64,000 nt of DNA from Carboxylicivirga caseinilyticus (GTDB lineage: Bacteria > Bacteroidota > Bacteroidia > Bacteroidales > Marinilabiliaceae). Positions 1 through 64,000 of this stretch are shown piece after piece; within the stretch, counting starts at the first letter, position 1; each line of letters starts with the position of its first letter. The stretch lies in the NCBI GenBank assembly GCA_025499705.1, contig JAFMVE010000016.1, positions 1 through 64,000 on the forward strand. The letters are read 5' to 3'. The position numbers were made by a program, and so were the translations under genes. The notes under the pieces were generated by a model that worked only from the letters and a program-made list of their open reading frames with translations, ran no database searches and was not told where the DNA came from.

Positions 1-19
1 AAATTGTTTTAAGATATAT

Positions 20-92
<73 letters not shown>

Positions 93-96
93 CTAT

Positions 97-130
97 AAAG
101 CCTTGGAGATTTTTCTTCAAGGCTTTTTTT
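97..130 (+). terminator. Rho-independent terminator after tRNA-fMet
   Basis: Nine-base perfect inverted repeat AAAGCCTTG (97-105) and CAAGGCTTT (118-126), running into a T tract. Confidence 0.9.
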
Positions 131-244
131 GTATTCATTAGTTAGTTTTTTAAAGTTGAGTTGAAGAAATTTTTTCTTCCGTTAACTAATGGATTTTACT
201 AAAAACCTTATGTAACCTCACTTTACATCGCTTCTACAATAGCG

Positions 245-252
245 TAAATTTG
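245..252 (+). promoter_or_regulatory. Bacteroidota -7 box for the beta-helix/BspA gene
   Basis: TAAATTTG matches the TAnnTTTG consensus of the main Bacteroidota sigma factor. CTTTACA lies about 19 bases upstream as a weak -33 element. The start codon at 282 leaves a leader of roughly 20 bases. Confidence 0.5.
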
Positions 253-281
253 CAGCATATATCCCGACAAAATAAACAATC

Positions 282-2897
282 ATGTTATGCAAAAAAATTT
301 ACTTCGCTTTTGCAACGGCTTTTACACTTGTTGTTAATACAATGGGACAACAGCTTCATGTCCCTGTTAATTACTCCAGCATTCAGACTGCTATCAATGC
401 AGCAACTGAAGGTGATACTGTTTTGGTAGCTGAAGGTACCTATTACGAGAACATTAACTTTAATGGCAAACCCATTACCGTGGCCAGTCAATTTATACTA
501 GATGGAGATACCTCGCATATTTCCAAAACCATTATTGATGGTAGTCAGCCTGCAAATACAACAAAAGCATCTGTTGTGACTATTACCAATATACCTAATG
601 GTAAAGCAACATTAACGGGTTTAACCATAACAGGTGGCTCAGGCTCATATGTCTATTTTGTTAATGCAGGAAGATATATGGGTGGAGGCATCTATATCAA
701 TGGCAATGGTGCAATTATTTCAAACAACCATATTCAAAAAAATATCTTGTCAAGAAATGTAAATCTACATGCTGCCGGAGTTGCAGCTATTTTAAGCGAG
801 AATGATACCTTAATTGTTGAAAATAATTTAATAGAGAAAAATGAGATAATATCTGATAAAATGTGTGGAGGTGGAGGTCTGTGGATCTTTTCTGGAAGAA
901 ATTCATTTATAAGAGTTCATGACAATACAGTTCAATTTAACAAGGTTACCAGCAGTGCCGATTATAAAGTTACTGCTGGTGGAATAGCGGTCAATACAGA
1001 GTATGCTTATGAGGCGGATGTTCAGATCTATAATAATATTGTATCGAATAATGAATTACATTGCTTATCAAGCATTGGAGCCGGAATTTATGTGACTTAT
1101 AATAGATTTGATGTAACCCCATTAACTTCAACCCAAGTTAGAATTTTTAATAACATTATTTCAAATAACTATTCGCAGGACAAAGGTGGAGGTATTGGAG
1201 TCTGGAATCTGGCATACGATATGGTTTCCAATTCTTTGAATTATCCTGCCGACCCTGTCATTGTCAATAATACCTTGTATGGAAATGAAGCAACCGAAGG
1301 TTCAGGTGTATTTAATTACGATGCAAAAACTGTAATGATTAATAATATTTTATGGGATAATATTCCTTCTTTATCAGGAATGGAAATTTTTCAGGATAGT
1401 ATTGATGATTATAATTTCCCAAACGGACCTTATTGGCCAATTCGCAAGAATTTTGGAACTCTGCATTTAAACAATAACTGCATAAAAGGTGGATGGCAAC
1501 CCGGCCAAGAAAATGTATGGGAAGGTACATGGATTGGAGAAAATAATATTGATTCAGACCCGATACTTAACACTGAAACCTTTGAATTATCAGAAGATAG
1601 TAAATGTATTGGAGCCGGAGTAGATTCCATTCAAATTGATGATGCGTGGTATAAAGCACCACCTTATGATTTTAACGATAGTATTCGTCCACATCCAGTT
1701 GATAAATTTATGGACATTGGTGCTATTGAATCACCTTATGCAAATACACCTTATTTCTATCTCGATGAAAATGGAGTAACCATAAAATGCCTCCGTTGCC
1801 AACCAGGCGATAAAGGAATTGTAGGCGAAAAAGAATACGAAGCTGTAGACAGGGCTTTACTTGAACAACGCCGGGATGAGGACGCTGATTTAACCATACT
1901 GTGTACTTCGTTGGTCACTGATATGGGTAGTCTATTTTATAGAATGTCAGAGTTCAATCAGGATATCAGCTCCTGGGATGTGAGTAAAGTGATAAATATG
2001 TGGGGTATATTTAGCGATGCTCGTAGTTTCAATCAGGATATCAGCTATTGGGACGTAAGCAATGTATCTAATATGACTTCAATGTTCTCTTCTGCAACTT
2101 CATTTGATCAAGACATAAGTGGATGGAATGTGAGTCATGTTACAGATATGGGTGGGATGTTTAGTAACGCAGAAAACTTTAACCAGAATATTGGTTCCTG
2201 GAAAGTAAGTAATGTGACTGATATGGGTCGTATGTTCAATGCAGCAGCTTCATTTAATCAGCCCATAAGTGATTGGGATGTAAGTAATGTTACAGATATG
2301 AAAGCAATGTTTTCAGGGTATTATATACCTGATCAACCGTGGCCTGTGGTTGTAAACATGAAATTTAATCAGGATATCGGTGATTGGGATGTGGGTAAGG
2401 TTACTGATATGTACAGCATGTTTTCCTGGGCCAAAGATTTTAATCAGGATATTGGTGACTGGGATGTAAGTCAAGTAACTTATATGGGCCAAATGTTTAA
2501 TAAAGCTGAGTCTTTTAACCAGGATCTTTCTAATTGGTGTGTACAAAATATTACTAGTGAACCTGATAATTTTGCAACTGATTGTCCTTTACAAACAGAA
2601 TATTACCCGATTTGGGGATCCTGTCCACCTGCAACCATAATTATAAATAATAATGAGACAAAAGACAAGATTGCCGTTTCTCCCAACCCAATTAAATCAA
2701 CAGCTTTAATAGAAACAGTTGCAGATAAACCAATCCAACGATTCGAACTGATCGATCTTACAGGCAAAGTGGTTCGTAATTATAGCAACATCAACAGCCA
2801 TAAAACCGAAATTAACTGCAGCCAATTGAATAGCGGACTTTACCTGTTAAAAGTTTATGCTGATAAGGTTTATATTAGAAAGGTGATGATAGAATAG
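282..2897 (+). CDS. Secreted beta-helix / BspA-like (DUF285) repeat protein with T9SS sorting tail
   Basis: This is an 871-residue surface or secreted protein. An N-terminal signal peptide (about residues 1-22) is followed by a parallel beta-helix of the pectate-lyase-like type (about 25-480). That part starts with a segment resembling the common SIQTAINAA...GDTVLVA...Y.E opening and has many asparagine ladders (NNI/NNT). Next come eight DUF285/BspA-type repeats of the form FNQDIS.WDVS.VT.M...MF (about 558-760). The last 80 residues start near SPNP and end LNSGLYLLKVYADKVYIRKV, a type IX secretion sorting domain that directs export across the outer membrane. The beta-helix suggests carbohydrate contact, but I see no convincing catalytic residues, so an adhesin role is equally likely. 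It is a single-gene unit with its own promoter and terminator. Confidence 0.88.
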   Translation: MLCKKIYFAFATAFTLVVNTMGQQLHVPVNYSSIQTAINAATEGDTVLVAEGTYYENINFNGKPITVASQFILDGDTSHISKTIIDGSQPANTTKASVVTITNIPNGKATLTGLTITGGSGSYVYFVNAGRYMGGGIYINGNGAIISNNHIQKNILSRNVNLHAAGVAAILSENDTLIVENNLIEKNEIISDKMCGGGGLWIFSGRNSFIRVHDNTVQFNKVTSSADYKVTAGGIAVNTEYAYEADVQIYNNIVSNNELHCLSSIGAGIYVTYNRFDVTPLTSTQVRIFNNIISNNYSQDKGGGIGVWNLAYDMVSNSLNYPADPVIVNNTLYGNEATEGSGVFNYDAKTVMINNILWDNIPSLSGMEIFQDSIDDYNFPNGPYWPIRKNFGTLHLNNNCIKGGWQPGQENVWEGTWIGENNIDSDPILNTETFELSEDSKCIGAGVDSIQIDDAWYKAPPYDFNDSIRPHPVDKFMDIGAIESPYANTPYFYLDENGVTIKCLRCQPGDKGIVGEKEYEAVDRALLEQRRDEDADLTILCTSLVTDMGSLFYRMSEFNQDISSWDVSKVINMWGIFSDARSFNQDISYWDVSNVSNMTSMFSSATSFDQDISGWNVSHVTDMGGMFSNAENFNQNIGSWKVSNVTDMGRMFNAAASFNQPISDWDVSNVTDMKAMFSGYYIPDQPWPVVVNMKFNQDIGDWDVGKVTDMYSMFSWAKDFNQDIGDWDVSQVTYMGQMFNKAESFNQDLSNWCVQNITSEPDNFATDCPLQTEYYPIWGSCPPATIIINNNETKDKIAVSPNPIKSTALIETVADKPIQRFELIDLTGKVVRNYSNINSHKTEINCSQLNSGLYLLKVYADKVYIRKVMIE
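1953..2565 (+). repeat. Eight in-frame 25-residue BspA/DUF285 repeats
   Basis: The coding sequence repeats a 75-base unit whose protein core is FNQDIS.WDVS.VTDM. Spacing is 25 residues. The unit after the fifth copy carries an extra insertion of about 12 residues around YYIPDQPWPVV. The DNA of the units is similar enough (for example recurrent TTTAATCAGGATAT) to allow slippage or recombination in copy number. Confidence 0.85.
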
Positions 2898-2925
2898 AAA
2901 TGATAAGAATTTAAATTAATATTTA

Positions 2926-2957
2926 AAGTCTTGAATATCTTCTTCAAGACTTTTTTT
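2926..2957 (+). terminator. Terminator after the BspA-like gene
   Basis: Inverted repeat AAGTCTTGAA / TTCAAGACTT followed by a run of T residues. Confidence 0.85.
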
Positions 2958-3095
2958 ATTTTACAACAATCACTTCTAAACCGTAGATTAAACTCATAGA
3001 CTTAATACCTCTATTAAAAATAACAAATTATTCTTGTTAAAATCAATTAATCTTTTCTACTTTGTACTTCAAAGTTCTTTTTTATACCATTTACT

Positions 3096-5576
3096 ATGAA
3101 AATAAAATTAACTAACATTCAGGCAATAGGCATATTCCTATTCATTGCTTCAATCTTTATTTATTATCTAACTTCATTAGTATCTAATAACGATGCTCCT
3201 GTCTTCTTCATTAACTATATACTAGCTTCCTTCTACTTTCTGCTTTCATTTGGAGATTTAAAAAAAGGTTCGAAAGTATATAAAATGAAAATTCCCAGAT
3301 TAAACTGGCATATATTACTTTCTATCCTCGCAGTGAGTTGTTTTACATTAAATAAGACCATTGAAATTTTTACAAGTATACCAACATGGCTTGAAATTCT
3401 TCTATTCATAGGCCTATGTTCTTATATGATAATTGGAAGCCAGATTGAAATGCCAAAGTTTGCCAGCTATACATTCTCATTCTTTAGCGGCATCTCAATA
3501 ACAATATTCCTCTATTATTCCATTATTTTAATCCCGTTTGCTCCTTTTGCTATTATTGGTCTATTTCTTCTTGGCTTGAGCATTCACTTACTGATTCCTT
3601 ACTTCCTCTTGGCTACAACAATTGTTACTTTATACAGAAAGTTTATTAATGCACATATTAAGTCGGCCTTATTTGGAGTTTTGTTTGCCTTACTTTTCAC
3701 AATCACTTACGTATCCATATACTCCTATCATCAAAAGAAAATCGAATCATCTATAATAAACATAGTACTAGAGGAAAAAGAGGATTTACCTGACTGGATT
3801 AGCTATGCCCAAAATTGCCACTCAGAATATTGGACTAAAAGAATTATTGGTCACGAACTATTATACGATGTGATTAAAAATTCATGGTGGAGTATGGGCT
3901 TTAACACAGGATCATTTTCAGAATTAAAAGTTCATGATCCTCTGGTTTCAATTTCAGCAGCATTCAACAAAACAATTTCATTAAGTAGAAAAGAGCGTAT
4001 AAAAATAATCAACTCCATAACAGACTCCAGACATTACTCATACGAAAAACTATGGTCAGGAAAAGACTTAAATCAAAGCAATAAACTAACAGACATCAGA
4101 ATATATCCGGAATACCGAATTGCTTATGCAGAACTTAATATCTGGACAACCAATAATAACAAATGGGAAAACAATCGACAGGAAGCCTTATATACTTTTC
4201 AATTACCTGAAGGTGCCGTTGCTACATCTCTATCACTATGGATAAATGGTAAAGAAGAAAAATCAAGGTTAACAACCCGAAAAAAAGCAGCAAATGCATA
4301 CAAAACAGTTGTAGGTGTAGAGTTAAGAGATCCTGTTGTTTTACATTGGCAGGAAGGAAACAGATTAACTGCAACCATCTTCCCTTGTACTCCCAAAGAA
4401 GCACGAAGATTAAAAATCGGTTTTACCATTCCGCTTAAAAAGATTGATAACAAATTATTTTTTGATAACATAAGACTTCAAGGCCCCGACAGTAAATTTA
4501 TGAGCGAAACCATTCACCTCAAAATAGTCGGAGAATCAAACAACCTTGAACTTCCTTCTTTTTTCAAACAGGAAAACAATAACCAATATATTTTTAACGG
4601 TAGTAAAAGAAATGACTGGAAGTTAAGCATGTCAGCTCCCGTTTTATCAGACAATAGCTTTAGCTTTAATAAGAAATCATTTAAGATGGTACCATTACAA
4701 TACCAATCAAGTTTAAAACCTCAGTCAATATATCTCGACATAAATAAGTCGTGGAATAAAAGTATTATTAGGACTATCATTAACAAAGCCAATAACATAC
4801 CCGTTTTTGTATATGATAATGAAATGCTTCAATTGACAAATGAAAACAAGGACCACATTATAGATAGGCTGTTGAAAAATAGTTTTTCAATATTTCCTGT
4901 TCATAAAGTTACCCATTCTAATGCATTGTTAATTACAGAAGGAAACATCCTATCTCCTGTTCCTTCTGAACTAAAAGGCTCTTCATTTTATAAAGTATTA
5001 ACAAATTATATTGGACAAACGGAAAGTGAATTAAAAACCATTGTTATTGATGGAAAAAAATCAGCATACATAAGCACACTAGAGCAATACAAAGCTTTGG
5101 ATTGTCAAAATATTTCAGAAAAAACCATTAAAGAACATTCCATAGACAAATGGTTTAAAGAATATAACATTGAAGATAAAGCTGTAACACTGTCAATGTC
5201 AGAAGTACAAATTGTTCCAGTTGATCAATCTGAAGAAGATATTACAAAAAAAGAAGCTCCGTCTCATCTCATGCGTCTTTATAATTATCATTCAATACTT
5301 CAACAGGCAGGACATCTCTTTCTTCAGGATGAAATTGAAATACCAGAAAAAATTTACGACCTGTGTCAGGAAGCATATATTGTCTCTCCAATTTCAAGCT
5401 TAATCGTTTTAGAAACCATTGAAGATTATAAACGATTTAATATTGAGAAGAATAAAAACAGCTTACAAAATGCAACATTGAAAGATTCAGGAGCGGTACC
5501 CGAACCTGAAGAGTGGGCATTGATTCTAACATTGGTTATAATAATAACTATATCATATCTGAAATTTAGAAAATAA
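3096..5576 (+). CDS. XrtN-system VIT domain protein with PEP-CTERM-like tail
   Basis: This 826-residue membrane protein has about six hydrophobic segments in the first 215 residues, then an extracytoplasmic region. It contains a VIT (vault/inter-alpha-trypsin) domain at about residues 335-450, with typical phrases such as YPEYRIAYAELN and the RKKAANAYKTV...DPVVLHW core. The C-terminus has the three-part exosortase signal: a VPEPEEW motif, one hydrophobic helix, and the short basic end LKFRK. It lies 14 bases upstream of an exosortase gene and is very probably its substrate. From what I recall of the XrtN families, the exosortase occurs with just this kind of neighbour. The role of the sorted protein is unknown. 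No Shine-Dalgarno is seen, as usual in this phylum. Confidence 0.88.
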   Translation: MKIKLTNIQAIGIFLFIASIFIYYLTSLVSNNDAPVFFINYILASFYFLLSFGDLKKGSKVYKMKIPRLNWHILLSILAVSCFTLNKTIEIFTSIPTWLEILLFIGLCSYMIIGSQIEMPKFASYTFSFFSGISITIFLYYSIILIPFAPFAIIGLFLLGLSIHLLIPYFLLATTIVTLYRKFINAHIKSALFGVLFALLFTITYVSIYSYHQKKIESSIINIVLEEKEDLPDWISYAQNCHSEYWTKRIIGHELLYDVIKNSWWSMGFNTGSFSELKVHDPLVSISAAFNKTISLSRKERIKIINSITDSRHYSYEKLWSGKDLNQSNKLTDIRIYPEYRIAYAELNIWTTNNNKWENNRQEALYTFQLPEGAVATSLSLWINGKEEKSRLTTRKKAANAYKTVVGVELRDPVVLHWQEGNRLTATIFPCTPKEARRLKIGFTIPLKKIDNKLFFDNIRLQGPDSKFMSETIHLKIVGESNNLELPSFFKQENNNQYIFNGSKRNDWKLSMSAPVLSDNSFSFNKKSFKMVPLQYQSSLKPQSIYLDINKSWNKSIIRTIINKANNIPVFVYDNEMLQLTNENKDHIIDRLLKNSFSIFPVHKVTHSNALLITEGNILSPVPSELKGSSFYKVLTNYIGQTESELKTIVIDGKKSAYISTLEQYKALDCQNISEKTIKEHSIDKWFKEYNIEDKAVTLSMSEVQIVPVDQSEEDITKKEAPSHLMRLYNYHSILQQAGHLFLQDEIEIPEKIYDLCQEAYIVSPISSLIVLETIEDYKRFNIEKNKNSLQNATLKDSGAVPEPEEWALILTLVIIITISYLKFRK

Positions 5577-5590
5577 AATCTTTTACCAGA

Positions 5591-6925
5591 ATGATAAAAA
5601 GCACATTATTAAAACCACTCATTACCGAGCAAAAAAAGCTAATTACGTTGCTCTTAATAATTTCAGCATCAATTCCTGTTTTTCATAATTTTGGTGGATT
5701 AAGGTTTGAGCAACTTCTGTTTCTACTTGTTATACCTTTTACAACTCAAACCAGTGAAGATCTGAAAGGCCCTGCTATTTTTATTGTTGGGGCCATTCTT
5801 TTCTTTTTCATTTATTATTTAACTCACATTTATACCAGCTTTTATCTGGCGATCTGTTTTTCTGTTTTTTCAGGTATATATTACTTAGGATTCTATCCAA
5901 CTAAACTTTCAGTTCTTTTAGCAGTAATTACAGCTCCTGTTGTTAAGTATTTATTAAGCATATTCAGTTTCCCGATCAGACTAAAAATTACTGAATTTGC
6001 CGGAGGCTTATTAAACTTTATATATAATGATATTGAAATATCGGGAAACTCTATATATAAGTACGGTAACGAATTTACTGTAGCTGAAGAATGTTTAGGG
6101 CTGAATATGATTAGTACCAGCTTAGTATTCTCAATCTTTATTATAGCTCTGTTTTCAAAAAAGCATAAACAAAAACCGGGCATTTCATTAAGTGTAACTA
6201 TTCTGACATTAACCTTGTTTCTTGTGGTAATTTCAAACCTATCACGAATAGTTTTGACAGTGATATTTGAAGTTTACCCTGGTACTATCTTTCATGATTT
6301 AATCGGTATAATCACTATTGTAATCAACTGTTTTATTCCTATAATAATAATCACTTTTTTACTTAGAGGTTTATATATTAATAATCACACAAACAACTCA
6401 TCTCATTCAAAATTCAATCCAATTTTATACATACTTCTTTTATTAACAATTGGCAGCAACGTTATCTACTCTAACAGTTTGCAACCTTCTTTAAGCACCT
6501 CAGAAATTAACATTGAAGGATTTAATAAGTCATTGAGCAAAGACGGTGTTTTAAAGTTTGAAAACGGAGATCATCTAATTTACATCAAACCACCTTCGTT
6601 TACACTTGGTTCAGATCATAGTCCGTTTATATGTTGGAAGGGAGCGGGATATAAAATTAAGAACGAATCATATATTAATATCGACAACCATGATGCACTC
6701 TCTTTTGAATTAATTAAAAACAATGATCATTTATATTCGGTATGGTGGTACAGCAATGGAGAAACAAATACAATTAGTCAATTAAACTGGAGATTAGCAA
6801 CAATTAAAGGAGAAGCCCCTTTTTATTTGATAAATATTACAGGAACATCAGAAGAATCTGTACTTAAAGCATCAAAAGATTTTTTAAACAAGCAAATCAT
6901 AGATTCATCCCACCAACGTATCTAG
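5591..6925 (+). CDS. xrtN: Exosortase XrtN
   Basis: This 444-residue polytopic membrane cysteine transpeptidase is predicted to process the PEP-type tail of its upstream neighbour. The exosortase catalytic set is visible: Cys168 in AEECLGLN, Arg219 in SNLSRIV and His235 in FHDLIGI, each beside transmembrane helices. About eight to nine hydrophobic helices occupy residues 1-290. A soluble C-terminal part (about 300-444) follows, resembling the EpsI-like extension seen on some exosortases. The two genes are 14 bases apart and must be co-transcribed. I see no other PEP-CTERM-like tail in the window, which fits a dedicated one-substrate system. Confidence 0.88.
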   Translation: MIKSTLLKPLITEQKKLITLLLIISASIPVFHNFGGLRFEQLLFLLVIPFTTQTSEDLKGPAIFIVGAILFFFIYYLTHIYTSFYLAICFSVFSGIYYLGFYPTKLSVLLAVITAPVVKYLLSIFSFPIRLKITEFAGGLLNFIYNDIEISGNSIYKYGNEFTVAEECLGLNMISTSLVFSIFIIALFSKKHKQKPGISLSVTILTLTLFLVVISNLSRIVLTVIFEVYPGTIFHDLIGIITIVINCFIPIIIITFLLRGLYINNHTNNSSHSKFNPILYILLLLTIGSNVIYSNSLQPSLSTSEINIEGFNKSLSKDGVLKFENGDHLIYIKPPSFTLGSDHSPFICWKGAGYKIKNESYINIDNHDALSFELIKNNDHLYSVWWYSNGETNTISQLNWRLATIKGEAPFYLINITGTSEESVLKASKDFLNKQIIDSSHQRI

Positions 6926-6983
6926 ATTTGAACATATATAATACAAACTTGTTTATTATTCAAACTCTTAAAAAAGCAATACA

Positions 6984-7445
6984 ATGAAAAGATTCGTAAC
7001 TTTATTGGTAATCCTTTCTGCGATTACAATATCAAATATAAATGCTCAACAAATGGATAAATATTATTTCAGTAAAACCATAAATCTGCCATTCGAAGAG
7101 GCAAGTAATAAGATAAAAGAAGCACTTGCAGAACAAAAATTCGGCATCGTTACCGAAGTCAACATGCACGAAAAGTTTATAGAAAAAGGTATTGATGCCA
7201 ATGCAAAACCCTATCGTTTATTGGGTGCATGCAATCCTAAACTGGCATACGATACTGTTTTGGCCGAAGAAAACATCGGATTATTTCTTCCGTGCAAAGT
7301 ATTGGTTAAATACATTGATGATAATACAACAGAGATTGTAATGATTGACCCAACTGTTGTAATGGGTACACTCGGTAATCCTGAATTAATTCCGGCAGCC
7401 AAGAAAGTTACTGAAAGCTTCAAGGCTGCTCTTGACAATATTTAA
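6984..7445 (+). CDS. Secreted DUF302 protein
   Basis: This 153-residue protein has a signal peptide (about residues 1-21, ending NINAQ) and a DUF302 domain over most of the rest. Family marks are the LPFEEASNKIKEAL opening, the E.F.IVTEVN strand, the LLGACNPKLA motif with its single cysteine, and LPC.V.V. The fold is small and alpha/beta; its biochemical role is unsettled, with links to heme or metal and redox stress in other bacteria. It follows xrtN by 58 bases and could be the last gene of that operon. The terminator downstream is shared with the convergent esterase gene. Confidence 0.85.
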   Translation: MKRFVTLLVILSAITISNINAQQMDKYYFSKTINLPFEEASNKIKEALAEQKFGIVTEVNMHEKFIEKGIDANAKPYRLLGACNPKLAYDTVLAEENIGLFLPCKVLVKYIDDNTTEIVMIDPTVVMGTLGNPELIPAAKKVTESFKAALDNI

Positions 7446-7466
7446 TTTCATATTACACGCAACAAT

Positions 7467-7502
7467 AAAACAGTGTTTCTCTCAAAAGGAACACTGTTTT
7501 TT
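7467..7502. terminator. Bidirectional terminator between convergent genes
   Basis: AAAACAGTGTT (7467-7477) pairs with AACACTGTTTT (7490-7500). It has A residues on the left and T residues on the right, so it can serve the DUF302 gene on + and the esterase gene on -. Confidence 0.85.
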
Positions 7503-7506
7503 GCTT

Positions 7507-9444
7507 TTATGGTTGCGTAACAACCTGCCAATCATCAGTTCTGAATGGCAAAGCTGGTAATCCAGCCGAATTCATCAGGTTACAATTTGGATTATTACCC
7601 CAGGCATACCGAACAGCAATGGGGCGGTTAACCATATCAGAACTAATAACAACCTCAGATCCTTCAATAATTGCTTCGGCCCAATAAAACATATGATCTT
7701 CTCCGGCAATAGCAAACCCCTTTACTGATTCATTATTTTTCGTAAGCAGTCCTTCAGCGGTTCCCGTAAATCGGATACGTAACTTATTACCTTCCTTTGA
7801 AAAATCTTTAAAGACAGGTCCGGAAGCAACAAGATCCATTTGATAGAAACTTTTAGCAACAACATTTGCCAATCTTTCACCCACAACTGTTTTATTTGTT
7901 GGATGAATATTATCACCCGTTCCACAATCAATAATACAGGTCATCGCTGTATTGGGTAAATGCAAAGCTTCAGTCTGCGATTCTCTTAAAACAGCCCACT
8001 TACCATCAGAAGGCTCATCATCCGTTTTCATGTAATTAGGTAATTGAACCAATACAAAGGGTAAATTGCCCTGTTTCCAATTAATGCGCCAGTCATTAAT
8101 CATCAAAGGAAGCATCTCACGATATCGGTATGCTTCTCCTTCGTTATTCTCACCCTGGTACCATAAAAAACCTTTTAAACCATAGGGATGAATCGGATGA
8201 ACCATTGCATTATAAATAAAATAGGGATACTGATGATAGTATTTTACTTTTGGAATTGATGGTTCAAGATCCTTTTTATATGTCCAGTTACCGGCCAGAC
8301 TTATTTTCTTCTTACCATTCGACAAATAAATATCCTCTGCCGGACGATTTAATCCACCTCCTCCCCAGAGAGCAGCAATTCGTATGGCAATAACATTTTC
8401 TCCTTTCTTAATTATTGAAGCTGGTACCTTATAGTCATGAGTGAGATTGGCATTCCATTGCGTTTTACATATCCCTGTTCCATTAAAATAAACTGAATAG
8501 TTCATCTCAGGATGCCCAAGGTTTATGGTTAAATCTGTCCCTGTAAAATCCCTTTTCAAGTCCACGGTTTTACGCAGCCAGATCATACCTTCATAAAAAT
8601 CATTCTCCCATTCTGAGACAACTCCAGGAACAGTCACTTCCCTCCAATCAGCATCCTTATACTGGGGCTGAGAAAATAGCGAATCTACATTATTTTTAGG
8701 GTTATAGACAATATCCCAAAAGGTATTGATATCAACCGTATCTTTTTGAAAATGGGCATAGGTTATGGTGTCGTTCTTCTGAGACAGACCTCTTGTAAAA
8801 GCATTTGTTTGCAACATTTCTTTACTTGTCCAGGCTTCTACAGGCGTTCCTCCCCAGGTACTTTGAATAATTCCGACAGGTACTCCAATCTTCGGTTGAA
8901 TGTTCTTGGCAAAATAATATGCCACCGCTGAGAAATCTTTTACACTGGACGTATCACAAACTTCCCATGAAGTTTTCTGGGTGTTTTCGAGTGGTTCAAG
9001 ACTGACTGCATGAGGAATCTGACAAAAACGAATGTTATTATTGAAACTATTGGGTATTTCTGTTTCAGCACCATCCGATTGCTGTACCTGCCACTCCATA
9101 TTTGATTGTCCCGATGCAAACCATACATCACCAATCATTACATCTTTAAAGACTTTTGTATTTTGGTTATTGTCAGACTCTGAGATTTTCATCTCATACG
9201 GTCCACCAGCATTCATTTGAGGTAGATAAACTTCCCAACTCCCTTCTGCATTCGTTGTCACTTCAACAATTGATCCATTCAACTCAATAGTAAGGCTAAT
9301 ACCCGGTTCAGCCCATCCCCAAACGACTATTGGCTTTTCACGCTGCAACACCATGTGATCGCTTAAAAAATAGGGCATAGAAATTTGTGCACCAACACCT
9401 AACGGTAAAACAAGAAGTATAAAAAGAGCTACTATTTTATTCAC
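7507..9444 (-). CDS. Sialate O-acetylesterase (SGNH family)
   Basis: This 645-residue periplasmic or outer-surface esterase probably removes O-acetyl groups from sialic acid or similar glycans. A signal peptide covers residues 1-19 (ending GVGAQ). The SGNH blocks are visible: SGQSNMEW with the nucleophile Ser, STWGGTPVEAW, LWYQGENN, and a late DNIHPTNK that supplies the Asp/His pair. Between the first and later blocks sits a jelly-roll insertion (about residues 265-370, with MIWLRKTVDL and NYSVYFNG), as in the long two-domain esterases of Bacteroidota. It is transcribed alone from a minus-strand -7 box just upstream. Together with the nearby sulfatase it hints at host or algal glycan use, though no SusC/D pair is present. 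Confidence 0.9.
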   Translation of the reverse strand: MNKIVALFILLVLPLGVGAQISMPYFLSDHMVLQREKPIVVWGWAEPGISLTIELNGSIVEVTTNAEGSWEVYLPQMNAGGPYEMKISESDNNQNTKVFKDVMIGDVWFASGQSNMEWQVQQSDGAETEIPNSFNNNIRFCQIPHAVSLEPLENTQKTSWEVCDTSSVKDFSAVAYYFAKNIQPKIGVPVGIIQSTWGGTPVEAWTSKEMLQTNAFTRGLSQKNDTITYAHFQKDTVDINTFWDIVYNPKNNVDSLFSQPQYKDADWREVTVPGVVSEWENDFYEGMIWLRKTVDLKRDFTGTDLTINLGHPEMNYSVYFNGTGICKTQWNANLTHDYKVPASIIKKGENVIAIRIAALWGGGGLNRPAEDIYLSNGKKKISLAGNWTYKKDLEPSIPKVKYYHQYPYFIYNAMVHPIHPYGLKGFLWYQGENNEGEAYRYREMLPLMINDWRINWKQGNLPFVLVQLPNYMKTDDEPSDGKWAVLRESQTEALHLPNTAMTCIIDCGTGDNIHPTNKTVVGERLANVVAKSFYQMDLVASGPVFKDFSKEGNKLRIRFTGTAEGLLTKNNESVKGFAIAGEDHMFYWAEAIIEGSEVVISSDMVNRPIAVRYAWGNNPNCNLMNSAGLPALPFRTDDWQVVTQP

Positions 9445-9475
9445 AACAAATTGTTTAATGGGTTGTATTTACTAT

Positions 9476-9483
9476 CAAATATA
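9476..9483 (-). promoter_or_regulatory. -7 box for the sialate O-acetylesterase gene
   Basis: On the minus strand this reads TATATTTG, an exact TAnnTTTG match about 32 bases before the start codon. No clear -33 TTG is seen. Confidence 0.5.
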
Positions 9484-9640
9484 ATAGGAATGAATGAGAG
9501 AATATAAAGAATATCTTAGGTCTACGAATGAAACCTAACAGAAAGAAAATCATCTATCACATTATCATTCAATTAGTAACTACCAATAAAATATAAGTCT
9601 TACACTTATCAAAGTAACATTACGAACAGAAAATAAAAAC

Positions 9641-9669
9641 AAAAAAGGCATCAACTAATTGTTAATGCC
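9641..9669 (-). terminator. Terminator of the outer-membrane barrel gene
   Basis: On the minus strand GGCATTAAC and its partner GTTGATGCC flank a short loop and lead into TTTTTT. Confidence 0.8.
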
Positions 9670-9696
9670 CCTTCATTTCATCAGAATATTCAAATT

Positions 9697-10197
9697 TTAG
9701 AATCTGTATTGTAAGGTCGCTCCTAATCTTGCAAATGAACCATCCATCACTGTAAATCTTACTTCTGGTGCTAAATTTAAATTTTCAGTGATTGCATAAT
9801 TACCTCCTACACCTAGATTTACACCAACTTCGCTACCTGTTTGATCAGGTATTGTGTATCCCATAATATCTATTCCCTCTATTTTCCAGAATGTAAGTCC
9901 CAAACCGGCAAGTCCATAAATATTAAACTTTTCGCTCAACTCATGAAACACATAATGTGCATCAAAATCAACTATATTATATGATACATAATTCTTCTTG
10001 AAAACATGAGTAAATCCGGCAGCTCCTTCCCATTGATTGGTAAAAGAATACACTCCATTAATAGCAACACCCACATTATTTATATCGGTAGCATAAACTA
10101 AACCGGCACCCACACGTAATTTTGAACCATCAATTGATTGAGCAAAAAGACCTGTTGAAAATAAAAGAGTGAATAAAATTAAAAGATTTCTTTTCAT
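9697..10197 (-). CDS. Small outer-membrane beta-barrel protein
   Basis: This 166-residue protein has a cleavable signal peptide (about residues 1-19, ending GLFAQS). Alternating aromatic/hydrophobic strands follow (VGAGLVYATDIN, VGVAINGVYSF, YVFHELSEKFNIYGLAGLGL, LGVGGNYAI), and the last residues LGATLQYRF end in a terminal Phe, the signature of a BAM substrate. Its size fits an eight-strand OmpX/OmpW-like barrel. No specific ligand can be read from the sequence. It has its own minus-strand promoter and terminator. Confidence 0.8.
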   Translation of the reverse strand: MKRNLLILFTLLFSTGLFAQSIDGSKLRVGAGLVYATDINNVGVAINGVYSFTNQWEGAAGFTHVFKKNYVSYNIVDFDAHYVFHELSEKFNIYGLAGLGLTFWKIEGIDIMGYTIPDQTGSEVGVNLGVGGNYAITENLNLAPEVRFTVMDGSFARLGATLQYRF

Positions 10198-10225
10198 CTT
10201 AATAGTTTTAGTGTTTTACATTTAT

Positions 10226-10233
10226 CAAATGTA
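10226..10233 (-). promoter_or_regulatory. -7 box for the outer-membrane barrel gene
   Basis: The minus strand reads TACATTTG, a full TAnnTTTG match about 28 bases before the ATG. Confidence 0.5.
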
Positions 10234-10392
10234 ATATATTCTAATAGGAAATAAAATAATATTTCTTAATTCCATTGATCACATTGATAATTCTGTTTTT
10301 TTCATTTTGATTTAACCCTGCCCTTTGTCATACCTTTTGATAACATATTGATGTAGATTTGTTACTTAGCATACATATCTAAACATATCACC

Positions 10393-12906
10393 ATGAAAAA
10401 AATATCATTTTTCTATTTATTTGCTATTATCAGCACTTTGGTTTCGGCTCAGACTAAAGTAGAATTTAATAAGTGGAAGGCATCTAAAGTCACTCAGCTT
10501 TACAAACCAATATTTTCAGATCAAAACTCTGTTGATAACAAAGCATTTAAAAACTCAGAACTACTTAAAAATATCCAATCTGTTGAAGCTGTCCAATTGA
10601 ACAATTGGGATGAGATAACTATATCCGAAGACAGTATAATCAAGCCTGTAAACAATACCAATCAGGCTATCTGGATCGAAGGATTTATTAGCAGCGACAG
10701 ATACACCAAAGCTACTCTTGAGATTACTTCCAATGGAATATATGAGCTATATCTTGATGGCAAAAAATTAAAAACACAGGAGTCAGCTTCAGTAAAGGAA
10801 GTAAAAACAGAATTGACACTAAGCACTGGAAATCATTGTTTGCAGGTTAAACTTCTAAGTCTGGAAAACCAACTGAAGTACAAAGCAACGATTAATACCA
10901 AAGAGGATAGTGAAAACCAATTAAGCTGGAGCACTAATAACCTAAGAGGATTAACTATAAATGACATTCTGGATGGTAATTCTATCCAACGCTTCAGCAT
11001 TTCACCATCAGGCAAATACCTGATTATAAATGAAAGTGAGGTTTTGACCGGATCGGGAAAGAGAATTAGTAGCATGAAAATTTTTGATGTCATTAAAAAT
11101 AAGACATTACAAACCTACCCTGAAGGTGGCCTGTCGGGCGCCCAATGGCTTCCTCAAAGCGATAAGATTTCGTATACCATTAAAAAAGGAGATCTAAGTG
11201 ATATACATGTTCTTGATGTTGTAACTGGCGAAGATAAATTAGTTGCTGAAAAGATTGATGATTTAGGCTATATCAACTGGTCACCCAATGAGGAATATGT
11301 AATTTTTAGCCGATCACTGCAAGCAGATAAACCAGGTGACCTAAAACGTATTTTCGGGAATGATGATCGCCTCCCATATTTCCGCAGCCGAAGTTTTTTG
11401 TACAAACTGGATCTTAACAGCGGAACCGTTCAACAATTGACAGCCGGCTTTTTGTCGACCAGTCTGCACGATATCAAACCAGATGGTTCAAAAATATTAT
11501 TTTCAACCCGTAACATGGATTATACAGTTGTGCCGTTCTCAAAACAAACCTTGTTTGAAATGGACATCACTACGTTTGAACTGGATACCATCTGGAAAGA
11601 TAAATTATACGGTGGTAGCTGTCAGTATTCGCCGGATGGAATAAAGTTATTGGTAAGTGGATCACCCGAAACATTTGGCGAACTTGGGGTTGATGTCAAC
11701 AACGATCATTTGCCTAATTCGTACGACGGACAGCTTTACATCTACGATCTAAAGACTCAACAAGCAGAAGCCATCACCAAAAAATTTGATCCTTCAGCTG
11801 GAACGGCTATCTGGAAATCTAATAATGAAATTTATTTGACTGCCAGTGACAAAGACCTGGTAAAACTTTTCAAATACGATCTAAAAACCAAAACATATAA
11901 AGCATTTTCGCTACCTGTGGAGGTAATAAGCCGCATTGACATTGCTAAAAAAAGTTTGATGGCCGCGTTTAATGGCACAAGCATCAGTACTGCAGATAAA
12001 CTGTACACCATCAACTTAAAAAATGGCGAATCAAAACTGGTATCCTTCCCTAAGGAAAAAGAACTGAGCGAAGTTACTTTTGGCAATACTGAAAGATGGG
12101 ATTTTGTAAATAAAACCGGAACCAACATCACGGGCAGTGTTTATTACCCCAAAGACTACGATCCTGCTAAAAAATATCCTTTGATTGTTTATTACTACGG
12201 TGGAACCTCTCCTACCTCCAGAAGTTTTGGTGGAAGATATCCGAAAAACATTTGGGCTGCCAATGGTTATATGGTATATGTTTTGCAACCGAGTGGAGCA
12301 ACTGGTTTTGGACAGAGTTTCTCGGCTTTACATGTAAATGGTTGGGGAACCGACGCCATTGATGATATTATTGATGGAACCAAACAGTTCCTTGCTGCTC
12401 ATCCAACAGCAGATTCCGAAAATGTAGGTTGCATAGGTGCTTCTTACGGAGGTTTTACTACCATGATGCTTCAAACACGAACCGATATTTTTAAAACAGC
12501 AATTGCTCATGCAGGTATCAGCGACATCAGCAGTTACTGGGGAGAAGGTTACTGGGGTTATTCCTACAGTGCAGGGGCCACCAAAAACAGCTACCCATGG
12601 AATCGTCGCGATATTTATGTGGATAACAGTCCGTTATTTAATGCTGATAAGTTTCAAAACTCCATTTTGCTTCTACATGGAACATCCGATACTAATGTTC
12701 CTGTGGGTGAGAGTTTGCAGTTTTACGCTGCCTTGAAGATTTTAAATAAAGATGTTGAAATGGTTTTGATCGATGGTGAAAATCATCACATACTGGACTA
12801 TTCAAAGCGCATTAAGTGGCACAATACCATTATTGCCTGGTTCGATAAGATGTTAAAAGATCAACCTGAGCAATTCAATGAAATGTATCCGGATAAAAAC
12901 CTATAG
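10393..12906 (+). CDS. Secreted S9-family (prolyl oligopeptidase-like) serine peptidase
   Basis: This 837-residue exported peptidase has a signal peptide at residues 1-19 (ending LVSAQ). A short beta-sandwich region comes next, then a WD40-like propeller (about 200-560) with repeated Y/WSP motifs (INWSPNEEYVIFSRS, CQYSPDGIKLLVSG). The alpha/beta-hydrolase domain follows (about 590-830). The catalytic triad is visible: Ser684 in GASYGGF, Asp766 in HGTSDTNVP, and His798 or 799 in GENHHI. The family cleaves peptides, often after proline, or removes dipeptides. A -7 box TAGATTTG lies at 10354-10361. It appears monocistronic. Confidence 0.92.
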   Translation: MKKISFFYLFAIISTLVSAQTKVEFNKWKASKVTQLYKPIFSDQNSVDNKAFKNSELLKNIQSVEAVQLNNWDEITISEDSIIKPVNNTNQAIWIEGFISSDRYTKATLEITSNGIYELYLDGKKLKTQESASVKEVKTELTLSTGNHCLQVKLLSLENQLKYKATINTKEDSENQLSWSTNNLRGLTINDILDGNSIQRFSISPSGKYLIINESEVLTGSGKRISSMKIFDVIKNKTLQTYPEGGLSGAQWLPQSDKISYTIKKGDLSDIHVLDVVTGEDKLVAEKIDDLGYINWSPNEEYVIFSRSLQADKPGDLKRIFGNDDRLPYFRSRSFLYKLDLNSGTVQQLTAGFLSTSLHDIKPDGSKILFSTRNMDYTVVPFSKQTLFEMDITTFELDTIWKDKLYGGSCQYSPDGIKLLVSGSPETFGELGVDVNNDHLPNSYDGQLYIYDLKTQQAEAITKKFDPSAGTAIWKSNNEIYLTASDKDLVKLFKYDLKTKTYKAFSLPVEVISRIDIAKKSLMAAFNGTSISTADKLYTINLKNGESKLVSFPKEKELSEVTFGNTERWDFVNKTGTNITGSVYYPKDYDPAKKYPLIVYYYGGTSPTSRSFGGRYPKNIWAANGYMVYVLQPSGATGFGQSFSALHVNGWGTDAIDDIIDGTKQFLAAHPTADSENVGCIGASYGGFTTMMLQTRTDIFKTAIAHAGISDISSYWGEGYWGYSYSAGATKNSYPWNRRDIYVDNSPLFNADKFQNSILLLHGTSDTNVPVGESLQFYAALKILNKDVEMVLIDGENHHILDYSKRIKWHNTIIAWFDKMLKDQPEQFNEMYPDKNL

Positions 12907-12934
12907 CTACTTTTAAAAAATATGATATACTTCT

Positions 12935-12967
12935 GAGGCTGTCCGATAAGGATAGCCTCTTTTTTTT
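12935..12967 (+). terminator. Terminator of the S9 peptidase gene
   Basis: GAGGCTGTCC pairs with GGATAGCCTC (one G-T pair) and runs into eight T residues. Confidence 0.9.
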
Positions 12968-13084
12968 AACAAGTTTCAATAAAACTTTTGATCCATAAAT
13001 CGACATAAATAAATTGCATATCATAACTTTAGCTTTTAATAACCATTCTTCAGGTTTTTAAAATGTATTTAAAATGATATCCGC

Positions 13085-14554
13085 ATGATGAAACTGAATC
13101 GTTTAACCAAAATTTATGCGTTCTCTTTAATTACGATATGTGCAGTATCCTGTCATACTTCTTTAAAAGAAGAGAGTAAGCAGATGGATACATCAAAGCC
13201 CAATGTGGTAATATTTTTTCTCGATGATAGCGCATACGGCGACCTGGAACATAATGGAAATCCAACCATCAAAACTCCTAACATTACTAAACTAGCCGAC
13301 GAAGGCATTAATTTCACTCAGTTTTATGTAGCAAGTCCTGCCTGCTCTGCTTCCCGATATAGTTTAATGACCGGACGCTACCCCAGCCGTTCAGGATTTG
13401 GCAGCTGGGTGCTTTCTCCAGATAGTAAAAGATATCTCCACGAAAATGAGTTTACTCTGGCTGATGGACTTAAGTCTATTGGCTACCAAACGGGTTTATT
13501 TGGCAAATGGCATCTGGGCTCGCCCAATAAAAATAACAACATGGCCGAAAAATCGCTTCCGCTTGCCCATGGTTTTGATGAGTGGCTTGGCACAAACGTC
13601 TCTCACGATTACAATGATGCCATGTTATTAAAGAGTAATCCTAAAGAGAACAAACCCATTAGCGGATATGAGACTCTTGCTACCAACCTGCCTTATGACA
13701 CACTAACGATGGAGTCGTTAACGGATATTTGCACGCAGGAAGCCATAAGCTTCATCAGGCGAAACCAAAACAAACCTTTTTTTGCTTACATCCCTTACAA
13801 CATGCCCCATCTCGGCTTATTTGTAAATAAAAAGTTCAAGGGTGTATCACGCAATGGTATATTGGGAGATGTTATGGAAGAGTTGGATGCAGCTATTGGT
13901 GATGTATGCAACACATTGACTGAGCTGGGCATCCGCGAAAACACCATTATTATTTTTTCATCAGACAATGGTCCATGGGTAAAATACAGTAACACTTCAG
14001 AAAGCAAATACGGTGATACCCGTTTACAGGTGGGGTATGCAGCACCATTCCGCGATGGTAAAGGCTCAACATATGAAGGCGGCTTACGTGTTCCGGGTAT
14101 TATTAGCTGGCCTGCCTGCATCCAGGGAAATCGAAACGAACAAACACCAATTTCAACCCTTGATATTCTACCAACATTATTCGCCATTACAGGAGTTAAA
14201 GTGCCTGTTGATCATATTATTGATGGACGTGACATCAGACCCTTATTAATACCAGACCAATACAAAGAAGATCTGGGAGAATTCAAATTTTTCTATTCCT
14301 ATGATGTTAATCAGCCCAATGCTGTTCGCAAAGGTCCATGGAAACTGCATATCAGAATTGGATCTCAAACAGGCAACAATTACGGTTACGAAGCTTCAAG
14401 AGAAGATCCACTTTTATTTCAGATAGAAGAAGACTTAAACGAAAAAGTTAACGTGGCTGATCAACAACCTGAAATAGTGGCAGACCTCCTCAACCAAATA
14501 GAGACCTATGAGAAACAAATTCAAGAAGAGGGGACTTATTGGGATAAAAAATAA
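13085..14554 (+). CDS. Lipoprotein sulfatase (arylsulfatase A-like)
   Basis: This 489-residue alkaline-phosphatase-superfamily sulfatase has a lipoprotein signal with AVSC near residues 20-23. It should therefore be membrane-anchored. The metal Asp pair is in FFLDDSAYGD. The active-site motif is CSASR (Cys87), the C-X-X-X-R form that is oxidised to formylglycine by anaerobic or aerobic sulfatase-maturing enzymes. It is followed by the second signature TGRYPSR...G. FGKWHLG and SSDNGPW complete the metal and sulfate pocket. The maturing enzyme is not encoded here (the radical SAM protein at 44.1 kb is of another type). The substrate is not readable from sequence. Confidence 0.9.
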   Translation: MMKLNRLTKIYAFSLITICAVSCHTSLKEESKQMDTSKPNVVIFFLDDSAYGDLEHNGNPTIKTPNITKLADEGINFTQFYVASPACSASRYSLMTGRYPSRSGFGSWVLSPDSKRYLHENEFTLADGLKSIGYQTGLFGKWHLGSPNKNNNMAEKSLPLAHGFDEWLGTNVSHDYNDAMLLKSNPKENKPISGYETLATNLPYDTLTMESLTDICTQEAISFIRRNQNKPFFAYIPYNMPHLGLFVNKKFKGVSRNGILGDVMEELDAAIGDVCNTLTELGIRENTIIIFSSDNGPWVKYSNTSESKYGDTRLQVGYAAPFRDGKGSTYEGGLRVPGIISWPACIQGNRNEQTPISTLDILPTLFAITGVKVPVDHIIDGRDIRPLLIPDQYKEDLGEFKFFYSYDVNQPNAVRKGPWKLHIRIGSQTGNNYGYEASREDPLLFQIEEDLNEKVNVADQQPEIVADLLNQIETYEKQIQEEGTYWDKK

Positions 14555-14744
14555 ACGCACCCTTTTATAAGCACATCCTCACCTATCTCAAAACGAATGT
14601 TTTATTTTCTGCATAAACGAGATACTTCCATTTGATTAATATTTCCATCACAAAAAATTTATGAGCAATGTCCTACATATTAATATCCGTCGATAAACAC
14701 TAAAACCTGTTTAGTTGTTAATTTATAAACTCCTTTTGAGTGGG

Positions 14745-14772
14745 AGGCAAATACACCTGATAATACTTGCCT
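14745..14772 (+). promoter_or_regulatory. Hairpin abutting the APC transporter start codon
   Basis: AGGCAA (14745-14750) pairs with TTGCCT (14767-14772), extendable by two A-T pairs after one mismatch. The right arm ends directly at the ATG at 14773. Such a hairpin could limit ribosome access, but no further evidence exists in the sequence. Confidence 0.35.
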
Positions 14773-16884
14773 ATGAAAAAGAAATTAAACAAAGAACTGG
14801 GATTGTTTGATGTTTTTGCCATTAGCACCGGAGCCATGTTCAGCTCGGGTTTCTTTTTACTTCCGGGTATAGCTTCACACTACACAGGCCCTTCCGTTTT
14901 CCTGGCATATATGGTTGCAGGCGTGTTGATTTTACCAACCATGTTCAGTATTGCTGAAATATCAACAGCCCTGCCACGATCCGGTGGAGCATACTTTTTT
15001 CTTGATCGTAGTCTGGGACCTTTATTTGGCACCATTGGAGGATTAGGAACTTACTTCGCATTGATGCTGAAAACGACCTTTGCCATTATTGGTATTGGTG
15101 CTTATGCTGCACTTTTCTGGAATGTTCCGACCAAGCTAGTTGCCATTGTTGCCACAATTTTCTTTATGGGCTTAAACCTGATTGGCGCAAAAAAGACTTC
15201 TGCCTTTCAAAAAATATTTGTTGTTTTTTTATTGGTCATATTAGTCACTTTTATTGCTGACGGACTTTATTCAATCTTCTTTAATGAATCTGTTAGCCAG
15301 ACTTCCTTTGAAAGTCAGTTTACTCCGTTTATGTCTAACGGATTGGGTGGTTTATTTACATCAGCTGGATTTGTTTTTGTTTCATACCTGGGATTAACTC
15401 AGATAGCCAGTGTTGCTGAAGAAATAAAAAACCCTGAACGAAACATACCACTAGGTATGACTTTATCCTTGATTGTTACAGGACTTATTTACGGTGTCGG
15501 CGTTTTTCTGATGGTTGGCCTAATCGACACGGAATCATTTTCTCAGGAAATGGCACCTGCTGCAGTAGCTGCTTCCAAAATATTTAGCTGGCTTCCCGAA
15601 AATACTGGAGTAATACTAATGTCGATTGCCGCTTTGGCAGCATTTGCTTCCACGGGTAATGCCGGTCTTTTATCGGCCTCACGGTATCCATTTGCCATGG
15701 GAAGAGATAAATTACTGCCAGCCGTTTTGTCTAAAATATGGGGAAAAGGAACTCCTGCTGTTGCCATCTTATTCACAACCATCTTTATCATTTTATTTAT
15801 TCTACTATTGTCGGAAGAAGGCATTGTAAAACTGGCCAGTACCTTTCAATTGCTGATTTTTATATTTATCAATTTCTCAGTTATCGTATTCCGAAACAGT
15901 AAAATTGAATCATACGATCCGGGATATACTTCACCTTTATATCCTTTTATGCAGGTAATTGGCATTATCATTTCCTTCTTATTAATAATCTATTTGGGTT
16001 GGATGCCTATTCTTTTCACTGCCGGAATTATTGTGATGGCTGTGATTTGGTATCATGTTCATTCGCGTGGAAAAGTTAAACGCGAAGGAGCAATTTTTCA
16101 CTGGTTCGCCCTGCTGGGACAATACCAATACGATGAGTTGGAAAACGAACTTATGACCATTTTAAAAGAAAAAGGACTAAGAGAAGGTGATCCTTTTGAC
16201 GAAACCGTTATTAACTCAAGAATAAGCATTGTAAAAACACCTACCAATCTGGGTGAGATTCTGGATAAGGTAACTGATTATTTTAGAACTGAATTGCAGT
16301 GTGATAAGCAAACCTTACGCGACAGGTTTGTACATTCTTTAGATGAAGATTCAGTAGTTGCTTTGCCCGGAGTATTGGTTTTTCATGTCAAAAGCAAAAA
16401 TGTACTGCACCCTTCGATCTATACCATCGTTAGTAAAGAGGTGATTAAAGATGTAACTCCGTTTAAAAATCCGGAACCCTTTGCGCCTATACATATTTGC
16501 TGCTTTCTGATTAACTCCGATGAAAATCCAAAACAGCAATTACGCATGCTTTCCCGCTTGGTTGACATTATGGAAAGACCGGATATGGTGCAACACCTTA
16601 TTAAAATGGACAGCCACCGTGCTATTAAGGAGTATATGTTACAAAACGAACGTTTTATCAGCATAAAACTATTGAAAGAAACAGCTCAGTCATCAATGAT
16701 CGGACTTCAACTGAAAGAAGTAACGCTACCTAAAGATGTTTTGGTTGCCTTAATTGAAAGAGACAACAAAACATTTGCTCCAAACGGATCTACTGTTTTG
16801 CAGGAAGATGATATACTTACTATTCTGGGTGAAGAAAAATCAATATCCAAACTATTTAAAAGTTATATCAGCAATAATCTTTAA
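14773..16884 (+). CDS. APC-family permease with PTS-EIIA-like and TrkA-C domains
   Basis: This transporter has about 12 membrane helices in the first 430 residues. They start with ELGLFDVFAISTGAMFSSGFFLLPG, the APC helix-1 pattern with an unwound GAMFSSG. A cytoplasmic tail carries a PTS EIIA type-2-like domain (about 470-625) and ends in a TrkA-C/RCK-C domain (about 630-700; VLVALIERDNKTFAPNGSTVLQEDDILTILG). RCK-C domains bind small ligands, so gating by a nucleotide or cation is plausible. The EIIA-like part has no obvious phospho-histidine in the usual place, which I treat as uncertain. I chose the ATG at 14773 over an in-frame TTG six bases earlier. The substrate is probably an amino acid or a cation-coupled solute. 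Confidence 0.85.
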   Translation: MKKKLNKELGLFDVFAISTGAMFSSGFFLLPGIASHYTGPSVFLAYMVAGVLILPTMFSIAEISTALPRSGGAYFFLDRSLGPLFGTIGGLGTYFALMLKTTFAIIGIGAYAALFWNVPTKLVAIVATIFFMGLNLIGAKKTSAFQKIFVVFLLVILVTFIADGLYSIFFNESVSQTSFESQFTPFMSNGLGGLFTSAGFVFVSYLGLTQIASVAEEIKNPERNIPLGMTLSLIVTGLIYGVGVFLMVGLIDTESFSQEMAPAAVAASKIFSWLPENTGVILMSIAALAAFASTGNAGLLSASRYPFAMGRDKLLPAVLSKIWGKGTPAVAILFTTIFIILFILLLSEEGIVKLASTFQLLIFIFINFSVIVFRNSKIESYDPGYTSPLYPFMQVIGIIISFLLIIYLGWMPILFTAGIIVMAVIWYHVHSRGKVKREGAIFHWFALLGQYQYDELENELMTILKEKGLREGDPFDETVINSRISIVKTPTNLGEILDKVTDYFRTELQCDKQTLRDRFVHSLDEDSVVALPGVLVFHVKSKNVLHPSIYTIVSKEVIKDVTPFKNPEPFAPIHICCFLINSDENPKQQLRMLSRLVDIMERPDMVQHLIKMDSHRAIKEYMLQNERFISIKLLKETAQSSMIGLQLKEVTLPKDVLVALIERDNKTFAPNGSTVLQEDDILTILGEEKSISKLFKSYISNNL

Positions 16885-17265
16885 AACCGAATAAGAAATT
16901 ATGAAAAACGTATTGAGAGCCTACACTTAACGGTTCTTAATTTGTTATGTGTTTTAAGATGCTTCTTTACAAATCGTAAATATTAATGGCAACTTAAAAG
17001 TCAAAACTGATTGATTTTTCATAAACCTCATCAATCACCTTAATAACGAATAATTACCCCTTCATCAACTCATTTTATCCATCCATCAAAAGCACTAAAT
17101 AAGAGCATTTTACGCCCACCAATAGCTCAATCTTCCATTCATTGCGCGTCACTTATTGTTTAATCAAAAGAAGACTACCATTCATGTAAATCGGATTACA
17201 TTATTTCTGTCATCGACGTTAAAATAAATAAGATTGACAACCTGTTAAGTATTATTTGCTGCATT
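16885..17265. other. Intergenic stretch, nothing recognised
   Basis: About 380 AT-rich bases without a supported gene, strong hairpin or repeat. A weak promoter-like TTGAC and ATTATTTG pair (about 17233 and 17250) precedes the MORN-like gene. Confidence 0.5.
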
Positions 17266-18099
17266 ATGAAAACAAAAAGAACATTTATCATTTACATTCT
17301 ACTTTTAATAAGTAGCACGTATACGTATTCACAATATGAGCAATTCTTTAGAGTTGATGACAATTCATTATTAGCTATTGATTTACAAACAAATGCAAAC
17401 TATGATGGAACCTGTCAACAATATTTCAATAATGATCAGATTGCATGGCAAATGACTTTAAAGGATGGTAAACCTGTTGAAATGAAAAACTGGTGTAAGA
17501 ATGGGCAACTGTCTGACAGCACCATCTATATTAATGGATTTAATCTTTTTAAAAGATTTACTTTCGACCGTAAGGGCCGAATTGTTGCAGAAGAAATACT
17601 GGAGATGAAAAGTATCGCTCAAAGCAATGACAAACAGGTTTTGAAAATGGCTGGTAAAAAGAAATATGCTTATTCCACTGTTTACGAAGATTGCCTGTCG
17701 TATAAAAGTATTACGTATACCAGGGACGATACACCTCAATTCGTTTATGAAACCAGGTATGACAAAGCACAAACATTGTTGGTTCAGTATCATAAAAACG
17801 GAAACGTTAGCGATTCTACATTCTTCACCAATAAGTCAGTGAGTGAATCGAAATACATTCCTGTGAAGAATGGCAACAGTGTAGAATATGACCTGGCAGG
17901 AAATAAAAGCTCAGAAAGACGATTTGAAAATGATAAATTAGTGAAAGAAACCTTGTTTGAAAATGAAAATACAACCCTGGAATTGAATTATAACAAAGGC
18001 AAACTTACCAAAGATGCAATGTTAATTTCTGAAAATGGTGAAAATCAAAAAGTCTTTGTCAAACTGGATTGGCAGGGAAATCCCAAAGTTTACAATTAA
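17266..18099 (+). CDS. Secreted MORN-like repeat protein
   Basis: This 277-residue protein has a signal peptide (about residues 1-22, ending TYTYS). Repeated strands of the type Y.NG...D.T.Y have the look of MORN_2/YwqK-type repeats (GTCQQYFNNDQIAWQ, WCKNGQLSDSTIYING, YHKNGNVSDSTFF). Such repeats are common in Bacteroidota exported proteins; their function is mostly unknown. It is a single gene closed by a strong terminator. I cannot name a pathway. Confidence 0.7.
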   Translation: MKTKRTFIIYILLLISSTYTYSQYEQFFRVDDNSLLAIDLQTNANYDGTCQQYFNNDQIAWQMTLKDGKPVEMKNWCKNGQLSDSTIYINGFNLFKRFTFDRKGRIVAEEILEMKSIAQSNDKQVLKMAGKKKYAYSTVYEDCLSYKSITYTRDDTPQFVYETRYDKAQTLLVQYHKNGNVSDSTFFTNKSVSESKYIPVKNGNSVEYDLAGNKSSERRFENDKLVKETLFENENTTLELNYNKGKLTKDAMLISENGENQKVFVKLDWQGNPKVYN

Positions 18100-18129
18100 G
18101 ATTAATTAGCCTCAATAATAAATATATAG

Positions 18130-18163
18130 ACTCCCTTGTTAATTTTTTACAAGGGAGTTTTTA
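18130..18163 (+). terminator. Terminator of the MORN-like gene
   Basis: ACTCCCTTG and CAAGGGAGT form a nine-base perfect stem followed by TTTTT. Confidence 0.9.
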
Positions 18164-18393
18164 TTTCTATTGATATTATCATTCGTAAACAGATACCTTG
18201 CATTAGCTGGCTATACCTCCGAAATAATGCACAATAAAATTTCAAAATTCTCATTTTATTAATATAAAATAACCTTTGTTAACTAACAGTGTTTTTATAG
18301 TTTTATAATATCTATATGCGATCATTATTATATATTATAAAGAATGCAGTTTTTGGGATAGAATGAGTACTCAGTATATACAATAGTTGGGTT

Positions 18394-18401
18394 TAATTTT
18401 G
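18394..18401 (+). promoter_or_regulatory. -7 box upstream of the TonB-C-like gene
   Basis: TAATTTTG fits TAnnTTTG and lies 22 bases before the ATG at 18424. No matching -33 element is evident. Confidence 0.4.
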
Positions 18402-18423
18402 AACGAAAGATACAAAGTGTATA

Positions 18424-19014
18424 ATGAAAAGATTCTGGTTCATATTTTTTATCTTATTTCTGTCCATCAATGTTATTGGACAAGAAACTATCATAAAAAC
18501 AGAATACTATAATAATTCAAAACAAGTTAGATCTCATTCATATGTTCTAAAGAGTGATTCTACAATAAAACATGGAGAAGCAATATATTACAAGAAGATA
18601 GACGAGCAAGATTACAAATATTTTAAAGGCAAAAATCATGATCGTTTAGTTGTTGCAAATGGTCAATTTTACAATAATATAAAAGTTGGCATATGGGAAT
18701 TTTTCTTGAATCCCAAGTTTTATTACGACTTCAATAAGAACAAATTAATTACATTTCAATTACATAATTATCCAATATTAGCTTATGAATTAGGCATTCA
18801 AGGAGATGTAATAATTAAGTATGACATTGATGCGTCAGGACGGCTGAAAAATATTATAGGAATTCAAGGTGATTCTATTTTGATAAAAGGTACCATCAAT
18901 AACTTTAATAAACTCAATTTGGGACAAGCCGAAAACCTAAAAATAATTGCTGAAATACTTGAAAATTGGGAAAGGAAAAACATAATTGATACTTTAAAGT
19001 ATAGGTTAGAATAA
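18424..19014 (+). CDS. Secreted protein with TonB-C-like domain
   Basis: This 196-residue protein has a signal peptide (about 1-20, ending NVIGQ). A MORN-like strand (ANGQFYNNIKVGIWEFF) comes before a C-terminal stretch patterned like a TonB C-terminal domain: YPILAYELGIQGDVIIKYDI, then DASGRLKNI, then an alpha helix. There is no membrane anchor or proline-rich linker, so it is not a canonical TonB. It may be one of the exported solo TonB-C-like proteins often found in this phylum. Function is unknown. Confidence 0.6.
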   Translation: MKRFWFIFFILFLSINVIGQETIIKTEYYNNSKQVRSHSYVLKSDSTIKHGEAIYYKKIDEQDYKYFKGKNHDRLVVANGQFYNNIKVGIWEFFLNPKFYYDFNKNKLITFQLHNYPILAYELGIQGDVIIKYDIDASGRLKNIIGIQGDSILIKGTINNFNKLNLGQAENLKIIAEILENWERKNIIDTLKYRLE

Positions 19015-19039
19015 AAAAAACATATACTGGAACAAAACA

Positions 19040-19054
19040 GGGCACAGCTTGCCC
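19040..19054. repeat. Short GC-rich inverted repeat between small genes
   Basis: GGGCA and TGCCC flank CAGCT in an otherwise AT-rich gap (19015-19116) between two small genes. No T tract follows, so it is not a normal terminator. Confidence 0.35.
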
Positions 19055-19116
19055 GTCCTTTAAACGGCAGACAAACACGCTTAAATCAAACTATATTAAC
19101 CCATTATTAAACTTAA

Positions 19117-19476
19117 ATGACTAACGCTAATAAGAACATTCGAGCTGGAAACTTCTTTATTGACTATCTTTTAGTTTTTATATTGACTTACATTTTTGAT
19201 TCATTAACTCAGCATTATCTTGATTTAAGATTAGCACTGATGTTCTTTTATTTTGCATACTATCTAATTTTGGAATCAATATTTGGAAAGACTATTGGAA
19301 AAATAATTACAAAATCTGTTGTTGCTAATCAATCGGGTACAAAACCTAACTTCCTGCAGATTTTTGTTAGGACTTTACTACGGTTGGTTCCTTTTGATTT
19401 ATTATCATATTTATTTGGTAGCGATAGAGGTATTCACGACATATTATCTAAAACTAAAGTAATAATGACAGAATAA
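19117..19476 (+). CDS. RDD family membrane protein
   Basis: This 119-residue integral membrane protein shows RDD family features. The opening NIRAGNFFIDYLLV has the Arg and Asp of the first helix, two further helices follow, and between them lies the conserved ESIFGKTIGKIIT loop. VRTLLRLVPFDLLSY supplies the third Arg/Asp element. RDD proteins are linked to ion or small-solute transport in a few cases, but no substrate is implied here. It lies in a cluster of small, unrelated genes. Confidence 0.8.
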   Translation: MTNANKNIRAGNFFIDYLLVFILTYIFDSLTQHYLDLRLALMFFYFAYYLILESIFGKTIGKIITKSVVANQSGTKPNFLQIFVRTLLRLVPFDLLSYLFGSDRGIHDILSKTKVIMTE

Positions 19477-19602
19477 TAAACGTACACTAACTATTGGGAT
19501 TAAGTATAGCTAGGTTTGCTCGTTCAGCAAAAGTTGTAACACATTATTATTTGAAAATATCGGTAAAATATTAGATTTATAAAGGATTTAAAGAATTAAG
19601 AA

Positions 19603-19791
19603 GTGACTTATATAGCCAAAGATTTTTATAGCTATTTCAAAGAGTGTTACAAACTGGATTACAAAGAGTTTACTATAGATAACATTTTAGCACAGAAATA
19701 TTCATTTAAATGGTTTGTTTCCCAAAATGAAGAGTTAATTGGAGATGATCTTCCAATAATTCCGTACATCAATAATAAAATTACAGCTTGA
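19603..19791 (+). CDS. N-terminal fragment of the SF1 helicase (frameshifted)
   Basis: This 62-codon frame opens at a GTG just after an in-frame stop and ends in NNKITA. The next frame, read back through 19778-19804, gives KLQLEKEIELYKLEKK and joins smoothly to the helicase that follows. A one-base change in the AATAATAAAATTACAG stretch would fuse both. I therefore read this as the true beginning of the helicase gene, separated by an indel (real or a base-calling error). No domain is recognised in the fragment. Confidence 0.55.
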   Translation: MTYIAKDFYSYFKECYKLDYKEFTIDNILAQKYSFKWFVSQNEELIGDDLPIIPYINNKITA

Positions 19792-19804
19792 GAAAGAGAT
19801 TGAA

Positions 19805-22300
19805 TTGTACAAGCTTGAAAAAAAATTGTTTTACGCTTGTCTATTTGTTTTAGGCAGTAATGAAAATCCTTTAATAACCGATAAGAGAATTTGTGCGCCA
19901 TTACTTTTGTATCCAGCAAATATTCAAACCATTAATAATGAGAAGTTTTTAGAAATAGATAAAACCTCTTTTGTTATAAATAAATCGGTTTTAACAAAAC
20001 TTGAATCAAGAAACGAAAAACTTTCAAAAGATTTGTTTATCAAGGATCTATCAGATTTGCTTTTAAGTGATATTAACAACTTGATTGGAGCTAAAAGTAT
20101 ATTTGATAAGTATTTTTCAAACCTTGATTCAGAAGAATTATTGCTATATCCAAGAGTTTGGTCTGTAAACAAAATAAGAAAGCATTTATCAGATAATCAA
20201 TATCAAGATCATCAGTATAAAATTATTCCAGCTGCCGGTACCATTTTAGTTGATAAATCAGAATCATCATTGAGAGTTATAAGCGATTTAGGTGAAATGG
20301 CCAATAAGTCAATTCTTAATTCAAGTACTAATGAACTTTTAAGTAAAAGCGAAAAACAAAACAAGTTTGACTTTAGCTTTTATAAATCAAGATTGAATTC
20401 AGATCAATATAAAGCATTACAAAATGCTTATCAGTTTTCGAATTCCATTATTGTAGGCCCTCCCGGAACAGGCAAATCATACACAATTACCTCAATAATT
20501 TCTGATGCTGTAATTAAAAATCAATCCGTTTTAGTTGTTTCAAAAACAAAACAAGCAGTGGAGGTTTTAAGAACAATGTTACAGGATGATTTTAAACTGA
20601 AAGATTATTTAATTCATACCACTGGTACACATTATAAAATAAGTTTAAAGTCAAAAATTCGCAAATATTTGAGTGGAATTGCTTCAAGGCAAAACATTAG
20701 ATTAAATGAATCTGCAATTAACAGGTTATTTGAGCGACTTGAGATGCAGGAGAATAAGTTTAATAAATTCATAGAAAGAGAATTAGAAAAATCTGATTTA
20801 GAATTCAGTTATGATTTAAACTTGTATGAGAAGTGGAGAAAGGTTTATTTAAAAAGTTTGACTTTTAATGGTGCAAAACTTTGGAATATTTTTGAAGAAA
20901 TAGAAAGATTGTTAGTTCAATTAGATAAAGAAGTCAGCTCTTATTCAAAAAGAAAGATCCAAACTAATATTAAAAACAATTCGAGGACTTACAGAAGAGA
21001 TATTGCATTGTTTTTCGATGCCCTTGATTCATCGAGTTTTACGGAGTATAAGAAAATACTTAATGGTGTTAAGCAACAAAATGTATTAAAAGTTTTTCCA
21101 ATATGGCTTGCCAATCTTTCAGATCTAAACTCCGTTCTTCCATTGCAACCTGACTTATTTGATTTAGTAATAATTGATGAGGCTACTCAATGTGATATTG
21201 CTTCAGCCTTACCTGCGATTTACAGAGCTAAACGTTCTGTTATTGTTGGAGATCCGAATCAATTAAGACATTATTCATTTGTTTCAAAAGCACAACAGGA
21301 AAATCTTCAACAAAAGTTTAACCTTCCAGCCGACAAAATATTTGATTATAGAAACAGAAGTATACTTGATTTATTTGTATCAAAATTACAAAACCAAGAT
21401 CAAGTAACTTTTTTAAGAGAGCATTTCAGATCATCTCCGTCGCTAATTGAGTTTAGTAACAAACAATTCTATGAAGGTCAGCTTGAAGTCTTGAAATCTA
21501 CCCCCAAGCATACAACCCATAAACAAATTGAATTATTTGAAATAAAAGGAAAACGCAATGACAAGGGGATTAATGAAATAGAAGCAAGAGAAGTAATAAA
21601 AAAATTAGATGAACTAATTAAGGAATATTCTAAAGATAAAATAGCTCCTTCAATCGGTATAATATCTCCATTCAGTAGTCAAGTAAATTATATCAATAAG
21701 CTATTAAAAGAAAAATATGAATTAGATACTCTGAAAAAGTTCAATTTATTATGTGGTTCACCTTATAACTTTCAGGGTTCAGAGCGAGAGGTCATTTTAA
21801 TTTCATTTTGTTTATGTGATAACACTCATCCATCAGCATTTATCCATGCAAATAAACCTGAGGTACTTAATGTAGCAATCACCAGAGCTAAATCATTTCA
21901 GTATATTTTTAAGTCCGTGTCTGATTCTGCTCTAAAAAAAGACTCTTTACTATACCAATATTTTAAATTTATTAAAGACTTCTCTCATACAAGTAATGAA
22001 GATATAGAATTAGATGAATTTCAGAAAGAAGTAATTACCGAATTAAATAAGAAGAAATATGAAAGTGTAAAATGTGGATATCCTCTGGCTGGCTGCTTAT
22101 TAGATATTCTTGTAACTAATAAAGACCAAAACTATTTTATTGATCTTATTGGATATCCAGGAATGTTTAAAGAAGCATTTTCATTAGAACGATACAAGAC
22201 TTTAGCCAGAACAGGAATAAAAAGTATGCCTTTACACTATAGTTATTGGAAAAAGAATAAATCAGAAGCAATTAAGAAATTAAATGATTTTATTCAATAA
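19805..22300 (+). CDS. DNA2/UPF1-like SF1 helicase with possible C-terminal nuclease domain
   Basis: Residue numbers are from the TTG at 19805; there is no early ATG. Walker A is GPPGTGKSYT (Lys224), Walker B is VIIDEATQCD, motif III is VGDPNQLRHYS, then FLREHFRS (IV), the Q-rich NFQGSERE.. (V) and NVAITRAK (VI). This is the AAA_11/AAA_12 layout. The last 95 residues (DEFQKEVITEL...YPLAGCLLDILV...YFIDLIGY) resemble a PD-(D/E)XK or Vsr-like nuclease fold, as in several defence-linked helicases; this is suggestive only. It is a stand-alone gene between small orphan genes and a mobile island, a setting typical of anti-phage genes. The upstream frameshift may make it inactive. Confidence 0.8.
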   Translation: MYKLEKKLFYACLFVLGSNENPLITDKRICAPLLLYPANIQTINNEKFLEIDKTSFVINKSVLTKLESRNEKLSKDLFIKDLSDLLLSDINNLIGAKSIFDKYFSNLDSEELLLYPRVWSVNKIRKHLSDNQYQDHQYKIIPAAGTILVDKSESSLRVISDLGEMANKSILNSSTNELLSKSEKQNKFDFSFYKSRLNSDQYKALQNAYQFSNSIIVGPPGTGKSYTITSIISDAVIKNQSVLVVSKTKQAVEVLRTMLQDDFKLKDYLIHTTGTHYKISLKSKIRKYLSGIASRQNIRLNESAINRLFERLEMQENKFNKFIERELEKSDLEFSYDLNLYEKWRKVYLKSLTFNGAKLWNIFEEIERLLVQLDKEVSSYSKRKIQTNIKNNSRTYRRDIALFFDALDSSSFTEYKKILNGVKQQNVLKVFPIWLANLSDLNSVLPLQPDLFDLVIIDEATQCDIASALPAIYRAKRSVIVGDPNQLRHYSFVSKAQQENLQQKFNLPADKIFDYRNRSILDLFVSKLQNQDQVTFLREHFRSSPSLIEFSNKQFYEGQLEVLKSTPKHTTHKQIELFEIKGKRNDKGINEIEAREVIKKLDELIKEYSKDKIAPSIGIISPFSSQVNYINKLLKEKYELDTLKKFNLLCGSPYNFQGSEREVILISFCLCDNTHPSAFIHANKPEVLNVAITRAKSFQYIFKSVSDSALKKDSLLYQYFKFIKDFSHTSNEDIELDEFQKEVITELNKKKYESVKCGYPLAGCLLDILVTNKDQNYFIDLIGYPGMFKEAFSLERYKTLARTGIKSMPLHYSYWKKNKSEAIKKLNDFIQ

Positions 22301-22321
22301 AACTCCGTTATCACACATACA

Positions 22322-22356
22322 AAAGCCTGCTAATCAATAGACTGCAGGCTTTATTG
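22322..22356 (+). terminator. Terminator of the helicase gene
   Basis: AAAGCCTGC pairs with GCAGGCTTT over nine bases; the T tract is short. Confidence 0.75.
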
Positions 22357-22525
22357 TGACCCTAAGTGGTCAAATTTCGAACTACATACTCGAAGATTTA
22401 GAGGCAATTTCTAATGTAATCCGTAGCGGAGTACTTGATTAACTTATTTAAAGTCCGAGATATGTTAATCAATCCACTTCAAATAAATTCAAACGAAAAC
22501 TTTCAGCAATTTTCAGCTAAAATTA
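22357..22525. other. Likely left edge of the mobile island; small gene-end remnant
   Basis: No full gene is present. A frame running through SGQISNYILEDLEAISNV to a stop at about 22439 looks like the 3' end of some coding sequence, but I cannot identify it. It could be the tail of a gene into which the island inserted. No repeat matching the right end was found by eye. Confidence 0.3.
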
Positions 22526-22625
22526 TATATTTGTCTTTGCTAATTGTCAAGGGTGTAATTTTTATAATTATGCCGAAAATACATGTCGATTCTTTTAAAA
22601 CAAGCTCCGTTCAGGGGCTTTTCGT
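22526..22625 (+). ncRNA. Conserved leader or small RNA upstream of DUF4248, copy 1
   Basis: A -7 box TATATTTG (22526-22533) should start a transcript that passes GGGTGTAAT and AATTATGCC, then reaches a stem AAGCTCC/GGGGCTT with T residues (22602-22622). The same order of blocks recurs at 52145-52242. The 30 or so bases after the hairpin (TTTTCGTGTTTATAG.CCCT..GTG) are also nearly identical in both places. A terminated short RNA, or an attenuated leader for DUF4248, fits. No known riboswitch class is recognised. Confidence 0.45.
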
Positions 22626-22767
22626 GTTTATAGTCCCTAAGTGTTTTTTGATTTGTTGCCTTATGTTTCGATTTGTTTTCCGAAATATCAAGGTTCAACA
22701 CTTGCATTCTATTCTCACCGTCAATTCCTCTAAAAATATATCAGTTATCTAAATAAAATTCATCGCT

Positions 22768-23001
22768 ATGATAAATCGCAGAACAATATTAAAGCAAGAG
22801 TTAGTTACAAAGTTATATCCTAATAGTGTCTCAATTAAATCTGCCATGCAGCATCTGAGGCGTGAGATAGATACATGCCCTGATTTAAAAAGGCAAATTG
22901 CTAAAGCTGGTCATACCAAACGTCACTACTATAACAAACAGCAACTTTTATTAATACTCGACCATTTTTGTGTTGAGCCGGAAGAGTTTGAGGAGCTGTA
23001 A
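22768..23001 (+). CDS. DUF4248 protein, copy 1
   Basis: This 77-residue, basic, probably DNA-related protein has the DUF4248 pattern: an N-terminal RTILKQELVTKLYPN, a central AMQHLRREI helix, and the end KQQLLLILDHF. It looks like a small helix-turn-helix type fold. A second copy at 52386 has the same length and is about two-thirds identical. DUF4248 genes commonly sit in Bacteroidota mobile elements; their function is not established. Confidence 0.75.
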   Translation: MINRRTILKQELVTKLYPNSVSIKSAMQHLRREIDTCPDLKRQIAKAGHTKRHYYNKQQLLLILDHFCVEPEEFEEL

Positions 23002-23073
23002 TACTCCATATTAGACAATACTCCATCCCCCGAAATGAGTAGTCAATTTTTTGTTTAATTAAAATTTAAAATT

Positions 23074-23295
23074 ATGAAGATTAGAACATTTAATGTTTCG
23101 GCAGATTTGATGGTTGAATTTGCCGGGTTATTGGGAGAGTATGAACTTGAAGGTGCAATCATTGGCACTAATGAAGATGATGAAATCCTTGTTAAAGTAG
23201 AATACGAACCAGAGGAACACAGCCAGGCGATTCTTGAAATGATTGACCATTTAGAAGACCTGGACGAAGATTACTCACAAGAAGATGATGAGTAA
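23074..23295 (+). CDS. Small acidic hypothetical protein
   Basis: This 73-residue protein is very acidic, especially its last 20 residues (LEDLDEDYSQEDDE). The rest looks like a compact alpha/beta unit (IRTFNVSADLMVEFAGLL...DEILVKVEYE). I recognise no family. Its charge would suit a DNA-mimic or a partner of a basic protein, but that is speculation. The start follows an AT-rich leader typical for this element. Confidence 0.55.
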   Translation: MKIRTFNVSADLMVEFAGLLGEYELEGAIIGTNEDDEILVKVEYEPEEHSQAILEMIDHLEDLDEDYSQEDDE

Positions 23296-23622
23296 GGTAA
23301 TGGTAAGTTATGGGTTAATATTATTAGCCCATAGCTTAAAACTAATACGTTCAGAATCCCTCTCTTTTGCTCTATGGAACTGAAAAGTCTATTAGAAGTA
23401 GGTCTGAGTTAAAATCACAAAAGGAGTTTTTAAAAAATAATAGATGAGTAGTAACTATTAATAACTGCAACACTTAAAAAAGTAGCTGTTTAGTAGAATT
23501 TAATTGCTCACAAAAGGTAATAATAGCTGCAAAGTTGGTCATAATAGCTTTTTATAGAAAGATGTACCTGACCAATAGCTGATAATACCATAAGAATTAA
23601 GTACAACATAAAAAATGCAACA
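23296..23622. other. Gene-free gap with inverted and direct repeats
   Basis: It contains a TATGGG/CCCATA hairpin (about 23306-23334). It also holds a TTGGTCA (23535-23541) / TGACCAA (23579-23585) inverted pair, set among several copies of AATAGCT (near 23523, 23543, 23584). This could be a regulatory or replication-related site; no gene is supported. Confidence 0.4.
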
Positions 23623-24741
23623 ATGAAGGAAAAACATAGCAATTTACAAGATGCCATTTATCGGAATTTGCAAGAAAACGCAACTTACGCTTATGAAATA
23701 TTAGTCGAAGACAATTCAGGACATATACTGATTGTACCCCGAACCAATAATATCGAGGCTTTTAATGAGAATATGAAATCGGCTAAAGATATTGTCAATC
23801 AAGATGGCGGTAATATCAAAGTAGATATTTATCGTGGTAAAAGTCCAAAAGCCGGATTAGTTACACGGTACAACATTGGTTTAGAGGAGAACAGGAAAGC
23901 TGAGAAACCTGTATCAAATCTGGCGCAGATAGAACAGGCGGTTGATATGGCCATTAAAAAATACCAATTCAGTAATAATATTGGTGGATTGGGAAGTATT
24001 GAAAACCTCAATATGCTATTCGGTGCATTAACAGGTAATGAAACTGAGAATGAAAACAATGGTAATGCTCTAAATGGTTTAGCAGGATTATTGGGGGCTG
24101 TCAATAATTCCAGGTATGAAAACACTTTGATGCAGTTTGAGAGAAAACTTAGCGATTACAAACAGGAAACCGAACTCAATACACAGAAAAAACAGTTGCA
24201 TGAAATAACTACTGAACGAGATAGCCTAAAAAACCAAAATCAGGAATTAGAAAAAGCGAATACGGCGTACAAAACTGAGATATCAGAGCTGGAAACCCGA
24301 CTTGCAGGGTATTCAAACACGGAATTATTAAAACGTGTAGCAACGGGTGTACTATCAGGAATTGGAAGTAAGATACTAGGAAATAGTCCAAAGGCTGCTG
24401 AATTAATGGGCTTATCAAAAGATGAGCTACAAGCTGCCCTGGGTTTTGTTGAAGAGGATGAAGAATTGCAAGGACATTCTTCCATTAGTCAACACGATGT
24501 TGACGTAGAAGAGATGCCAGTCCCAAAAACAGAGCAGCAAAAACAAATCTTTAATGCCATAAACGATACTGCAAAAGCACTAAAACAAAGCGATATTCAA
24601 TTTGCTATTTATATGATAACAATAATTGGCAATTGCATGGAAAGCAAAGAGTTGACTAAGAGCATGGTTCAGCATCTCGAAAAGGAAAAACAACGTTTGA
24701 GCATTGAGGAAGATGATGAAAGCGCAGGGGAAGAAGAATAA
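23623..24741 (+). CDS. Coiled-coil hypothetical protein of the island replication module
   Basis: This 372-residue protein is without a recognised domain. The first 100 residues look like an alpha/beta region. Residues about 165-235 form a strong coiled coil (ITERDSLKNQNQELEKANTAYK). A short hydrophobic, glycine-rich patch (GVLSGIGSKILG) follows, and the end is acidic. It sits 41 bases upstream of the primase gene and is probably co-transcribed. A structural or scaffold role in element replication is possible but unsupported. Confidence 0.6.
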   Translation: MKEKHSNLQDAIYRNLQENATYAYEILVEDNSGHILIVPRTNNIEAFNENMKSAKDIVNQDGGNIKVDIYRGKSPKAGLVTRYNIGLEENRKAEKPVSNLAQIEQAVDMAIKKYQFSNNIGGLGSIENLNMLFGALTGNETENENNGNALNGLAGLLGAVNNSRYENTLMQFERKLSDYKQETELNTQKKQLHEITTERDSLKNQNQELEKANTAYKTEISELETRLAGYSNTELLKRVATGVLSGIGSKILGNSPKAAELMGLSKDELQAALGFVEEDEELQGHSSISQHDVDVEEMPVPKTEQQKQIFNAINDTAKALKQSDIQFAIYMITIIGNCMESKELTKSMVQHLEKEKQRLSIEEDDESAGEEE

Positions 24742-24782
24742 AAGGATTTAAACAGCCAGGTTATGGCTCAATAACAATACAG

Positions 24783-26321
24783 ATGCAAACAATTGAAAAA
24801 GTAAAGCAAATTGATATAAAAGCACTTATTGAAAAGGAAACCGGAACTTGCTTCAATAAAACTAATCAACTGGAAAAATGTCCTTTTTGTGGTAGCGGTA
24901 AAGGCACGAATCATTCTCCGGCTTTTAGCATTAAAAAGAAAAACAATTTCTTCAAATGTTTTTCATGTGGTTCCGGTGGCAGCACCATTGATTTCTTGAT
25001 TTCTCTAAATTCAGGTTGGAACGAACATAAGGCTATCAAATATTTACAGGAGGAATATCTCGGCATTAAAGAGACGTTCCAACCATCACAGAATGTTACA
25101 AGTGCTTTCGACAAAATGCTTTTTGCCATAAAAAACAATACTAAAGAAACTGCTACTGATTACCTAAAATCTCGTGGAATTAGTTTTATTGATGATTTGC
25201 CTGACAATAGTTATTGGTACGATTCACACGCTAATGCCATTGTCTTTATTGATGCCAATAATCAACTTATTAACCGTAGGATGATTAATCCTGAAAAGGG
25301 TAAGTCGAAAGCCAAAAATAACGGAACGTTAAACGGCAGCATCTATGATAAAATGTACAATCCTGATTATGATGTTGTTTTCATACAGGAAGGCGTTGTA
25401 AATGCATTATCAATGAAAGGCTGTTCATCCATAGCTTTGTTTTCCACAGAGAATAAAATCAAGAATCCTAAAATCCTTCAAAAGTATATTGAAGGGAAAA
25501 TCGTTGTTTTAGCAATGGATAACGATAGTGCAGGAAATAAATGTGCAGAGTATTATCAAGATTATATTTTATCCAACCGATTTGACATTAAATCACTACG
25601 TAGGTTAATATTACCGGAGAATAAGGATGCCAATGATTTACTTCAAGACAAAACAATTGTTGATTTTCTTCAAAACAAGAACAATTACCAATTGCTTTGG
25701 GAAGATATTATTAATAAGCCTATTCCAAAATTCAGCATTGATGAACTGGCCGACATCGAAGAATACAACTTTTATAAGAAAAATGGATGCTACTATGCCA
25801 ATGAGTTTCATAAAAGTAAACCTGTTGAAAGAAAGCTATCCAACTTCCTGATGGATTCGGTTTATCACTTAATGGATGGCACAAAAGAAAGTAAACGGTT
25901 AATTAAGTTTCAACGAAATACAGGAGAGATTACAGTAAATGAAATAACAAGTTCGGAGCTTAACCTCGATAAGTTTAAGAAAGTAATTCGTAGCATATCA
26001 GGGCGTGGCTTAACTTTCTTTGGGAACACACAAAATCTTGACACTATCCTGACTTACCTGTACGATAACGAGAAAAATGCCATTGCTGTAAATCAGCTGG
26101 GTTATCAGCAAGAATCAAAAAACTATTGTTTTGCAGATGCTACAATAACCCATGATAATAAATTGCTTTATCCTGATAAGCTCGGCATTGTGAATCATGG
26201 CAAATCCGCCTATTATTTGCCTCCATTTGCATACACAAACCTTGACGATAAAAGTTATTCCGGACAACGTAAATTTACATACAAAGCAGGAAACCTGAAC
26301 TTTAAGAATGGTCGGAACTGA
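24783..26321 (+). CDS. CHC2/TOPRIM DNA primase, N-terminal half of a frameshifted primase-helicase
   Basis: The first half of an element-borne primase. A CHC2-type zinc finger (CPFCGSGKG...FFKCFSCG, about residues 33-64) is followed by a TOPRIM-like domain (about 195-260, with FIQEGVVNALS and VVLAMDNDSAGNK). An uncharacterised linker reaches residue 512. The frame ends in LNFKNGRN just where the next frame supplies EWSELIYNAYGINGAIG and the helicase domain. Changing TTTAAGAATGG to TTTAAAGAATGG near 26306 would fuse both into one protein of about 900 residues. That length and order match primase-helicases of mobile elements. Confidence 0.8.
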   Translation: MQTIEKVKQIDIKALIEKETGTCFNKTNQLEKCPFCGSGKGTNHSPAFSIKKKNNFFKCFSCGSGGSTIDFLISLNSGWNEHKAIKYLQEEYLGIKETFQPSQNVTSAFDKMLFAIKNNTKETATDYLKSRGISFIDDLPDNSYWYDSHANAIVFIDANNQLINRRMINPEKGKSKAKNNGTLNGSIYDKMYNPDYDVVFIQEGVVNALSMKGCSSIALFSTENKIKNPKILQKYIEGKIVVLAMDNDSAGNKCAEYYQDYILSNRFDIKSLRRLILPENKDANDLLQDKTIVDFLQNKNNYQLLWEDIINKPIPKFSIDELADIEEYNFYKKNGCYYANEFHKSKPVERKLSNFLMDSVYHLMDGTKESKRLIKFQRNTGEITVNEITSSELNLDKFKKVIRSISGRGLTFFGNTQNLDTILTYLYDNEKNAIAVNQLGYQQESKNYCFADATITHDNKLLYPDKLGIVNHGKSAYYLPPFAYTNLDDKSYSGQRKFTYKAGNLNFKNGRN

Positions 26322-27481
26322 TTTATAATGCTTATGGTATTAATGGCGCAATTGGTATATCCTTCATCATACTTGCCTTGTATCGTGATTTCATACTTGA
26401 ACTGACAGGCTTTTTCCCATTCCTGTTCCTATTTGGTGACCAGGGTGCTGGTAAATCAAATTTTGTCAACTTTTTTCTACATCTGTTTGGCGAACCGAAT
26501 CATGGCATATCATTACTAAACTCAACTGATAAAGGTTTTTCTCGTTCGCTTACACAACGAAATAATGCACTTTATTATCTGAAGGAATACACCAATGCCA
26601 TTGATAAGAAAACGGTTGATGTGTTTAAAACTGGTTACGATGGAGAGCTTTACACTATGGCTCAAAAAAGCAATGACAATAAAACTACAACGCTTGAAAT
26701 CAGTTCTGCATGTATGGTAGATGGTAACGAGCTGCCTACATCAGAAGCTGCATTATTTGCCAGAATGATAGTACTACATTTTGAGGACAATAAGTTTTCA
26801 GATGAAAGCACCCAAGCTTATAAAATCCTTTTAAAAGAAAAAGAACAAGGTTTTTGCAACATAACCAGGGAACTTCTAAAATACCGGAATGTAATTGAAT
26901 CGAGGTTTAAAACGGTGTTTGATTCTATCTTTTACGAACTAAAACCGGAAATAACAGCTGTTACAGAAATATCTGACCGACAGATTAAACACATAGCCTT
27001 ATTGCTAACTCCTGTTCAGCTTTTACAAAACTATTTGGAGCTTCCATTCGATTATTCAACATACAAACAGTCCGTTATTGAGAATACAATTAAGCAAAAT
27101 GAGATGGCCAGTACCATTAAAGATGTCTCCTTATTTTGGGAAGCCATTGCTTTTAAACTGAGCCAACCAAAAAGTGAGATTAAAGTAAACACGCATTACT
27201 TAAAAGACCCGGTAAATAAGAACCTGTTTATTAAATTTCCTCTCCTGTTTCCATATTACAAGGAATATGTAAAAAAGAATGGATTTAATGATTTAGATGC
27301 GAACTCATTGAAATCATTGCTCACATCAAAAGGCAATACATCTTTCATTCAAAATACAACACAGAAATCGAGAGATAAGGCAATTAATAAAAAACCTTTG
27401 GGAAGCTGTTATCGGTTTAAATATGAAGATATACCCGAAAGTATGGGGATAATAATAAATGATGTTGAACTGAACTTATAA
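26306..27481 (+). CDS. Helicase/ATPase half of the frameshifted primase-helicase
   Basis: The reading frame is open from 26306 to 27481 and has only a TTG (26378) as an early start candidate. It begins EWSELIYNAYGINGAIGISF and carries a Walker A LFGDQGAGKS soon after, then a hexameric-helicase-like ATPase region (STDKGFSRSL, YLKEYTNA). The C-terminal third has no clear domain. It is the natural continuation of the primase upstream and is probably not translated alone. The gene unit closes with a strong terminator. Confidence 0.75.
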   Translation, partial: EWSELIYNAYGINGAIGISFIILALYRDFILELTGFFPFLFLFGDQGAGKSNFVNFFLHLFGEPNHGISLLNSTDKGFSRSLTQRNNALYYLKEYTNAIDKKTVDVFKTGYDGELYTMAQKSNDNKTTTLEISSACMVDGNELPTSEAALFARMIVLHFEDNKFSDESTQAYKILLKEKEQGFCNITRELLKYRNVIESRFKTVFDSIFYELKPEITAVTEISDRQIKHIALLLTPVQLLQNYLELPFDYSTYKQSVIENTIKQNEMASTIKDVSLFWEAIAFKLSQPKSEIKVNTHYLKDPVNKNLFIKFPLLFPYYKEYVKKNGFNDLDANSLKSLLTSKGNTSFIQNTTQKSRDKAINKKPLGSCYRFKYEDIPESMGIIINDVELNL

Positions 27482-27507
27482 TACCGTTTTAATCGGTATT
27501 TTTTTTG
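27480..27507 (+). terminator. Terminator of the primase-helicase gene
   Basis: AATACCG pairs with CGGTATT and runs into T residues (27501-27506), starting at the stop codon. Confidence 0.85.
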
Positions 27508-27546
27508 TCCTTATTAAACTTGAAAAGATGTTGAACTAAAAACTTT

Positions 27547-27633
27547 GTTAACTATGTTAACCGTGTTAACCAAATATCTTATTATTCAGTACTACAACTC
27601 TTTAGCGGTTAACATGAGGTAAACATGGTTAAC
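27547..27633. repeat. GTTAAC repeat cluster, left border of the cargo
   Basis: GTTAAC occurs at 27547, 27556, 27565, 27608 and 27628, plus a one-base variant GTAAAC at 27619. The first three, and the pair 27619/27628, are spaced at exactly 9 bases. Being palindromic, each unit can be read on both strands. A similar cluster lies at 51965-52063, and 16 bases (AACTTTGTTAACTATG) are shared with the reverse complement of that cluster. It could be an iteron-like origin or a binding array. Confidence 0.75.
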
Positions 27634-27700
27634 ATATTTCCCTTTGTACCGACTTGTAGACAATGTAATATAGAATTAAAAAAAAGAATCAATAAATTTT

Positions 27701-27745
27701 TATAATGAGATATATCTCATTATATTTGTAGTGAGAATATTCTCA
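27701..27745 (+). promoter_or_regulatory. Promoter with two palindromic operators for the DUF134 operon
   Basis: A 24-base perfect palindrome (27701-27724, core ATGAGATATATCTCAT) overlaps an exact -7 box TATATTTG (27721-27728). A second palindrome, TGAGAATATTCTCA (27732-27745), covers the expected start point. The centres are 26 bases apart and share TGAGA..TATTCTCA-type half sites. This is a repressor layout, most simply for the DUF134 protein encoded next. Confidence 0.75.
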
Positions 27746-27766
27746 TTTAAATATTTAGTTGTCTGT

Positions 27767-28177
27767 ATGCCAAGGCGTAGAAGGTTAAGAAAAGTGATTG
27801 CTCCTCCTGGATTTAAAGGATATAAACCTTATGGGGCAAATCATTCTAAAAATGAATTTATTGAATTGCTTTATGAAGAATACGAAGCAATAAAATTGTC
27901 GGATTATGATTTTATGAACCACGAAACAGCAGCAAAAGTGATGGGCATTTCCCGTCCAACCTTTGCAAGAATTTACGAAAGCGCAAGAAGAAAAATTGCA
28001 AAGGCAATGGTTGAGGTAAAAGAAATCAGAACGGTTTATGGAAACGCATTATTAGATAAAAACTGGTATGAATGCCATGTATGCAATGCACGATTTACTA
28101 TACCTAAAACACAAAACAAGCACTGCTGTGCAATATGTTCATCTATTAATATTAATCTTTTAAAAAATGATATATGA
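27767..28177 (+). CDS. DUF134 helix-turn-helix regulator
   Basis: This DNA-binding protein of 136 residues starts from the ATG at 27767, preferred to the upstream GTG because it begins MPRRRRLRKVIAPP, the family's usual opening. The sigma-70-region-4-like helix-turn-helix is visible (NHETAAKVMGISRPTFARIYESAR). A C-terminal zinc or metal site is made by CHVC and CCAIC. DUF134 genes often lie beside NifX-type and Mrp genes in anaerobes, as here. The palindromes in its own promoter suggest autoregulation, perhaps in response to metal or redox state. The stop overlaps the next start (ATGA). Confidence 0.85.
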   Translation: MPRRRRLRKVIAPPGFKGYKPYGANHSKNEFIELLYEEYEAIKLSDYDFMNHETAAKVMGISRPTFARIYESARRKIAKAMVEVKEIRTVYGNALLDKNWYECHVCNARFTIPKTQNKHCCAICSSININLLKNDI

Positions 28178-28491
28178 AAACAATAATAACATCATCTGGA
28201 AATATAACAACTGCGGTTTTTGATAAGCGTTTTGGAAGGGCCGCATGGTTTTGTATTTACGATGATCAAACCGGAGAAGCAGAGTTCATTGAAAACGTGA
28301 ATCTCAATGCATCTAATGGTGCAGGTACGAAGGCTGCTGAAAAGGCTATTGAATTAAATGTTAAAAAAATAATCTCAGGCGACTTTGGCCCAAAAGCTAA
28401 AGAGCTGTTGGATAAGTTTGAAATTCAAATGGTCATCTTACAAGATGACAACTTAACAATTGAAAATATCATTAATAAACTTAAAAATTAG
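28174..28491 (+). CDS. NifX/NifB-type dinitrogenase cofactor-family protein 1
   Basis: This 105-residue single-domain protein belongs to the NifB/NifX Mo-Fe cofactor family, whose fold binds metal clusters in nitrogenase maturation. Visible marks are KTIITSSGN, FDKRFGRAAWFCIYD, GAGTKAAEKAI and KKIISGDFGPKA. It has one Cys only. No nitrogenase genes occur here, so a general Fe-S or metal-cluster carrier role is more likely. It is translationally coupled to the DUF134 gene. Confidence 0.85.
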   Translation: MKTIITSSGNITTAVFDKRFGRAAWFCIYDDQTGEAEFIENVNLNASNGAGTKAAEKAIELNVKKIISGDFGPKAKELLDKFEIQMVILQDDNLTIENIINKLKN

Positions 28492-28495
28492 AATT

Positions 28496-28702
28496 ATGCC
28501 AAGATTTGATAGAACAGGCCCAGAAGGACAAGGTTCTCAGACAGGCCGTAAAATGGGGAAATGTAATCCCAACAATCGGGAAACTACCGAACAAATTGAT
28601 GTTAGTGAAACTTCTCGTGGATTAGGAAGAGGGTTTGGCAGAAGAACAGGTAGAGGTGCAGGTAAAGGTTTGGGTAGAAGGAATGGAAGGGGGAACGCTT
28701 GA
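28496..28702 (+). CDS. DUF5320 small protein
   Basis: This 68-residue protein starts from the ATG at 28496. MPRFDRTGPEGQGSQTGRKM is the family hallmark, and the C-terminal half is a Gly/Arg-rich tail (GRGFGRRTGRGAGKGLGRR). DUF5320 proteins are typically found next to NifX-like and Mrp proteins. The function is unknown, and the loose RG-rich tail might bind nucleic acid or acidic partners. Confidence 0.8.
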   Translation: MPRFDRTGPEGQGSQTGRKMGKCNPNNRETTEQIDVSETSRGLGRGFGRRTGRGAGKGLGRRNGRGNA

Positions 28703-28727
28703 TTTCAGGTAGTTTAAAACTCAGTTT

Positions 28728-29023
28728 TAGATAATCGTGTATCCTTCAGGTATGCGATTATTTAATTCAAATAACGGGTATTCCAAGGTAAAAGCATTGA
28801 CATTTAATCTTTTATCGGGGTTACTACCTATTTAGGTAGGTTGTTAGCAGAAAATAAACCAATTCTTTATGTATTGGCTTTTTCCGAAGCAATCTTTATT
28901 TATATAACATTGGAAGACCTTGTACCGCAAATACACAGAAAAACCAATTTCAAAGATTCTTTAGCACAAGTAAGCCTGATTTTAACAGGTATGTTAATCA
29001 TTTATACATTAGAAAAAATTTAA
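28728..29023 (+). pseudogene. Degenerate ZIP-family metal transporter remnant
   Basis: Three frames must be joined to read the C-terminal part of a ZIP transporter: ILQVCDYLIQI, then GYSKVKALTFNLLSG, then TTYLGRLLAENKPILYVLAF and AIFIYITLEDLVPQIH. The last piece is intact from a TTG at 28841. The rest of the gene is absent. The pieces match the family's inner helices (CDY, FNLLSG, E.LVP.IH). It is squeezed between DUF5320 and a second NifX-type gene and has no function now. It suggests the cargo once carried a zinc or iron importer. Confidence 0.6.
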
Positions 29024-29028
29024 TAAAC

Positions 29029-29397
29029 ATGACAAAAAAAATTGCTTTGCCTGTTAACGAAACAGGAATACTGGATGCTCATTTTGGGCATTGTAAGTTT
29101 TTCGCATTGGTAAATACCGATGGCGATAAAGTTATTTCAGAAGAAAAAGTTGTGCCTCCCCCACACGAACCTGGTTTGTTACCTCAATGGTTAGGTGGGA
29201 AAGGCGTAACAGACATTATAGCCGGAGGGATGGGACAAAAAGCTATTCAACTGTTTAACCAAAACGGAGTAAATGCTTTTGTTGGTGCGCCCCAACTAAA
29301 TGCCATTGAATTAGTGAAAGGACACTTAGACGGCACATTAAATTTTACGGCTAATTATTGCAATCATGATGCAGATCATGAATGTGGTGGACATTAA
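29029..29397 (+). CDS. NifX/NifB-type cofactor-family protein 2
   Basis: This 122-residue protein has the family strand KIALPVNETG, the FGHCKFFALVN metal-binding motif (Cys and His), the PPPHEPGLLPQWL segment, GGMGQKAIQLF and GVNAFVGA. It ends in a His/Cys-rich tail (CNHDADHECGGH) fit for metal binding. This version is closer to the archetypal metal-cluster binders of the family than protein 1. It probably works with the Fe-S ATPases downstream. Confidence 0.87.
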   Translation: MTKKIALPVNETGILDAHFGHCKFFALVNTDGDKVISEEKVVPPPHEPGLLPQWLGGKGVTDIIAGGMGQKAIQLFNQNGVNAFVGAPQLNAIELVKGHLDGTLNFTANYCNHDADHECGGH

Positions 29398-29409
29398 TAT
29401 AAAATTTGA

Positions 29410-30252
29410 ATGAGACCAGAGTGTTATTTTTGTCACATAAAAACTGTGAAAAATCTGCTTGCTAAGTTTAATCCTCCAAAAACTGTTTCGGAGGATTTCA
29501 TCTTTTCAGTGCATGAAATATTGGGGGATAATCGCAGTATGATTAATCCCAAATTAGCAACTAATATTCAACGCATTGCAAAACAAAAGTTGAATAACAA
29601 AGATTTGTATGCTAGTGAGAAACTAAGTGCTAATAAATTATTATTAGCTGATTATGAGTATTGGAGGAACTATATCGACAACAGTAATAATCCTTTTTAT
29701 ACAGCAGTTAGACTTGCCGTAGCAGGAAATATTATAGACTATGGGGCGCACAGCGTAAATGGAGATATTAAGGAACAAATAAAAGATTTAATTAACACTC
29801 CCTTTGCTATTGACAAATCAAAAGAGTTCAAGAAAGCTATTGATAAAGCTGAACGGATATTATATCTAGGTGACAATGCCGGGGAAGTATTTTTCGACCG
29901 ATTACTGCTTGAAACTATACGTCATCCTAAAGTAACTTTTGTAACAAGAGGAGCGCCTGTAATTAACGATGTTACAATAGAAGACGCCAAACAGGTTGGT
30001 ATTGATAATATATGCGAGATAATTGATAATGGGTTCGATGCACCATCAACTTTGTTGGAGTTTTGTTCTGATGAATTTAAACTGGCATATAATAGTGCAG
30101 ACTTAATCATTTCAAAAGGCCAGGGCAATTTTGAGGGATTAATGAACGAGAAACACCCAAACACATTTTTTCTGCTTATGGCAAAATGTGAACCAATGGC
30201 AGAAATGCTGGGGTGTAGTATGAATGACCTTATAGTAACTCAGTTAAATTAA
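29410..30252 (+). CDS. DUF89 (ARMT1-like) metal-dependent phosphatase
   Basis: This 280-residue DUF89 protein begins MRPECYFCHIK with a CxxC pair. It has the catalytic LGDNAGEVFFDRLLLE, the TFVTRGAPVINDVT strand and the SKGQGNFEGL loop. Related enzymes use Mn or Co to dephosphorylate damaged sugar phosphates or small phosphometabolites. The position among Fe-S ATPases recurs in anaerobes. The substrate is unknown. Confidence 0.85.
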   Translation: MRPECYFCHIKTVKNLLAKFNPPKTVSEDFIFSVHEILGDNRSMINPKLATNIQRIAKQKLNNKDLYASEKLSANKLLLADYEYWRNYIDNSNNPFYTAVRLAVAGNIIDYGAHSVNGDIKEQIKDLINTPFAIDKSKEFKKAIDKAERILYLGDNAGEVFFDRLLLETIRHPKVTFVTRGAPVINDVTIEDAKQVGIDNICEIIDNGFDAPSTLLEFCSDEFKLAYNSADLIISKGQGNFEGLMNEKHPNTFFLLMAKCEPMAEMLGCSMNDLIVTQLN

Positions 30253-30259
30253 TATTGAC

Positions 30260-31132
30260 ATGTCATACAAAATTGCAATAGCAAGTGGAAAAGGCGGAAC
30301 CGGAAAAACAACAGTTGCAGTAAACTTATATGCCATGCTACATAAAGTATTAGGCAATAAAATAGAACTGGTTGATTGTGATGTGGAAGAACCCAATGAT
30401 CTTATATTCTTTGAGGGTGCGATTAAGGAAAAACAGGAAGAGGTTTTTCAATTAATACCTCATATTGATACAGATAAATGTACTTTTTGTCGTGAGTGTG
30501 TTGATTATTGCGAGTTTAATGCCATTGTTGTAATACCACCTGTAAATTTTGCCGAAGTAAACAAAAGCCTGTGCCATTCCTGTGGTGCTTGTATGGTTGC
30601 TTGCAAGCATAACGCAATAACTGAGAATCCTGAAACAATTGGCTGGGTAAACTCATACCGGACAAAAAATATCAATGGCTTAAAAGAAGGCAGGCTCAAA
30701 ATTGGTTCTGCTATGCAAACTATGCTGATTAAAGACCTCAAAAAAAGAGTGTCGGAAAATAATGAAATTGTAATTTTTGATGCCCCTCCGGGAACGAGCT
30801 GTCCTGTGGTAGAAACTATTAGCGATGCAAATTACGTGATACTTGTCACAGAGCCAACCCTTTTTGGTTTACATGATTTAAAATTAATGGTAAACCTTAT
30901 GAAAGAAGTAGAAATACCTTTTGGGGTTATTGTGAACAAAGCTGGTTTAGGCAGTAATGAAGTATATAAATATTTAAAAAATGAAGGCATTAAACTTTTG
31001 GGTGAATTGCCTTTTAGTCGGGACTATGCAAGCATTTACGCAAAAGGAAATATTGTTGAAAACACACCTGATAACATAAAACTCAGTTATGAAAAAATAG
31101 TTGAGAATTTATCACATAAACTAATGAAATGA
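30260..31132 (+). CDS. MinD/Mrp-type P-loop ATPase with ferredoxin insert (1)
   Basis: This 290-residue SIMIBI ATPase has a deviant Walker A SGKGGTGKTT at the N-terminus. A 2[4Fe-4S] ferredoxin insert spans about residues 73-118 (CTFCRECVDYC and CHSCGACMVACK, eight Cys in two clusters). The Switch/Walker B FDAPPGTSCPV and a late PFSRDYASIYAKG follow. Such proteins are thought to carry or transfer Fe-S clusters or metal. It pairs with the next gene (9 bases apart), which has the same domain order. Confidence 0.9.
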   Translation: MSYKIAIASGKGGTGKTTVAVNLYAMLHKVLGNKIELVDCDVEEPNDLIFFEGAIKEKQEEVFQLIPHIDTDKCTFCRECVDYCEFNAIVVIPPVNFAEVNKSLCHSCGACMVACKHNAITENPETIGWVNSYRTKNINGLKEGRLKIGSAMQTMLIKDLKKRVSENNEIVIFDAPPGTSCPVVETISDANYVILVTEPTLFGLHDLKLMVNLMKEVEIPFGVIVNKAGLGSNEVYKYLKNEGIKLLGELPFSRDYASIYAKGNIVENTPDNIKLSYEKIVENLSHKLMK

Positions 31133-31141
31133 ACATGAATT

Positions 31142-32008
31142 ATGAAGGAGATAACTATTTTAAGTGGTAAAGGTGGAACAGGAAAGACAACCATTGCAGC
31201 TGCTTTGGCTTCGGTAGCTAAAAATGCTGTTTATTGCGATAATGATGTGGATGCTGCCGACCTTCATTTGCTTTTCAATCCAACAATACAGGAAAAATAC
31301 GATTTTTCAAGTGGGTGGGCAGTTAGCATTGATAGCGAGAAATGTAATGCCTGTAGTTTATGTTTACAACATTGTCGTTTTGATGCGATTCATCAGCATG
31401 ACAATGGAGAAATATATATTAATTCCCTGCAATGCGAAGGTTGTCGGTTATGTGAACGTGTATGTCCGAATGATGCTATATCTTCAATTGAAAATACAAA
31501 CAATCACTGGTTTATTTCTACCTCCCGGTTTGGAACCTTAGTTCATGCAGAAATGGGGCCGGGTGAAGAAAATTCAGGTAAACTGGTTAGTCAAGTTCGT
31601 AAAAAGGCAAAGGAAATTGGATTAGCTTCTAATCTCAATTTCATTCTTAATGATGGCCCTCCCGGAATTGGTTGTGCAACTATAGCTTCAATATCGGGTA
31701 CTAATAGGGTTTTACTTGTTATTGAACCTACAAAATCAGGATTACATGATGCTATTCGTCTTATTGAACTAATCAACTCGTTCAATATCGAAACCTATGC
31801 TATCATTAACAAATTTGATATTAACGAAGAAGTTGTAGAGGAAATTAAGACTTTTCTCAATGATAATAACATCCCCTTGTTGGCTCAGATTCCTTTTGAT
31901 GAGAAAATGGTTGAAGCAATGACTTTAGGGCAAACTATTGTTGAGTATCAACCTGAATCAGAAATTACAGAAATCATCAAAACGGTATGGAAAAGATTGA
32001 TAAACTAA
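31142..32008 (+). CDS. MinD/Mrp-type P-loop ATPase with ferredoxin insert (2)
   Basis: A 288-residue partner of the preceding ATPase. Walker A is SGKGGTGKTT, followed by CDNDVDAADL. The 2[4Fe-4S] insert is CNACSLCLQHC and CEGCRLCERVCP. NDGPPGIGCAT is the Walker B equivalent. The two are paralogous and tandem, a known arrangement in anaerobic bacteria and archaea. Its last 22 bases overlap the peptide deformylase gene, implying coupled translation. Confidence 0.9.
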   Translation: MKEITILSGKGGTGKTTIAAALASVAKNAVYCDNDVDAADLHLLFNPTIQEKYDFSSGWAVSIDSEKCNACSLCLQHCRFDAIHQHDNGEIYINSLQCEGCRLCERVCPNDAISSIENTNNHWFISTSRFGTLVHAEMGPGEENSGKLVSQVRKKAKEIGLASNLNFILNDGPPGIGCATIASISGTNRVLLVIEPTKSGLHDAIRLIELINSFNIETYAIINKFDINEEVVEEIKTFLNDNNIPLLAQIPFDEKMVEAMTLGQTIVEYQPESEITEIIKTVWKRLIN

Positions 32009-32601
32009 CAAATAAAGCCTTGCCGATTATAGCCTATGGCAATCCTGTTTTGAGGCAAAAAAGCCGGAACATCTACGATAGGGATATTTTGGTAGATAAA
32101 CTTATTGAGGATTTATGGAATACGCTTGAAATATCAGGTGGAGTTGGGTTAGCTGCTCCTCAAATTGATAGCCAGCTTAACGCATTTGTTGTAAAAAGTA
32201 CCTTAATGTATGATGAACTGGAAACAAATTACCGTAAGAAGTTATTTTGTGGCGACAAGGGTATTGAAGAAGTTTTTATAAATGCCAATATATTAGAATA
32301 TTCCGAAGAAACAAACAAACTGACCGAGGGTTGCCTTAGTATCCCAGGAATAAGTGAAGATATAAAACGACCATGGGATATTATTGTTGAATATCTTGAC
32401 AAAGATTTTGTTTTACATCGAAAAATGTTTTCCGGCTATACGGCAAGGGTTATTCAACATGAATTTGACCACACAAAAGGTTTGCTTTTTATTGACCATC
32501 TATCTGCTTTAAACAAAAAACTTACGAGAAATAAACTTAAGCAAATAAAACAAGGCAAAATACCAACTGATTATCCCATTCAATATTTAAAATACAGATA
32601 G
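31987..32601 (+). CDS. def: Peptide deformylase (accessory copy)
   Basis: This 204-residue metal enzyme removes the formyl group from nascent proteins. All three motifs are intact: GGVGLAAPQ, EGCLSIPG (metal Cys) and QHEFDHTKG (two metal His and catalytic Glu). The native metal of this family is Fe(II), which makes it oxygen-sensitive. It is embedded in the Fe-S cargo by a 22-base overlap. Since every bacterium needs a chromosomal def, this is probably a second copy. Confidence 0.93.
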   Translation: MEKIDKLTNKALPIIAYGNPVLRQKSRNIYDRDILVDKLIEDLWNTLEISGGVGLAAPQIDSQLNAFVVKSTLMYDELETNYRKKLFCGDKGIEEVFINANILEYSEETNKLTEGCLSIPGISEDIKRPWDIIVEYLDKDFVLHRKMFSGYTARVIQHEFDHTKGLLFIDHLSALNKKLTRNKLKQIKQGKIPTDYPIQYLKYR

Positions 32602-32649
32602 CATGTTACAGCATATAGCTTTTGAAATAAAAGATAAGTAGAAGTAATT

Positions 32650-32898
32650 ATGGCAAATTATTTAGATAAAGTAAAACACATAATCCTTGTTGCGTCAGGT
32701 AAAGGAGGGGTTGGAAAATCAACTGTTGCAACTAACCTTGCCGTTGCATTAACAAGAGAAGGCTTTTCTGCCGGGCTTTTAGATGCCGATTTATATGGAC
32801 CATCTGTGCCTTTAACACTTGGCGTAAGTGACCAACACCCTCAAGTAGAAAAAAAGAAGAGGAAGAAGCAATTATACCAATTTCTAGATATGGTGTAA
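32650..32898 (+). CDS. mrp: Mrp/ApbC Fe-S carrier ATPase, N-terminal part (frameshifted)
   Basis: The N-terminal 82 residues of Mrp/NBP35 contain [19 protein letters not shown] (Walker A) and [14 protein letters not shown]. The frame is lost in a run of seven A (32849-32855). After it, this frame reads [11 protein letters not shown], whereas the other frame reads [20 protein letters not shown], the expected Mrp sequence. A one-base change in the A run restores a full protein of about 258 residues. Confidence 0.8.
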
Positions 32899-32903
32899 AA
32901 ACC

Positions 32904-33425
32904 ATGTCGCTTGGTCTGATAATGAAAAAGGAAGATGCTATAATCTGGCGTGGGCCAATGGCTTCAAAAGTTTTAACACAGTTGCTTGAAAATACCGTTT
33001 GGGGCGAACTGGATTACCTTGTAATTGATATGCCTCCAGGAACAGGAGATATCTGTATTACCCTTTCACAGAAATTGCCACAAGCAAAGGCTATTATAGT
33101 AATTACTCCGCAACAAATGGCTGTTGCTGATGGGCGAAAAGCTGCCAATATGTTCAAAACCGAAAAAATTGATATTGAAATATTGGGTATTGTAGAAAAC
33201 ATGTCGTGGTTCACACCCGAAAAACATCCCGATGAAAAATACTATTTATTTGGAAATGGAGGAGGTATTGAACTTGCCAAAGAGCTTCGTTGTCCTTTGT
33301 TGACTGAAATACCGCTTGTAAGTGATGTTTGCGAACTTGGTGATACTGGTAAAACGGTATTTGCATCAAACAGCAAATTAATTGTACAGGCTTTTGAAAA
33401 GCTGGTAAATAAAATAAGCAAATAA
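32904..33425 (+). CDS. mrp: Mrp/ApbC Fe-S carrier ATPase, C-terminal part
   Basis: This is the remaining 173 residues after the frameshift: MSLGLIM, IIWRGPMASKVLTQLL, DYLVIDMPPGTGDI (Walker B), ITPQQMAVADGRKAANMF and a final NK.SK helix. The Mrp CxxC is not seen in its usual place (ENMSWFTPEKH instead of ENMS.F.CP.C), which may lower cluster binding. It is either part of one gene interrupted by an artefact, or a pseudogene. Confidence 0.8.
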   Translation: MSLGLIMKKEDAIIWRGPMASKVLTQLLENTVWGELDYLVIDMPPGTGDICITLSQKLPQAKAIIVITPQQMAVADGRKAANMFKTEKIDIEILGIVENMSWFTPEKHPDEKYYLFGNGGGIELAKELRCPLLTEIPLVSDVCELGDTGKTVFASNSKLIVQAFEKLVNKISK

Positions 33426-33449
33426 TATGTTAACATAAAAATTAAAATT

Positions 33450-33623
33450 ATGGAGTATCCGGTAGTAAATAAAGAAGAATGCACTGGTTGCGGTGTATGC
33501 GTAGAGGTGTGTCCTATGGCCGCTATAGAATTAATTGATGGTAAAGCGCAAATTAACAATGAGAAATGTCGTAACTGCGGCTTATGTTTAGGAGAATGTC
33601 CTGTTGGAGCTATTAAAGATTAA
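33450..33623 (+). CDS. 2[4Fe-4S] ferredoxin
   Basis: A short 57-residue frame between mrp and the DUF4405 gene, read from the ATG at 33450. It holds two complete CxxCxxCxxxCP clusters: CTGCGVCVEVCP and CRNCGLCLGECP. Size and spacing are those of clostridial-type ferredoxins. It could supply electrons to the cluster-carrier ATPases or to the DUF4405 membrane protein downstream. The stop is five bases from the next ATG. Confidence 0.92.
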   Translation: MEYPVVNKEECTGCGVCVEVCPMAAIELIDGKAQINNEKCRNCGLCLGECPVGAIKD

Positions 33624-33627
33624 TACT

Positions 33628-34365
33628 ATGAAAATCAACAAACCAAAATTAAATTTATCAATAGACATACTCATGTTTATGTTAATGATACCAATTGCTG
33701 GTATTGGTTTTCTGATTAAATACGTGCTTGTTCCTGGCTTTAAACGAAATGATATTTATGGACGTGATGTTGAACTTTACTATTGGGGTATTGACCGACA
33801 CCAGTGGGGAACAATTCATTTAATCCTGAGTTTTGTCCTGCTCTTTTTATTGGTACTTCACATTGTATTTCATTGGAAACAGATTATTGGAATTTTTAAA
33901 AAGATGGTACCAGCAAAAGCATTGCGAGTTATCCTAGGCTCATTATTGGTATTATTCACGTTTGTTTTTGGTATTGTTCCTTTTTTTCTTAATCCCGAAG
34001 ATGATGAAAGTGTCTTAAACCATGCTCACAATAGTAAGCATGGTAAAGGCTATTCTTTTGAAGAAAGGCAATATAAAAACAAAGTTGAAGCAAAACCTGA
34101 CATAGGACAAGACCAAGAAAAAATACCAGATGTAGAGCATCATACGGAGCTCAAACATGCTCACCAATCAGATATCGAAATATATGGGAACATGACTATT
34201 AATGAAGTTGCAGAAAAGTACAATGTTTCTGCACATGAACTGGCTAAAAGCATTAATGTACCTACTGCTAACAATAATAAAAGATTGGGAAGATTGCGTA
34301 AACAATATAATTTTCAGTTAAATGATATACGAGATTACATAGAGAGCAAAAACATGAAGGAATGA
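33628..34365 (+). CDS. DUF4405 membrane protein, putative cytochrome b-like
   Basis: A 245-residue protein from the ATG at 33628 (a TTG further upstream lies inside the ferredoxin gene). Three membrane helices occupy residues 8-125. His residues are placed as in b-type heme proteins (RHQWGTIHLILSFVLLFLLVLH). A long hydrophilic, His-rich linker follows, then a helical C-terminal unit (TINEVAEKYNVSAHELAKS) that recurs with this family. It probably accepts or donates electrons at the membrane with the adjacent ferredoxin. The stop overlaps the next start. Confidence 0.75.
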   Translation: MKINKPKLNLSIDILMFMLMIPIAGIGFLIKYVLVPGFKRNDIYGRDVELYYWGIDRHQWGTIHLILSFVLLFLLVLHIVFHWKQIIGIFKKMVPAKALRVILGSLLVLFTFVFGIVPFFLNPEDDESVLNHAHNSKHGKGYSFEERQYKNKVEAKPDIGQDQEKIPDVEHHTELKHAHQSDIEIYGNMTINEVAEKYNVSAHELAKSINVPTANNNKRLGRLRKQYNFQLNDIRDYIESKNMKE

Positions 34366-35318
34366 TAAATGAACTAAAACATCAAATAATGGATATGCAA
34401 CAACAATTTTCATCGAAAAGCCATTTAATTTCAAGGAATAAAAATGGAAATATTGATACCGTTTTAGTTGGCGAAGAAATAATTCTTGAAACATCTGTCG
34501 GAAATCTTATTCCAAGATATACCTTTGATGATGACTCTGGGAGAAAAAAGGAAGCCCCTGTAAAATTTTATAAAACAGGTGAATTAAAATCGTTGCCTTT
34601 AGAAAAGTTAACAGAAATACCCACTTCGGTTGGAACTATAAAATCCGAGTTGGTAATATTTTATAAAAGCGGTGCTTTGTATCGTACCTTCCCTTTAAAT
34701 GGAAAAGTTACTGGTTTTTGGACGGAAGAGAATGAATGTGAATTGGCAGAAATCATTGATATACAAACGGCTGTGGGTGAAATTAAAGTTAAGCCAATCT
34801 ATTTGCAGTTTTATGAAACAGGTGAGCTAGAAAGCTTACTGTTTTGGCCTAATGAGCATGTGAAAATAACAACAGATATGGGCGAAATGCTTATTCGAAA
34901 GGGTATTTCTTTTTATAAAAACGGAAAGGTAAAAGGCTTTGAACCCCTAGAAGAACTTGCCGTTAACAGTCCTATTGGCAAATTAAAAGTATTTGACCCC
35001 GACCCAAACGGCATTCAGGCAGAAAGTCATTCTTTATGTTTGAACGAAGACGGTTCTGTACAAAGTGTTATCACCTCATCTAACCAAATAGTAGTTAAAA
35101 AAGGTAGTGTTGAATACAAAAGGTTTTCACCCAAACTTGTAACAAGTTATTGCAATGAGAATGCTTTTTTTATATCGCCCCTAAAAATAGTATTTGGTGA
35201 CAATTCATTGGTATTTAACAACATTAATGAATCTACCGAAAGTGTCTCCAAGGAATTGAATTACAAAATAATAGATTTTGTGCCCGATAAACCCATTTCG
35301 TGTTTTGGATGCGAATAA
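34362..35318 (+). CDS. Repeat protein of the Fe-S cargo, unknown function
   Basis: This 318-residue protein has no signal peptide. It shows at least four loosely repeated beta units: VKFYKTGELKSL, VIFYKSGALYRT, LQFYETGELESL, ISFYKNGKVKGF. The linking strands are often of the form TS.GT/GEI. This resembles MORN_2-type repeats. The last residues SCFGCE contain a CxxC pair suited to metal or redox binding. It is coupled to DUF4405 by an ATGA overlap. I do not recognise a specific family. Confidence 0.65.
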   Translation: MINELKHQIMDMQQQFSSKSHLISRNKNGNIDTVLVGEEIILETSVGNLIPRYTFDDDSGRKKEAPVKFYKTGELKSLPLEKLTEIPTSVGTIKSELVIFYKSGALYRTFPLNGKVTGFWTEENECELAEIIDIQTAVGEIKVKPIYLQFYETGELESLLFWPNEHVKITTDMGEMLIRKGISFYKNGKVKGFEPLEELAVNSPIGKLKVFDPDPNGIQAESHSLCLNEDGSVQSVITSSNQIVVKKGSVEYKRFSPKLVTSYCNENAFFISPLKIVFGDNSLVFNNINESTESVSKELNYKIIDFVPDKPISCFGCE

Positions 35319-35349
35319 TAATGTAAATATTTAATACAGACTTAAACAA

Positions 35350-36195
35350 ATGATTTATTTCACAGAAACAGATATTGACCGTTTAATTGAAGACGATGTG
35401 CCTGCTGGCGATATGACATCTTATTTAATGGATTTTAAAGGAGAAACAGGACGTATTTCATTATTTGCCCGTCACTCCATGGTTGTATGCTGCATTGAAG
35501 AGGCAGAAAGAATGTATCGGAAAAACGGCTTACAAATAATGCATAGTGTTCCTTCCGGGACAAAACTATCAGAAGGAGATAAAATGCTTGAAGCGGAAGG
35601 AAATGCCGAAGCCATTCACTTAATTTGGCGCACAGGGCTTGCCATGATTGAATTTGCATCTGGAATTGCTACACGAACCAATTCCTTAGTTGAGGCAGCT
35701 CATGCTGTAAACCAGAATATTCAGGTAGCCGGAACCAGGAAACATCCACCGTATCTAAAAAAAATTGCATTAAAGGCTCTCATGGCGGGCGGAGGAATAC
35801 CTCATCGTACAGGTTTATCTGATACAATCCTTATTTTCAGGGAACACCTCTTGTTTTCAGGGGGATATGAAAATATTGAAAACGTAATTACAAAAATCAG
35901 GAACAAGCAAAAAGAACGCAAGATAGTTGTGGAAGCACATAATATTTCCGAAGCTAAACTAATTGCAAGCTCAGGAGCTGATGTAATTCAAATGGATAAG
36001 CTTCCACCGAATGATTTTCCCATTTGTAAAAAAGAATGCGAAAAGATAAATCCATCAATTTGCATTATTGCTGCCGGAGGTGTTAATGCATCTAACGCTG
36101 CTGAATATGCCAAAGCTGGTGCAGAAGTATTGGTTACATCATGGATGTATTTTGCTCCTCCGGCAGACATTAAAGCGGTTATTGAGAAAATCTAA
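35350..36195 (+). CDS. modD: ModD protein (quinolinate phosphoribosyltransferase paralogue)
   Basis: This 281-residue NadC-like protein has the N-terminal DRLIEDDVPAGDMTSYLM, the substrate Arg/Lys set in VAGTRKHPPYLKKIALKALMAGGGIPHRTGLSD, and the barrel end AAGGVNASNAAEYAKAGAEVLVTS. Compared with NadC, the pattern and its link to molybdate genes match ModD. ModD's exact reaction is unsettled. A modA gene lies 10 kb downstream in the same cargo. The phosphate-binding Lys and Arg appear preserved, so it may be catalytically competent. Confidence 0.8.
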   Translation: MIYFTETDIDRLIEDDVPAGDMTSYLMDFKGETGRISLFARHSMVVCCIEEAERMYRKNGLQIMHSVPSGTKLSEGDKMLEAEGNAEAIHLIWRTGLAMIEFASGIATRTNSLVEAAHAVNQNIQVAGTRKHPPYLKKIALKALMAGGGIPHRTGLSDTILIFREHLLFSGGYENIENVITKIRNKQKERKIVVEAHNISEAKLIASSGADVIQMDKLPPNDFPICKKECEKINPSICIIAAGGVNASNAAEYAKAGAEVLVTSWMYFAPPADIKAVIEKI

Positions 36196-36234
36196 CCATA
36201 TAAAGTAAATGATGGATATAAAACTGGTAGATAA

Positions 36235-36840
36235 ATGAATGATAATATAGAAAAAGGAGAGTGTGTTGAGTTGCCTAGTAAGTATGGCCACTTTAGGTTA
36301 ATTCCTTTTTTAGAGAAGCAAACAGGACTTGAGCATGTTGCCTTGTTAAAAGGCTCCTTTGTGGAAAATGATATTGTGTTAACCCGAATCCATTCTGCCT
36401 GTGCAACAGGTGATTTATTTGGCTCGCTCAGGTGTGATTGTGGAGAACAGCTCGAAAAAGCCATGACTATAATTGAACAAAATGGACAAGGGCTACTCCT
36501 CTACCTGCAACAAGAAGGAAGAGGCATCGGCTTAATGAACAAAATAATGGCTTACAAACTCCAGGAAGAGGGTTTAGATACAGTTGAAGCTAATATTCAA
36601 CTGGGCTTTGCCCCCGATGAAAGAAATTACCACATCGCTTCTTCAATTCTTCAACTGCTGGAGATTAAGAAGGTAAACCTGCTTACAAATAATCCTGAAA
36701 AGATATCGGGACTTGAATTAAATAACATACAAGTTGTTGAGCGTATTCCTTTGGTTATAAAACCAAATAAATACAATAAAAAATATATGAATACCAAACA
36801 GGAACGGATGAATCATCTGTATAATATTTTAGAAATTTAA
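36235..36840 (+). CDS. ribA: GTP cyclohydrolase II
   Basis: This 201-residue enzyme performs the first step of riboflavin synthesis from GTP. The zinc ligands are visible in SACATGDLFGSLRCDCG (three Cys), and the active region LQQEGRGIGLMNK and LTNNPEKI are intact. The chromosomal enzyme of Bacteroidota is normally fused as RibBA; this stand-alone form is likely an additional copy. It may secure flavin for the flavoenzymes of the cargo. Confidence 0.92.
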   Translation: MNDNIEKGECVELPSKYGHFRLIPFLEKQTGLEHVALLKGSFVENDIVLTRIHSACATGDLFGSLRCDCGEQLEKAMTIIEQNGQGLLLYLQQEGRGIGLMNKIMAYKLQEEGLDTVEANIQLGFAPDERNYHIASSILQLLEIKKVNLLTNNPEKISGLELNNIQVVERIPLVIKPNKYNKKYMNTKQERMNHLYNILEI

Positions 36841-36849
36841 TAAGTAAAA

Positions 36850-37986
36850 ATGAGGATAAATAACATACTAAATTTACTATTAATTGGTTGCCGGATATTT
36901 ATAGGTCTTGTATTTATGTTTTCCGGTTTTGTGAAAGGTATAGACCCTTTGGGAACAACATACAAGCTAATAGATTATTTTAATGCATTTAACTTGGGAT
37001 TTCTTGAACCTCTGTCTTTGGCTTTCTCAATCCTGCTGAATATGTCGGAGTTCCTGTTAGGTGTAGGTTTGGTATTTGGTGTTTTTCAACGTTTTTTTAT
37101 ATGGATGGTATCGGTGTATATGCTTGTTTTTACACCGCTTACTTTCATATTAGCCATTTATAATCCTGTTACTGATTGTGGTTGTTTTGGGGATGCCATT
37201 GTTATGACTAATTGGCAAACCTTTTTCAAAAATCTGGTTATTGTTGCTATTCTCTTTCCTGTTTTTCTAAACCGAAACAAATTAATAAGTTCATTAGGGT
37301 TAAAAAAACAATGGGTAATTACAGGAGTGGCAATTACCGGGTTTTTATTTATTTCAGCGCAAACCTATCATCACCTTCCTTATATCGACTTCCGCCCTTA
37401 TAAAACAGGAACTTTTATTCCTGATGCAATGACCATTCCGGAAGGAATGCCAACCGATTCTTTTACATATTCTGTTATGTATAAAAAAGGTGATCAACTT
37501 AGAGAATTTGCCCTCGAAGATATTGCAAGTATTGATTCTACCTGGCAATGGGTAGAAACCAAATCGAAACTGGTAAGAAGAGGATATCACCCACCAATTC
37601 ATGATTTTTATTTTACTAATAACGAAGGTGAAAATATTACAGATTCTATCTTACACAATTCCTCTTATGTATTTCTTGCTATCTCTCACAAACTAAATAA
37701 AGCAAATATGAAAGGACTGGAAAAACTAAAGACCAACTTTGATTTTAGCAGACAACACAACTATAACTTTTATTTGGCAACAGCATCGATAAGCGAAGAA
37801 ATTGACTTTTGCACTTCGAAATATCAATTGCCTTTTCACTTTTATGCAGCAGATGACATTATGCTTAAAACGATTGTGCGGTCGAATCCTGGTCTGGTAT
37901 TAATAAAGGATGGCACAATAATCAAAAAATGGCATCATAACGACTTTCCAAATAAAGAAGAATTACAACAATTGACCAGTAATTAA
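36850..37986 (+). CDS. BT_3928/DoxX-like membrane protein with thioredoxin-like tail
   Basis: This 378-residue protein has four membrane helices in the first 150 residues, of the DoxX/MauE type (RIFIGLVFMFSGFVKGIDPLGTTYKL; DCGCFGDAI with a Cys pair at the membrane face). After a further helix there is a periplasmic region (about 190-378) with a thioredoxin-like layout but no CxxC. MauE-type proteins support disulfide exchange. It follows ribA by nine bases. The role in this cargo is unknown. Confidence 0.75.
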   Translation: MRINNILNLLLIGCRIFIGLVFMFSGFVKGIDPLGTTYKLIDYFNAFNLGFLEPLSLAFSILLNMSEFLLGVGLVFGVFQRFFIWMVSVYMLVFTPLTFILAIYNPVTDCGCFGDAIVMTNWQTFFKNLVIVAILFPVFLNRNKLISSLGLKKQWVITGVAITGFLFISAQTYHHLPYIDFRPYKTGTFIPDAMTIPEGMPTDSFTYSVMYKKGDQLREFALEDIASIDSTWQWVETKSKLVRRGYHPPIHDFYFTNNEGENITDSILHNSSYVFLAISHKLNKANMKGLEKLKTNFDFSRQHNYNFYLATASISEEIDFCTSKYQLPFHFYAADDIMLKTIVRSNPGLVLIKDGTIIKKWHHNDFPNKEELQQLTSN

Positions 37987-37991
37987 TAGAG

Positions 37992-38222
37992 ATGACAAAA
38001 ATACTTAGTGAAATGCAGAGGGCTGAAAAAGGCATTATAAAGCAAATTAGGGGTGGTAAAGAATTGTTGGCAAGAATGGACAGTCTTTCGCTTTATATAG
38101 GAAAAGAAATAGAATTGGTTTCAAAACAATCAAAACGGGGCCCGGTAGTTGTGAAATTAGGAAACACTCAGGTAGCCATAGGTTCGGGAATTGCTCAAAA
38201 AATAATAGTTGATGTAAAATGA
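37992..38222 (+). CDS. feoA: FeoA-like protein
   Basis: This 76-residue SH3-like protein has the FeoA pattern (GIIKQIRGGKELLARMDSLSLYIGKEIELVSKQ...GPVVVKLGNTQVAIG..A..I.V). FeoA is a small cytosolic partner of the ferrous iron permease FeoB, encoded next. The two genes are separated by 93 bases. Confidence 0.85.
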   Translation: MTKILSEMQRAEKGIIKQIRGGKELLARMDSLSLYIGKEIELVSKQSKRGPVVVKLGNTQVAIGSGIAQKIIVDVK

Positions 38223-38315
38223 AACGAAACATGGCCAAATAATTAATAAGATATTCATAATAATTATTTGATTATGTGAAGTTCCATCTGGCAAATTAAA
38301 ATATTAAATAAACAG

Positions 38316-40025
38316 ATGAACATATTACTAATAGGTAATCCGAATGTCGGGAAAAGCGTAATCTTTAACAGGCTTACCGGGGTTGATGTAATATCATCGA
38401 ACTACCCGGGAACTTCTGTTGATTACACCAGGGGTTTTCTATCAATTAGCGGAAAAAGGCATCAACTTATTGATGTTCCTGGTACATACACACTTGAACC
38501 TACTTGCAAAGCAGAGGAAATAGCCGTTGAATTACTGAAAGAAGGAGACGTTGTTATTAACGTTATCGATGCAACTAATCTGGAGCGCAGCTTAAACCTT
38601 ACCCTTCAGCTTATAAAGCAGAAAATTCCGTTTGTAGCAGCCCTTAATTTGTTTGACGAAGCTGAACACACAGGTATTTTTATTGATGTTGAAAAGCTTG
38701 AGTGTATTCTTAATGTTACATGCATACCAACCTGTGCGTTAACCGGGGTAGGGATTAGTAAACTTGTTAATTCATTAGAAGAAGTTAAAGTGTCTGATTT
38801 TGACTTTGATAATGAAGATCGTTGGAATACAATTGGAAATATATTACAGGAAATACAGCATATCAAGCATAAACATCATACTTTTTTAGAAGCCCTGCGT
38901 GATTATTCTATTAAACCGGTTACCGGTATTCCTATTTTACTTATAATCCTGGTGTTAATGTTCTTATCTATTCGTTTTGTTAGCGAGGGCATAATTGAGC
39001 ATATATCAAATCCGTTGTTTAATTCCTTGTGGACACCCGTTTTGGGTAAGTTGTCTGCCCTACTTCAAAACAATGAGTTGTTATCTAAACTATTATTTGG
39101 TGAGTTTAATACAGTACTAAATTATGAAACATCTTTCGGCTTACTTACAACAGGGTTATATATCCCAATAGGTATCGTATTGCCATATGTATTTTCTTTT
39201 TATACCATTCTGGCACTCATGGAAGATTCCGGGTATTTGCCAAGGGTGGCTGTAATGATGGATACCACCATGCATAAGGCAGGTATACACGGCCTTTCAA
39301 TAATACCTATGCTTTTAGGGTTGGGGTGTAATGTACCAGGAGCTCTTGCCACAAGAATTCTTGAAACACGTAAAGAGAAATTTATTACCGCCACATTATT
39401 GTCAATAGCAATACCATGTATGGCTCTACAGGCAATGCTGTTTGGCTTGTTAGGTAGTTATGGCTATAAAGGTTTATTAATTGTGTTTACCACTCTTGTG
39501 ATTGTATGGTTTATTGTTGGAAACATATTAAAACATACGGTCAAAGGCACTTCTCCCGAAATATTTATGGAGATACCGCCTTATCGCCTGCCATATTTTA
39601 AAGGGATTACTAAAAAAGTGTTTATGCGCATAAAATGGTTTATTAAAGAAGCCATCCCTTTTATGTTATTTGGTGTTTTGCTAGCTAATGTTCTATATGC
39701 TTTTAACATTTTACACGGCATTGAAAAAGTCGCATCTCCATTATTCGTGCACTGTTTAGGATTGCCCAAAGAGGCTGTTGGCGTATTGATATTAGGATTG
39801 TTGAGAAAAGACCTGGCTGTTGGTATGTTAATCCCATTACAACTAGAACTTAATCAACTCATTGTGGCTTCGGTGGTGTTGGCAATTTATTTTCCATGTG
39901 TAGCAACCTTTTCTGTTTTAATTAAAGAGTTGGGTATTAGGGATATGCTAAAGTCTGTTCTAATCATGCTAATTACTGCCATACTTGTAGGAACAATATT
40001 AAATCAGGTACTTAATCTAATATGA
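38316..40025 (+). CDS. feoB: Ferrous iron transporter FeoB (short form)
   Basis: This 569-residue GTP-dependent Fe(II) importer has an N-terminal G domain: G1 GNPNVGKS, the switch NYPGTSVDYTRG, G3 DVPGTYTL and an NLFDEAEHTG G4-like stretch. Next come two Gate domains (YLPRVAVMMDTTMHKAGIHGLSIIPMLLGLGCN; GVLILGLLRKDLAVGML). It lacks the long C-terminal tail of the roughly 700-residue forms. G4 is an atypical NLFD rather than NMxD. With feoA it forms an iron uptake pair inside the cargo. Confidence 0.9.
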   Translation: MNILLIGNPNVGKSVIFNRLTGVDVISSNYPGTSVDYTRGFLSISGKRHQLIDVPGTYTLEPTCKAEEIAVELLKEGDVVINVIDATNLERSLNLTLQLIKQKIPFVAALNLFDEAEHTGIFIDVEKLECILNVTCIPTCALTGVGISKLVNSLEEVKVSDFDFDNEDRWNTIGNILQEIQHIKHKHHTFLEALRDYSIKPVTGIPILLIILVLMFLSIRFVSEGIIEHISNPLFNSLWTPVLGKLSALLQNNELLSKLLFGEFNTVLNYETSFGLLTTGLYIPIGIVLPYVFSFYTILALMEDSGYLPRVAVMMDTTMHKAGIHGLSIIPMLLGLGCNVPGALATRILETRKEKFITATLLSIAIPCMALQAMLFGLLGSYGYKGLLIVFTTLVIVWFIVGNILKHTVKGTSPEIFMEIPPYRLPYFKGITKKVFMRIKWFIKEAIPFMLFGVLLANVLYAFNILHGIEKVASPLFVHCLGLPKEAVGVLILGLLRKDLAVGMLIPLQLELNQLIVASVVLAIYFPCVATFSVLIKELGIRDMLKSVLIMLITAILVGTILNQVLNLI

Positions 40026-40049
40026 TAAAAATACAATAGGAGACAAAAT

Positions 40050-41039
40050 ATGATAACTGCAAAAATTTCAGGAATAGAGGCATACTTGCCAGATTACAAA
40101 TTAACCAACGAAAAACTAAGTGAAATGGTAGATACTTCCGATGAATGGATTACCAAACGGGTTGGTATTAAAGAACGAAGGATTTTAAAAGGAGAAGGTC
40201 TGGCAACATCCGATATGGGTGCAGAAGCCGTTAAAAAGCTTCTACAAAAAACCAATACATCAGCCGAAGAAATTGACTTGATAATTACCGCTACCGTTAC
40301 TCCCGATATGTTTTTTCCGTCAACATCCTGTTTAATTGCTGATAAAGCAGGGATAAAAAATGCATGGGGATTTGATATAAGTGCTGCCTGTTCGGGTTTT
40401 CTTTTTTCCCTTCAAACAGCATCACAATTTATTGAAACTGGCAAACACAAAAAAGTAGTACTTGTGGCAGCCGATAAAATGTCGTCAATAACAGATTATA
40501 CTGACCGCACAACCTGTGTTTTATTTGGCGATGCTGCCGTTGCCATGCTGTTAGAGCCCACTGAAGAAAAAACAGGGGTACTTGACCACGATTTGCATAT
40601 TGACGGTTCAGGAAAAGACTTTTTGTATATGAAAGCAGGAGGTTCTCTCAGACCCGCCTCACACGAAACTGTCGATGCAAAAGAACATTTTATATACCAG
40701 GAAGGAAAATCGGTTTTTAAAGTTGCTGTTACAAGTATGGCTGATACTTCTGTTGGTATGATGAAAAAACATAATATAAGTGCTGAAGAACTGGCATGGT
40801 TTGTTCCCCATCAGGCAAATCTCCGCATTATTGAAGCTGTAGGTAAAAGAATGGGGCTAACGAAAGATAAGATTAAAATAAACATTGAACGTTACGGCAA
40901 TACTACGGCTGCCACTATCCCTTTATGCTTGTGGGAGCTTGAAAAAGACCTAAAAAAAGGCGATAAGCTTATTTTATCAGCTTTTGGAGGCGGTTTTACC
41001 TGGGGTTCGATATACTTAAAATGGGCTTATGATAATTAA
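40050..41039 (+). CDS. fabH: Beta-ketoacyl-ACP synthase III
   Basis: This 329-residue enzyme performs the first condensation of fatty-acid synthesis. Its triad is complete: Cys114 in AACSGFLFSL, His in VPHQANLRI and Asn in YGNTTAATIP. An AGGAG sequence 12 bases before the ATG is an unusually good Shine-Dalgarno for this phylum. The gene is probably a second copy beside the chromosomal one. Confidence 0.93.
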   Translation: MITAKISGIEAYLPDYKLTNEKLSEMVDTSDEWITKRVGIKERRILKGEGLATSDMGAEAVKKLLQKTNTSAEEIDLIITATVTPDMFFPSTSCLIADKAGIKNAWGFDISAACSGFLFSLQTASQFIETGKHKKVVLVAADKMSSITDYTDRTTCVLFGDAAVAMLLEPTEEKTGVLDHDLHIDGSGKDFLYMKAGGSLRPASHETVDAKEHFIYQEGKSVFKVAVTSMADTSVGMMKKHNISAEELAWFVPHQANLRIIEAVGKRMGLTKDKIKINIERYGNTTAATIPLCLWELEKDLKKGDKLILSAFGGGFTWGSIYLKWAYDN

Positions 41040-41059
41040 CTACATAAAATATTTACAAG

Positions 41060-41899
41060 ATGAATTTTAAAGAACTATTCGCAACAGATCCGCAAGATTT
41101 TGAAGGTTATAACACCCAAAAAATCAGGGATAAATTTCTTCTTGAAACCATTCTCGAAGATGATGAGATATACATTGTATATTCCCACAACGACCGTTTT
41201 ATAGTAGGCGGAGCAGTACCAATTTCCAAAGAACTGAAACTGGAAACAGTAGATGCACTTAAAGCCGAATTCTTTTTAGCTCGTAGGGAACTTGGCGTAA
41301 TAAATGTAGGAAAAGGAACAGGTGTTGTTAGTGTTGATGGAACTGAATACGAACTTAAATTCAAAGAAGCGCTGTATATTGGTTCAGGAAATAAAGAGGT
41401 TATATTTAAAAGTTCTGACAAGAAGACACCTGCCCGGTTTTACTTAAATTCAGCTCCTGCACACGCATCGTACCCGGTTAAAAAAATAACCCTTGATGAT
41501 GCTGAATGTATCGATTTAGGTTCATTGGAAGAATCGAATGCTCGAAGAATTAATAAGCTTATTGTAAACAGCAATGTGCAAACCTGCCAATTACAAATGG
41601 GCATGACCGAATTAAAACCAGGAAGTGTTTGGAATACCATGCCTGCCCATACACATAGCCGCCGTATGGAAGCCTATTTTTATTTTGAAGTACCTGAAAA
41701 ACAAGCAGTATGCCATTATATGGGTAAACCCGACGAAACAAGGCATATTTGGATGAAAAACGAACAAGCTGTAATCTCTCCCGCATGGTCAATCCATAGC
41801 GCATCCGGTACTTCTAATTATATTTTTGTTTGGGGTATGGCAGGCGAAAACCTTGATTATGGTGATATGGATGTGCATTTACCAACAGACTTAAAATAA
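41060..41899 (+). CDS. kduI: 5-dehydro-4-deoxy-D-glucuronate isomerase
   Basis: This 279-residue cupin enzyme interconverts pectin-derived ketouronates. Zinc ligands are visible in [17 protein letters not shown] (two His and Glu) and a later His in [17 protein letters not shown]. Length and motifs are standard. It has no obvious metabolic link to the neighbouring metal and fatty-acid genes; no kduD or pectinase is present. Neighbours are 20 bases upstream and 13 downstream. Confidence 0.92.
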
Positions 41900-41912
41900 C
41901 GGACGAATAAAT

Positions 41913-42380
41913 ATGACTGGATTATACACGAAAGAATTTAGGGCAATCATGCAATCAAATGCCGATTGCTCTAAATTAAGAACAAACAGAATTGAAGAAA
42001 TAAAAAACTTTGCTCAAAGTACTAATTTCAAACGGATAGGTATTGCTCATTGCATTTCTTTTTCTCACGAAGCAAAAGTGTTAAGTGATTATTTATCAAA
42101 ATATTTCAACGTATATTCTGTTGATTGTAAATACGGCAACCTAACTAAAAAGGAGCTGTTAGGAGGTGAAAGTAAGCGTATATTATGCAATCCTGCCGGA
42201 CAGGCTGATTTTTTAAATAATCATAAAACAGAACTTAACATTTCAATGGGATTGTGTGTAGGACACGATATGATATTTAGTAAACTATCCGAAGGTTTAG
42301 TAACCAATTTATTCGACAAGGACTTTACCAATAAACACAACTCTTTAAAAGCAATTAAAGAGTTAGAACATTATAACTAA
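41913..42380 (+). CDS. DUF1847-like metal-binding protein
   Basis: This 155-residue protein has Cys in NADCSKL, IAHCISFSHEA, VDCKYG, ILCNPAGQA and LCVGHDMIF. That spacing resembles the second part of DUF1847 proteins, which bind metal through conserved Cys. The usual N-terminal Cys cluster is missing, so it is shorter than the normal family. The function is unknown. Confidence 0.65.
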   Translation: MTGLYTKEFRAIMQSNADCSKLRTNRIEEIKNFAQSTNFKRIGIAHCISFSHEAKVLSDYLSKYFNVYSVDCKYGNLTKKELLGGESKRILCNPAGQADFLNNHKTELNISMGLCVGHDMIFSKLSEGLVTNLFDKDFTNKHNSLKAIKELEHYN

Positions 42381-42394
42381 AAGAAAATTACAAA

Positions 42395-42772
42395 ATGATA
42401 ACAATACCGGAATTAATAAAAAAAGAATGGAGCAATAAACAAGATGCTATAGTTTTAACTACAGTTTCTGAGGCAGGTATTCCAAATTCAATTTATGCTA
42501 CACAGGCAGCATTATTCAATGATAACAAAGTACTAATTGCGAATAACAAGTTTAAAAAGACACTTGAAAACATTGAAAACAGTAAAAAAGTAACTGTATT
42601 ATTTATTACAAAAGAGACAAAATCATATCAATTAAAAGGAAGCGTGTGTTACAAAACGGAAGGCGATGAGTTCAACGACATGAAAAAATGGAACAGAGCT
42701 GATTTGCCAGGTTATGGTGTTGCTGTTGTTGAAGTACAGGAAATTTTCTCCGGGGCAGAAAAAATAGTATAA
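42395..42772 (+). CDS. Pyridoxamine 5'-phosphate oxidase-family (FMN-binding split barrel) protein
   Basis: This 125-residue split-barrel protein has IVLTTVSEAGIPNSIYATQAALFNDNKVLIANNKFKKT, the family strand-turn pattern binding FMN or a related cofactor. It is much shorter than true PdxH. It probably has a small reductase or cofactor-binding role and might use the flavin that RibA supports. Confidence 0.75.
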   Translation: MITIPELIKKEWSNKQDAIVLTTVSEAGIPNSIYATQAALFNDNKVLIANNKFKKTLENIENSKKVTVLFITKETKSYQLKGSVCYKTEGDEFNDMKKWNRADLPGYGVAVVEVQEIFSGAEKIV

Positions 42773-42793
42773 ACCAAAACATTGAATTATAAA

Positions 42794-42853
42794 ACTCATA
42801 AGAATTATCATCATTCTAAATTTATTAAGTAGGCTATGAAAATTCTTATGGGT
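42794..42853 (+). promoter_or_regulatory. Long-stem inverted repeat upstream of fabF
   Basis: ACTCATAAGAATT (42794-42806) pairs with AATTCTTATGGGT (42841-42853) over 13 bases with one G-T pair, around a 34-base loop. It is the only sizeable gap (114 bases) in this part of the cargo, and no T tract follows. Attenuation or a regulator site for fabF is possible. Confidence 0.5.
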
Positions 42854-42886
42854 TCCATATGACAATTAATAGTAAAAATTACACGT

Positions 42887-44131
42887 ATGAAACGAGTAGT
42901 AGTAACAGGTATGGGAGCATTAACGCCAATTGGTAATAATGTAAACGATTTTTGGAACAATCTTATTAAAGGTAAAAACGGAATATCAAAGATTACCAGG
43001 TTCGATGCCTCTAATTTAAAAACACAGATTGCAGCAGAAGTAAAAAATTTCGATCCTTTACAATATCTGGAAAAAGCAGAAGTCCGCAAACAAGATGCTT
43101 TTGTACACTATGCCATTGCAGTTATGGAAGAATGCTTGGCTGATGCAAAAATTCAATTAGACGAAACAGACTTAAAACGAACCGGGGTAATATGGGGTTC
43201 GGGTATAGGAGGGATAAAAACTTTCGAAGACGAAGTGACAAGCTTTAACCGTAACCCGGAGATATCACGGTTTAGTCCCTTCTTTATTACCAAGCTTATT
43301 TCTAATATGGCAGCCGGGTATATCTCCATACGTTATGGTTTAAAAGGTGTTAGTTATGTTACTACATCTGCTTGCGCATCAAGTAATAATGCCATAATTG
43401 ATGCTTTTAACCTTATTCGTTTAGGCAAGGCCAATGCTATTTTTGCAGGTGGTTCAGAAGCCTGTGTAACACAATCTGGTATTGGTGGTTTTAGTTCTAT
43501 GAGAGCTATATCTGCGCGAAACGACAGTCCCGAAACGGCTTCTCGTCCTTTCGATAAAACCCGTGATGGTTTTGTAATGGGTGAAGGTGCAGGCGTACTA
43601 TTATTAGAAGAACTGGAACATGCCAAACAGCGAGGAGCAAAAATATATTGCGAATTAGCCGGAGGTGGTTTTAGTTCCGATGCTTATCACATTGCAGCAC
43701 CACATCCCGAAGGTGAAGGAGCTGTTACAGCAATGCTTGATGCCATCAATGAAGCCGGGCTTGCACCTTCTGACATTGATTATATCAGCGCACACGGAAC
43801 GTCAACCCCTGTGGGTGATTTAAGCGAATGTAAAGCTATCTGCAATGTGTTTTCCAATAACCTGGAAAGTCTACATGTAAGTGCAAACAAGTCGATGATT
43901 GGTCATTTATTGGGTGCTGCCGGGGCTGTTGAAGCAGTAGCGTGTGTTATGGCAATTAAAGAAGGTGTTGTCCCTCCAACAATGAACCTTAACGAAACCG
44001 ACCCTGATATAGACAATGCCCTGAATTTAACCCCAAACAAAGCGGTTAATAAAGAAATAAATACGGCGTTGAACAACACCTTTGGCTTTGGAGGTCATAT
44101 TTTTACTTCTCTGTTTAAACGATTTATTTAA
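42887..44131 (+). CDS. fabF: Beta-ketoacyl-ACP synthase II
   Basis: This 414-residue elongation condensing enzyme has catalytic Cys163 in TTSACASSNNAI, His in AHGTSTPVGD and the second His in NKSMIGHLLGAAGAVEA. All are intact and the length is normal. With fabH it makes a pair of condensing enzymes in the cargo, but no acyl carrier protein, fabD or fabG. It is likely an accessory copy. Confidence 0.93.
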   Translation: MKRVVVTGMGALTPIGNNVNDFWNNLIKGKNGISKITRFDASNLKTQIAAEVKNFDPLQYLEKAEVRKQDAFVHYAIAVMEECLADAKIQLDETDLKRTGVIWGSGIGGIKTFEDEVTSFNRNPEISRFSPFFITKLISNMAAGYISIRYGLKGVSYVTTSACASSNNAIIDAFNLIRLGKANAIFAGGSEACVTQSGIGGFSSMRAISARNDSPETASRPFDKTRDGFVMGEGAGVLLLEELEHAKQRGAKIYCELAGGGFSSDAYHIAAPHPEGEGAVTAMLDAINEAGLAPSDIDYISAHGTSTPVGDLSECKAICNVFSNNLESLHVSANKSMIGHLLGAAGAVEAVACVMAIKEGVVPPTMNLNETDPDIDNALNLTPNKAVNKEINTALNNTFGFGGHIFTSLFKRFI

Positions 44132-44137
44132 TTTGCT

Positions 44138-45076
44138 ATGATAATTTTTGGGCCAGTACCTTCAAGAAGGTTAATTACAAGTTTAGGAATTAACAATATT
44201 TTACCACCAAAACAGTGTTCTTATTCCTGTGTGTACTGCCAGGTTGGAGAAACCTCCAATAAGTCGATGTTCAGGACTGAACTTTACAAACCACAGCACA
44301 TTTACGAGAAAGTTAAATCGCATTTAAAAAAATTAGACCTTACACACCGACCGAAATACCTTACCATTGTTGCCAATGGAGAACCTACCCTTGATATAAA
44401 CCTGGGTACTTTAATCAGGCAATTGCAGCAATTAGGTTTGCCTGTTGCGGTAATTACCAATGCAAGTTTATTAGACAAAGAACATACCCGTAACGATTTA
44501 TATAATGCCGATTGGGTTTCGGTTAAAATAGATTCGGTTAATGAAGCATCCTGGAAAAAAATTAACCGCCCGTATATTTGGCTAAATCTTGATGCAATTC
44601 TTGAAGGGATTAAAATCTTTAGCAATGATTATAAAGGAATCTTAAACACTGAGACTATGCTAGTTGAAGGGTATAACGATAGTATATCTGATATTCAGAA
44701 TACCGCAAAATTTATTTCAGGATTAAAACCAAATAAAGCATATATATCAATCCCTACTCGTCCACCTGTTGAAAAGGGAGTAAAACCTGTTTCGGAGGCT
44801 CGGATTGCGGAAGCATGGCAGATATTTAAAAACCACAACATTAATGTAGAAACCCTTACGGGGTTTGAAGGGACAGACACAGGATACACTGGCGATGCTC
44901 AGGCAGATATTCTTACAATTTCATCCGTTCACCCTTTAAGGGAAGATACCATTGACGAATTACTTGAAAAAGATTCCGCTGATCACTCTGTGCTTGAACA
45001 ACTTATACAAAACGGTAAAATAAAGAAGTCGAGTTTTAATGGATTTAATTATTACACGAGAACTTATAACACTTAG
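44138..45076 (+). CDS. Radical SAM protein (COG0731-type)
   Basis: This 312-residue radical SAM enzyme starts FGPVPSRRLITSLGI, typical of the COG0731 group. It has the cluster motif CSYSCVYCQVG and GEPTLD as the SAM-binding GxP. A C-terminal winged-helix-like tail follows (VHPLREDTIDELLEKDSA). The substrate of this group is not firmly known. It lies six bases after fabF and three before cobO. Confidence 0.85.
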   Translation: MIIFGPVPSRRLITSLGINNILPPKQCSYSCVYCQVGETSNKSMFRTELYKPQHIYEKVKSHLKKLDLTHRPKYLTIVANGEPTLDINLGTLIRQLQQLGLPVAVITNASLLDKEHTRNDLYNADWVSVKIDSVNEASWKKINRPYIWLNLDAILEGIKIFSNDYKGILNTETMLVEGYNDSISDIQNTAKFISGLKPNKAYISIPTRPPVEKGVKPVSEARIAEAWQIFKNHNINVETLTGFEGTDTGYTGDAQADILTISSVHPLREDTIDELLEKDSADHSVLEQLIQNGKIKKSSFNGFNYYTRTYNT

Positions 45077-45079
45077 CCA

Positions 45080-45595
45080 ATGAAAGGGTTTATTCAGGTT
45101 TATACAGGCAATGGAAAAGGAAAAACAACCGCAGCTATAGGTTTGTCAATCAGGGCAGTTGGCGCTGGGAAAAAGGTGTTTTTTGCCCAATTCGTAAAAG
45201 GCAAGCCTTATTCTGAAATCACTGTACTGCAAAAGCTTTCGCCTACAATTACTCTAAAACAATACGGTTTAGGTTGTTTTATAGAAAAAGAGCCAACAAA
45301 AGCAGATATTGAAAGCGCACAAAAAGGATTACAGGAAATCAAAAAATTTATTCAAGCAGTATCCTATGATGTAATTGTATTGGATGAAGCCAATATTGCA
45401 CTTTTCTTCAACCTTTTCTCTGTAAAGGATTTGATTAAAATAGTGCAATCTAAACCTCCCGAAACAGAGATAATAATAACTGGACGATATGCCCCCGAAG
45501 AAATTATTGCTATTGCCGATCTGGTAACTGAAATGAAAGAAGTTAAACATTACTATAATTCGGGCATTGAAGCTCGAAAAGGAATAGAATTTTAA
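45080..45595 (+). CDS. cobO: Corrinoid adenosyltransferase (CobO/BtuR type)
   Basis: This 171-residue P-loop enzyme adenosylates cob(I)alamin. It has the N-terminal GNGKGKTTAAIGL Walker A and the family strand FFAQFVKGKPYSE. DVIVLDEANIAL, VIITGRYAPEEII and the final HYYNSGIEARKGIEF fit CobO. The rest of the B12 pathway is not here, so it probably serves salvage. Confidence 0.9.
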   Translation: MKGFIQVYTGNGKGKTTAAIGLSIRAVGAGKKVFFAQFVKGKPYSEITVLQKLSPTITLKQYGLGCFIEKEPTKADIESAQKGLQEIKKFIQAVSYDVIVLDEANIALFFNLFSVKDLIKIVQSKPPETEIIITGRYAPEEIIAIADLVTEMKEVKHYYNSGIEARKGIEF

Positions 45596-45596
45596 A

Positions 45597-45839
45597 ATGA
45601 TGATGATAACAGACGAAATACAATTACGCCCCAGATATGGAGAGGTTGACCAGATGGGATATGTTTACCATGCCAATTATGTTAGCTATTGCCATCTGGC
45701 TCGTACTGAATTACTACGAAAGATGGGTATTTCGACTGTTGTTTTTGTCGATAGTAAAAACTGGTATCCAATGGGTGTACCTGATTTTGTTGAAGAAGCT
45801 TTAAACATTCATCTTAATGAAAAAACCACATGCAATTAA
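45597..45839 (+). CDS. Truncated acyl-CoA thioesterase (4HBT)
   Basis: This 80-residue frame starts like a hotdog thioesterase: IQLRPRYGEVDQMGYVYHAN with the catalytic Asp, then ELLRKMGIS. After about residue 48 it no longer matches the family (TVVFVDSKNWYPMGV...), and it stops at about 60 per cent of the normal 130-140 residues. No other frame restores the usual continuation. It is likely a truncated remnant, perhaps fused to a foreign tail. Its stop overlaps the MBL gene by 10 bases. Confidence 0.65.
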   Translation: MMMITDEIQLRPRYGEVDQMGYVYHANYVSYCHLARTELLRKMGISTVVFVDSKNWYPMGVPDFVEEALNIHLNEKTTCN

Positions 45840-46612
45840 CCGTATTAACTGACAATTGTGCAGGAGCAAGTTTCCTTGCCGAGCATGGACTTTCTTATCT
45901 TATCGAAATAAAAGAGCATAAAATTCTTTTCGATACAGGGCACAGCGATGTATTTCTCAAAAATGCAACAAAGCTTGGTATTGATTTGTATAAAGAAGTA
46001 AGTACCATTATTCTAAGTCATGGACACTGGGATCACGGTAACGGATTAGCAAACCTTAAAGACAAAGCTCTAATCACCCACCCTTTATCTTTTATGGAAA
46101 GGTTTCGAGGAAATGATAACAGTTATATTGGTTTAGGCTTAACAGAGGGTGAAGTTAAGCACAAATATAACTTGATAACCACAGAGCAACCTTATATAGT
46201 TTTTAAAGATATTTATTTTCTTGGTGAAATTCCACGACTAACTGAATTTGAATCAAAAACTACTCCTTTTATTGATAAACAAAATCAACCTGATTATGTG
46301 CCAGATGATTCTGCCATAGTCGTAGTGCAAAATGATGAACTTATCATTATTAGCGGATGTGCACATTCAGGTATTTGTAATACTATCCTACATGCACAAA
46401 AAGTAACAGGTATAACAAAAGTAAAAGCAGTTATAGGCGGTTTCCACCTAAAAACAGACAATAAACAGACCAAAGAAACCATTCGCTTTTTAAAGAATCA
46501 GAATATTCAAAACATATATCCAGCGCATTGTACACAATTAGATGCACTAATTGCATTTCGCAAGGAATTTAGTTTTCCTCAAATTAAAACAGGGATGATT
46601 TTAAAATTTTAA
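45830..46612 (+). CDS. MBL-fold metallohydrolase
   Basis: This 260-residue metallo-beta-lactamase-fold protein has the metal motif ILSHGHWDHGNGL (HxHxDH), SGCAHSGICNT with another metal His, GGFHL and YPAHCTQLDA. This layout matches the group related to methanopterin-type (dihydropterin ribofuranosylaminobenzene phosphate) synthases and other oxygen-related MBL hydrolases. The substrate is unknown. It starts inside the preceding remnant. Confidence 0.85.
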   Translation: MQLTVLTDNCAGASFLAEHGLSYLIEIKEHKILFDTGHSDVFLKNATKLGIDLYKEVSTIILSHGHWDHGNGLANLKDKALITHPLSFMERFRGNDNSYIGLGLTEGEVKHKYNLITTEQPYIVFKDIYFLGEIPRLTEFESKTTPFIDKQNQPDYVPDDSAIVVVQNDELIIISGCAHSGICNTILHAQKVTGITKVKAVIGGFHLKTDNKQTKETIRFLKNQNIQNIYPAHCTQLDALIAFRKEFSFPQIKTGMILKF

Positions 46613-46619
46613 AACTAAT

Positions 46620-47375
46620 ATGATAAGATTAATTATAAGCATATCGTTAATAGTTGTACTTACAGGGTGTAAACAAACCCCATGCGAAAACCTTATACTT
46701 TTCGCCGGAGTTGGTATGACAGATGCCGTAAAGGAAATCGCTAAAAAATTTAGAGAAGAAACTAGCATTGAAGTTAAGTTAAGTCTGGCAAGTTCTGCAA
46801 TACTTGTTATGCAACTTGAATCGGGAGCACCTGCTGATATGATAATATTGGCCAGCAAACAATGGGCTGACTATGCAGAGGAAAAGCAATTAGTTATAGA
46901 TAGCACATCTTATACCGTAGCACAGAACGAACTTGTTTTAGTTGCTCCTAAAAACAGTAAGCTGCAATCCATAGAAATTAATCAACAAACAGATTTACCA
47001 AATATTATTCAGGGTAAAATTGGCATTGGTAATCCTGAAACAGTTCCGGCAGGCAGATACTTAATGCAAAGTTTGGAATACTTTGGTTGGGATTCTGCTT
47101 TTAGAGGTCGTTTTATAAATGCCAGAGATGTTAGGGCAGCTTTAAGCTATGCCGAGCTGGGTGAGGTAAGCGCAAGTGTTGTTTTTGCCTCTGATGCTAT
47201 TAAATCCACAAAAGTTAAGGTTATTGGTACATTCCCTCAAAACTCACATAAGCCTATTGAATTTATAAGTTATATGGTTGTCGATAACCCGAAAGTGAAT
47301 AAACTTTATGAATATATTACTTCTGAAAAAGGATTGAAAATTTGGGAGAAACATGGTTTTCTTACTGTAAAATAA
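46620..47375 (+). CDS. modA: Molybdate-binding lipoprotein ModA
   Basis: This 251-residue substrate-binding protein has a lipoprotein signal with LTGC (about residues 15-18). The mature part reads LILFAGVGMTDAVKEIAKKF, then SLASSAILVMQLESGAPADMIILAS, the ModA anion-binding pattern. The permease and ATPase (modB/C) are absent from the window, so it must work with chromosomal partners or scavenge. With ModD it marks molybdenum as part of the cargo theme. Confidence 0.9.
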   Translation: MIRLIISISLIVVLTGCKQTPCENLILFAGVGMTDAVKEIAKKFREETSIEVKLSLASSAILVMQLESGAPADMIILASKQWADYAEEKQLVIDSTSYTVAQNELVLVAPKNSKLQSIEINQQTDLPNIIQGKIGIGNPETVPAGRYLMQSLEYFGWDSAFRGRFINARDVRAALSYAELGEVSASVVFASDAIKSTKVKVIGTFPQNSHKPIEFISYMVVDNPKVNKLYEYITSEKGLKIWEKHGFLTVK

Positions 47376-47506
47376 TTAATTATAATCGGCTCAAACTAAA
47401 TCATAGAACCATTCATGACTTTGAGATAGATTTAATTAAACGATGTTGAAACTTGTGAATTCAAATTTTAAAATAAAAGGAACAGTAATTAATAAAAAAG
47501 GTTAAT

Positions 47507-49198
47507 ATGATGGCAAAAAAGATAATTGTAATTGGTGGGTCAGCTGCCGGCCCCAAAGCAGCTGCAAGGGCAAGAAGAATGGACGAAAATGCAGAAATAA
47601 CAATATTTCAGAAAAGTCCCGATTTATCAATGGCATCCTGTGGATACCCATATTTTGTTGGTGGTTTTTTCGATGACCGCAACAAATTACTTTGCACTCC
47701 CACAGGTGCGGTTCGCGACCCTAAGTTTTATTGGAACGCCAAAGGTATTTTAGCTAAAGTAAATACCGAGGTTACAAAAATAGATATCAAAAACAAGAAG
47801 ATTGAATTTAAGGATTTAACAAGTGGAGAACAAGGCTCTCAGGAATATGATAAGTTAATCATTACTACAGGAGCGACAGCAAATATGCCTCCAATACCCG
47901 GAACAAACCTTAATGGGATAACAACTTTACAGTCGATGCAAGATGCTGATTACTTGCGCAAAATCCGAGATGAAGGTAAGATTAAAAAAGCCGTTGTTAT
48001 TGGTGGAGGATTAATAGGTATTGAAACACTTGAAGCTTTACACTTAGCAGGCATCGAACTTACCATGATTGAATTGCTTCCTCAGCTTCTTACATTTCTC
48101 GATTGGAAGATGGCTAAGTTGGTTGAGAACTACCTCAAGACTAAGGCTAATGTTATTACCCAAAATGGGGTTGCTGAATTTCTTGGAGAAAACGGTAAAC
48201 TTACAGGTGTAAAACTTCAAAACGGAACTGAAATCCCGTGCGAATTAGCTGTGGTAGCCATAGGTGTAAAACCCAATGTTAAACTAGCAAAAGAGGCAGG
48301 GCTAAAAATTGGAGCATTAGGTGGTATTCTTGTCGATGAACACATGCAAACGTCTACCTCTGACGTTTATGCAGCAGGCGATTGTTGCGAAATTAAAAAT
48401 ATCATTACAAGAAATAGCGTACTTGCTCCCTATGGCGACCTTGCAAACCTTGAGGGACGTGTGGCTGGCGAAAATGTTATTAAAGGAAATGTTGCTACTT
48501 TTCCCGGAACACAACAAACAGGTATTTGTAAATTGTTTGATTATGGCATTGGGATAACCGGATTATCAGAATCCAAAGCAAAGGAAGCAGGAATGGATTT
48601 TGAGAAAGTTGTAAATGCTAGTCCTGATAAACCTGGCTTTATGGATGGTAAATTGCTAATAACTAAATTGCTTGCAGAAAAAACTACTGGCAAAATTCTG
48701 GGAGCGCAATGCCTTGGTCCAGGCGATGTAAGCAAACAACTGGCTATTTGGGCTACTGCCATAAAAGGTGGTTTAACGGTTGATGACATGGTAAATGCCG
48801 ACCTTCCCTATGCACCTCCGTTTTCTTTAGCTATTGACCATAGCATAGCATCAGCACATATATTACAAAATAAAATGCACGGTATTTTTAATGGAATATC
48901 TTCATTAGAATTAAAAGAAAAACTGGATAACAAAGAAGACCTGTTTATACTGGATGTCCGTGGAGCTGATGAGTACGAACAAACACGCTTAGGTATTGGA
49001 GAGACATTAATCCCGATAGGAATGCTCCGTATAAGGCTAAATGAACTACCGGAAGATAAAAACAAAGAGATTATCACTTATTGTAAAATTTCACTACGTG
49101 GTTATGAAGCAGCAGTTTTATTACAAGCACATGGATACACTAACGTAAAAGTGCTTGAAGGTGGAGTTGCTGCATGGCCATTTGAGAAAGAAAAATAA
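47507..49198 (+). CDS. CoA-disulfide reductase with C-terminal rhodanese domain
   Basis: This 563-residue flavoprotein has an FAD-binding GGSAAGPKAAARARR at the start, the active Cys45 in MASCGYPYFVGG, and an NAD(P)H site VIGGGLIGIE. DVYAAGDCCEI is the second FAD motif. Residues about 470-563 form a rhodanese domain with Cys526 in YCKISLRGYEAA. Such CoADR-Rhd proteins reduce CoA persulfide or polysulfide and link to anaerobic sulfur metabolism. A 131-base gap precedes it, so it probably has its own promoter. An AAAAGG sequence lies before the ATG. Confidence 0.92.
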   Translation: MMAKKIIVIGGSAAGPKAAARARRMDENAEITIFQKSPDLSMASCGYPYFVGGFFDDRNKLLCTPTGAVRDPKFYWNAKGILAKVNTEVTKIDIKNKKIEFKDLTSGEQGSQEYDKLIITTGATANMPPIPGTNLNGITTLQSMQDADYLRKIRDEGKIKKAVVIGGGLIGIETLEALHLAGIELTMIELLPQLLTFLDWKMAKLVENYLKTKANVITQNGVAEFLGENGKLTGVKLQNGTEIPCELAVVAIGVKPNVKLAKEAGLKIGALGGILVDEHMQTSTSDVYAAGDCCEIKNIITRNSVLAPYGDLANLEGRVAGENVIKGNVATFPGTQQTGICKLFDYGIGITGLSESKAKEAGMDFEKVVNASPDKPGFMDGKLLITKLLAEKTTGKILGAQCLGPGDVSKQLAIWATAIKGGLTVDDMVNADLPYAPPFSLAIDHSIASAHILQNKMHGIFNGISSLELKEKLDNKEDLFILDVRGADEYEQTRLGIGETLIPIGMLRIRLNELPEDKNKEIITYCKISLRGYEAAVLLQAHGYTNVKVLEGGVAAWPFEKEK

Positions 49199-49262
49199 CA
49201 CTGAAGGTATCTAAAAAATGTAATAAACATGCGTTTGTGATAAACTATAAAAATAGAGAGAT

Positions 49263-50606
49263 ATGAAAATATTACAATTTCTTCAAAAAAACTTGGTTTT
49301 TACGATTCCCGCTTTTATGGTGCTTGGTTTAATATATGGTGCAAACATAGATGCCGTAAGATTAAAAACAACAATACTACCGTTGACATTTCTCATGGTT
49401 TATCCGATGATGGTAAACTTGAATATTAAAAAAGTCTTTTCGAAAGGAGACAATAAAGTTCAGGTTACAACTCAACTTATTAATTTTATATTAATCCCTT
49501 TTATTGGGTATATACTTGGTCGTTTATTTTTTCCTGAAAATCCAATTTTAATGCTGGGTTTGTTGTTAACTTCTTTATTGCCTACTTCTGGAATGACTAT
49601 TTCTTGGACAGGATTTGCTAAAGGTAATATGGTAGAAGCTGTAAAAATGACAGTAATAGGTCTTATTTTAGGTTCTGCAATTACTCCATTGTATTTGCAA
49701 CTTTTATTAGGTGCAAAAATAGAAATTCCTTTGGCTAAAGTATTTCAACAAATTATAGTGGTCGTTTTTCTTCCGATGCTATTTGGTTACATAACTCAGC
49801 AATTCATCATAAAAAAGTATGGAATGGCTAAATACCAAAAAGATATAAAAAAGATATTTCCACCTATATCTACTCTTGGAGTGTTAAGTATAGTATTTGT
49901 AGCAATGGCATTAAAAGCAAAGTCAATAGTTGCCGACCCAACAGTCTTAATAAAGTATGCTATTCCATTAGCTATATTGTATATTGCAAACTTTGCTATA
50001 AGTACTCTAATTGGAAAGTATTTCTTTACACGTGCAAATGGAATTGCCTTGGTATATGGAAGTGTTTTGCGTAACCTTTCTATTGCCTTGGCAATTGCAA
50101 TGACTGTGTTTGGCTCTGAGGGTTCAGAAATTGCGCTAATAATTGCAGTAGCTTATATTATTCAAACGCAATCGGCTGCATGGTATGTTAAATTTACCAA
50201 TGTAATATTTGGACAAGCACCACCAGATGTAGCTGGCGATGTAATGAGTAAAGGAGTCTTTACTATAAATGATGATAAAAGTATTAAGGAAGCCATAGAA
50301 TTATTTGAAGAAGAACATATTCATTCTTTAGTAGTAATGGACTCAACTAATAAGCCAATAGGTATACTCAATACAAGAAACTTGTTTGACCATATAATAA
50401 ACAACAGCACAGATATTTCTCAGAAAATATCGAATATTGATCTTAAACCAATTCTCATTTTCAATGAAACTGACCCATTAATATTAATTGGAAAAGAAAT
50501 GAAAGATAATAATGTGTACAAGGTACTGGTCAAGGATGTCAAACAACAACTCTGTGGCGTAATTACCGAAACAACCTACTTTAAAAGAATTGTGAAAAGC
50601 AAATAA
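49263..50606 (+). CDS. ACR3/bile-acid-symporter-like transporter with CBS pair
   Basis: This 447-residue protein has about ten membrane helices in residues 1-320, with TTILPLTFLMVYPMMVNLNI and LLTSLLPTSGMTISWTGFAKGN. That is the layout of the arsenite efflux ACR3 and bile-acid symporter superfamily. A two-CBS-domain tail follows (about 325-440; AGDVMSKGVFTINDDKSIKEAIELFEEEHIHSLVVMD). ACR3's usual Cys at the fourth helix is not evident, so arsenite as substrate is not certain. The CBS pair could sense adenosine nucleotides. No arsR or arsC is nearby. Confidence 0.75.
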   Translation: MKILQFLQKNLVFTIPAFMVLGLIYGANIDAVRLKTTILPLTFLMVYPMMVNLNIKKVFSKGDNKVQVTTQLINFILIPFIGYILGRLFFPENPILMLGLLLTSLLPTSGMTISWTGFAKGNMVEAVKMTVIGLILGSAITPLYLQLLLGAKIEIPLAKVFQQIIVVVFLPMLFGYITQQFIIKKYGMAKYQKDIKKIFPPISTLGVLSIVFVAMALKAKSIVADPTVLIKYAIPLAILYIANFAISTLIGKYFFTRANGIALVYGSVLRNLSIALAIAMTVFGSEGSEIALIIAVAYIIQTQSAAWYVKFTNVIFGQAPPDVAGDVMSKGVFTINDDKSIKEAIELFEEEHIHSLVVMDSTNKPIGILNTRNLFDHIINNSTDISQKISNIDLKPILIFNETDPLILIGKEMKDNNVYKVLVKDVKQQLCGVITETTYFKRIVKSK

Positions 50607-50731
50607 ACTAAAATGCTTTCTAAAAAATGGATATTAAAAAAATATAAATCTGTTTTCTTATTAAAATCGTAAACATTTCGTAATTTTATTTGTTCTTTGA
50701 TAAGAATATTTCTCCGAAAAGAAATTATATA

Positions 50732-51157
50732 ATGAAGAAGTTGACAGAACAAATAAGCGAAAAGATTAAAAGCGAAGGATTAAAAGTAACCCCTCAGCGA
50801 ATGGCTGTGTTAAAAGCTGTTTATGAGCTTAATAATCATCCAACAGCGGATAACATACTCGCCTATGTGAGAAAGGAAAATCCCAATGTTGCGATGGGTA
50901 CAATTTACAAAGTGCTTGATACGCTAATCGAAAATAAACTTGTCAAGAAGGTTACAACAGATAATGGAGTTATGCGATACGATGGAATTATGGAAAATCA
51001 CCATCATTTGTATTGTGTGGAGTGTGATTTAATAGAGGATTACAACGATAAAGAACTTGACAAGCTGTTAACTGATTATTTCAAGAAAAAAAACATTAAA
51101 GGGTTTAAACTAAAAAATTTTGTATTGCAAATAAATGGAACTTTTAATAAATGTTGA
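50732..51157 (+). CDS. perR: Fur-family regulator, PerR-like
   Basis: This is a 141-residue repressor starting from the ATG at 50732; an earlier in-frame TTG is less likely. The winged-helix reads LKVTPQRMAVLKAVYELNNHPTADNI. The metal centre is HHHLYCVECDLIEDY with CxxC; an Asp in that loop and His in HPTAD fit PerR better than Fur. Only one Cys remains at the C-terminus (GTFNKC), so the structural zinc site may be incomplete. It is followed by a peroxiredoxin 16 bases away, the classic PerR target. Confidence 0.85.
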   Translation: MKKLTEQISEKIKSEGLKVTPQRMAVLKAVYELNNHPTADNILAYVRKENPNVAMGTIYKVLDTLIENKLVKKVTTDNGVMRYDGIMENHHHLYCVECDLIEDYNDKELDKLLTDYFKKKNIKGFKLKNFVLQINGTFNKC

Positions 51158-51173
51158 ATTTAAAAATTAAAAA

Positions 51174-51887
51174 ATGGAAGAAAATCAAGAATTACAAGCA
51201 GTGAGTATGCCACGTATTGGTGACCCTGCACCGGAATTTAAAGCAGTAACCACACAAGGTGAAATCAATTTTCCCTCTGATTATAAAGGCAAATGGTCAA
51301 TTTTATTCAGCCATCCTGCTGATTTTACACCTGTATGTACATCAGAATTTATGACTTTTGCTCATATGGAGAAGCAATTCAATGAAGCTAATTGTGAGCT
51401 TATCGGTCTTTCTATTGACGGCTTGTACAGTCATATTGCATGGCTACGCACCATTAAAGAAAAAATTGAATATAAAGGGATGAAAGACATAGAAGTTACT
51501 TTTCCTTTGATTGAAGATATTAAAATGGATGTTGCTAAGAAATATGGCATGATTCAACCCAATGAAGACTCAACTAAAGCTGTTCGCGCCGTTTTCTTTG
51601 TTGATCCAAAAGGAATTATTCGTGCTATCATTTATTATCCTTTAAGTTTAGGCAGAAACTTTGATGAGCTATACCGTGCATTAATTGCAATGCAAGCTGC
51701 TGATGAATTTGGAGTAGCAACTCCTGCTGATTGGAGACCAGGAGACGATGTGATTATTAGCCCAGCGGGTTCATGTGGTACAGCAAAAGATAGAATGGAA
51801 GATAGTGAAATAGATTGTAAGGATTGGTTCTTCTGTACCAAGAAGCTAGATAAAGACGAAGTTTTGAAGAAGGTGTTAAAAAAGTAA
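51174..51887 (+). CDS. Peroxiredoxin (Prx6-type)
   Basis: This 237-residue peroxidase has the active Cys55 in DFTPVCTSEF. The long C-terminal arm (WRPGDDVIISPAGSCGTAKDRMED...CKDWFFCTKK) is usual in Prx6-like enzymes of anaerobes and archaea. It reduces hydrogen peroxide and organic peroxides. It is translated right after the PerR-like repressor and closes the cargo, ahead of a terminator. Confidence 0.93.
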   Translation: MEENQELQAVSMPRIGDPAPEFKAVTTQGEINFPSDYKGKWSILFSHPADFTPVCTSEFMTFAHMEKQFNEANCELIGLSIDGLYSHIAWLRTIKEKIEYKGMKDIEVTFPLIEDIKMDVAKKYGMIQPNEDSTKAVRAVFFVDPKGIIRAIIYYPLSLGRNFDELYRALIAMQAADEFGVATPADWRPGDDVIISPAGSCGTAKDRMEDSEIDCKDWFFCTKKLDKDEVLKKVLKK

Positions 51888-51908
51888 GCTTTTATTCTCT
51901 AAAATAGG

Positions 51909-51933
51909 AAGTCGGTGAATAGCCGACTTTTTT
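51909..51933 (+). terminator. Terminator closing the cargo
   Basis: AAGTCGG pairs with CCGACTT and continues into T residues, 22 bases after the peroxiredoxin stop. Confidence 0.88.
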
Positions 51934-51964
51934 CGTTTATTACATTTTTTTCGCATAATTAATG

Positions 51965-52063
51965 GTTAACACAGGTTAACATAGAGACCAACAGCTTGTT
52001 AACCATTAAGTGACAGAATTTCTATTATTTACAAGCATAGTTAACAAAGTTAACAAGGTTAAC
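51965..52063. repeat. GTTAAC repeat cluster, right border of the cargo
   Basis: Perfect GTTAAC at 51965, 51975, 51998, 52040, 52049 and 52058. The last three are exactly 9 bases apart, as in the left cluster. The tight triplet is at the end of this cluster and at the beginning of the left one, so the pair mirrors across the cargo. Units are palindromic and can be bound from either strand. Confidence 0.75.
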
Positions 52064-52144
52064 GTGTTTTTTTGAGTATTTGGTTTTCAAAGTTTGTTTA
52101 GGCCTTCAATAATAAAAATATTTTCCAATTTAATTCCAAATTAA

Positions 52145-52242
52145 TATATTTACAGAACAATTTACCAAAGGGTGTAATACTATGAATTGTGCCTAAAGAA
52201 ATACATATAACACTTAAAATAAGCCTCTTACAGAGGCTTTTC
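52145..52242 (+). ncRNA. Conserved leader or small RNA upstream of DUF4248, copy 2
   Basis: A promoter-like TATATTTA (52145-52152) is followed by GGGTGTAAT, AATTGTGCC and AAATACAT in the same order as in copy 1. The stem AAGCCTC/GAGGCTT ends in T residues (52221-52242). Downstream TTTTCGTGTTTATAG.CCCT is also conserved. The hairpin stem differs in bases yet keeps pairing, which supports selection for structure. Confidence 0.45.
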
Positions 52243-52385
52243 GTGTTTATAGACCCTTTGTGTTTTTTGATTTATTACGATATACTTTGTTTTATTAGTA
52301 ATAGAATCCTGTTTAATTCCACGCATGCTTTTCAAAATGCTTTTTGTTTCAAAAAAGTATTCATTTCTCGCAAATTTTTTCAAAT

Positions 52386-52619
52386 ATGATAATACGAAGA
52401 ACAATATTAAAACAAGACATTGTAAAGAAGTTATATCCCAATAGTATTTCTATAAGGTCGGCAATGCAGCAACTCAGATGTGAAATTGAAATTTGCCCTC
52501 CATTAAAAGAACAAATTGCAAAAGCCGGAAATACCAGATGCCATTATTACAACAAACAGCAACTCCTTTTAATCCTGGAACACTTTAGTATATCACTTGA
52601 AGAATTTGAACAGCTATGA
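52386..52619 (+). CDS. DUF4248 protein, copy 2
   Basis: A 77-residue paralogue of the protein at 22768, starting at the ATG at 52386. Shared blocks include RRTILKQ, LYPNS.SI.SAMQ.LR.EI, IAKAG.T..HYYNKQQLLLIL. The stop overlaps the J-domain gene by the ATGA junction. Two copies with the same leader point to nested or duplicated element modules. Confidence 0.75.
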   Translation: MIIRRTILKQDIVKKLYPNSISIRSAMQQLRCEIEICPPLKEQIAKAGNTRCHYYNKQQLLLILEHFSISLEEFEQL

Positions 52620-52993
52620 AGTATTTTCAGGGTATTACTAATGTGGAGCAAGCCAAACTACGTTATCGTCATTTAGCAAAGCAACTCCATCCTGATGCCG
52701 GGGGAACTGTACTTGAGTTTCAAAAAATGCAGGATGAATATAGAATTACACTTTCAAGATTGCAAGAATGTCACAATCCCGTTAGTAGTCATTTTTCAAA
52801 GGCTACACCCAATGACTTTTTTCAAGGTGAATCACCTGAAAAAGAATTGTTGATTATTTTAGGGAAAATGGCAAAGGTGCTTATTAAAAAGCAAGTGCCA
52901 CAAAATTATCTACGTCGGAAGATTACAACGACAAATTCTTCGATAAAGAAAGATGTGCTAAATGAAATAGTGGACATCTTGAATGAGTTATAA
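52616..52993 (+). CDS. Short J-domain protein
   Basis: This 125-residue protein opens with a DnaJ-type unit: KYFQGITNVEQAKLRYRHLAKQLHPDAGG with the HPD tripeptide. The rest is a helical tail without zinc-finger Cys. Small J-domain proteins are often found on plasmids and phages of this phylum and may recruit DnaK for element replication or assembly. It is translationally coupled to DUF4248. Confidence 0.85.
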   Translation: MKYFQGITNVEQAKLRYRHLAKQLHPDAGGTVLEFQKMQDEYRITLSRLQECHNPVSSHFSKATPNDFFQGESPEKELLIILGKMAKVLIKKQVPQNYLRRKITTTNSSIKKDVLNEIVDILNEL

Positions 52994-53294
52994 GGGATTG
53001 AATAATGCTAAAAAATAGTTCTTTTTAGAACTCACACAGTTCTAATTCTAATATTCTTTATAGTCCTTAAGCTATAATTCTTGCTATATTACCAATGATT
53101 TATAAGATAAAATGACCAATTCTTTTAGCAAATTCGCTCATCAAGTTACCATTGGCAACCTTACAAATAGACAAATACAAACAAAAATAACCACATTTAG
53201 CATATTCAAGACAATTATAAAAAAATCTGAGCAAAACCAGCCAGAGCAGACTACGCAATAGGTATAGGTTTGTAGCATAATTTTTATAGCAATT
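52994..53294. other. Gene-free gap with a promoter for the 67-residue gene
   Basis: No gene is supported over about 300 bases. A TAGGTTTG box (53265-53272) matches TAnnTTTG and precedes the ATG at 53295 by about 22 bases. Near 53023-53044 the TTCTTTTTAGAACTCACACAGTTCTAA stretch has AGAAC/GTTCT arms. Confidence 0.4.
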
Positions 53295-53498
53295 ATGCAA
53301 AAGCCGGATTCACATACTATTCAGGAAGCTACTCAGAGGGCAAAACAACGCCTTCCCATAGGGGAACTGCAAAGAAGAAATAAATACAAGGATATTACAG
53401 AACAGGAATACAATGACCTTTTTGATTGCGCTGAAACCTTTTCTTTATTGATTCTTGAGTCCTTATCAAAGGAAAAAGTTGTGGAGCAAGAGATATAG
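53295..53498 (+). CDS. Small hypothetical protein before the recombinase
   Basis: This 67-residue hydrophilic, mostly helical protein (ATQRAKQRLPIGELQRRNKYKD...LLILESLSKEKVVEQ) has no family I recognise. It has its own promoter-like box, and its stop lies 60 bases before the recombinase start. A partner or regulator of the recombinase is conceivable. Confidence 0.55.
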   Translation: MQKPDSHTIQEATQRAKQRLPIGELQRRNKYKDITEQEYNDLFDCAETFSLLILESLSKEKVVEQEI

Positions 53499-53523
53499 TG
53501 TTATGTAAAATCCAGGGAATCAG

Positions 53524-53531
53524 TATATTTG
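53524..53531 (+). promoter_or_regulatory. -7 box of the serine recombinase gene
   Basis: TATATTTG, an exact TAnnTTTG match, lies 28 bases before the ATG. Its surroundings (TATATTTGTAG.GAG) resemble the DUF134 promoter at 27721. Confidence 0.55.
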
Positions 53532-53558
53532 TAGAGAGTAAGTCTAAAAATGTAGTTT

Positions 53559-55175
53559 ATGAGCAACTTATCCCTTTTTCAACAATTTGCACCGAAAGTC
53601 CCTGAAAAATTCAAGGAGGGTAACAATGCGGTAATTTATACAAGAGTTTCATCGGCAGACCAGGAAGATAATACAAGTCTTGGTTCTCAGAAAAAGCATT
53701 GCGAAAAGTTTGCTGAACGAAGGGGATTAAATGTTGTAGGCTATTTTGGTGGGACTTACGAATCAGCCAAAACTGATGACCGTAAAGAATTCAACAAGAT
53801 GCTAACCTTTGTAAAGAGGTCAAAAAGCATTAATTACGTAATCGTATATTCTTATGAGCGCTTTTCTCGCTCAGGTATTAATGGAGCTTCTATTGCAAAT
53901 GACTTAATCAAAAAGCATGGGATTATTACATTAGCAGTTACGCAAGAATTAGACCCAACAACTCCTGCTGGCTCGTTCCAACAAAATATTCTTTTCCTTG
54001 TAGGGCAAATGGACAATGAATTGAGGCGAGATAAGGTAGTAACCGGAATGAAAGAACTGCTAATAAAAGGACATTGGGTTTGGGCTGCTCCAAGAGGTTA
54101 TACTGACCTCAATAAAGGAAAAGCAACTGAGCGTAATTTAGTAATAAATGACGAAGGTAAAATATTAAAGAAGGCTTTCGAATGGAAAGCATATAAACAA
54201 ACTCCTAATGCAGAAATATCTCGTAAATTAAAAACATTGGGTGTTGATATCTCTGAAAAAAGATTACACAACCTATTTACAAATCCGTTTTACTGTGGTT
54301 TAATTACAAGCAAAATGCTACCGGGTGAGGTTATTGAGGGTCGTCATGAACCAATGGTCACTCGTGATTTGTTTTTACAAGTAAATAATATTCGACAGGA
54401 AAATAGAGTTCATGGCTTTGTGCATGACAAAGACAATGAGAATCTGCCATTAAAAGTATTTACAAAGTGTGAGAAATGTGGAAAGCCAATGACCGGATAT
54501 TTGGTTAAAAAGAAAGGAATTTACTATTACAAATGCAGAACGAAAGGTTGCAGAGTGAATAAAAGTGCCAAATCATTGCACCAAATGTTTCAGAATTTAG
54601 TTTCTGCTTTTCATATCGACAAAGATGAGCAAGAAGTAATCAAGGTCGTACTATCAGAACAAATGAATGTATTTTTCAAATCGAAGAGTGAAGACTCAAA
54701 AAAACTAAAAGCTCAAAAAAGTGAAGTACAAAAGAAACTGGATGCAATCGAAGAAAGGTTTGTTATCGGAGAAATAGACCGTTCATTATATAATAAGTTT
54801 AAGCCTAAATTCGAGAAAGAAATTATCGAAATTGAGCAGGAATTAAATTCAATGGGCAATTATAGTTCGAACCTCAATAAAGCTTTGAAATTTGTCACTA
54901 AAATAAGTTCTAATTTATTGAATATGTGGGAATCACTTAGTATTGACAGTAAGAAAGTATTCCAAAAAATGCTATTCCCCGAAGGAATTTACTACAATCA
55001 CGAAAACAACCAAGTTCGAACCCCTCGTGTAAATTCTTTTTTCTCTCTAATCCCTGAACTGGCAAGGTACACAGAAGGACATAAAAAAGGGGATTTTATC
55101 AATAATGACAAAATCCCCGCTTTTGTGATCCCGAAGGGACTCTTTAAATTTCGTAATCTATTTTGTTTTAAATAG
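53559..55175 (+). CDS. Large serine recombinase (island integrase)
   Basis: This 538-residue site-specific recombinase has an N-terminal resolvase domain with the catalytic Ser in IYTRVSSADQEDNTS, the conserved Arg in YSYERFSRSG and LRRDKVVTGMK. The recombinase domain reads RGYTDLNKG...GVDISEKRLHNLFTNPFYCGLI. A zinc-ribbon (CEKCGKPMTG...CRTKGCR) and a long coiled coil (about 375-435) follow. These large enzymes integrate and excise elements without a tyrosine integrase. The last 25 residues overlap a 9-bp-stem hairpin and look unlike the family, so the end may be read-through. It most probably mobilises the 22.4-55.5 kb island. Confidence 0.93.
   Translation: MSNLSLFQQFAPKVPEKFKEGNNAVIYTRVSSADQEDNTSLGSQKKHCEKFAERRGLNVVGYFGGTYESAKTDDRKEFNKMLTFVKRSKSINYVIVYSYERFSRSGINGASIANDLIKKHGIITLAVTQELDPTTPAGSFQQNILFLVGQMDNELRRDKVVTGMKELLIKGHWVWAAPRGYTDLNKGKATERNLVINDEGKILKKAFEWKAYKQTPNAEISRKLKTLGVDISEKRLHNLFTNPFYCGLITSKMLPGEVIEGRHEPMVTRDLFLQVNNIRQENRVHGFVHDKDNENLPLKVFTKCEKCGKPMTGYLVKKKGIYYYKCRTKGCRVNKSAKSLHQMFQNLVSAFHIDKDEQEVIKVVLSEQMNVFFKSKSEDSKKLKAQKSEVQKKLDAIEERFVIGEIDRSLYNKFKPKFEKEIIEIEQELNSMGNYSSNLNKALKFVTKISSNLLNMWESLSIDSKKVFQKMLFPEGIYYNHENNQVRTPRVNSFFSLIPELARYTEGHKKGDFINNDKIPAFVIPKGLFKFRNLFCFK
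55083..55125. terminator. Terminator-like inverted repeat inside the recombinase 3' end
   Basis: GGGGATTTT (55089-55097) and AAAATCCCC (55110-55118) form a nine-base stem flanked by A and T runs on either side. It lies in the last 30 codons, which is an unusual place. Confidence 0.45.
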
Positions 55176-55401
55176 TTGTAAAGCACTTAAAATCAAGGTC
55201 TCGATATAGTCTCTTCTGATATTGAGAACTTTTGATTACAAATATACAATGAATGTATGCAATGTGAAAAAATACTTGGATTATATTTTAAAACCACCCT
55301 TTACTGATACAATTCTCCCCTTTACTTTCTACGCGGGCTTTGACAGTCTTAAAAATCAGGTTATTATTGAGTCTCATGTTATAACCTTAAATGTGACAAT
55401 T

Positions 55402-55530
55402 ATGAAAATTGGTTATGCAAGGGTAAATGGCAAATATCAGAATTTGGAGATGCAAATTGAAACATTGAATAAAACAGGTTGTACTAAAATCTTTCAGAGA
55501 ACAAAAAGTGTATTAAAAGAATGTCCGTAA
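55402..55530 (+). pseudogene. Resolvase N-terminal remnant
   Basis: A 42-residue frame starts MKIGYARVNGKYQNLEMQIE and ends KTGCTKIFQRTKSVLKECP. It is the first part of a small serine resolvase/invertase (normally about 190 residues), with the catalytic Ser replaced by Asn (YARVNGKYQ instead of YARVSTxxQ). Downstream frames do not continue it. It is dead by truncation and active-site loss. Confidence 0.7.
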
Positions 55531-55654
55531 CATGAGAAAATGGTTATTCTTTTATAGGAAATTGTACATTTGAATCAGTTTAAAAGGGTAATGCTTATGA
55601 TTGATAATAAGTAAAGAAAGAATCTGATTATTAATTTTTTATAAGTATCAATAA

Positions 55655-55662
55655 TAATTTTG
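55655..55662 (+). promoter_or_regulatory. -7 box of the GNAT-nitrilase operon
   Basis: TAATTTTG matches TAnnTTTG and precedes the ATG at 55684 by 22 bases. Confidence 0.5.
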
Positions 55663-55683
55663 TGTTAATAGATTATACTAAAT

Positions 55684-57210
55684 ATGGAAAAAATTGACAA
55701 TATAGAACTTGTTTATTTAAAACCAAGTGATTATGATGAATTAAAAAATGCAATGTTGGAGGCATATGCTAATTTACAAAATGCATACTGGAAGCCCAAC
55801 CATATTGACACATTAGTTGCTAAATTTCCTGAAGGGCAGGTAGTAATAAAAATAAATGATGAATTTGCTGGATGTGCGTTGTCAATAATTGTTGATTATG
55901 ATAAGTTTGATAATAAGCATACTTATAAAGAAATTACAGGCAATTACTCATTTGATACCCATACTAATGATGGAGATATATTATATGGCATAGATGTTTT
56001 TGTTCGCCCCAAGTTTCGAGGATTGAGACTTGGAAGAAGACTATATGATTATAGAAAGGAACTCTGTGAGAGATTAAATCTGAAAGGAATTGTTTTTGGA
56101 GGGCGAATCCCGAATTACTACAAATACATTTCAGACTTAACACCTAAAGAGTATATTGATAAAGTTAGAAGAAAAGAAATTCATGATCCAGTTCTTGACT
56201 TTCAGATGTCTAATGATTTTCATCCGGCTAAAGTATTAAAAGGATATTTAGAAGGCGATCACGAATCAAATGAGTACGCTGTATTATTAGAATGGGATAA
56301 TGTTTATTATGAAAAACCAACTAAGAAGGCGGCTATAAAAAAGAGTATTGTTCGATTAGGATTGGTCCAATGGCAAATGAGATTATATAAAGATTTACAT
56401 GAAGTTATGCAGCAAGCTGAATACTTTGTAGATGCAGTTTCTGGTTATAGAGCTGATTTTGCATTGTTTCCAGAATTTTTTAATGCTCCATTGATGGCAA
56501 AGGCAAATCATTTATCAGAACCTGATGCAATAAGATATTTAGCTCAATTTACATCTGAAATTGTTAATAAATTCTCGAAATTATCCATATCATATAATAT
56601 TAATATAATTACTGGCAGTATGCCAGAATTAATTGATAATGAGTTGTATAATGTTGGATATTTATGCAAGAGGGATGGAGGAGTTGAAAGATTTGAGAAA
56701 ATACATGTTACACCTGATGAAGCAAAGGTTTGGGGGTTACAAGGAGGAAATACATTAAAAACTTTTGATACAGATTGTGGTAAAATTGGAATCTTGATTT
56801 GTTATGATGTTGAGTTTCCTGAATTGAGTCGATTATTAGCTGATGATGGTATGGATATTCTTTTTGTACCATTTTTAACTGATACACAAAATGGTTATTC
56901 AAGAGTACGAAATTGTGCACAGGCAAGAGCAATTGAAAATGAATGTTTTGTTGCCATTGCTGGAAGTGTAGGGAATCTTCCAAAAGTTCATAATATGGAT
57001 ATTCAATATGCACAATCAATGGTATTTACACCATGTGATTTTTCATTTCCAACAAATGGTATAAAGGCAGAAGCAACGCCAAATACCGAAATGATATTGC
57101 TTGCTGATGTTGATATTAATTCTTTAAGAGAATTAAACCAGTTTGGAAGTGTAAGAAATTTAAAGGATAGAAGAACAGATATATTCAAATTAGAAAGAAA
57201 TAGTAAGTAA
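55684..57210 (+). CDS. GNAT acetyltransferase / carbon-nitrogen hydrolase fusion
   Basis: This 508-residue bifunctional protein has a GNAT N-acetyltransferase in about residues 8-200, with the acetyl-CoA loop VRPKFRGLRLGRRLYDYRK. A nitrilase-superfamily amidase occupies about 225-495, with the triad Glu264 (FPEFFNAPL), Lys339 (FEKIHVTPDEAK) and Cys373 (LICYDVEFPE). Such fusions are widespread, but their natural substrate is not established. It is followed 20 bases later by the giant transporter gene. Confidence 0.92.
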   Translation: MEKIDNIELVYLKPSDYDELKNAMLEAYANLQNAYWKPNHIDTLVAKFPEGQVVIKINDEFAGCALSIIVDYDKFDNKHTYKEITGNYSFDTHTNDGDILYGIDVFVRPKFRGLRLGRRLYDYRKELCERLNLKGIVFGGRIPNYYKYISDLTPKEYIDKVRRKEIHDPVLDFQMSNDFHPAKVLKGYLEGDHESNEYAVLLEWDNVYYEKPTKKAAIKKSIVRLGLVQWQMRLYKDLHEVMQQAEYFVDAVSGYRADFALFPEFFNAPLMAKANHLSEPDAIRYLAQFTSEIVNKFSKLSISYNINIITGSMPELIDNELYNVGYLCKRDGGVERFEKIHVTPDEAKVWGLQGGNTLKTFDTDCGKIGILICYDVEFPELSRLLADDGMDILFVPFLTDTQNGYSRVRNCAQARAIENECFVAIAGSVGNLPKVHNMDIQYAQSMVFTPCDFSFPTNGIKAEATPNTEMILLADVDINSLRELNQFGSVRNLKDRRTDIFKLERNSK

Positions 57211-57230
57211 GTTTTTAAGTTCTTAAGATT

Positions 57231-60200
57231 ATGGCTAAAGCTAAAAAATTTGGGACATTTAGTGGTGTTTTTACACCATCAATTTTGACCATTTTAGGTG
57301 TAATAATGTACCTAAGGTTTCCTGCCATAATCGGGCAGGCAGGTTTAATAAATACTATTGGAATAATAGTTATTGCACATATCATATCAATAACTACAAG
57401 TTTAAGTGTAGCCTCCCTTTCAACAGACAAACCTGTTCAAACAGGTGGAACATACTTTATGATTTCACGAAGTCTTGGGTTACCCATTGGAGGAACACTT
57501 GGATTAGCCTTGTTTGTAGGTCTATCATTTAGTGTGAGTCTTTATTTAATAGGTTTTGCAGAAAGTTTTCTTCAATATTGGGGTATGGATGTCAATATTA
57601 ATACCATTAGAATTACAGGTTCAATTGTATTATTTATTGTTACAACCATTACATTTATTAGTACTTCATTAGCAATTAAATCCCAATATTTTATTATGGC
57701 AGCAATTGGTCTGTCATTATTGTCTATTTTTTTAGGGAAACATGAGTTCGTTCCTGAAGCAGTACACTTGACTCCATTGGATAGCGCTGCTCCTTTTATG
57801 GTCTTATTCGGTATATTCTTCCCTGCTGTTACAGGCTTTGAAGCAGGGGTTTCTATGTCAGGTGATTTAAAAGATCCGAAAAAATCATTGCCCGTGGGTG
57901 CAATGTTGGCAGTAGGAATTGGGTTTGTTGTATATCTTGGTTTGGCATTATTTTATTCATTTACAGTAGATGCTAATGCTCTCGTAAACGATCCTCAAAT
58001 CCTATTTAAGATTTCATTGGTTCCTTCATTAGTAATTGCAGGAATATGGGGAGCAACTTTATCATCAGCGTTAGGAAGTATATTGGGGGCTCCAAGAATA
58101 CTTCAAGCTATTGCAATGGATAAAATTGCACCTCGTTTTTTATCAAAAGGAACAGGTAAAACGAATGAACCTAGAAATGCTCTACTACTTGCTTTTGTAA
58201 TAGCAGAAGCAGGTATTTTAATTGGAGAACTTGATCTTATAGCGCGTATTGTATCAATGTTTTTTATTACTACATACGGCTTCCTAAATTTGGCTTCTGC
58301 AATCGAAAGTTGGTCTAGTTCTGACTTTCGTCCTGCATTTAAAATCCCCCGATTTATTAGCTTAATTGGAGCTTTATCAGCCTTTATCGTTATGATCCTA
58401 TTGGATTTTCTGGCTCTGGCTGGGGCAACCATTGTATTAGGCTTGTTGTATTTTTATCTTCAGCGAAAAGAATTAATTCTTGAAAGTGGTGATGCGTGGA
58501 GCAGTTTTTGGACTAATATGGCAAAAAGGTCTTTACTTAAACTTAGTTATAGAAAGGATAATAAGAGAAATTGGAGGCCAAACATTATTCTATTTAGTGG
58601 TGGAGAGAAGGCTAGACCTCACTTAGTTGAATTAGGTATGGCATTAACCGGTAAATTAGGAGCATTAACTGACTTTAATTTATCAACCGGTAAAAGAGTT
58701 AACGTTACAGATATTAAAAAAGACTCTCAAAAAAAGAATAAAAGCAAAGGATATTTTGAACGAGAATTAAAATGCACAGATTTACCAGATGGAATAAAAA
58801 CTGTAACCAGTATTTATGGTTTTAGTGGATTTGAACCTAATACCGTTTTACTGGGTTGGACTAAGAACCTCGATAATACAGTTTTTCTAACTGAGATACT
58901 AAAAGATCTAAGGAAGAAAATGTTGAATGGCTTATTTCTTGATTATGATATAAATAAAGGGTTTGGCAATAAAGAAACAATTGATATTTGGTGGAACGGT
59001 AAAGGTTCTCACCTGTCATTATCTCTTAATATTCTACGATTTTTGTTGTCAGATTATCAATGGAGAGACGCATTTGTTCGAATAATTATCATAAATAATG
59101 ACACTGCTCTTGAAGATTCTATTTATCGAAACACTTATGCCTTACTTCAAGATAAACGTATGCAAGCGGAAGTAAAGGTTTTAAGTAACGATTTTGGAAC
59201 TAGAAAGCTTGAAGAAATAATACAAACTGAGTCGGCTAATACTGATTTATTATTTTTAGGTTTATCTCCTAAAGAAAAATCATACAAACCAGAGTATATT
59301 GAAAAAATTAATTCAATATGTCAGTTACCCTGCAGTGTATTAATTCTAAGTCCATCTCCAGAGTTTGAGGAAACAAATATTGTTGACAAATCTAAAAATA
59401 GTCCTTCATTAATTTCTTATGAAAATTTGGAATTGAGAGAACTTCCCTCAATTGATGTTAGTCTTTTAAAAAATAAGATTGAGAATCTTGATATTGAGTT
59501 GATGTCTATTGGTCAGGATTTTTATAGCAAAACATTCGTTGGATCTTTGCAGCAATTTAATACTTATTTAACAACATTAAAGGATTTAGTAACTCAGGTT
59601 CTTAAATCATATCGCAAAGATTTGAGTATTGCAAAAAGCTATGAGTATGAAAAAGTTGTGAGTAGATTTCAAACTGCCTTCTTAAAAAACACTTTAGATG
59701 TATTGAGGAATGAAAGTCTTCAGTATATGAAAGAAACTGAAAGTATTTTACAAAGAGGATTAAGTGATTTATTGACTAAACTTGGAAATTTTGTTTATGA
59801 ATCACCTGAGAATATCTCAATACCTTTTTCTTCATCAATAAATAAAAAACAAAAGCTTGTAAATTTCCCGTTAAGAAAAGCAATATCATTTTATTTCGAG
59901 TACGATTTAAAATCTAAAATTAATGACATATTATTTTCATTTGAGGAACAATCAAAAGACATTCATGAAGAATTGCGTAAGTTGATTTTTGCAACGAACG
60001 ATATTTTTGAAAAGGTTGATTTAGATCAAATAGTCGGAAATAATGAGCAAGTTTCTGAAATTGCTCAATTGCTCGAAGGATTCAATTCAGTTAAATCAAA
60101 AATAGAATTTAATGAAATCAGTTTGTTAAAGGAACTTCAAAATGAAATTCGTGAGATAGTTATAAGTTTAGCAAATGACCTCCAATCGCAAGAAAATATT

Positions 60201-62234
60201 AAACATGCTAAAAAGAAATACAAGCAAAGACCAATTTTAGCTGACGAAAATATAGACAGTTTTACTGAAAATTGGAGCCTTGGAATTCACCTTTTAAACA
60301 ATTCATTCTATTTCGATATTTTAGTTCTTTCAAAAAAAATTGTTTTTAGTAATATTATTAGTAAAGGAAGTATTAAGCTTTCTAAAATTGTAAATGAGCA
60401 ATTCTTTAATAAGCAAAGAATACTTATCGAAAATATTAGAAAAATAATAAATGACCCTAAAAGTGTAACAGAACCTGTACTTTTTGAAGAGAATTCAAAC
60501 CTTAAATCTCTCTTAAATGAATCTTACGAAAAGGCGGTATCTGTTTTTGATGATTTACCAGAGGAATACTTTTTGCCAGAAAAGGTTTATAAGGATGGTA
60601 AATTTATTCCTTTTAATGATTTTTCACAGGTTAATGTAGACTTGTATAAATCATCTAGGTATAACATAGATGTTTATTTTCATGAATCTCTTTATCGAGA
60701 AATTGAAGAGTTGGAATTTGCTATTCGAAATGCGATTATTGAATCAAAAGAAGCTAATAGTATGCAATTGTTTCATAGTAATAATACTCAGGAAGATTCA
60801 ATTGATTATGACAGAGAGATAGACAAAAAAATATTTCAAAAATTTTTAAAACAACTAGAACAAGATAATACAAAAATAGAAAAATTAATAGAGCGAATTA
60901 ATCGTTCAACAGACAACTATTTGAGCGATGCTTTTTCTAAGATATTTTCACATTCTATTGTTGACCTAGATAAGGATGGGCACTCTGATTATATGAGAAG
61001 CCAAAGTGGTGTAAGGTTATATAGAAATAAGATTAAAGAATTCATTAACAGGCATGTGAAAAGTGTTTTAGTCTTTATTTTAAACAGAAGTAGCAGAGGA
61101 ATTATTTTGTCAAAGAAATATCTGGAGGAAAAAACAAGTTCTGGAATTCAAACTAAGGAAATACTTGATTTGATAGACCAATTAGTCCCTGATCGTAAAT
61201 ATTATAATTCTATTCCTGTATTTTATAGAAACCTAATGAGTAGCAGTGCAAAAATTAGCGATGAATTTTGGATTACCAGAGAAGAAGAAATGAAAATTAT
61301 TAAGGACTCATTAAATAGACATAGAAAGGGATATGGTGGAGCTGTGTTTATTACAGGTGTTCATGGAGCTGGCAAATCTACAATCTCACGTTACGCTGTT
61401 AACCGATTGTTTAAGTCGCATAATGTAATCTGGATTAATGCACCGATTGAAGGTTCAAGTAACTCTGAAGTTTTATTGAATGAGATTAAAAAGCATACAG
61501 GTGAATTAGAAGATTTTTCCGGCATATTCAATAATCTTCCTTATGAGACAGTAATTGTATTTAATGATCTTGAACTATGGTGGGAACGAAGAAACGGAGG
61601 AGGAGAAGTCATTGATCAGATAATTGAATTAATAAAACTTTATAGTCAAAAAATATTTTTCATACTTAATATTAATACTTATGCGTATGATATTCTGAAG
61701 CAAATTTACCCTATTGAAGAATATAGTTTGGCAAACGTTAAGTGTGTTCCATTTAACTCTGCTGAGATACAACAAATGATCTTACAGAGACATAAATCAA
61801 GCGGCATAAATTTAACTTATATGGGAAAGCAAGAGCAATCTATTTCTCAATTAACATACTCGCTTTTATACAATCGTTATTTTACAATGAGTGATGGTAT
61901 TCCTGGAGTTGCAATTAATATTTGGAAAGCTAACATTAGAAGTCTTAACAATGATAATATTGAAATAAGAAAACCGCAGAAGATCAACTATGATGTGTTG
62001 TTTGATATGCCAAAAGAGTGGATGATTGTTTTGGCAATAATGATACATCACAAAAACATTGGAATTGAGAAGTTAGCTAGAATTACTAATTATACTTCTG
62101 ATAAAGCAAAACATATAATTTTCGCCTTGGAGAATTCGGGTTTAATTGTTAAAAAGTCAGAGGTGGTTTATACAATAGGTCGAAATATCGAACCGTTTGT
62201 GGTGGAAGTTTGTAAAACGAAAGGTTTAATTTAA
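57231..62234 (+). CDS. Giant SLC12-like cation-chloride cotransporter fused to a P-loop ATPase
   Basis: The fusion is 1667 residues long. Residues 1-420 are a 12-helix APC-superfamily permease of the SLC12 type: GTFSGVFTPSILTILGVIMYLRF, GGTYFMISRSLG, PAVTGFEAGVSMSGDLK. Residues about 430-710 resemble the SLC12 cytoplasmic domain (NIILFSGGEKARPHLVELGM; LLFLGLSPKEKSY). Residues about 730-1320 are mostly helical, with no known domain. Next comes an AAA/STAND-type ATPase: GVHGAGKST (Lys1382), Walker B TVIVFNDLELWW (Asp1446). A winged-helix-like end follows (about 1590-1660; GIEKLARITNYTSDKAKHIIFALENSGLI). Fused ATPase and permease suggest ATP- or ligand-gated ion cotransport. It is coupled to an MscS-like gene. 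Confidence 0.85.
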   Translation: MAKAKKFGTFSGVFTPSILTILGVIMYLRFPAIIGQAGLINTIGIIVIAHIISITTSLSVASLSTDKPVQTGGTYFMISRSLGLPIGGTLGLALFVGLSFSVSLYLIGFAESFLQYWGMDVNINTIRITGSIVLFIVTTITFISTSLAIKSQYFIMAAIGLSLLSIFLGKHEFVPEAVHLTPLDSAAPFMVLFGIFFPAVTGFEAGVSMSGDLKDPKKSLPVGAMLAVGIGFVVYLGLALFYSFTVDANALVNDPQILFKISLVPSLVIAGIWGATLSSALGSILGAPRILQAIAMDKIAPRFLSKGTGKTNEPRNALLLAFVIAEAGILIGELDLIARIVSMFFITTYGFLNLASAIESWSSSDFRPAFKIPRFISLIGALSAFIVMILLDFLALAGATIVLGLLYFYLQRKELILESGDAWSSFWTNMAKRSLLKLSYRKDNKRNWRPNIILFSGGEKARPHLVELGMALTGKLGALTDFNLSTGKRVNVTDIKKDSQKKNKSKGYFERELKCTDLPDGIKTVTSIYGFSGFEPNTVLLGWTKNLDNTVFLTEILKDLRKKMLNGLFLDYDINKGFGNKETIDIWWNGKGSHLSLSLNILRFLLSDYQWRDAFVRIIIINNDTALEDSIYRNTYALLQDKRMQAEVKVLSNDFGTRKLEEIIQTESANTDLLFLGLSPKEKSYKPEYIEKINSICQLPCSVLILSPSPEFEETNIVDKSKNSPSLISYENLELRELPSIDVSLLKNKIENLDIELMSIGQDFYSKTFVGSLQQFNTYLTTLKDLVTQVLKSYRKDLSIAKSYEYEKVVSRFQTAFLKNTLDVLRNESLQYMKETESILQRGLSDLLTKLGNFVYESPENISIPFSSSINKKQKLVNFPLRKAISFYFEYDLKSKINDILFSFEEQSKDIHEELRKLIFATNDIFEKVDLDQIVGNNEQVSEIAQLLEGFNSVKSKIEFNEISLLKELQNEIREIVISLANDLQSQENIKHAKKKYKQRPILADENIDSFTENWSLGIHLLNNSFYFDILVLSKKIVFSNIISKGSIKLSKIVNEQFFNKQRILIENIRKIINDPKSVTEPVLFEENSNLKSLLNESYEKAVSVFDDLPEEYFLPEKVYKDGKFIPFNDFSQVNVDLYKSSRYNIDVYFHESLYREIEELEFAIRNAIIESKEANSMQLFHSNNTQEDSIDYDREIDKKIFQKFLKQLEQDNTKIEKLIERINRSTDNYLSDAFSKIFSHSIVDLDKDGHSDYMRSQSGVRLYRNKIKEFINRHVKSVLVFILNRSSRGIILSKKYLEEKTSSGIQTKEILDLIDQLVPDRKYYNSIPVFYRNLMSSSAKISDEFWITREEEMKIIKDSLNRHRKGYGGAVFITGVHGAGKSTISRYAVNRLFKSHNVIWINAPIEGSSNSEVLLNEIKKHTGELEDFSGIFNNLPYETVIVFNDLELWWERRNGGGEVIDQIIELIKLYSQKIFFILNINTYAYDILKQIYPIEEYSLANVKCVPFNSAEIQQMILQRHKSSGINLTYMGKQEQSISQLTYSLLYNRYFTMSDGIPGVAINIWKANIRSLNNDNIEIRKPQKINYDVLFDMPKEWMIVLAIMIHHKNIGIEKLARITNYTSDKAKHIIFALENSGLIVKKSEVVYTIGRNIEPFVVEVCKTKGLI

Positions 62235-62246
62235 TTCTTTGTGAAA

Positions 62247-62957
62247 ATGATAGTCAGTTTTGTAATAGTATCAGCGGTTATTTTTGGCTTTTATAGGTTA
62301 CTAAATTTAGTTTTAAGCAAATCATCCCGTAAGCTTAAAATAAAATATCATTTAAAAGAAATTTTAATGATCTCTGAGTTAATGATATGGTTCTCACTGT
62401 TGGTTTGGATTGCCAAGGATTATTATGAAGTGCAAAATTATTTTGCACTAGCATCTATTCTGAGTGTTTTTCTTTTATTAATAATTCTACTATTTCCATT
62501 ATTGAAAAATTTAATTTCCGGAATTATTTTTAAATGGCAGAATAAAATAACGGAGGGTGTATTTATTGAAGCTGATGAGATAGTAGGTTTTGTAAAAAAG
62601 GCCGGGCATTTAAATATGGAAATTGAAGATAATCATGGAGATATTTATAATGTGTTGTACACAAAAATCAATCAAAAAACTATTTCTAAACCTAGTAATA
62701 ATCATAATCTTATTAAAACAACATTAACTTTTTCTTTTTCTACTTTTGTAAGTAAAAATGAAGTGCTTTCAAAGTTGAAACGTGAATTAATGAATACACC
62801 TTGGACAGCAGTATCACAACCTCCGATAATTGAAAGCTCCCAAATAACAGAAGGAACATTAACTATAGAGGTGGCTGTTTTTTTAATTGATCTGGTTTAT
62901 GTCGAAGATGTAAAATCTGCGGTTGATAATTATTTCAAGATGAATTCTGGTTTGTAA
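62247..62957 (+). CDS. MscS-like membrane protein
   Basis: This is a 236-residue protein from the ATG at 62247 (a GTG two codons earlier is possible). Three hydrophobic helices precede FPLLKNLISGIIFKWQNKITEGVFIEADEIVGFVKKAGHLNMEIEDNHGDIYNVLYTKI. That is the pore-lining helix and beta domain pattern of mechanosensitive MscS channels. It is a short form with a modest C-terminal domain. It follows the cotransporter-ATPase gene closely and suggests a joint role in osmotic or ionic balance. Confidence 0.75.
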   Translation: MIVSFVIVSAVIFGFYRLLNLVLSKSSRKLKIKYHLKEILMISELMIWFSLLVWIAKDYYEVQNYFALASILSVFLLLIILLFPLLKNLISGIIFKWQNKITEGVFIEADEIVGFVKKAGHLNMEIEDNHGDIYNVLYTKINQKTISKPSNNHNLIKTTLTFSFSTFVSKNEVLSKLKRELMNTPWTAVSQPPIIESSQITEGTLTIEVAVFLIDLVYVEDVKSAVDNYFKMNSGL

Positions 62958-62968
62958 TTAGTTGTATA

Positions 62969-64000
62969 TTAACAAATATAATTGGATGAAACTTCTTTGA
63001 GATTTTCAAGTTGTTGATTCATCCAATTATCATCTTTATGTAATTCAAGAGCAATAATCCGAGTAACTTTTTCTGCCATTTCAAGACTTGCTTTTGAGTC
63101 TAAAAACAACATTCTGGTTCTTCGTGCCAAAAAGTCTTCAGTTGTTCTGGCCATTTCATATCGAACTGCCCAAAGAACTTCTGCTTCTGTTATTGAGTAA
63201 TCATTGTGAAGTAAATTTTTTAGACTGTCGTTTTCGTTAAAAAGTTGTTGTATTTCGGGTGCATCACTTCCATATTGAGATAGATTACCAAATACCTCGG
63301 AGTTAGAATGATAACCGTGAATTTGTAGATTTTCTGTAACACACGGTTTGTAGTCTAAGTCAGCAAGTGCAATTGCTTGCTCTATTACATCTTCTGCCAT
63401 TTTTCTGTATGTTGTCCATTTTCCTCCGGCAATAGTAACAAGCCCACTATTTGAAATATTAATAGTATGTTCTCTTGATATTGCTGATGTGTTGGATTTT
63501 TCATTATCATTTACAAGTGGTCTTAACCCTGTAAATACACTCATTATATCTTCTTGTTTTGGATCTTTTACTAGATATCGACCAATATGTTGGAGTAAAA
63601 AATCAACTTCCTCTTTTTGAGCCCTGGGTTCAAGTTTAAACTCATCGACAGGAGTATCGGTTGTACCAACAATTATTTTATCATGCCAGGGAACAGCAAA
63701 TAAAACTCTACCATCATCAGTATGTGGAACCATGATTGCGCTTTCGCCAGGCAGGAATGATTTATCTAATACAATATGTACACCTTGGCTGCTTGTCATT
63801 ATTTGATCAGCATTGATATTATCCATTTTGCGTATTGTATCAACAAATACTCCGGTAGCGTTAATCACTACTTTTGTATTTATTTTATATTTCTTTTCGT
63901 TTTCTAAATCCTCTAATTCAATGCCCTGAATAATGTCATTCTTTTTTATCAAAGAAATAGCTTTCATATAATTAATTACGGTTGCTCCTTGTTTATAAGC
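62969..64000 (-). CDS. glpD: Glycerol-3-phosphate dehydrogenase, C-terminal part (cut by window end)
   Basis: This minus-strand gene runs off the right end. The open frame continues to base 64000 (AYKQGATVINY before the internal Met at 63967), so its start is outside. Visible are the FAD-enzyme stretches VVINATGVFVDTI, VHIVLDKSFLPGESAIMVPHTDDGRVLFAVPWHDKIIVGTTDTP, GLRPLV and GGKWTTYRKMAED. The DAO_C domain with WAVRYEMARTTEDFLARRTRMLFLD also matches. The enzyme feeds electrons from glycerol-3-phosphate to the quinone pool. It converges on the MscS-like gene with an 11-base gap. Confidence 0.93.
   Translation of the reverse strand, partial: AYKQGATVINYMKAISLIKKNDIIQGIELEDLENEKKYKINTKVVINATGVFVDTIRKMDNINADQIMTSSQGVHIVLDKSFLPGESAIMVPHTDDGRVLFAVPWHDKIIVGTTDTPVDEFKLEPRAQKEEVDFLLQHIGRYLVKDPKQEDIMSVFTGLRPLVNDNEKSNTSAISREHTINISNSGLVTIAGGKWTTYRKMAEDVIEQAIALADLDYKPCVTENLQIHGYHSNSEVFGNLSQYGSDAPEIQQLFNENDSLKNLLHNDYSITEAEVLWAVRYEMARTTEDFLARRTRMLFLDSKASLEMAEKVTRIIALELHKDDNWMNQQLENLKEVSSNYIC

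Follow-up and report, generated by a model that had tools for sequence, protein, structure and literature searches.

The window analysed here, a stretch of 64,000 nucleotides from Carboxylicivirga caseinilyticus (contig JAFMVE010000016.1), contains a single unbroken open reading frame on the plus strand that runs from an ATG at position 57,231 to a stop codon at 62,234 and encodes a protein of 1667 residues. According to Pfam, phmmer, AlphaFold2 and Foldseek, this protein combines an SLC12 permease, a CCC-type cytoplasmic domain, a helical stalk, an AAA+/STAND-like ATPase and a winged helix. A sequence-only reading of the window had placed an SLC12-type cotransporter and a signalling-type ATPase in one chain of this length, and the intact frame together with the domain and fold assignments confirms that arrangement. 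After a gap of 6 nt, a partner gene follows on the same strand (62,241–62,957; 238 aa from a GTG at 62,241, with an in-frame ATG at 62,247). Judging from a PF00924 match and the predicted fold, it encodes a small MscS-type channel. A promoter and terminator scan gave scores near the shuffle means.

The fusion is neither a chance product nor an assembly artefact, because Plebeiobacterium sediminum encodes a 1667-aa protein that is 82% identical to the window protein and because both ends, SLC12 and ATPase, lie together in 43 single frames (window included). No pair of these 43 frames is identical over the last 300 residues.

The SLC12 (cation-chloride cotransporter) permease occupies residues 1–430 (57,231–58,520, +), where Pfam AA_permease matches residues 13–413 with an E-value of 1e-47. 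NCBIfam TIGR00930 (‘K-Cl cotransporter’) covers residues 2–547 with an E-value of 2.4e-113, its score of 380 bits lying below the full-length cut-off of 953. Comparison of residues 1–700 with solved KCC and NKCC chains gave the best match to KCC4 (E = 9.1e-76; residues 2–170 and 182–692), and the KCC4 and NKCC1 alignments of the permease both have E-values of about 1e-75. Since residues 1–700 match KCC and NKCC chains, the protein contains the cotransporter-type cytoplasmic domain that the sequence-only reading had proposed. We place it at residues 431–700 (58,521–59,330, +; phmmer to SLC12A2, A6 and A5 chains). Queried by itself as residues 430–730, this domain matches SLC12A2 (E = 2.4e-9) and SLC12A6 (E = 5e-6). 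Pfam SLC12 (PF03522) gave no match in the window protein at E-values up to 1 and scores above its cut-off in the relative L023. Permease and cytoplasmic domain are thus common to the window protein and the SLC12 cotransporters (KCC4, NKCC1 and archaeal MaCCC), whereas the window chain runs almost 1000 residues further, with the stalk and the P-loop ATPase.

For human NKCC1, the sections of the source used here describe a Na+ site at Ser613/Ser614, a K+ site formed by Tyr383, Pro496, Thr499 and the backbone of Asn298/Ile299, and a Cl- site at Gly301–Met303 (PMC7889885). Relative to the sites named in those sections, alignment gives Ser278/Ser279, Tyr105, Pro198, Thr201, Thr20/Ile21 and Gly23–Ile25 as the window equivalents; Asn298, whose contact is described there as made via the backbone, corresponds to Thr20. 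Among 40 fused proteins of more than 1600 aa, the window protein being one of them, Pro198 is kept in all 40, Ser278 and Thr201 in 38 each, and Ser279 and Tyr105 in 37 each. KCC4 has Gly-Ala where the window protein has the serine pair. Because the NKCC1 site residues are kept and KCC4 departs from them at the serines, we predict that the SLC12 domain is NKCC-like (Na+, K+, Cl-) and not KCC-like. Most ion-site residues are missing from the SLC12-fused protein of L037, which to judge by this loss may carry another substrate, or none. A further distant permease with 26% identity to the SLC12 part lies at 14,908–16,089 (+) of the window, in a frame of about 706 aa.

Beyond the cytoplasmic domain lies the helical stalk (residues ~740–1325; 59,448–61,205, +), which AlphaFold2 models as long helices, mostly at pLDDT 70–93, with low confidence at residues about 1247–1305. 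The sequence-only reading had seen about 600 residues of helices here that hold no known domain, and had not linked them to an ATPase family. By hhalign, the stalk matches the N-terminal part of transporter-free ATPases with an E-value of 2.7e-20 over 401 columns (40 versus 51 sequences), compared with 0.027 for a control with reversed sequences. The equivalent part of the antiporter-fused proteins described below is matched as well (E = 2.1e-16, 7 sequences), and a more distant group of 11 more weakly (E = 4.6e-6). Given this homology to the N-termini of transporter-free ATPases, the helices belong to the ATPase family. Among the best 50 Foldseek matches of the model of residues 701–1667, we recognised none to the stalk alone, and the top ones (Orc/Cdc6, RuvB and similar) are without a comparable stalk. 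Short ATPase-only forms that adjoin MscS genes exist in L089, L090, L107, L108, L110, L111, L116 and L118 (298–433 aa from the first start codon; open frames 440–466), and the stalk can therefore be lost.

The P-loop ATPase core (residues ~1326–1586; 61,206–61,988, +) was delimited from the family alignment, AlphaFold2 and Foldseek (Orc/Cdc6, Apaf-1, CED-4). It carries the Walker A motif GVHGAGKST (residues 1376–1384; 61,356–61,382, +), whose lysine is Lys1382, and the Walker-B-like motif IVFNDLELWW (residues 1442–1451; 61,554–61,583, +), in which the Asp of FNDLELWW is residue 1446; both residues had been numbered correctly before. The chain closes with a winged-helix-like domain (residues ~1587–1667; 61,989–62,231, +) that was assigned from AlphaFold2 secondary structure and aligns across the family, in agreement with the earlier suggestion of such an end. 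In the AlphaFold2 model of residues 701–1667 (mean pLDDT 79.8, pTM 0.51), a long helical stalk leads into an alpha/beta ATPase fold and the winged-helix-like end.

In the proteins tested, no Pfam or NCBIfam model spans the ATPase family over its length. AAA_16 scores 32.2 bits in the window protein, just below its cut-off of 32.6, and nSTAND_NTPase5 scores 22.5 bits, well below its cut-off of 34; these sub-threshold AAA/STAND matches lie at residues about 1341–1414. PF00004 (AAA) passes its cut-off in the relative L037. Searching the PDB with an ATPase sequence profile yielded no more than two weak matches, so we used fold comparison instead. The best-ranked Foldseek match of the 701–1667 model was an archaeal ORC2 (TM-score 0.46 by target; E = 1.1e-7), with Apaf-1 at rank 29 and CED-4 at rank 50 lower among the best 50 matches. 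The ATPase and winged helix are therefore shared, by predicted fold only, with Orc/Cdc6, Apaf-1 and CED-4, whereas the helical part in front and the end of the chain directly after the winged helix set the window protein apart from these AAA+/STAND-like ATPases. STAND NTPases usually carry C-terminal sensor or scaffold repeats. The window protein has no such repeats after its winged helix, and since the curated Pfam scores also fall below their cut-offs, we call the ATPase STAND-like and not STAND.

A winged helix at the end of a membrane protein could point to a membrane-tethered transcription switch, in which the SLC12 part or the stalk senses ions and the ATPase and winged helix bind DNA near the membrane. 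STAND-type transcription activators act on DNA in solution. Such a switch would agree with the predicted winged-helix-like end, which aligns across the family, and with top Foldseek matches that are DNA-binding Orc/Cdc6 proteins. However, a winged helix is usual in Orc/Cdc6 and STAND ATPases and need not bind DNA, it also persists in relatives that have no transporter and are mostly paired with a channel, and the transporter retains site residues that would be superfluous in a pure sensor. We consider a transcription switch quite unlikely.

Relatives were collected by searching 60 related genomes (13 with a match), 395 genomes of the phylum (77 with a match) and 198 genomes of the order (42 with a match; 29 of 47 match rows in frames of at least 1650 aa), and by a genome contig search that yielded 10 loci, one of them from a Calditrichia bin. 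The genomes of the phylum and of the order were sampled and do not represent complete sets, and the order-search match rows of G044, G477 and G467 are not among the loci fetched with flanks. The fetched loci hold 139 ATPase frames, and our counts use the 133 that score at least 100 bits; of the six left out, two have an MscS neighbour, one lies at a contig edge and three have none.

By type, 43 of the 133 frames are fused to SLC12, 7 to an antiporter and 83 to neither. Stalk and ATPase form a family in its own right, mostly without a transporter (83 of 133). Neither this family nor the downstream MscS-type gene had featured in the sequence-only reading. Seven of the 83 frames (L020, L087, L127, L140, L145, L177 and L187) are cut at their 5' end, so that a transporter may be out of sight there. 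A separate SLC12 gene directly upstream of the ATPase occurs in two loci, both among the 83: L025 has overlapping frames of 467 and 1270 aa, and L181 has frames of 514 and 1198 aa that are 72 nt apart. A consistent gene split among homologues had been named earlier as an argument against a functional fusion. With the split form in only 2 of the 45 loci that hold both parts, the survey does not refute such a fusion. The parts are nevertheless separable, because two high-scoring relatives have no SLC12, namely L026 (with MscS) and L178 (without MscS). The 1540-aa frame of L082, which is probably overlong at its start, overlaps another gene in a high-GC record and was kept in the counts as a frame without an MscS neighbour.

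The seven antiporter-fused loci (L075–L079, L134 and L176) encode a Na+/H+-exchanger-type antiporter fused to the stalk-ATPase. PF00999 itself was tested on L075 only, where it identifies the antiporter, and the other six were assigned by a profile built from five members of the class. All seven loci also contain TrkH, TrkA-like and MscS-type genes and a second antiporter-like gene, with the TrkH, TrkA-like and antiporter-like genes on the same strand. In L075, TrkH is recognised by Pfam with an E-value of 2.1e-55 and the TrkA-like protein by NCBIfam TrkA models with an E-value of 3.7e-19, below their cut-offs; the neighbours in the six other loci were named by similarity to L075. The second antiporter-like protein has 414–422 residues and resembles the antiporter by hhalign (E = 1.3e-13). 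TrkH, TrkA-like and MscS-type genes in these operons indicate a role in K+/Na+ and turgor control, and we regard the antiporter-fused operon as a putative K+/H+ module, which we have not met as described before.

On an ATPase tree (FastTree, 123 of the 133 frames), SLC12 fusion corresponds to three changes and antiporter fusion to one (support 99), with the labels of L025 (split, as SLC12), L080 (apart) and L177 and L187 (unlabelled) set by hand. The SLC12 and antiporter fusions thus seem to have separate origins. In L080 (6065–10459, −), the ATPase stands behind an 11-TM part to which Pfam assigns nothing, and the operon also contains MscS, TrkH and TrkA; this is perhaps a third kind of transporter fusion. 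We rejected the 11-TM part as an antiporter relative, since hhalign against the antiporter profiles gave E-values of 0.13 and 0.36.

The presence of TrkH and TrkA-like genes in the antiporter-fused operons invites comparison with Trk/Ktr, where the nucleotide state sets a secondary K+ transporter; the window system would be alike in the sense proposed below. The nucleotide-binding regulators TrkA and KtrA are Rossmann-type ring proteins and not P-loop ATPases, and we know of no MscS partner in the known Trk/Ktr systems.

The PF00924 (MscS beta domain) match of the window partner is marginal, with 20.5 bits against a cut-off of 20.2. Foldseek of its predicted structure (pLDDT 79, pTM 0.41) returned MscS, MscK, YbiO and YnaI, the best match being MscS (E = 1.2e-10 over 236 columns, gaps included), with low TM-scores of 0.3–0.44 by query that speak for the fold class and not for detail. 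By domain and fold class, the partner is predicted to be an MscS-type channel. It shares with such channels three N-terminal helices, the beta domain and a C-terminal alpha/beta part, whereas the partners of the SLC12-fused form are small and divergent: 33 of 34 measure 233–261 aa, and the other one (208) is cut by a contig end. PF00924 was found at E-values up to 0.01 in 42 of the 44 partners tested.

An MscS-type gene lies adjacent and on the same strand in 120 of the 133 ATPase frames (34 of 43 SLC12-fused, 7 of 7 antiporter-fused, 79 of 83 others); eight frames have no adjacent MscS-type gene and five lie at a contig edge. By comparison, only 10 of 703 other genes of these loci have an MscS-type neighbour, a background that leaves out the ATPase partners themselves. 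The MscS profile used here was seeded with the window partner and then extended on the basis of similarity, without use of gene position. ATPase and MscS genes are separated by a median of 6 nt between the last sense codon and the first possible start. Of 122 adjacent MscS genes, 108 overlap or lie within 20 nt, two frames being flanked on both sides; these gaps are shortened because frames begin at the first possible start codon. Six of the 43 SLC12-fused genes (L022, L036, L155, L159, L164 and L171) have no MscS-type neighbour, and L157, counted as a contig edge because of its upstream side, has no MscS-type gene downstream either. In L036, a 463-aa frame with a P-loop (2240–3628, −), which by eye resembles another ATPase, follows the fused gene and replaces MscS.

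Of the 43 SLC12-fused proteins (window included), 42 have the Walker A Lys, the exception being L023 with Arg, and so do 7 of 7 antiporter-fused proteins. In frames without a known transporter this Lys is found in only 50 of 81 and replaced by another residue in 31, two more frames that end before the motif not being counted. The Asp1446 column of the SLC12-fused proteins holds D in 37, N in 5 and E in 1 of 43. The sequence-only reading had counted P-loop loss in most relatives as evidence against a functional fusion; the fused proteins have kept it, and a functional fusion again survives. Going by these motifs, the transporter-fused forms seem more strictly bound to nucleotide use. Not every member of the family needs ATP hydrolysis, because only 50 of the 81 frames without a known transporter keep the Lys. 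L029–L032 are transporter-free, have a replaced Walker A Lys and adjoin larger MscS genes (328–429 aa); their ATPases are perhaps non-hydrolysing relatives.

These counts bear on the idea that the ATPase is an assembly or turnover factor. As a chaperone-like AAA+ protein, it would then serve the assembly, insertion or remodelling of the MscS-type channel, along with any attached transporters, and would not gate transport. Its AAA+-like fold and the fact that the channel, rather than the transporter, is the usual partner (120 of 133 frames) would both suit such a factor. However, 31 of the 81 frames with no known transporter have another residue at the Walker A Lys position, which is a poor fit for a motor, and the fusion to transporters would be left unexplained. 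We rate an assembly factor as improbable.

A congener (genome G003, locus L028) has an SLC12 part with 80% identity to that of the window protein, in a frame of 896 aa that matches up to residue 893. This 12-kb locus yielded no further ATPase sequence and no MscS-type gene. ATPase and channel were thus apparently lost together while the transporter was kept, as expected if ATPase and channel cooperate. The same locus can also be read in favour of mere co-expression, with transporter, ATPase and channel all serving salt stress without acting on one another and the fusion providing equal amounts: here the transporter persists alone, and contact between the parts is in any case our proposal. Against this stand the fusion of one stalk-ATPase family to two different transporter types and the Walker A Lys that nearly all fused forms have retained. 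Co-expression alone therefore seems an unlikely explanation.

The module is present in 35 of 57 genomes searched in family f49 and in 42 of 198 genomes of the order. Within f49, a homologous divergent gene lies upstream in 34 of 36 fetched loci, which indicates that the module mostly keeps its position, even if many genomes do not have it. The sequence-only reading had considered a membrane-based defence switch. Here, the STAND-like ATPase would sense infection and open the MscS-type pore or the transporter, so that growth stops. STAND-type ATPases are common in defence, the distribution is patchy, and PADLOC weakly matches the ATPase of antiporter-fused L075 to mads_8 (E = 2.6e-5). However, PADLOC returned no match for the window protein, its partner, L101, L029 or L083; the usual neighbours are MscS-type genes, joined in the sister lineage by TrkH and TrkA-like ion transport genes; and the shared upstream gene makes the module look inherited in place and not exchanged. 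We therefore rejected defence as the main reading, with PADLOC blank for both window proteins, and hold it to be very improbable. The ion sensor and the ATP-gated transporter, also raised in the sequence-only reading, would both fit the gene context.

We propose that the locus is a two-gene module for ion and osmotic homeostasis, with a nucleotide-dependent switch that controls both an NKCC-like symporter and a mechanosensitive valve, and we assign this reading a probability of about 0.5. The first gene would supply a Na+-coupled K+/Cl- symporter that bears its own regulator, the stalk leading to the AAA+/STAND-like ATPase and winged helix, and the second gene a small mechanosensitive channel of MscS type. 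Relayed by the stalk, the nucleotide state of the ATPase would turn the symporter on or off, on meaning that salt is taken up when the cell needs a higher osmolarity. The ATPase would also be coupled to the MscS-type channel, which vents ions as tension rises, with the result that uptake and release would not work against each other. The homeostasis role is backed by context, whereas we infer the mechanism, namely that ATP is hydrolysed, which ions are carried, and that the ATPase controls the symporter and contacts the channel.

This homeostasis module is favoured because MscS-type genes adjoin 120 of 133 ATPase frames against 10 of 703 background genes, because TrkH and TrkA-like genes are neighbours, because ion sites and the Walker A Lys are kept, and because L028 is without both ATPase and MscS-type gene. 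Several observations speak against it. Gene adjacency is no proof of contact, and fusion and operon could serve co-expression alone. Six of 43 fused genes are without MscS, L028 has the symporter alone, and L026 and L178 are without SLC12. Most ion-site residues are missing in L037, and of the 81 frames with no known transporter only 50 have the Walker A Lys. The window genome has two other SLC12 genes (738 and 744 aa), neither of them beside an MscS-type gene.

Nucleotide control of the SLC12 class has a possible precedent, in other form, in KCC1 and NKCC1, since the portion of the source used here reports that the KCC1 cytoplasmic domain binds ATP or ADP and that both stabilise NKCC1 (PMC8280820). 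As described there, the KCC1 site is in the cytoplasmic domain itself and so differs from the P-loop of the window protein.

A wider reading is that stalk-ATPases are a common hub coupling an MscS-type channel to the transporter of the lineage, either beside it or fused, which would cover both the NKCC-like SLC12 and the CPA-type antiporter with TrkH and TrkA and would make the window system a nucleotide-switched cell-volume regulator. Animal cotransporters set cell volume and are controlled by outside kinases; the window system would be their bacterial functional counterpart, with the switch apparently in the same chain as the cotransporter and the pressure valve in the next gene. We put this forward tentatively, at clearly less than even odds. 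Our literature search (titles and abstract openings, mainly open-access, no preprints) found no description of the stalk-ATPase family, no MscS-ATPase gene link, no account of the control of bacterial SLC12 relatives and no MscS-ATPase-transporter arrangement; the parts are already known, and the arrangement is apparently new. If the homeostasis reading is true, the locus offers a two-gene system for testing coupled salt uptake and mechanosensitive release by reconstitution, and gives a context to an ATPase family without a full-length Pfam or NCBIfam model.

Upstream of the module, a large serine recombinase (Resolvase, Recombinase and zinc ribbon) is encoded at 53,559–55,175 (+), followed by a short frame at 55,222–55,530 (+); together they are a possible mobile element. 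The gene at 55,684–57,210 (+), a GNAT acetyltransferase fused to a carbon-nitrogen hydrolase, ends 20 nt before the fused gene. In Plebeiobacterium (L018), a 508-aa frame is equal to it in size and place, a likeness by position and size.
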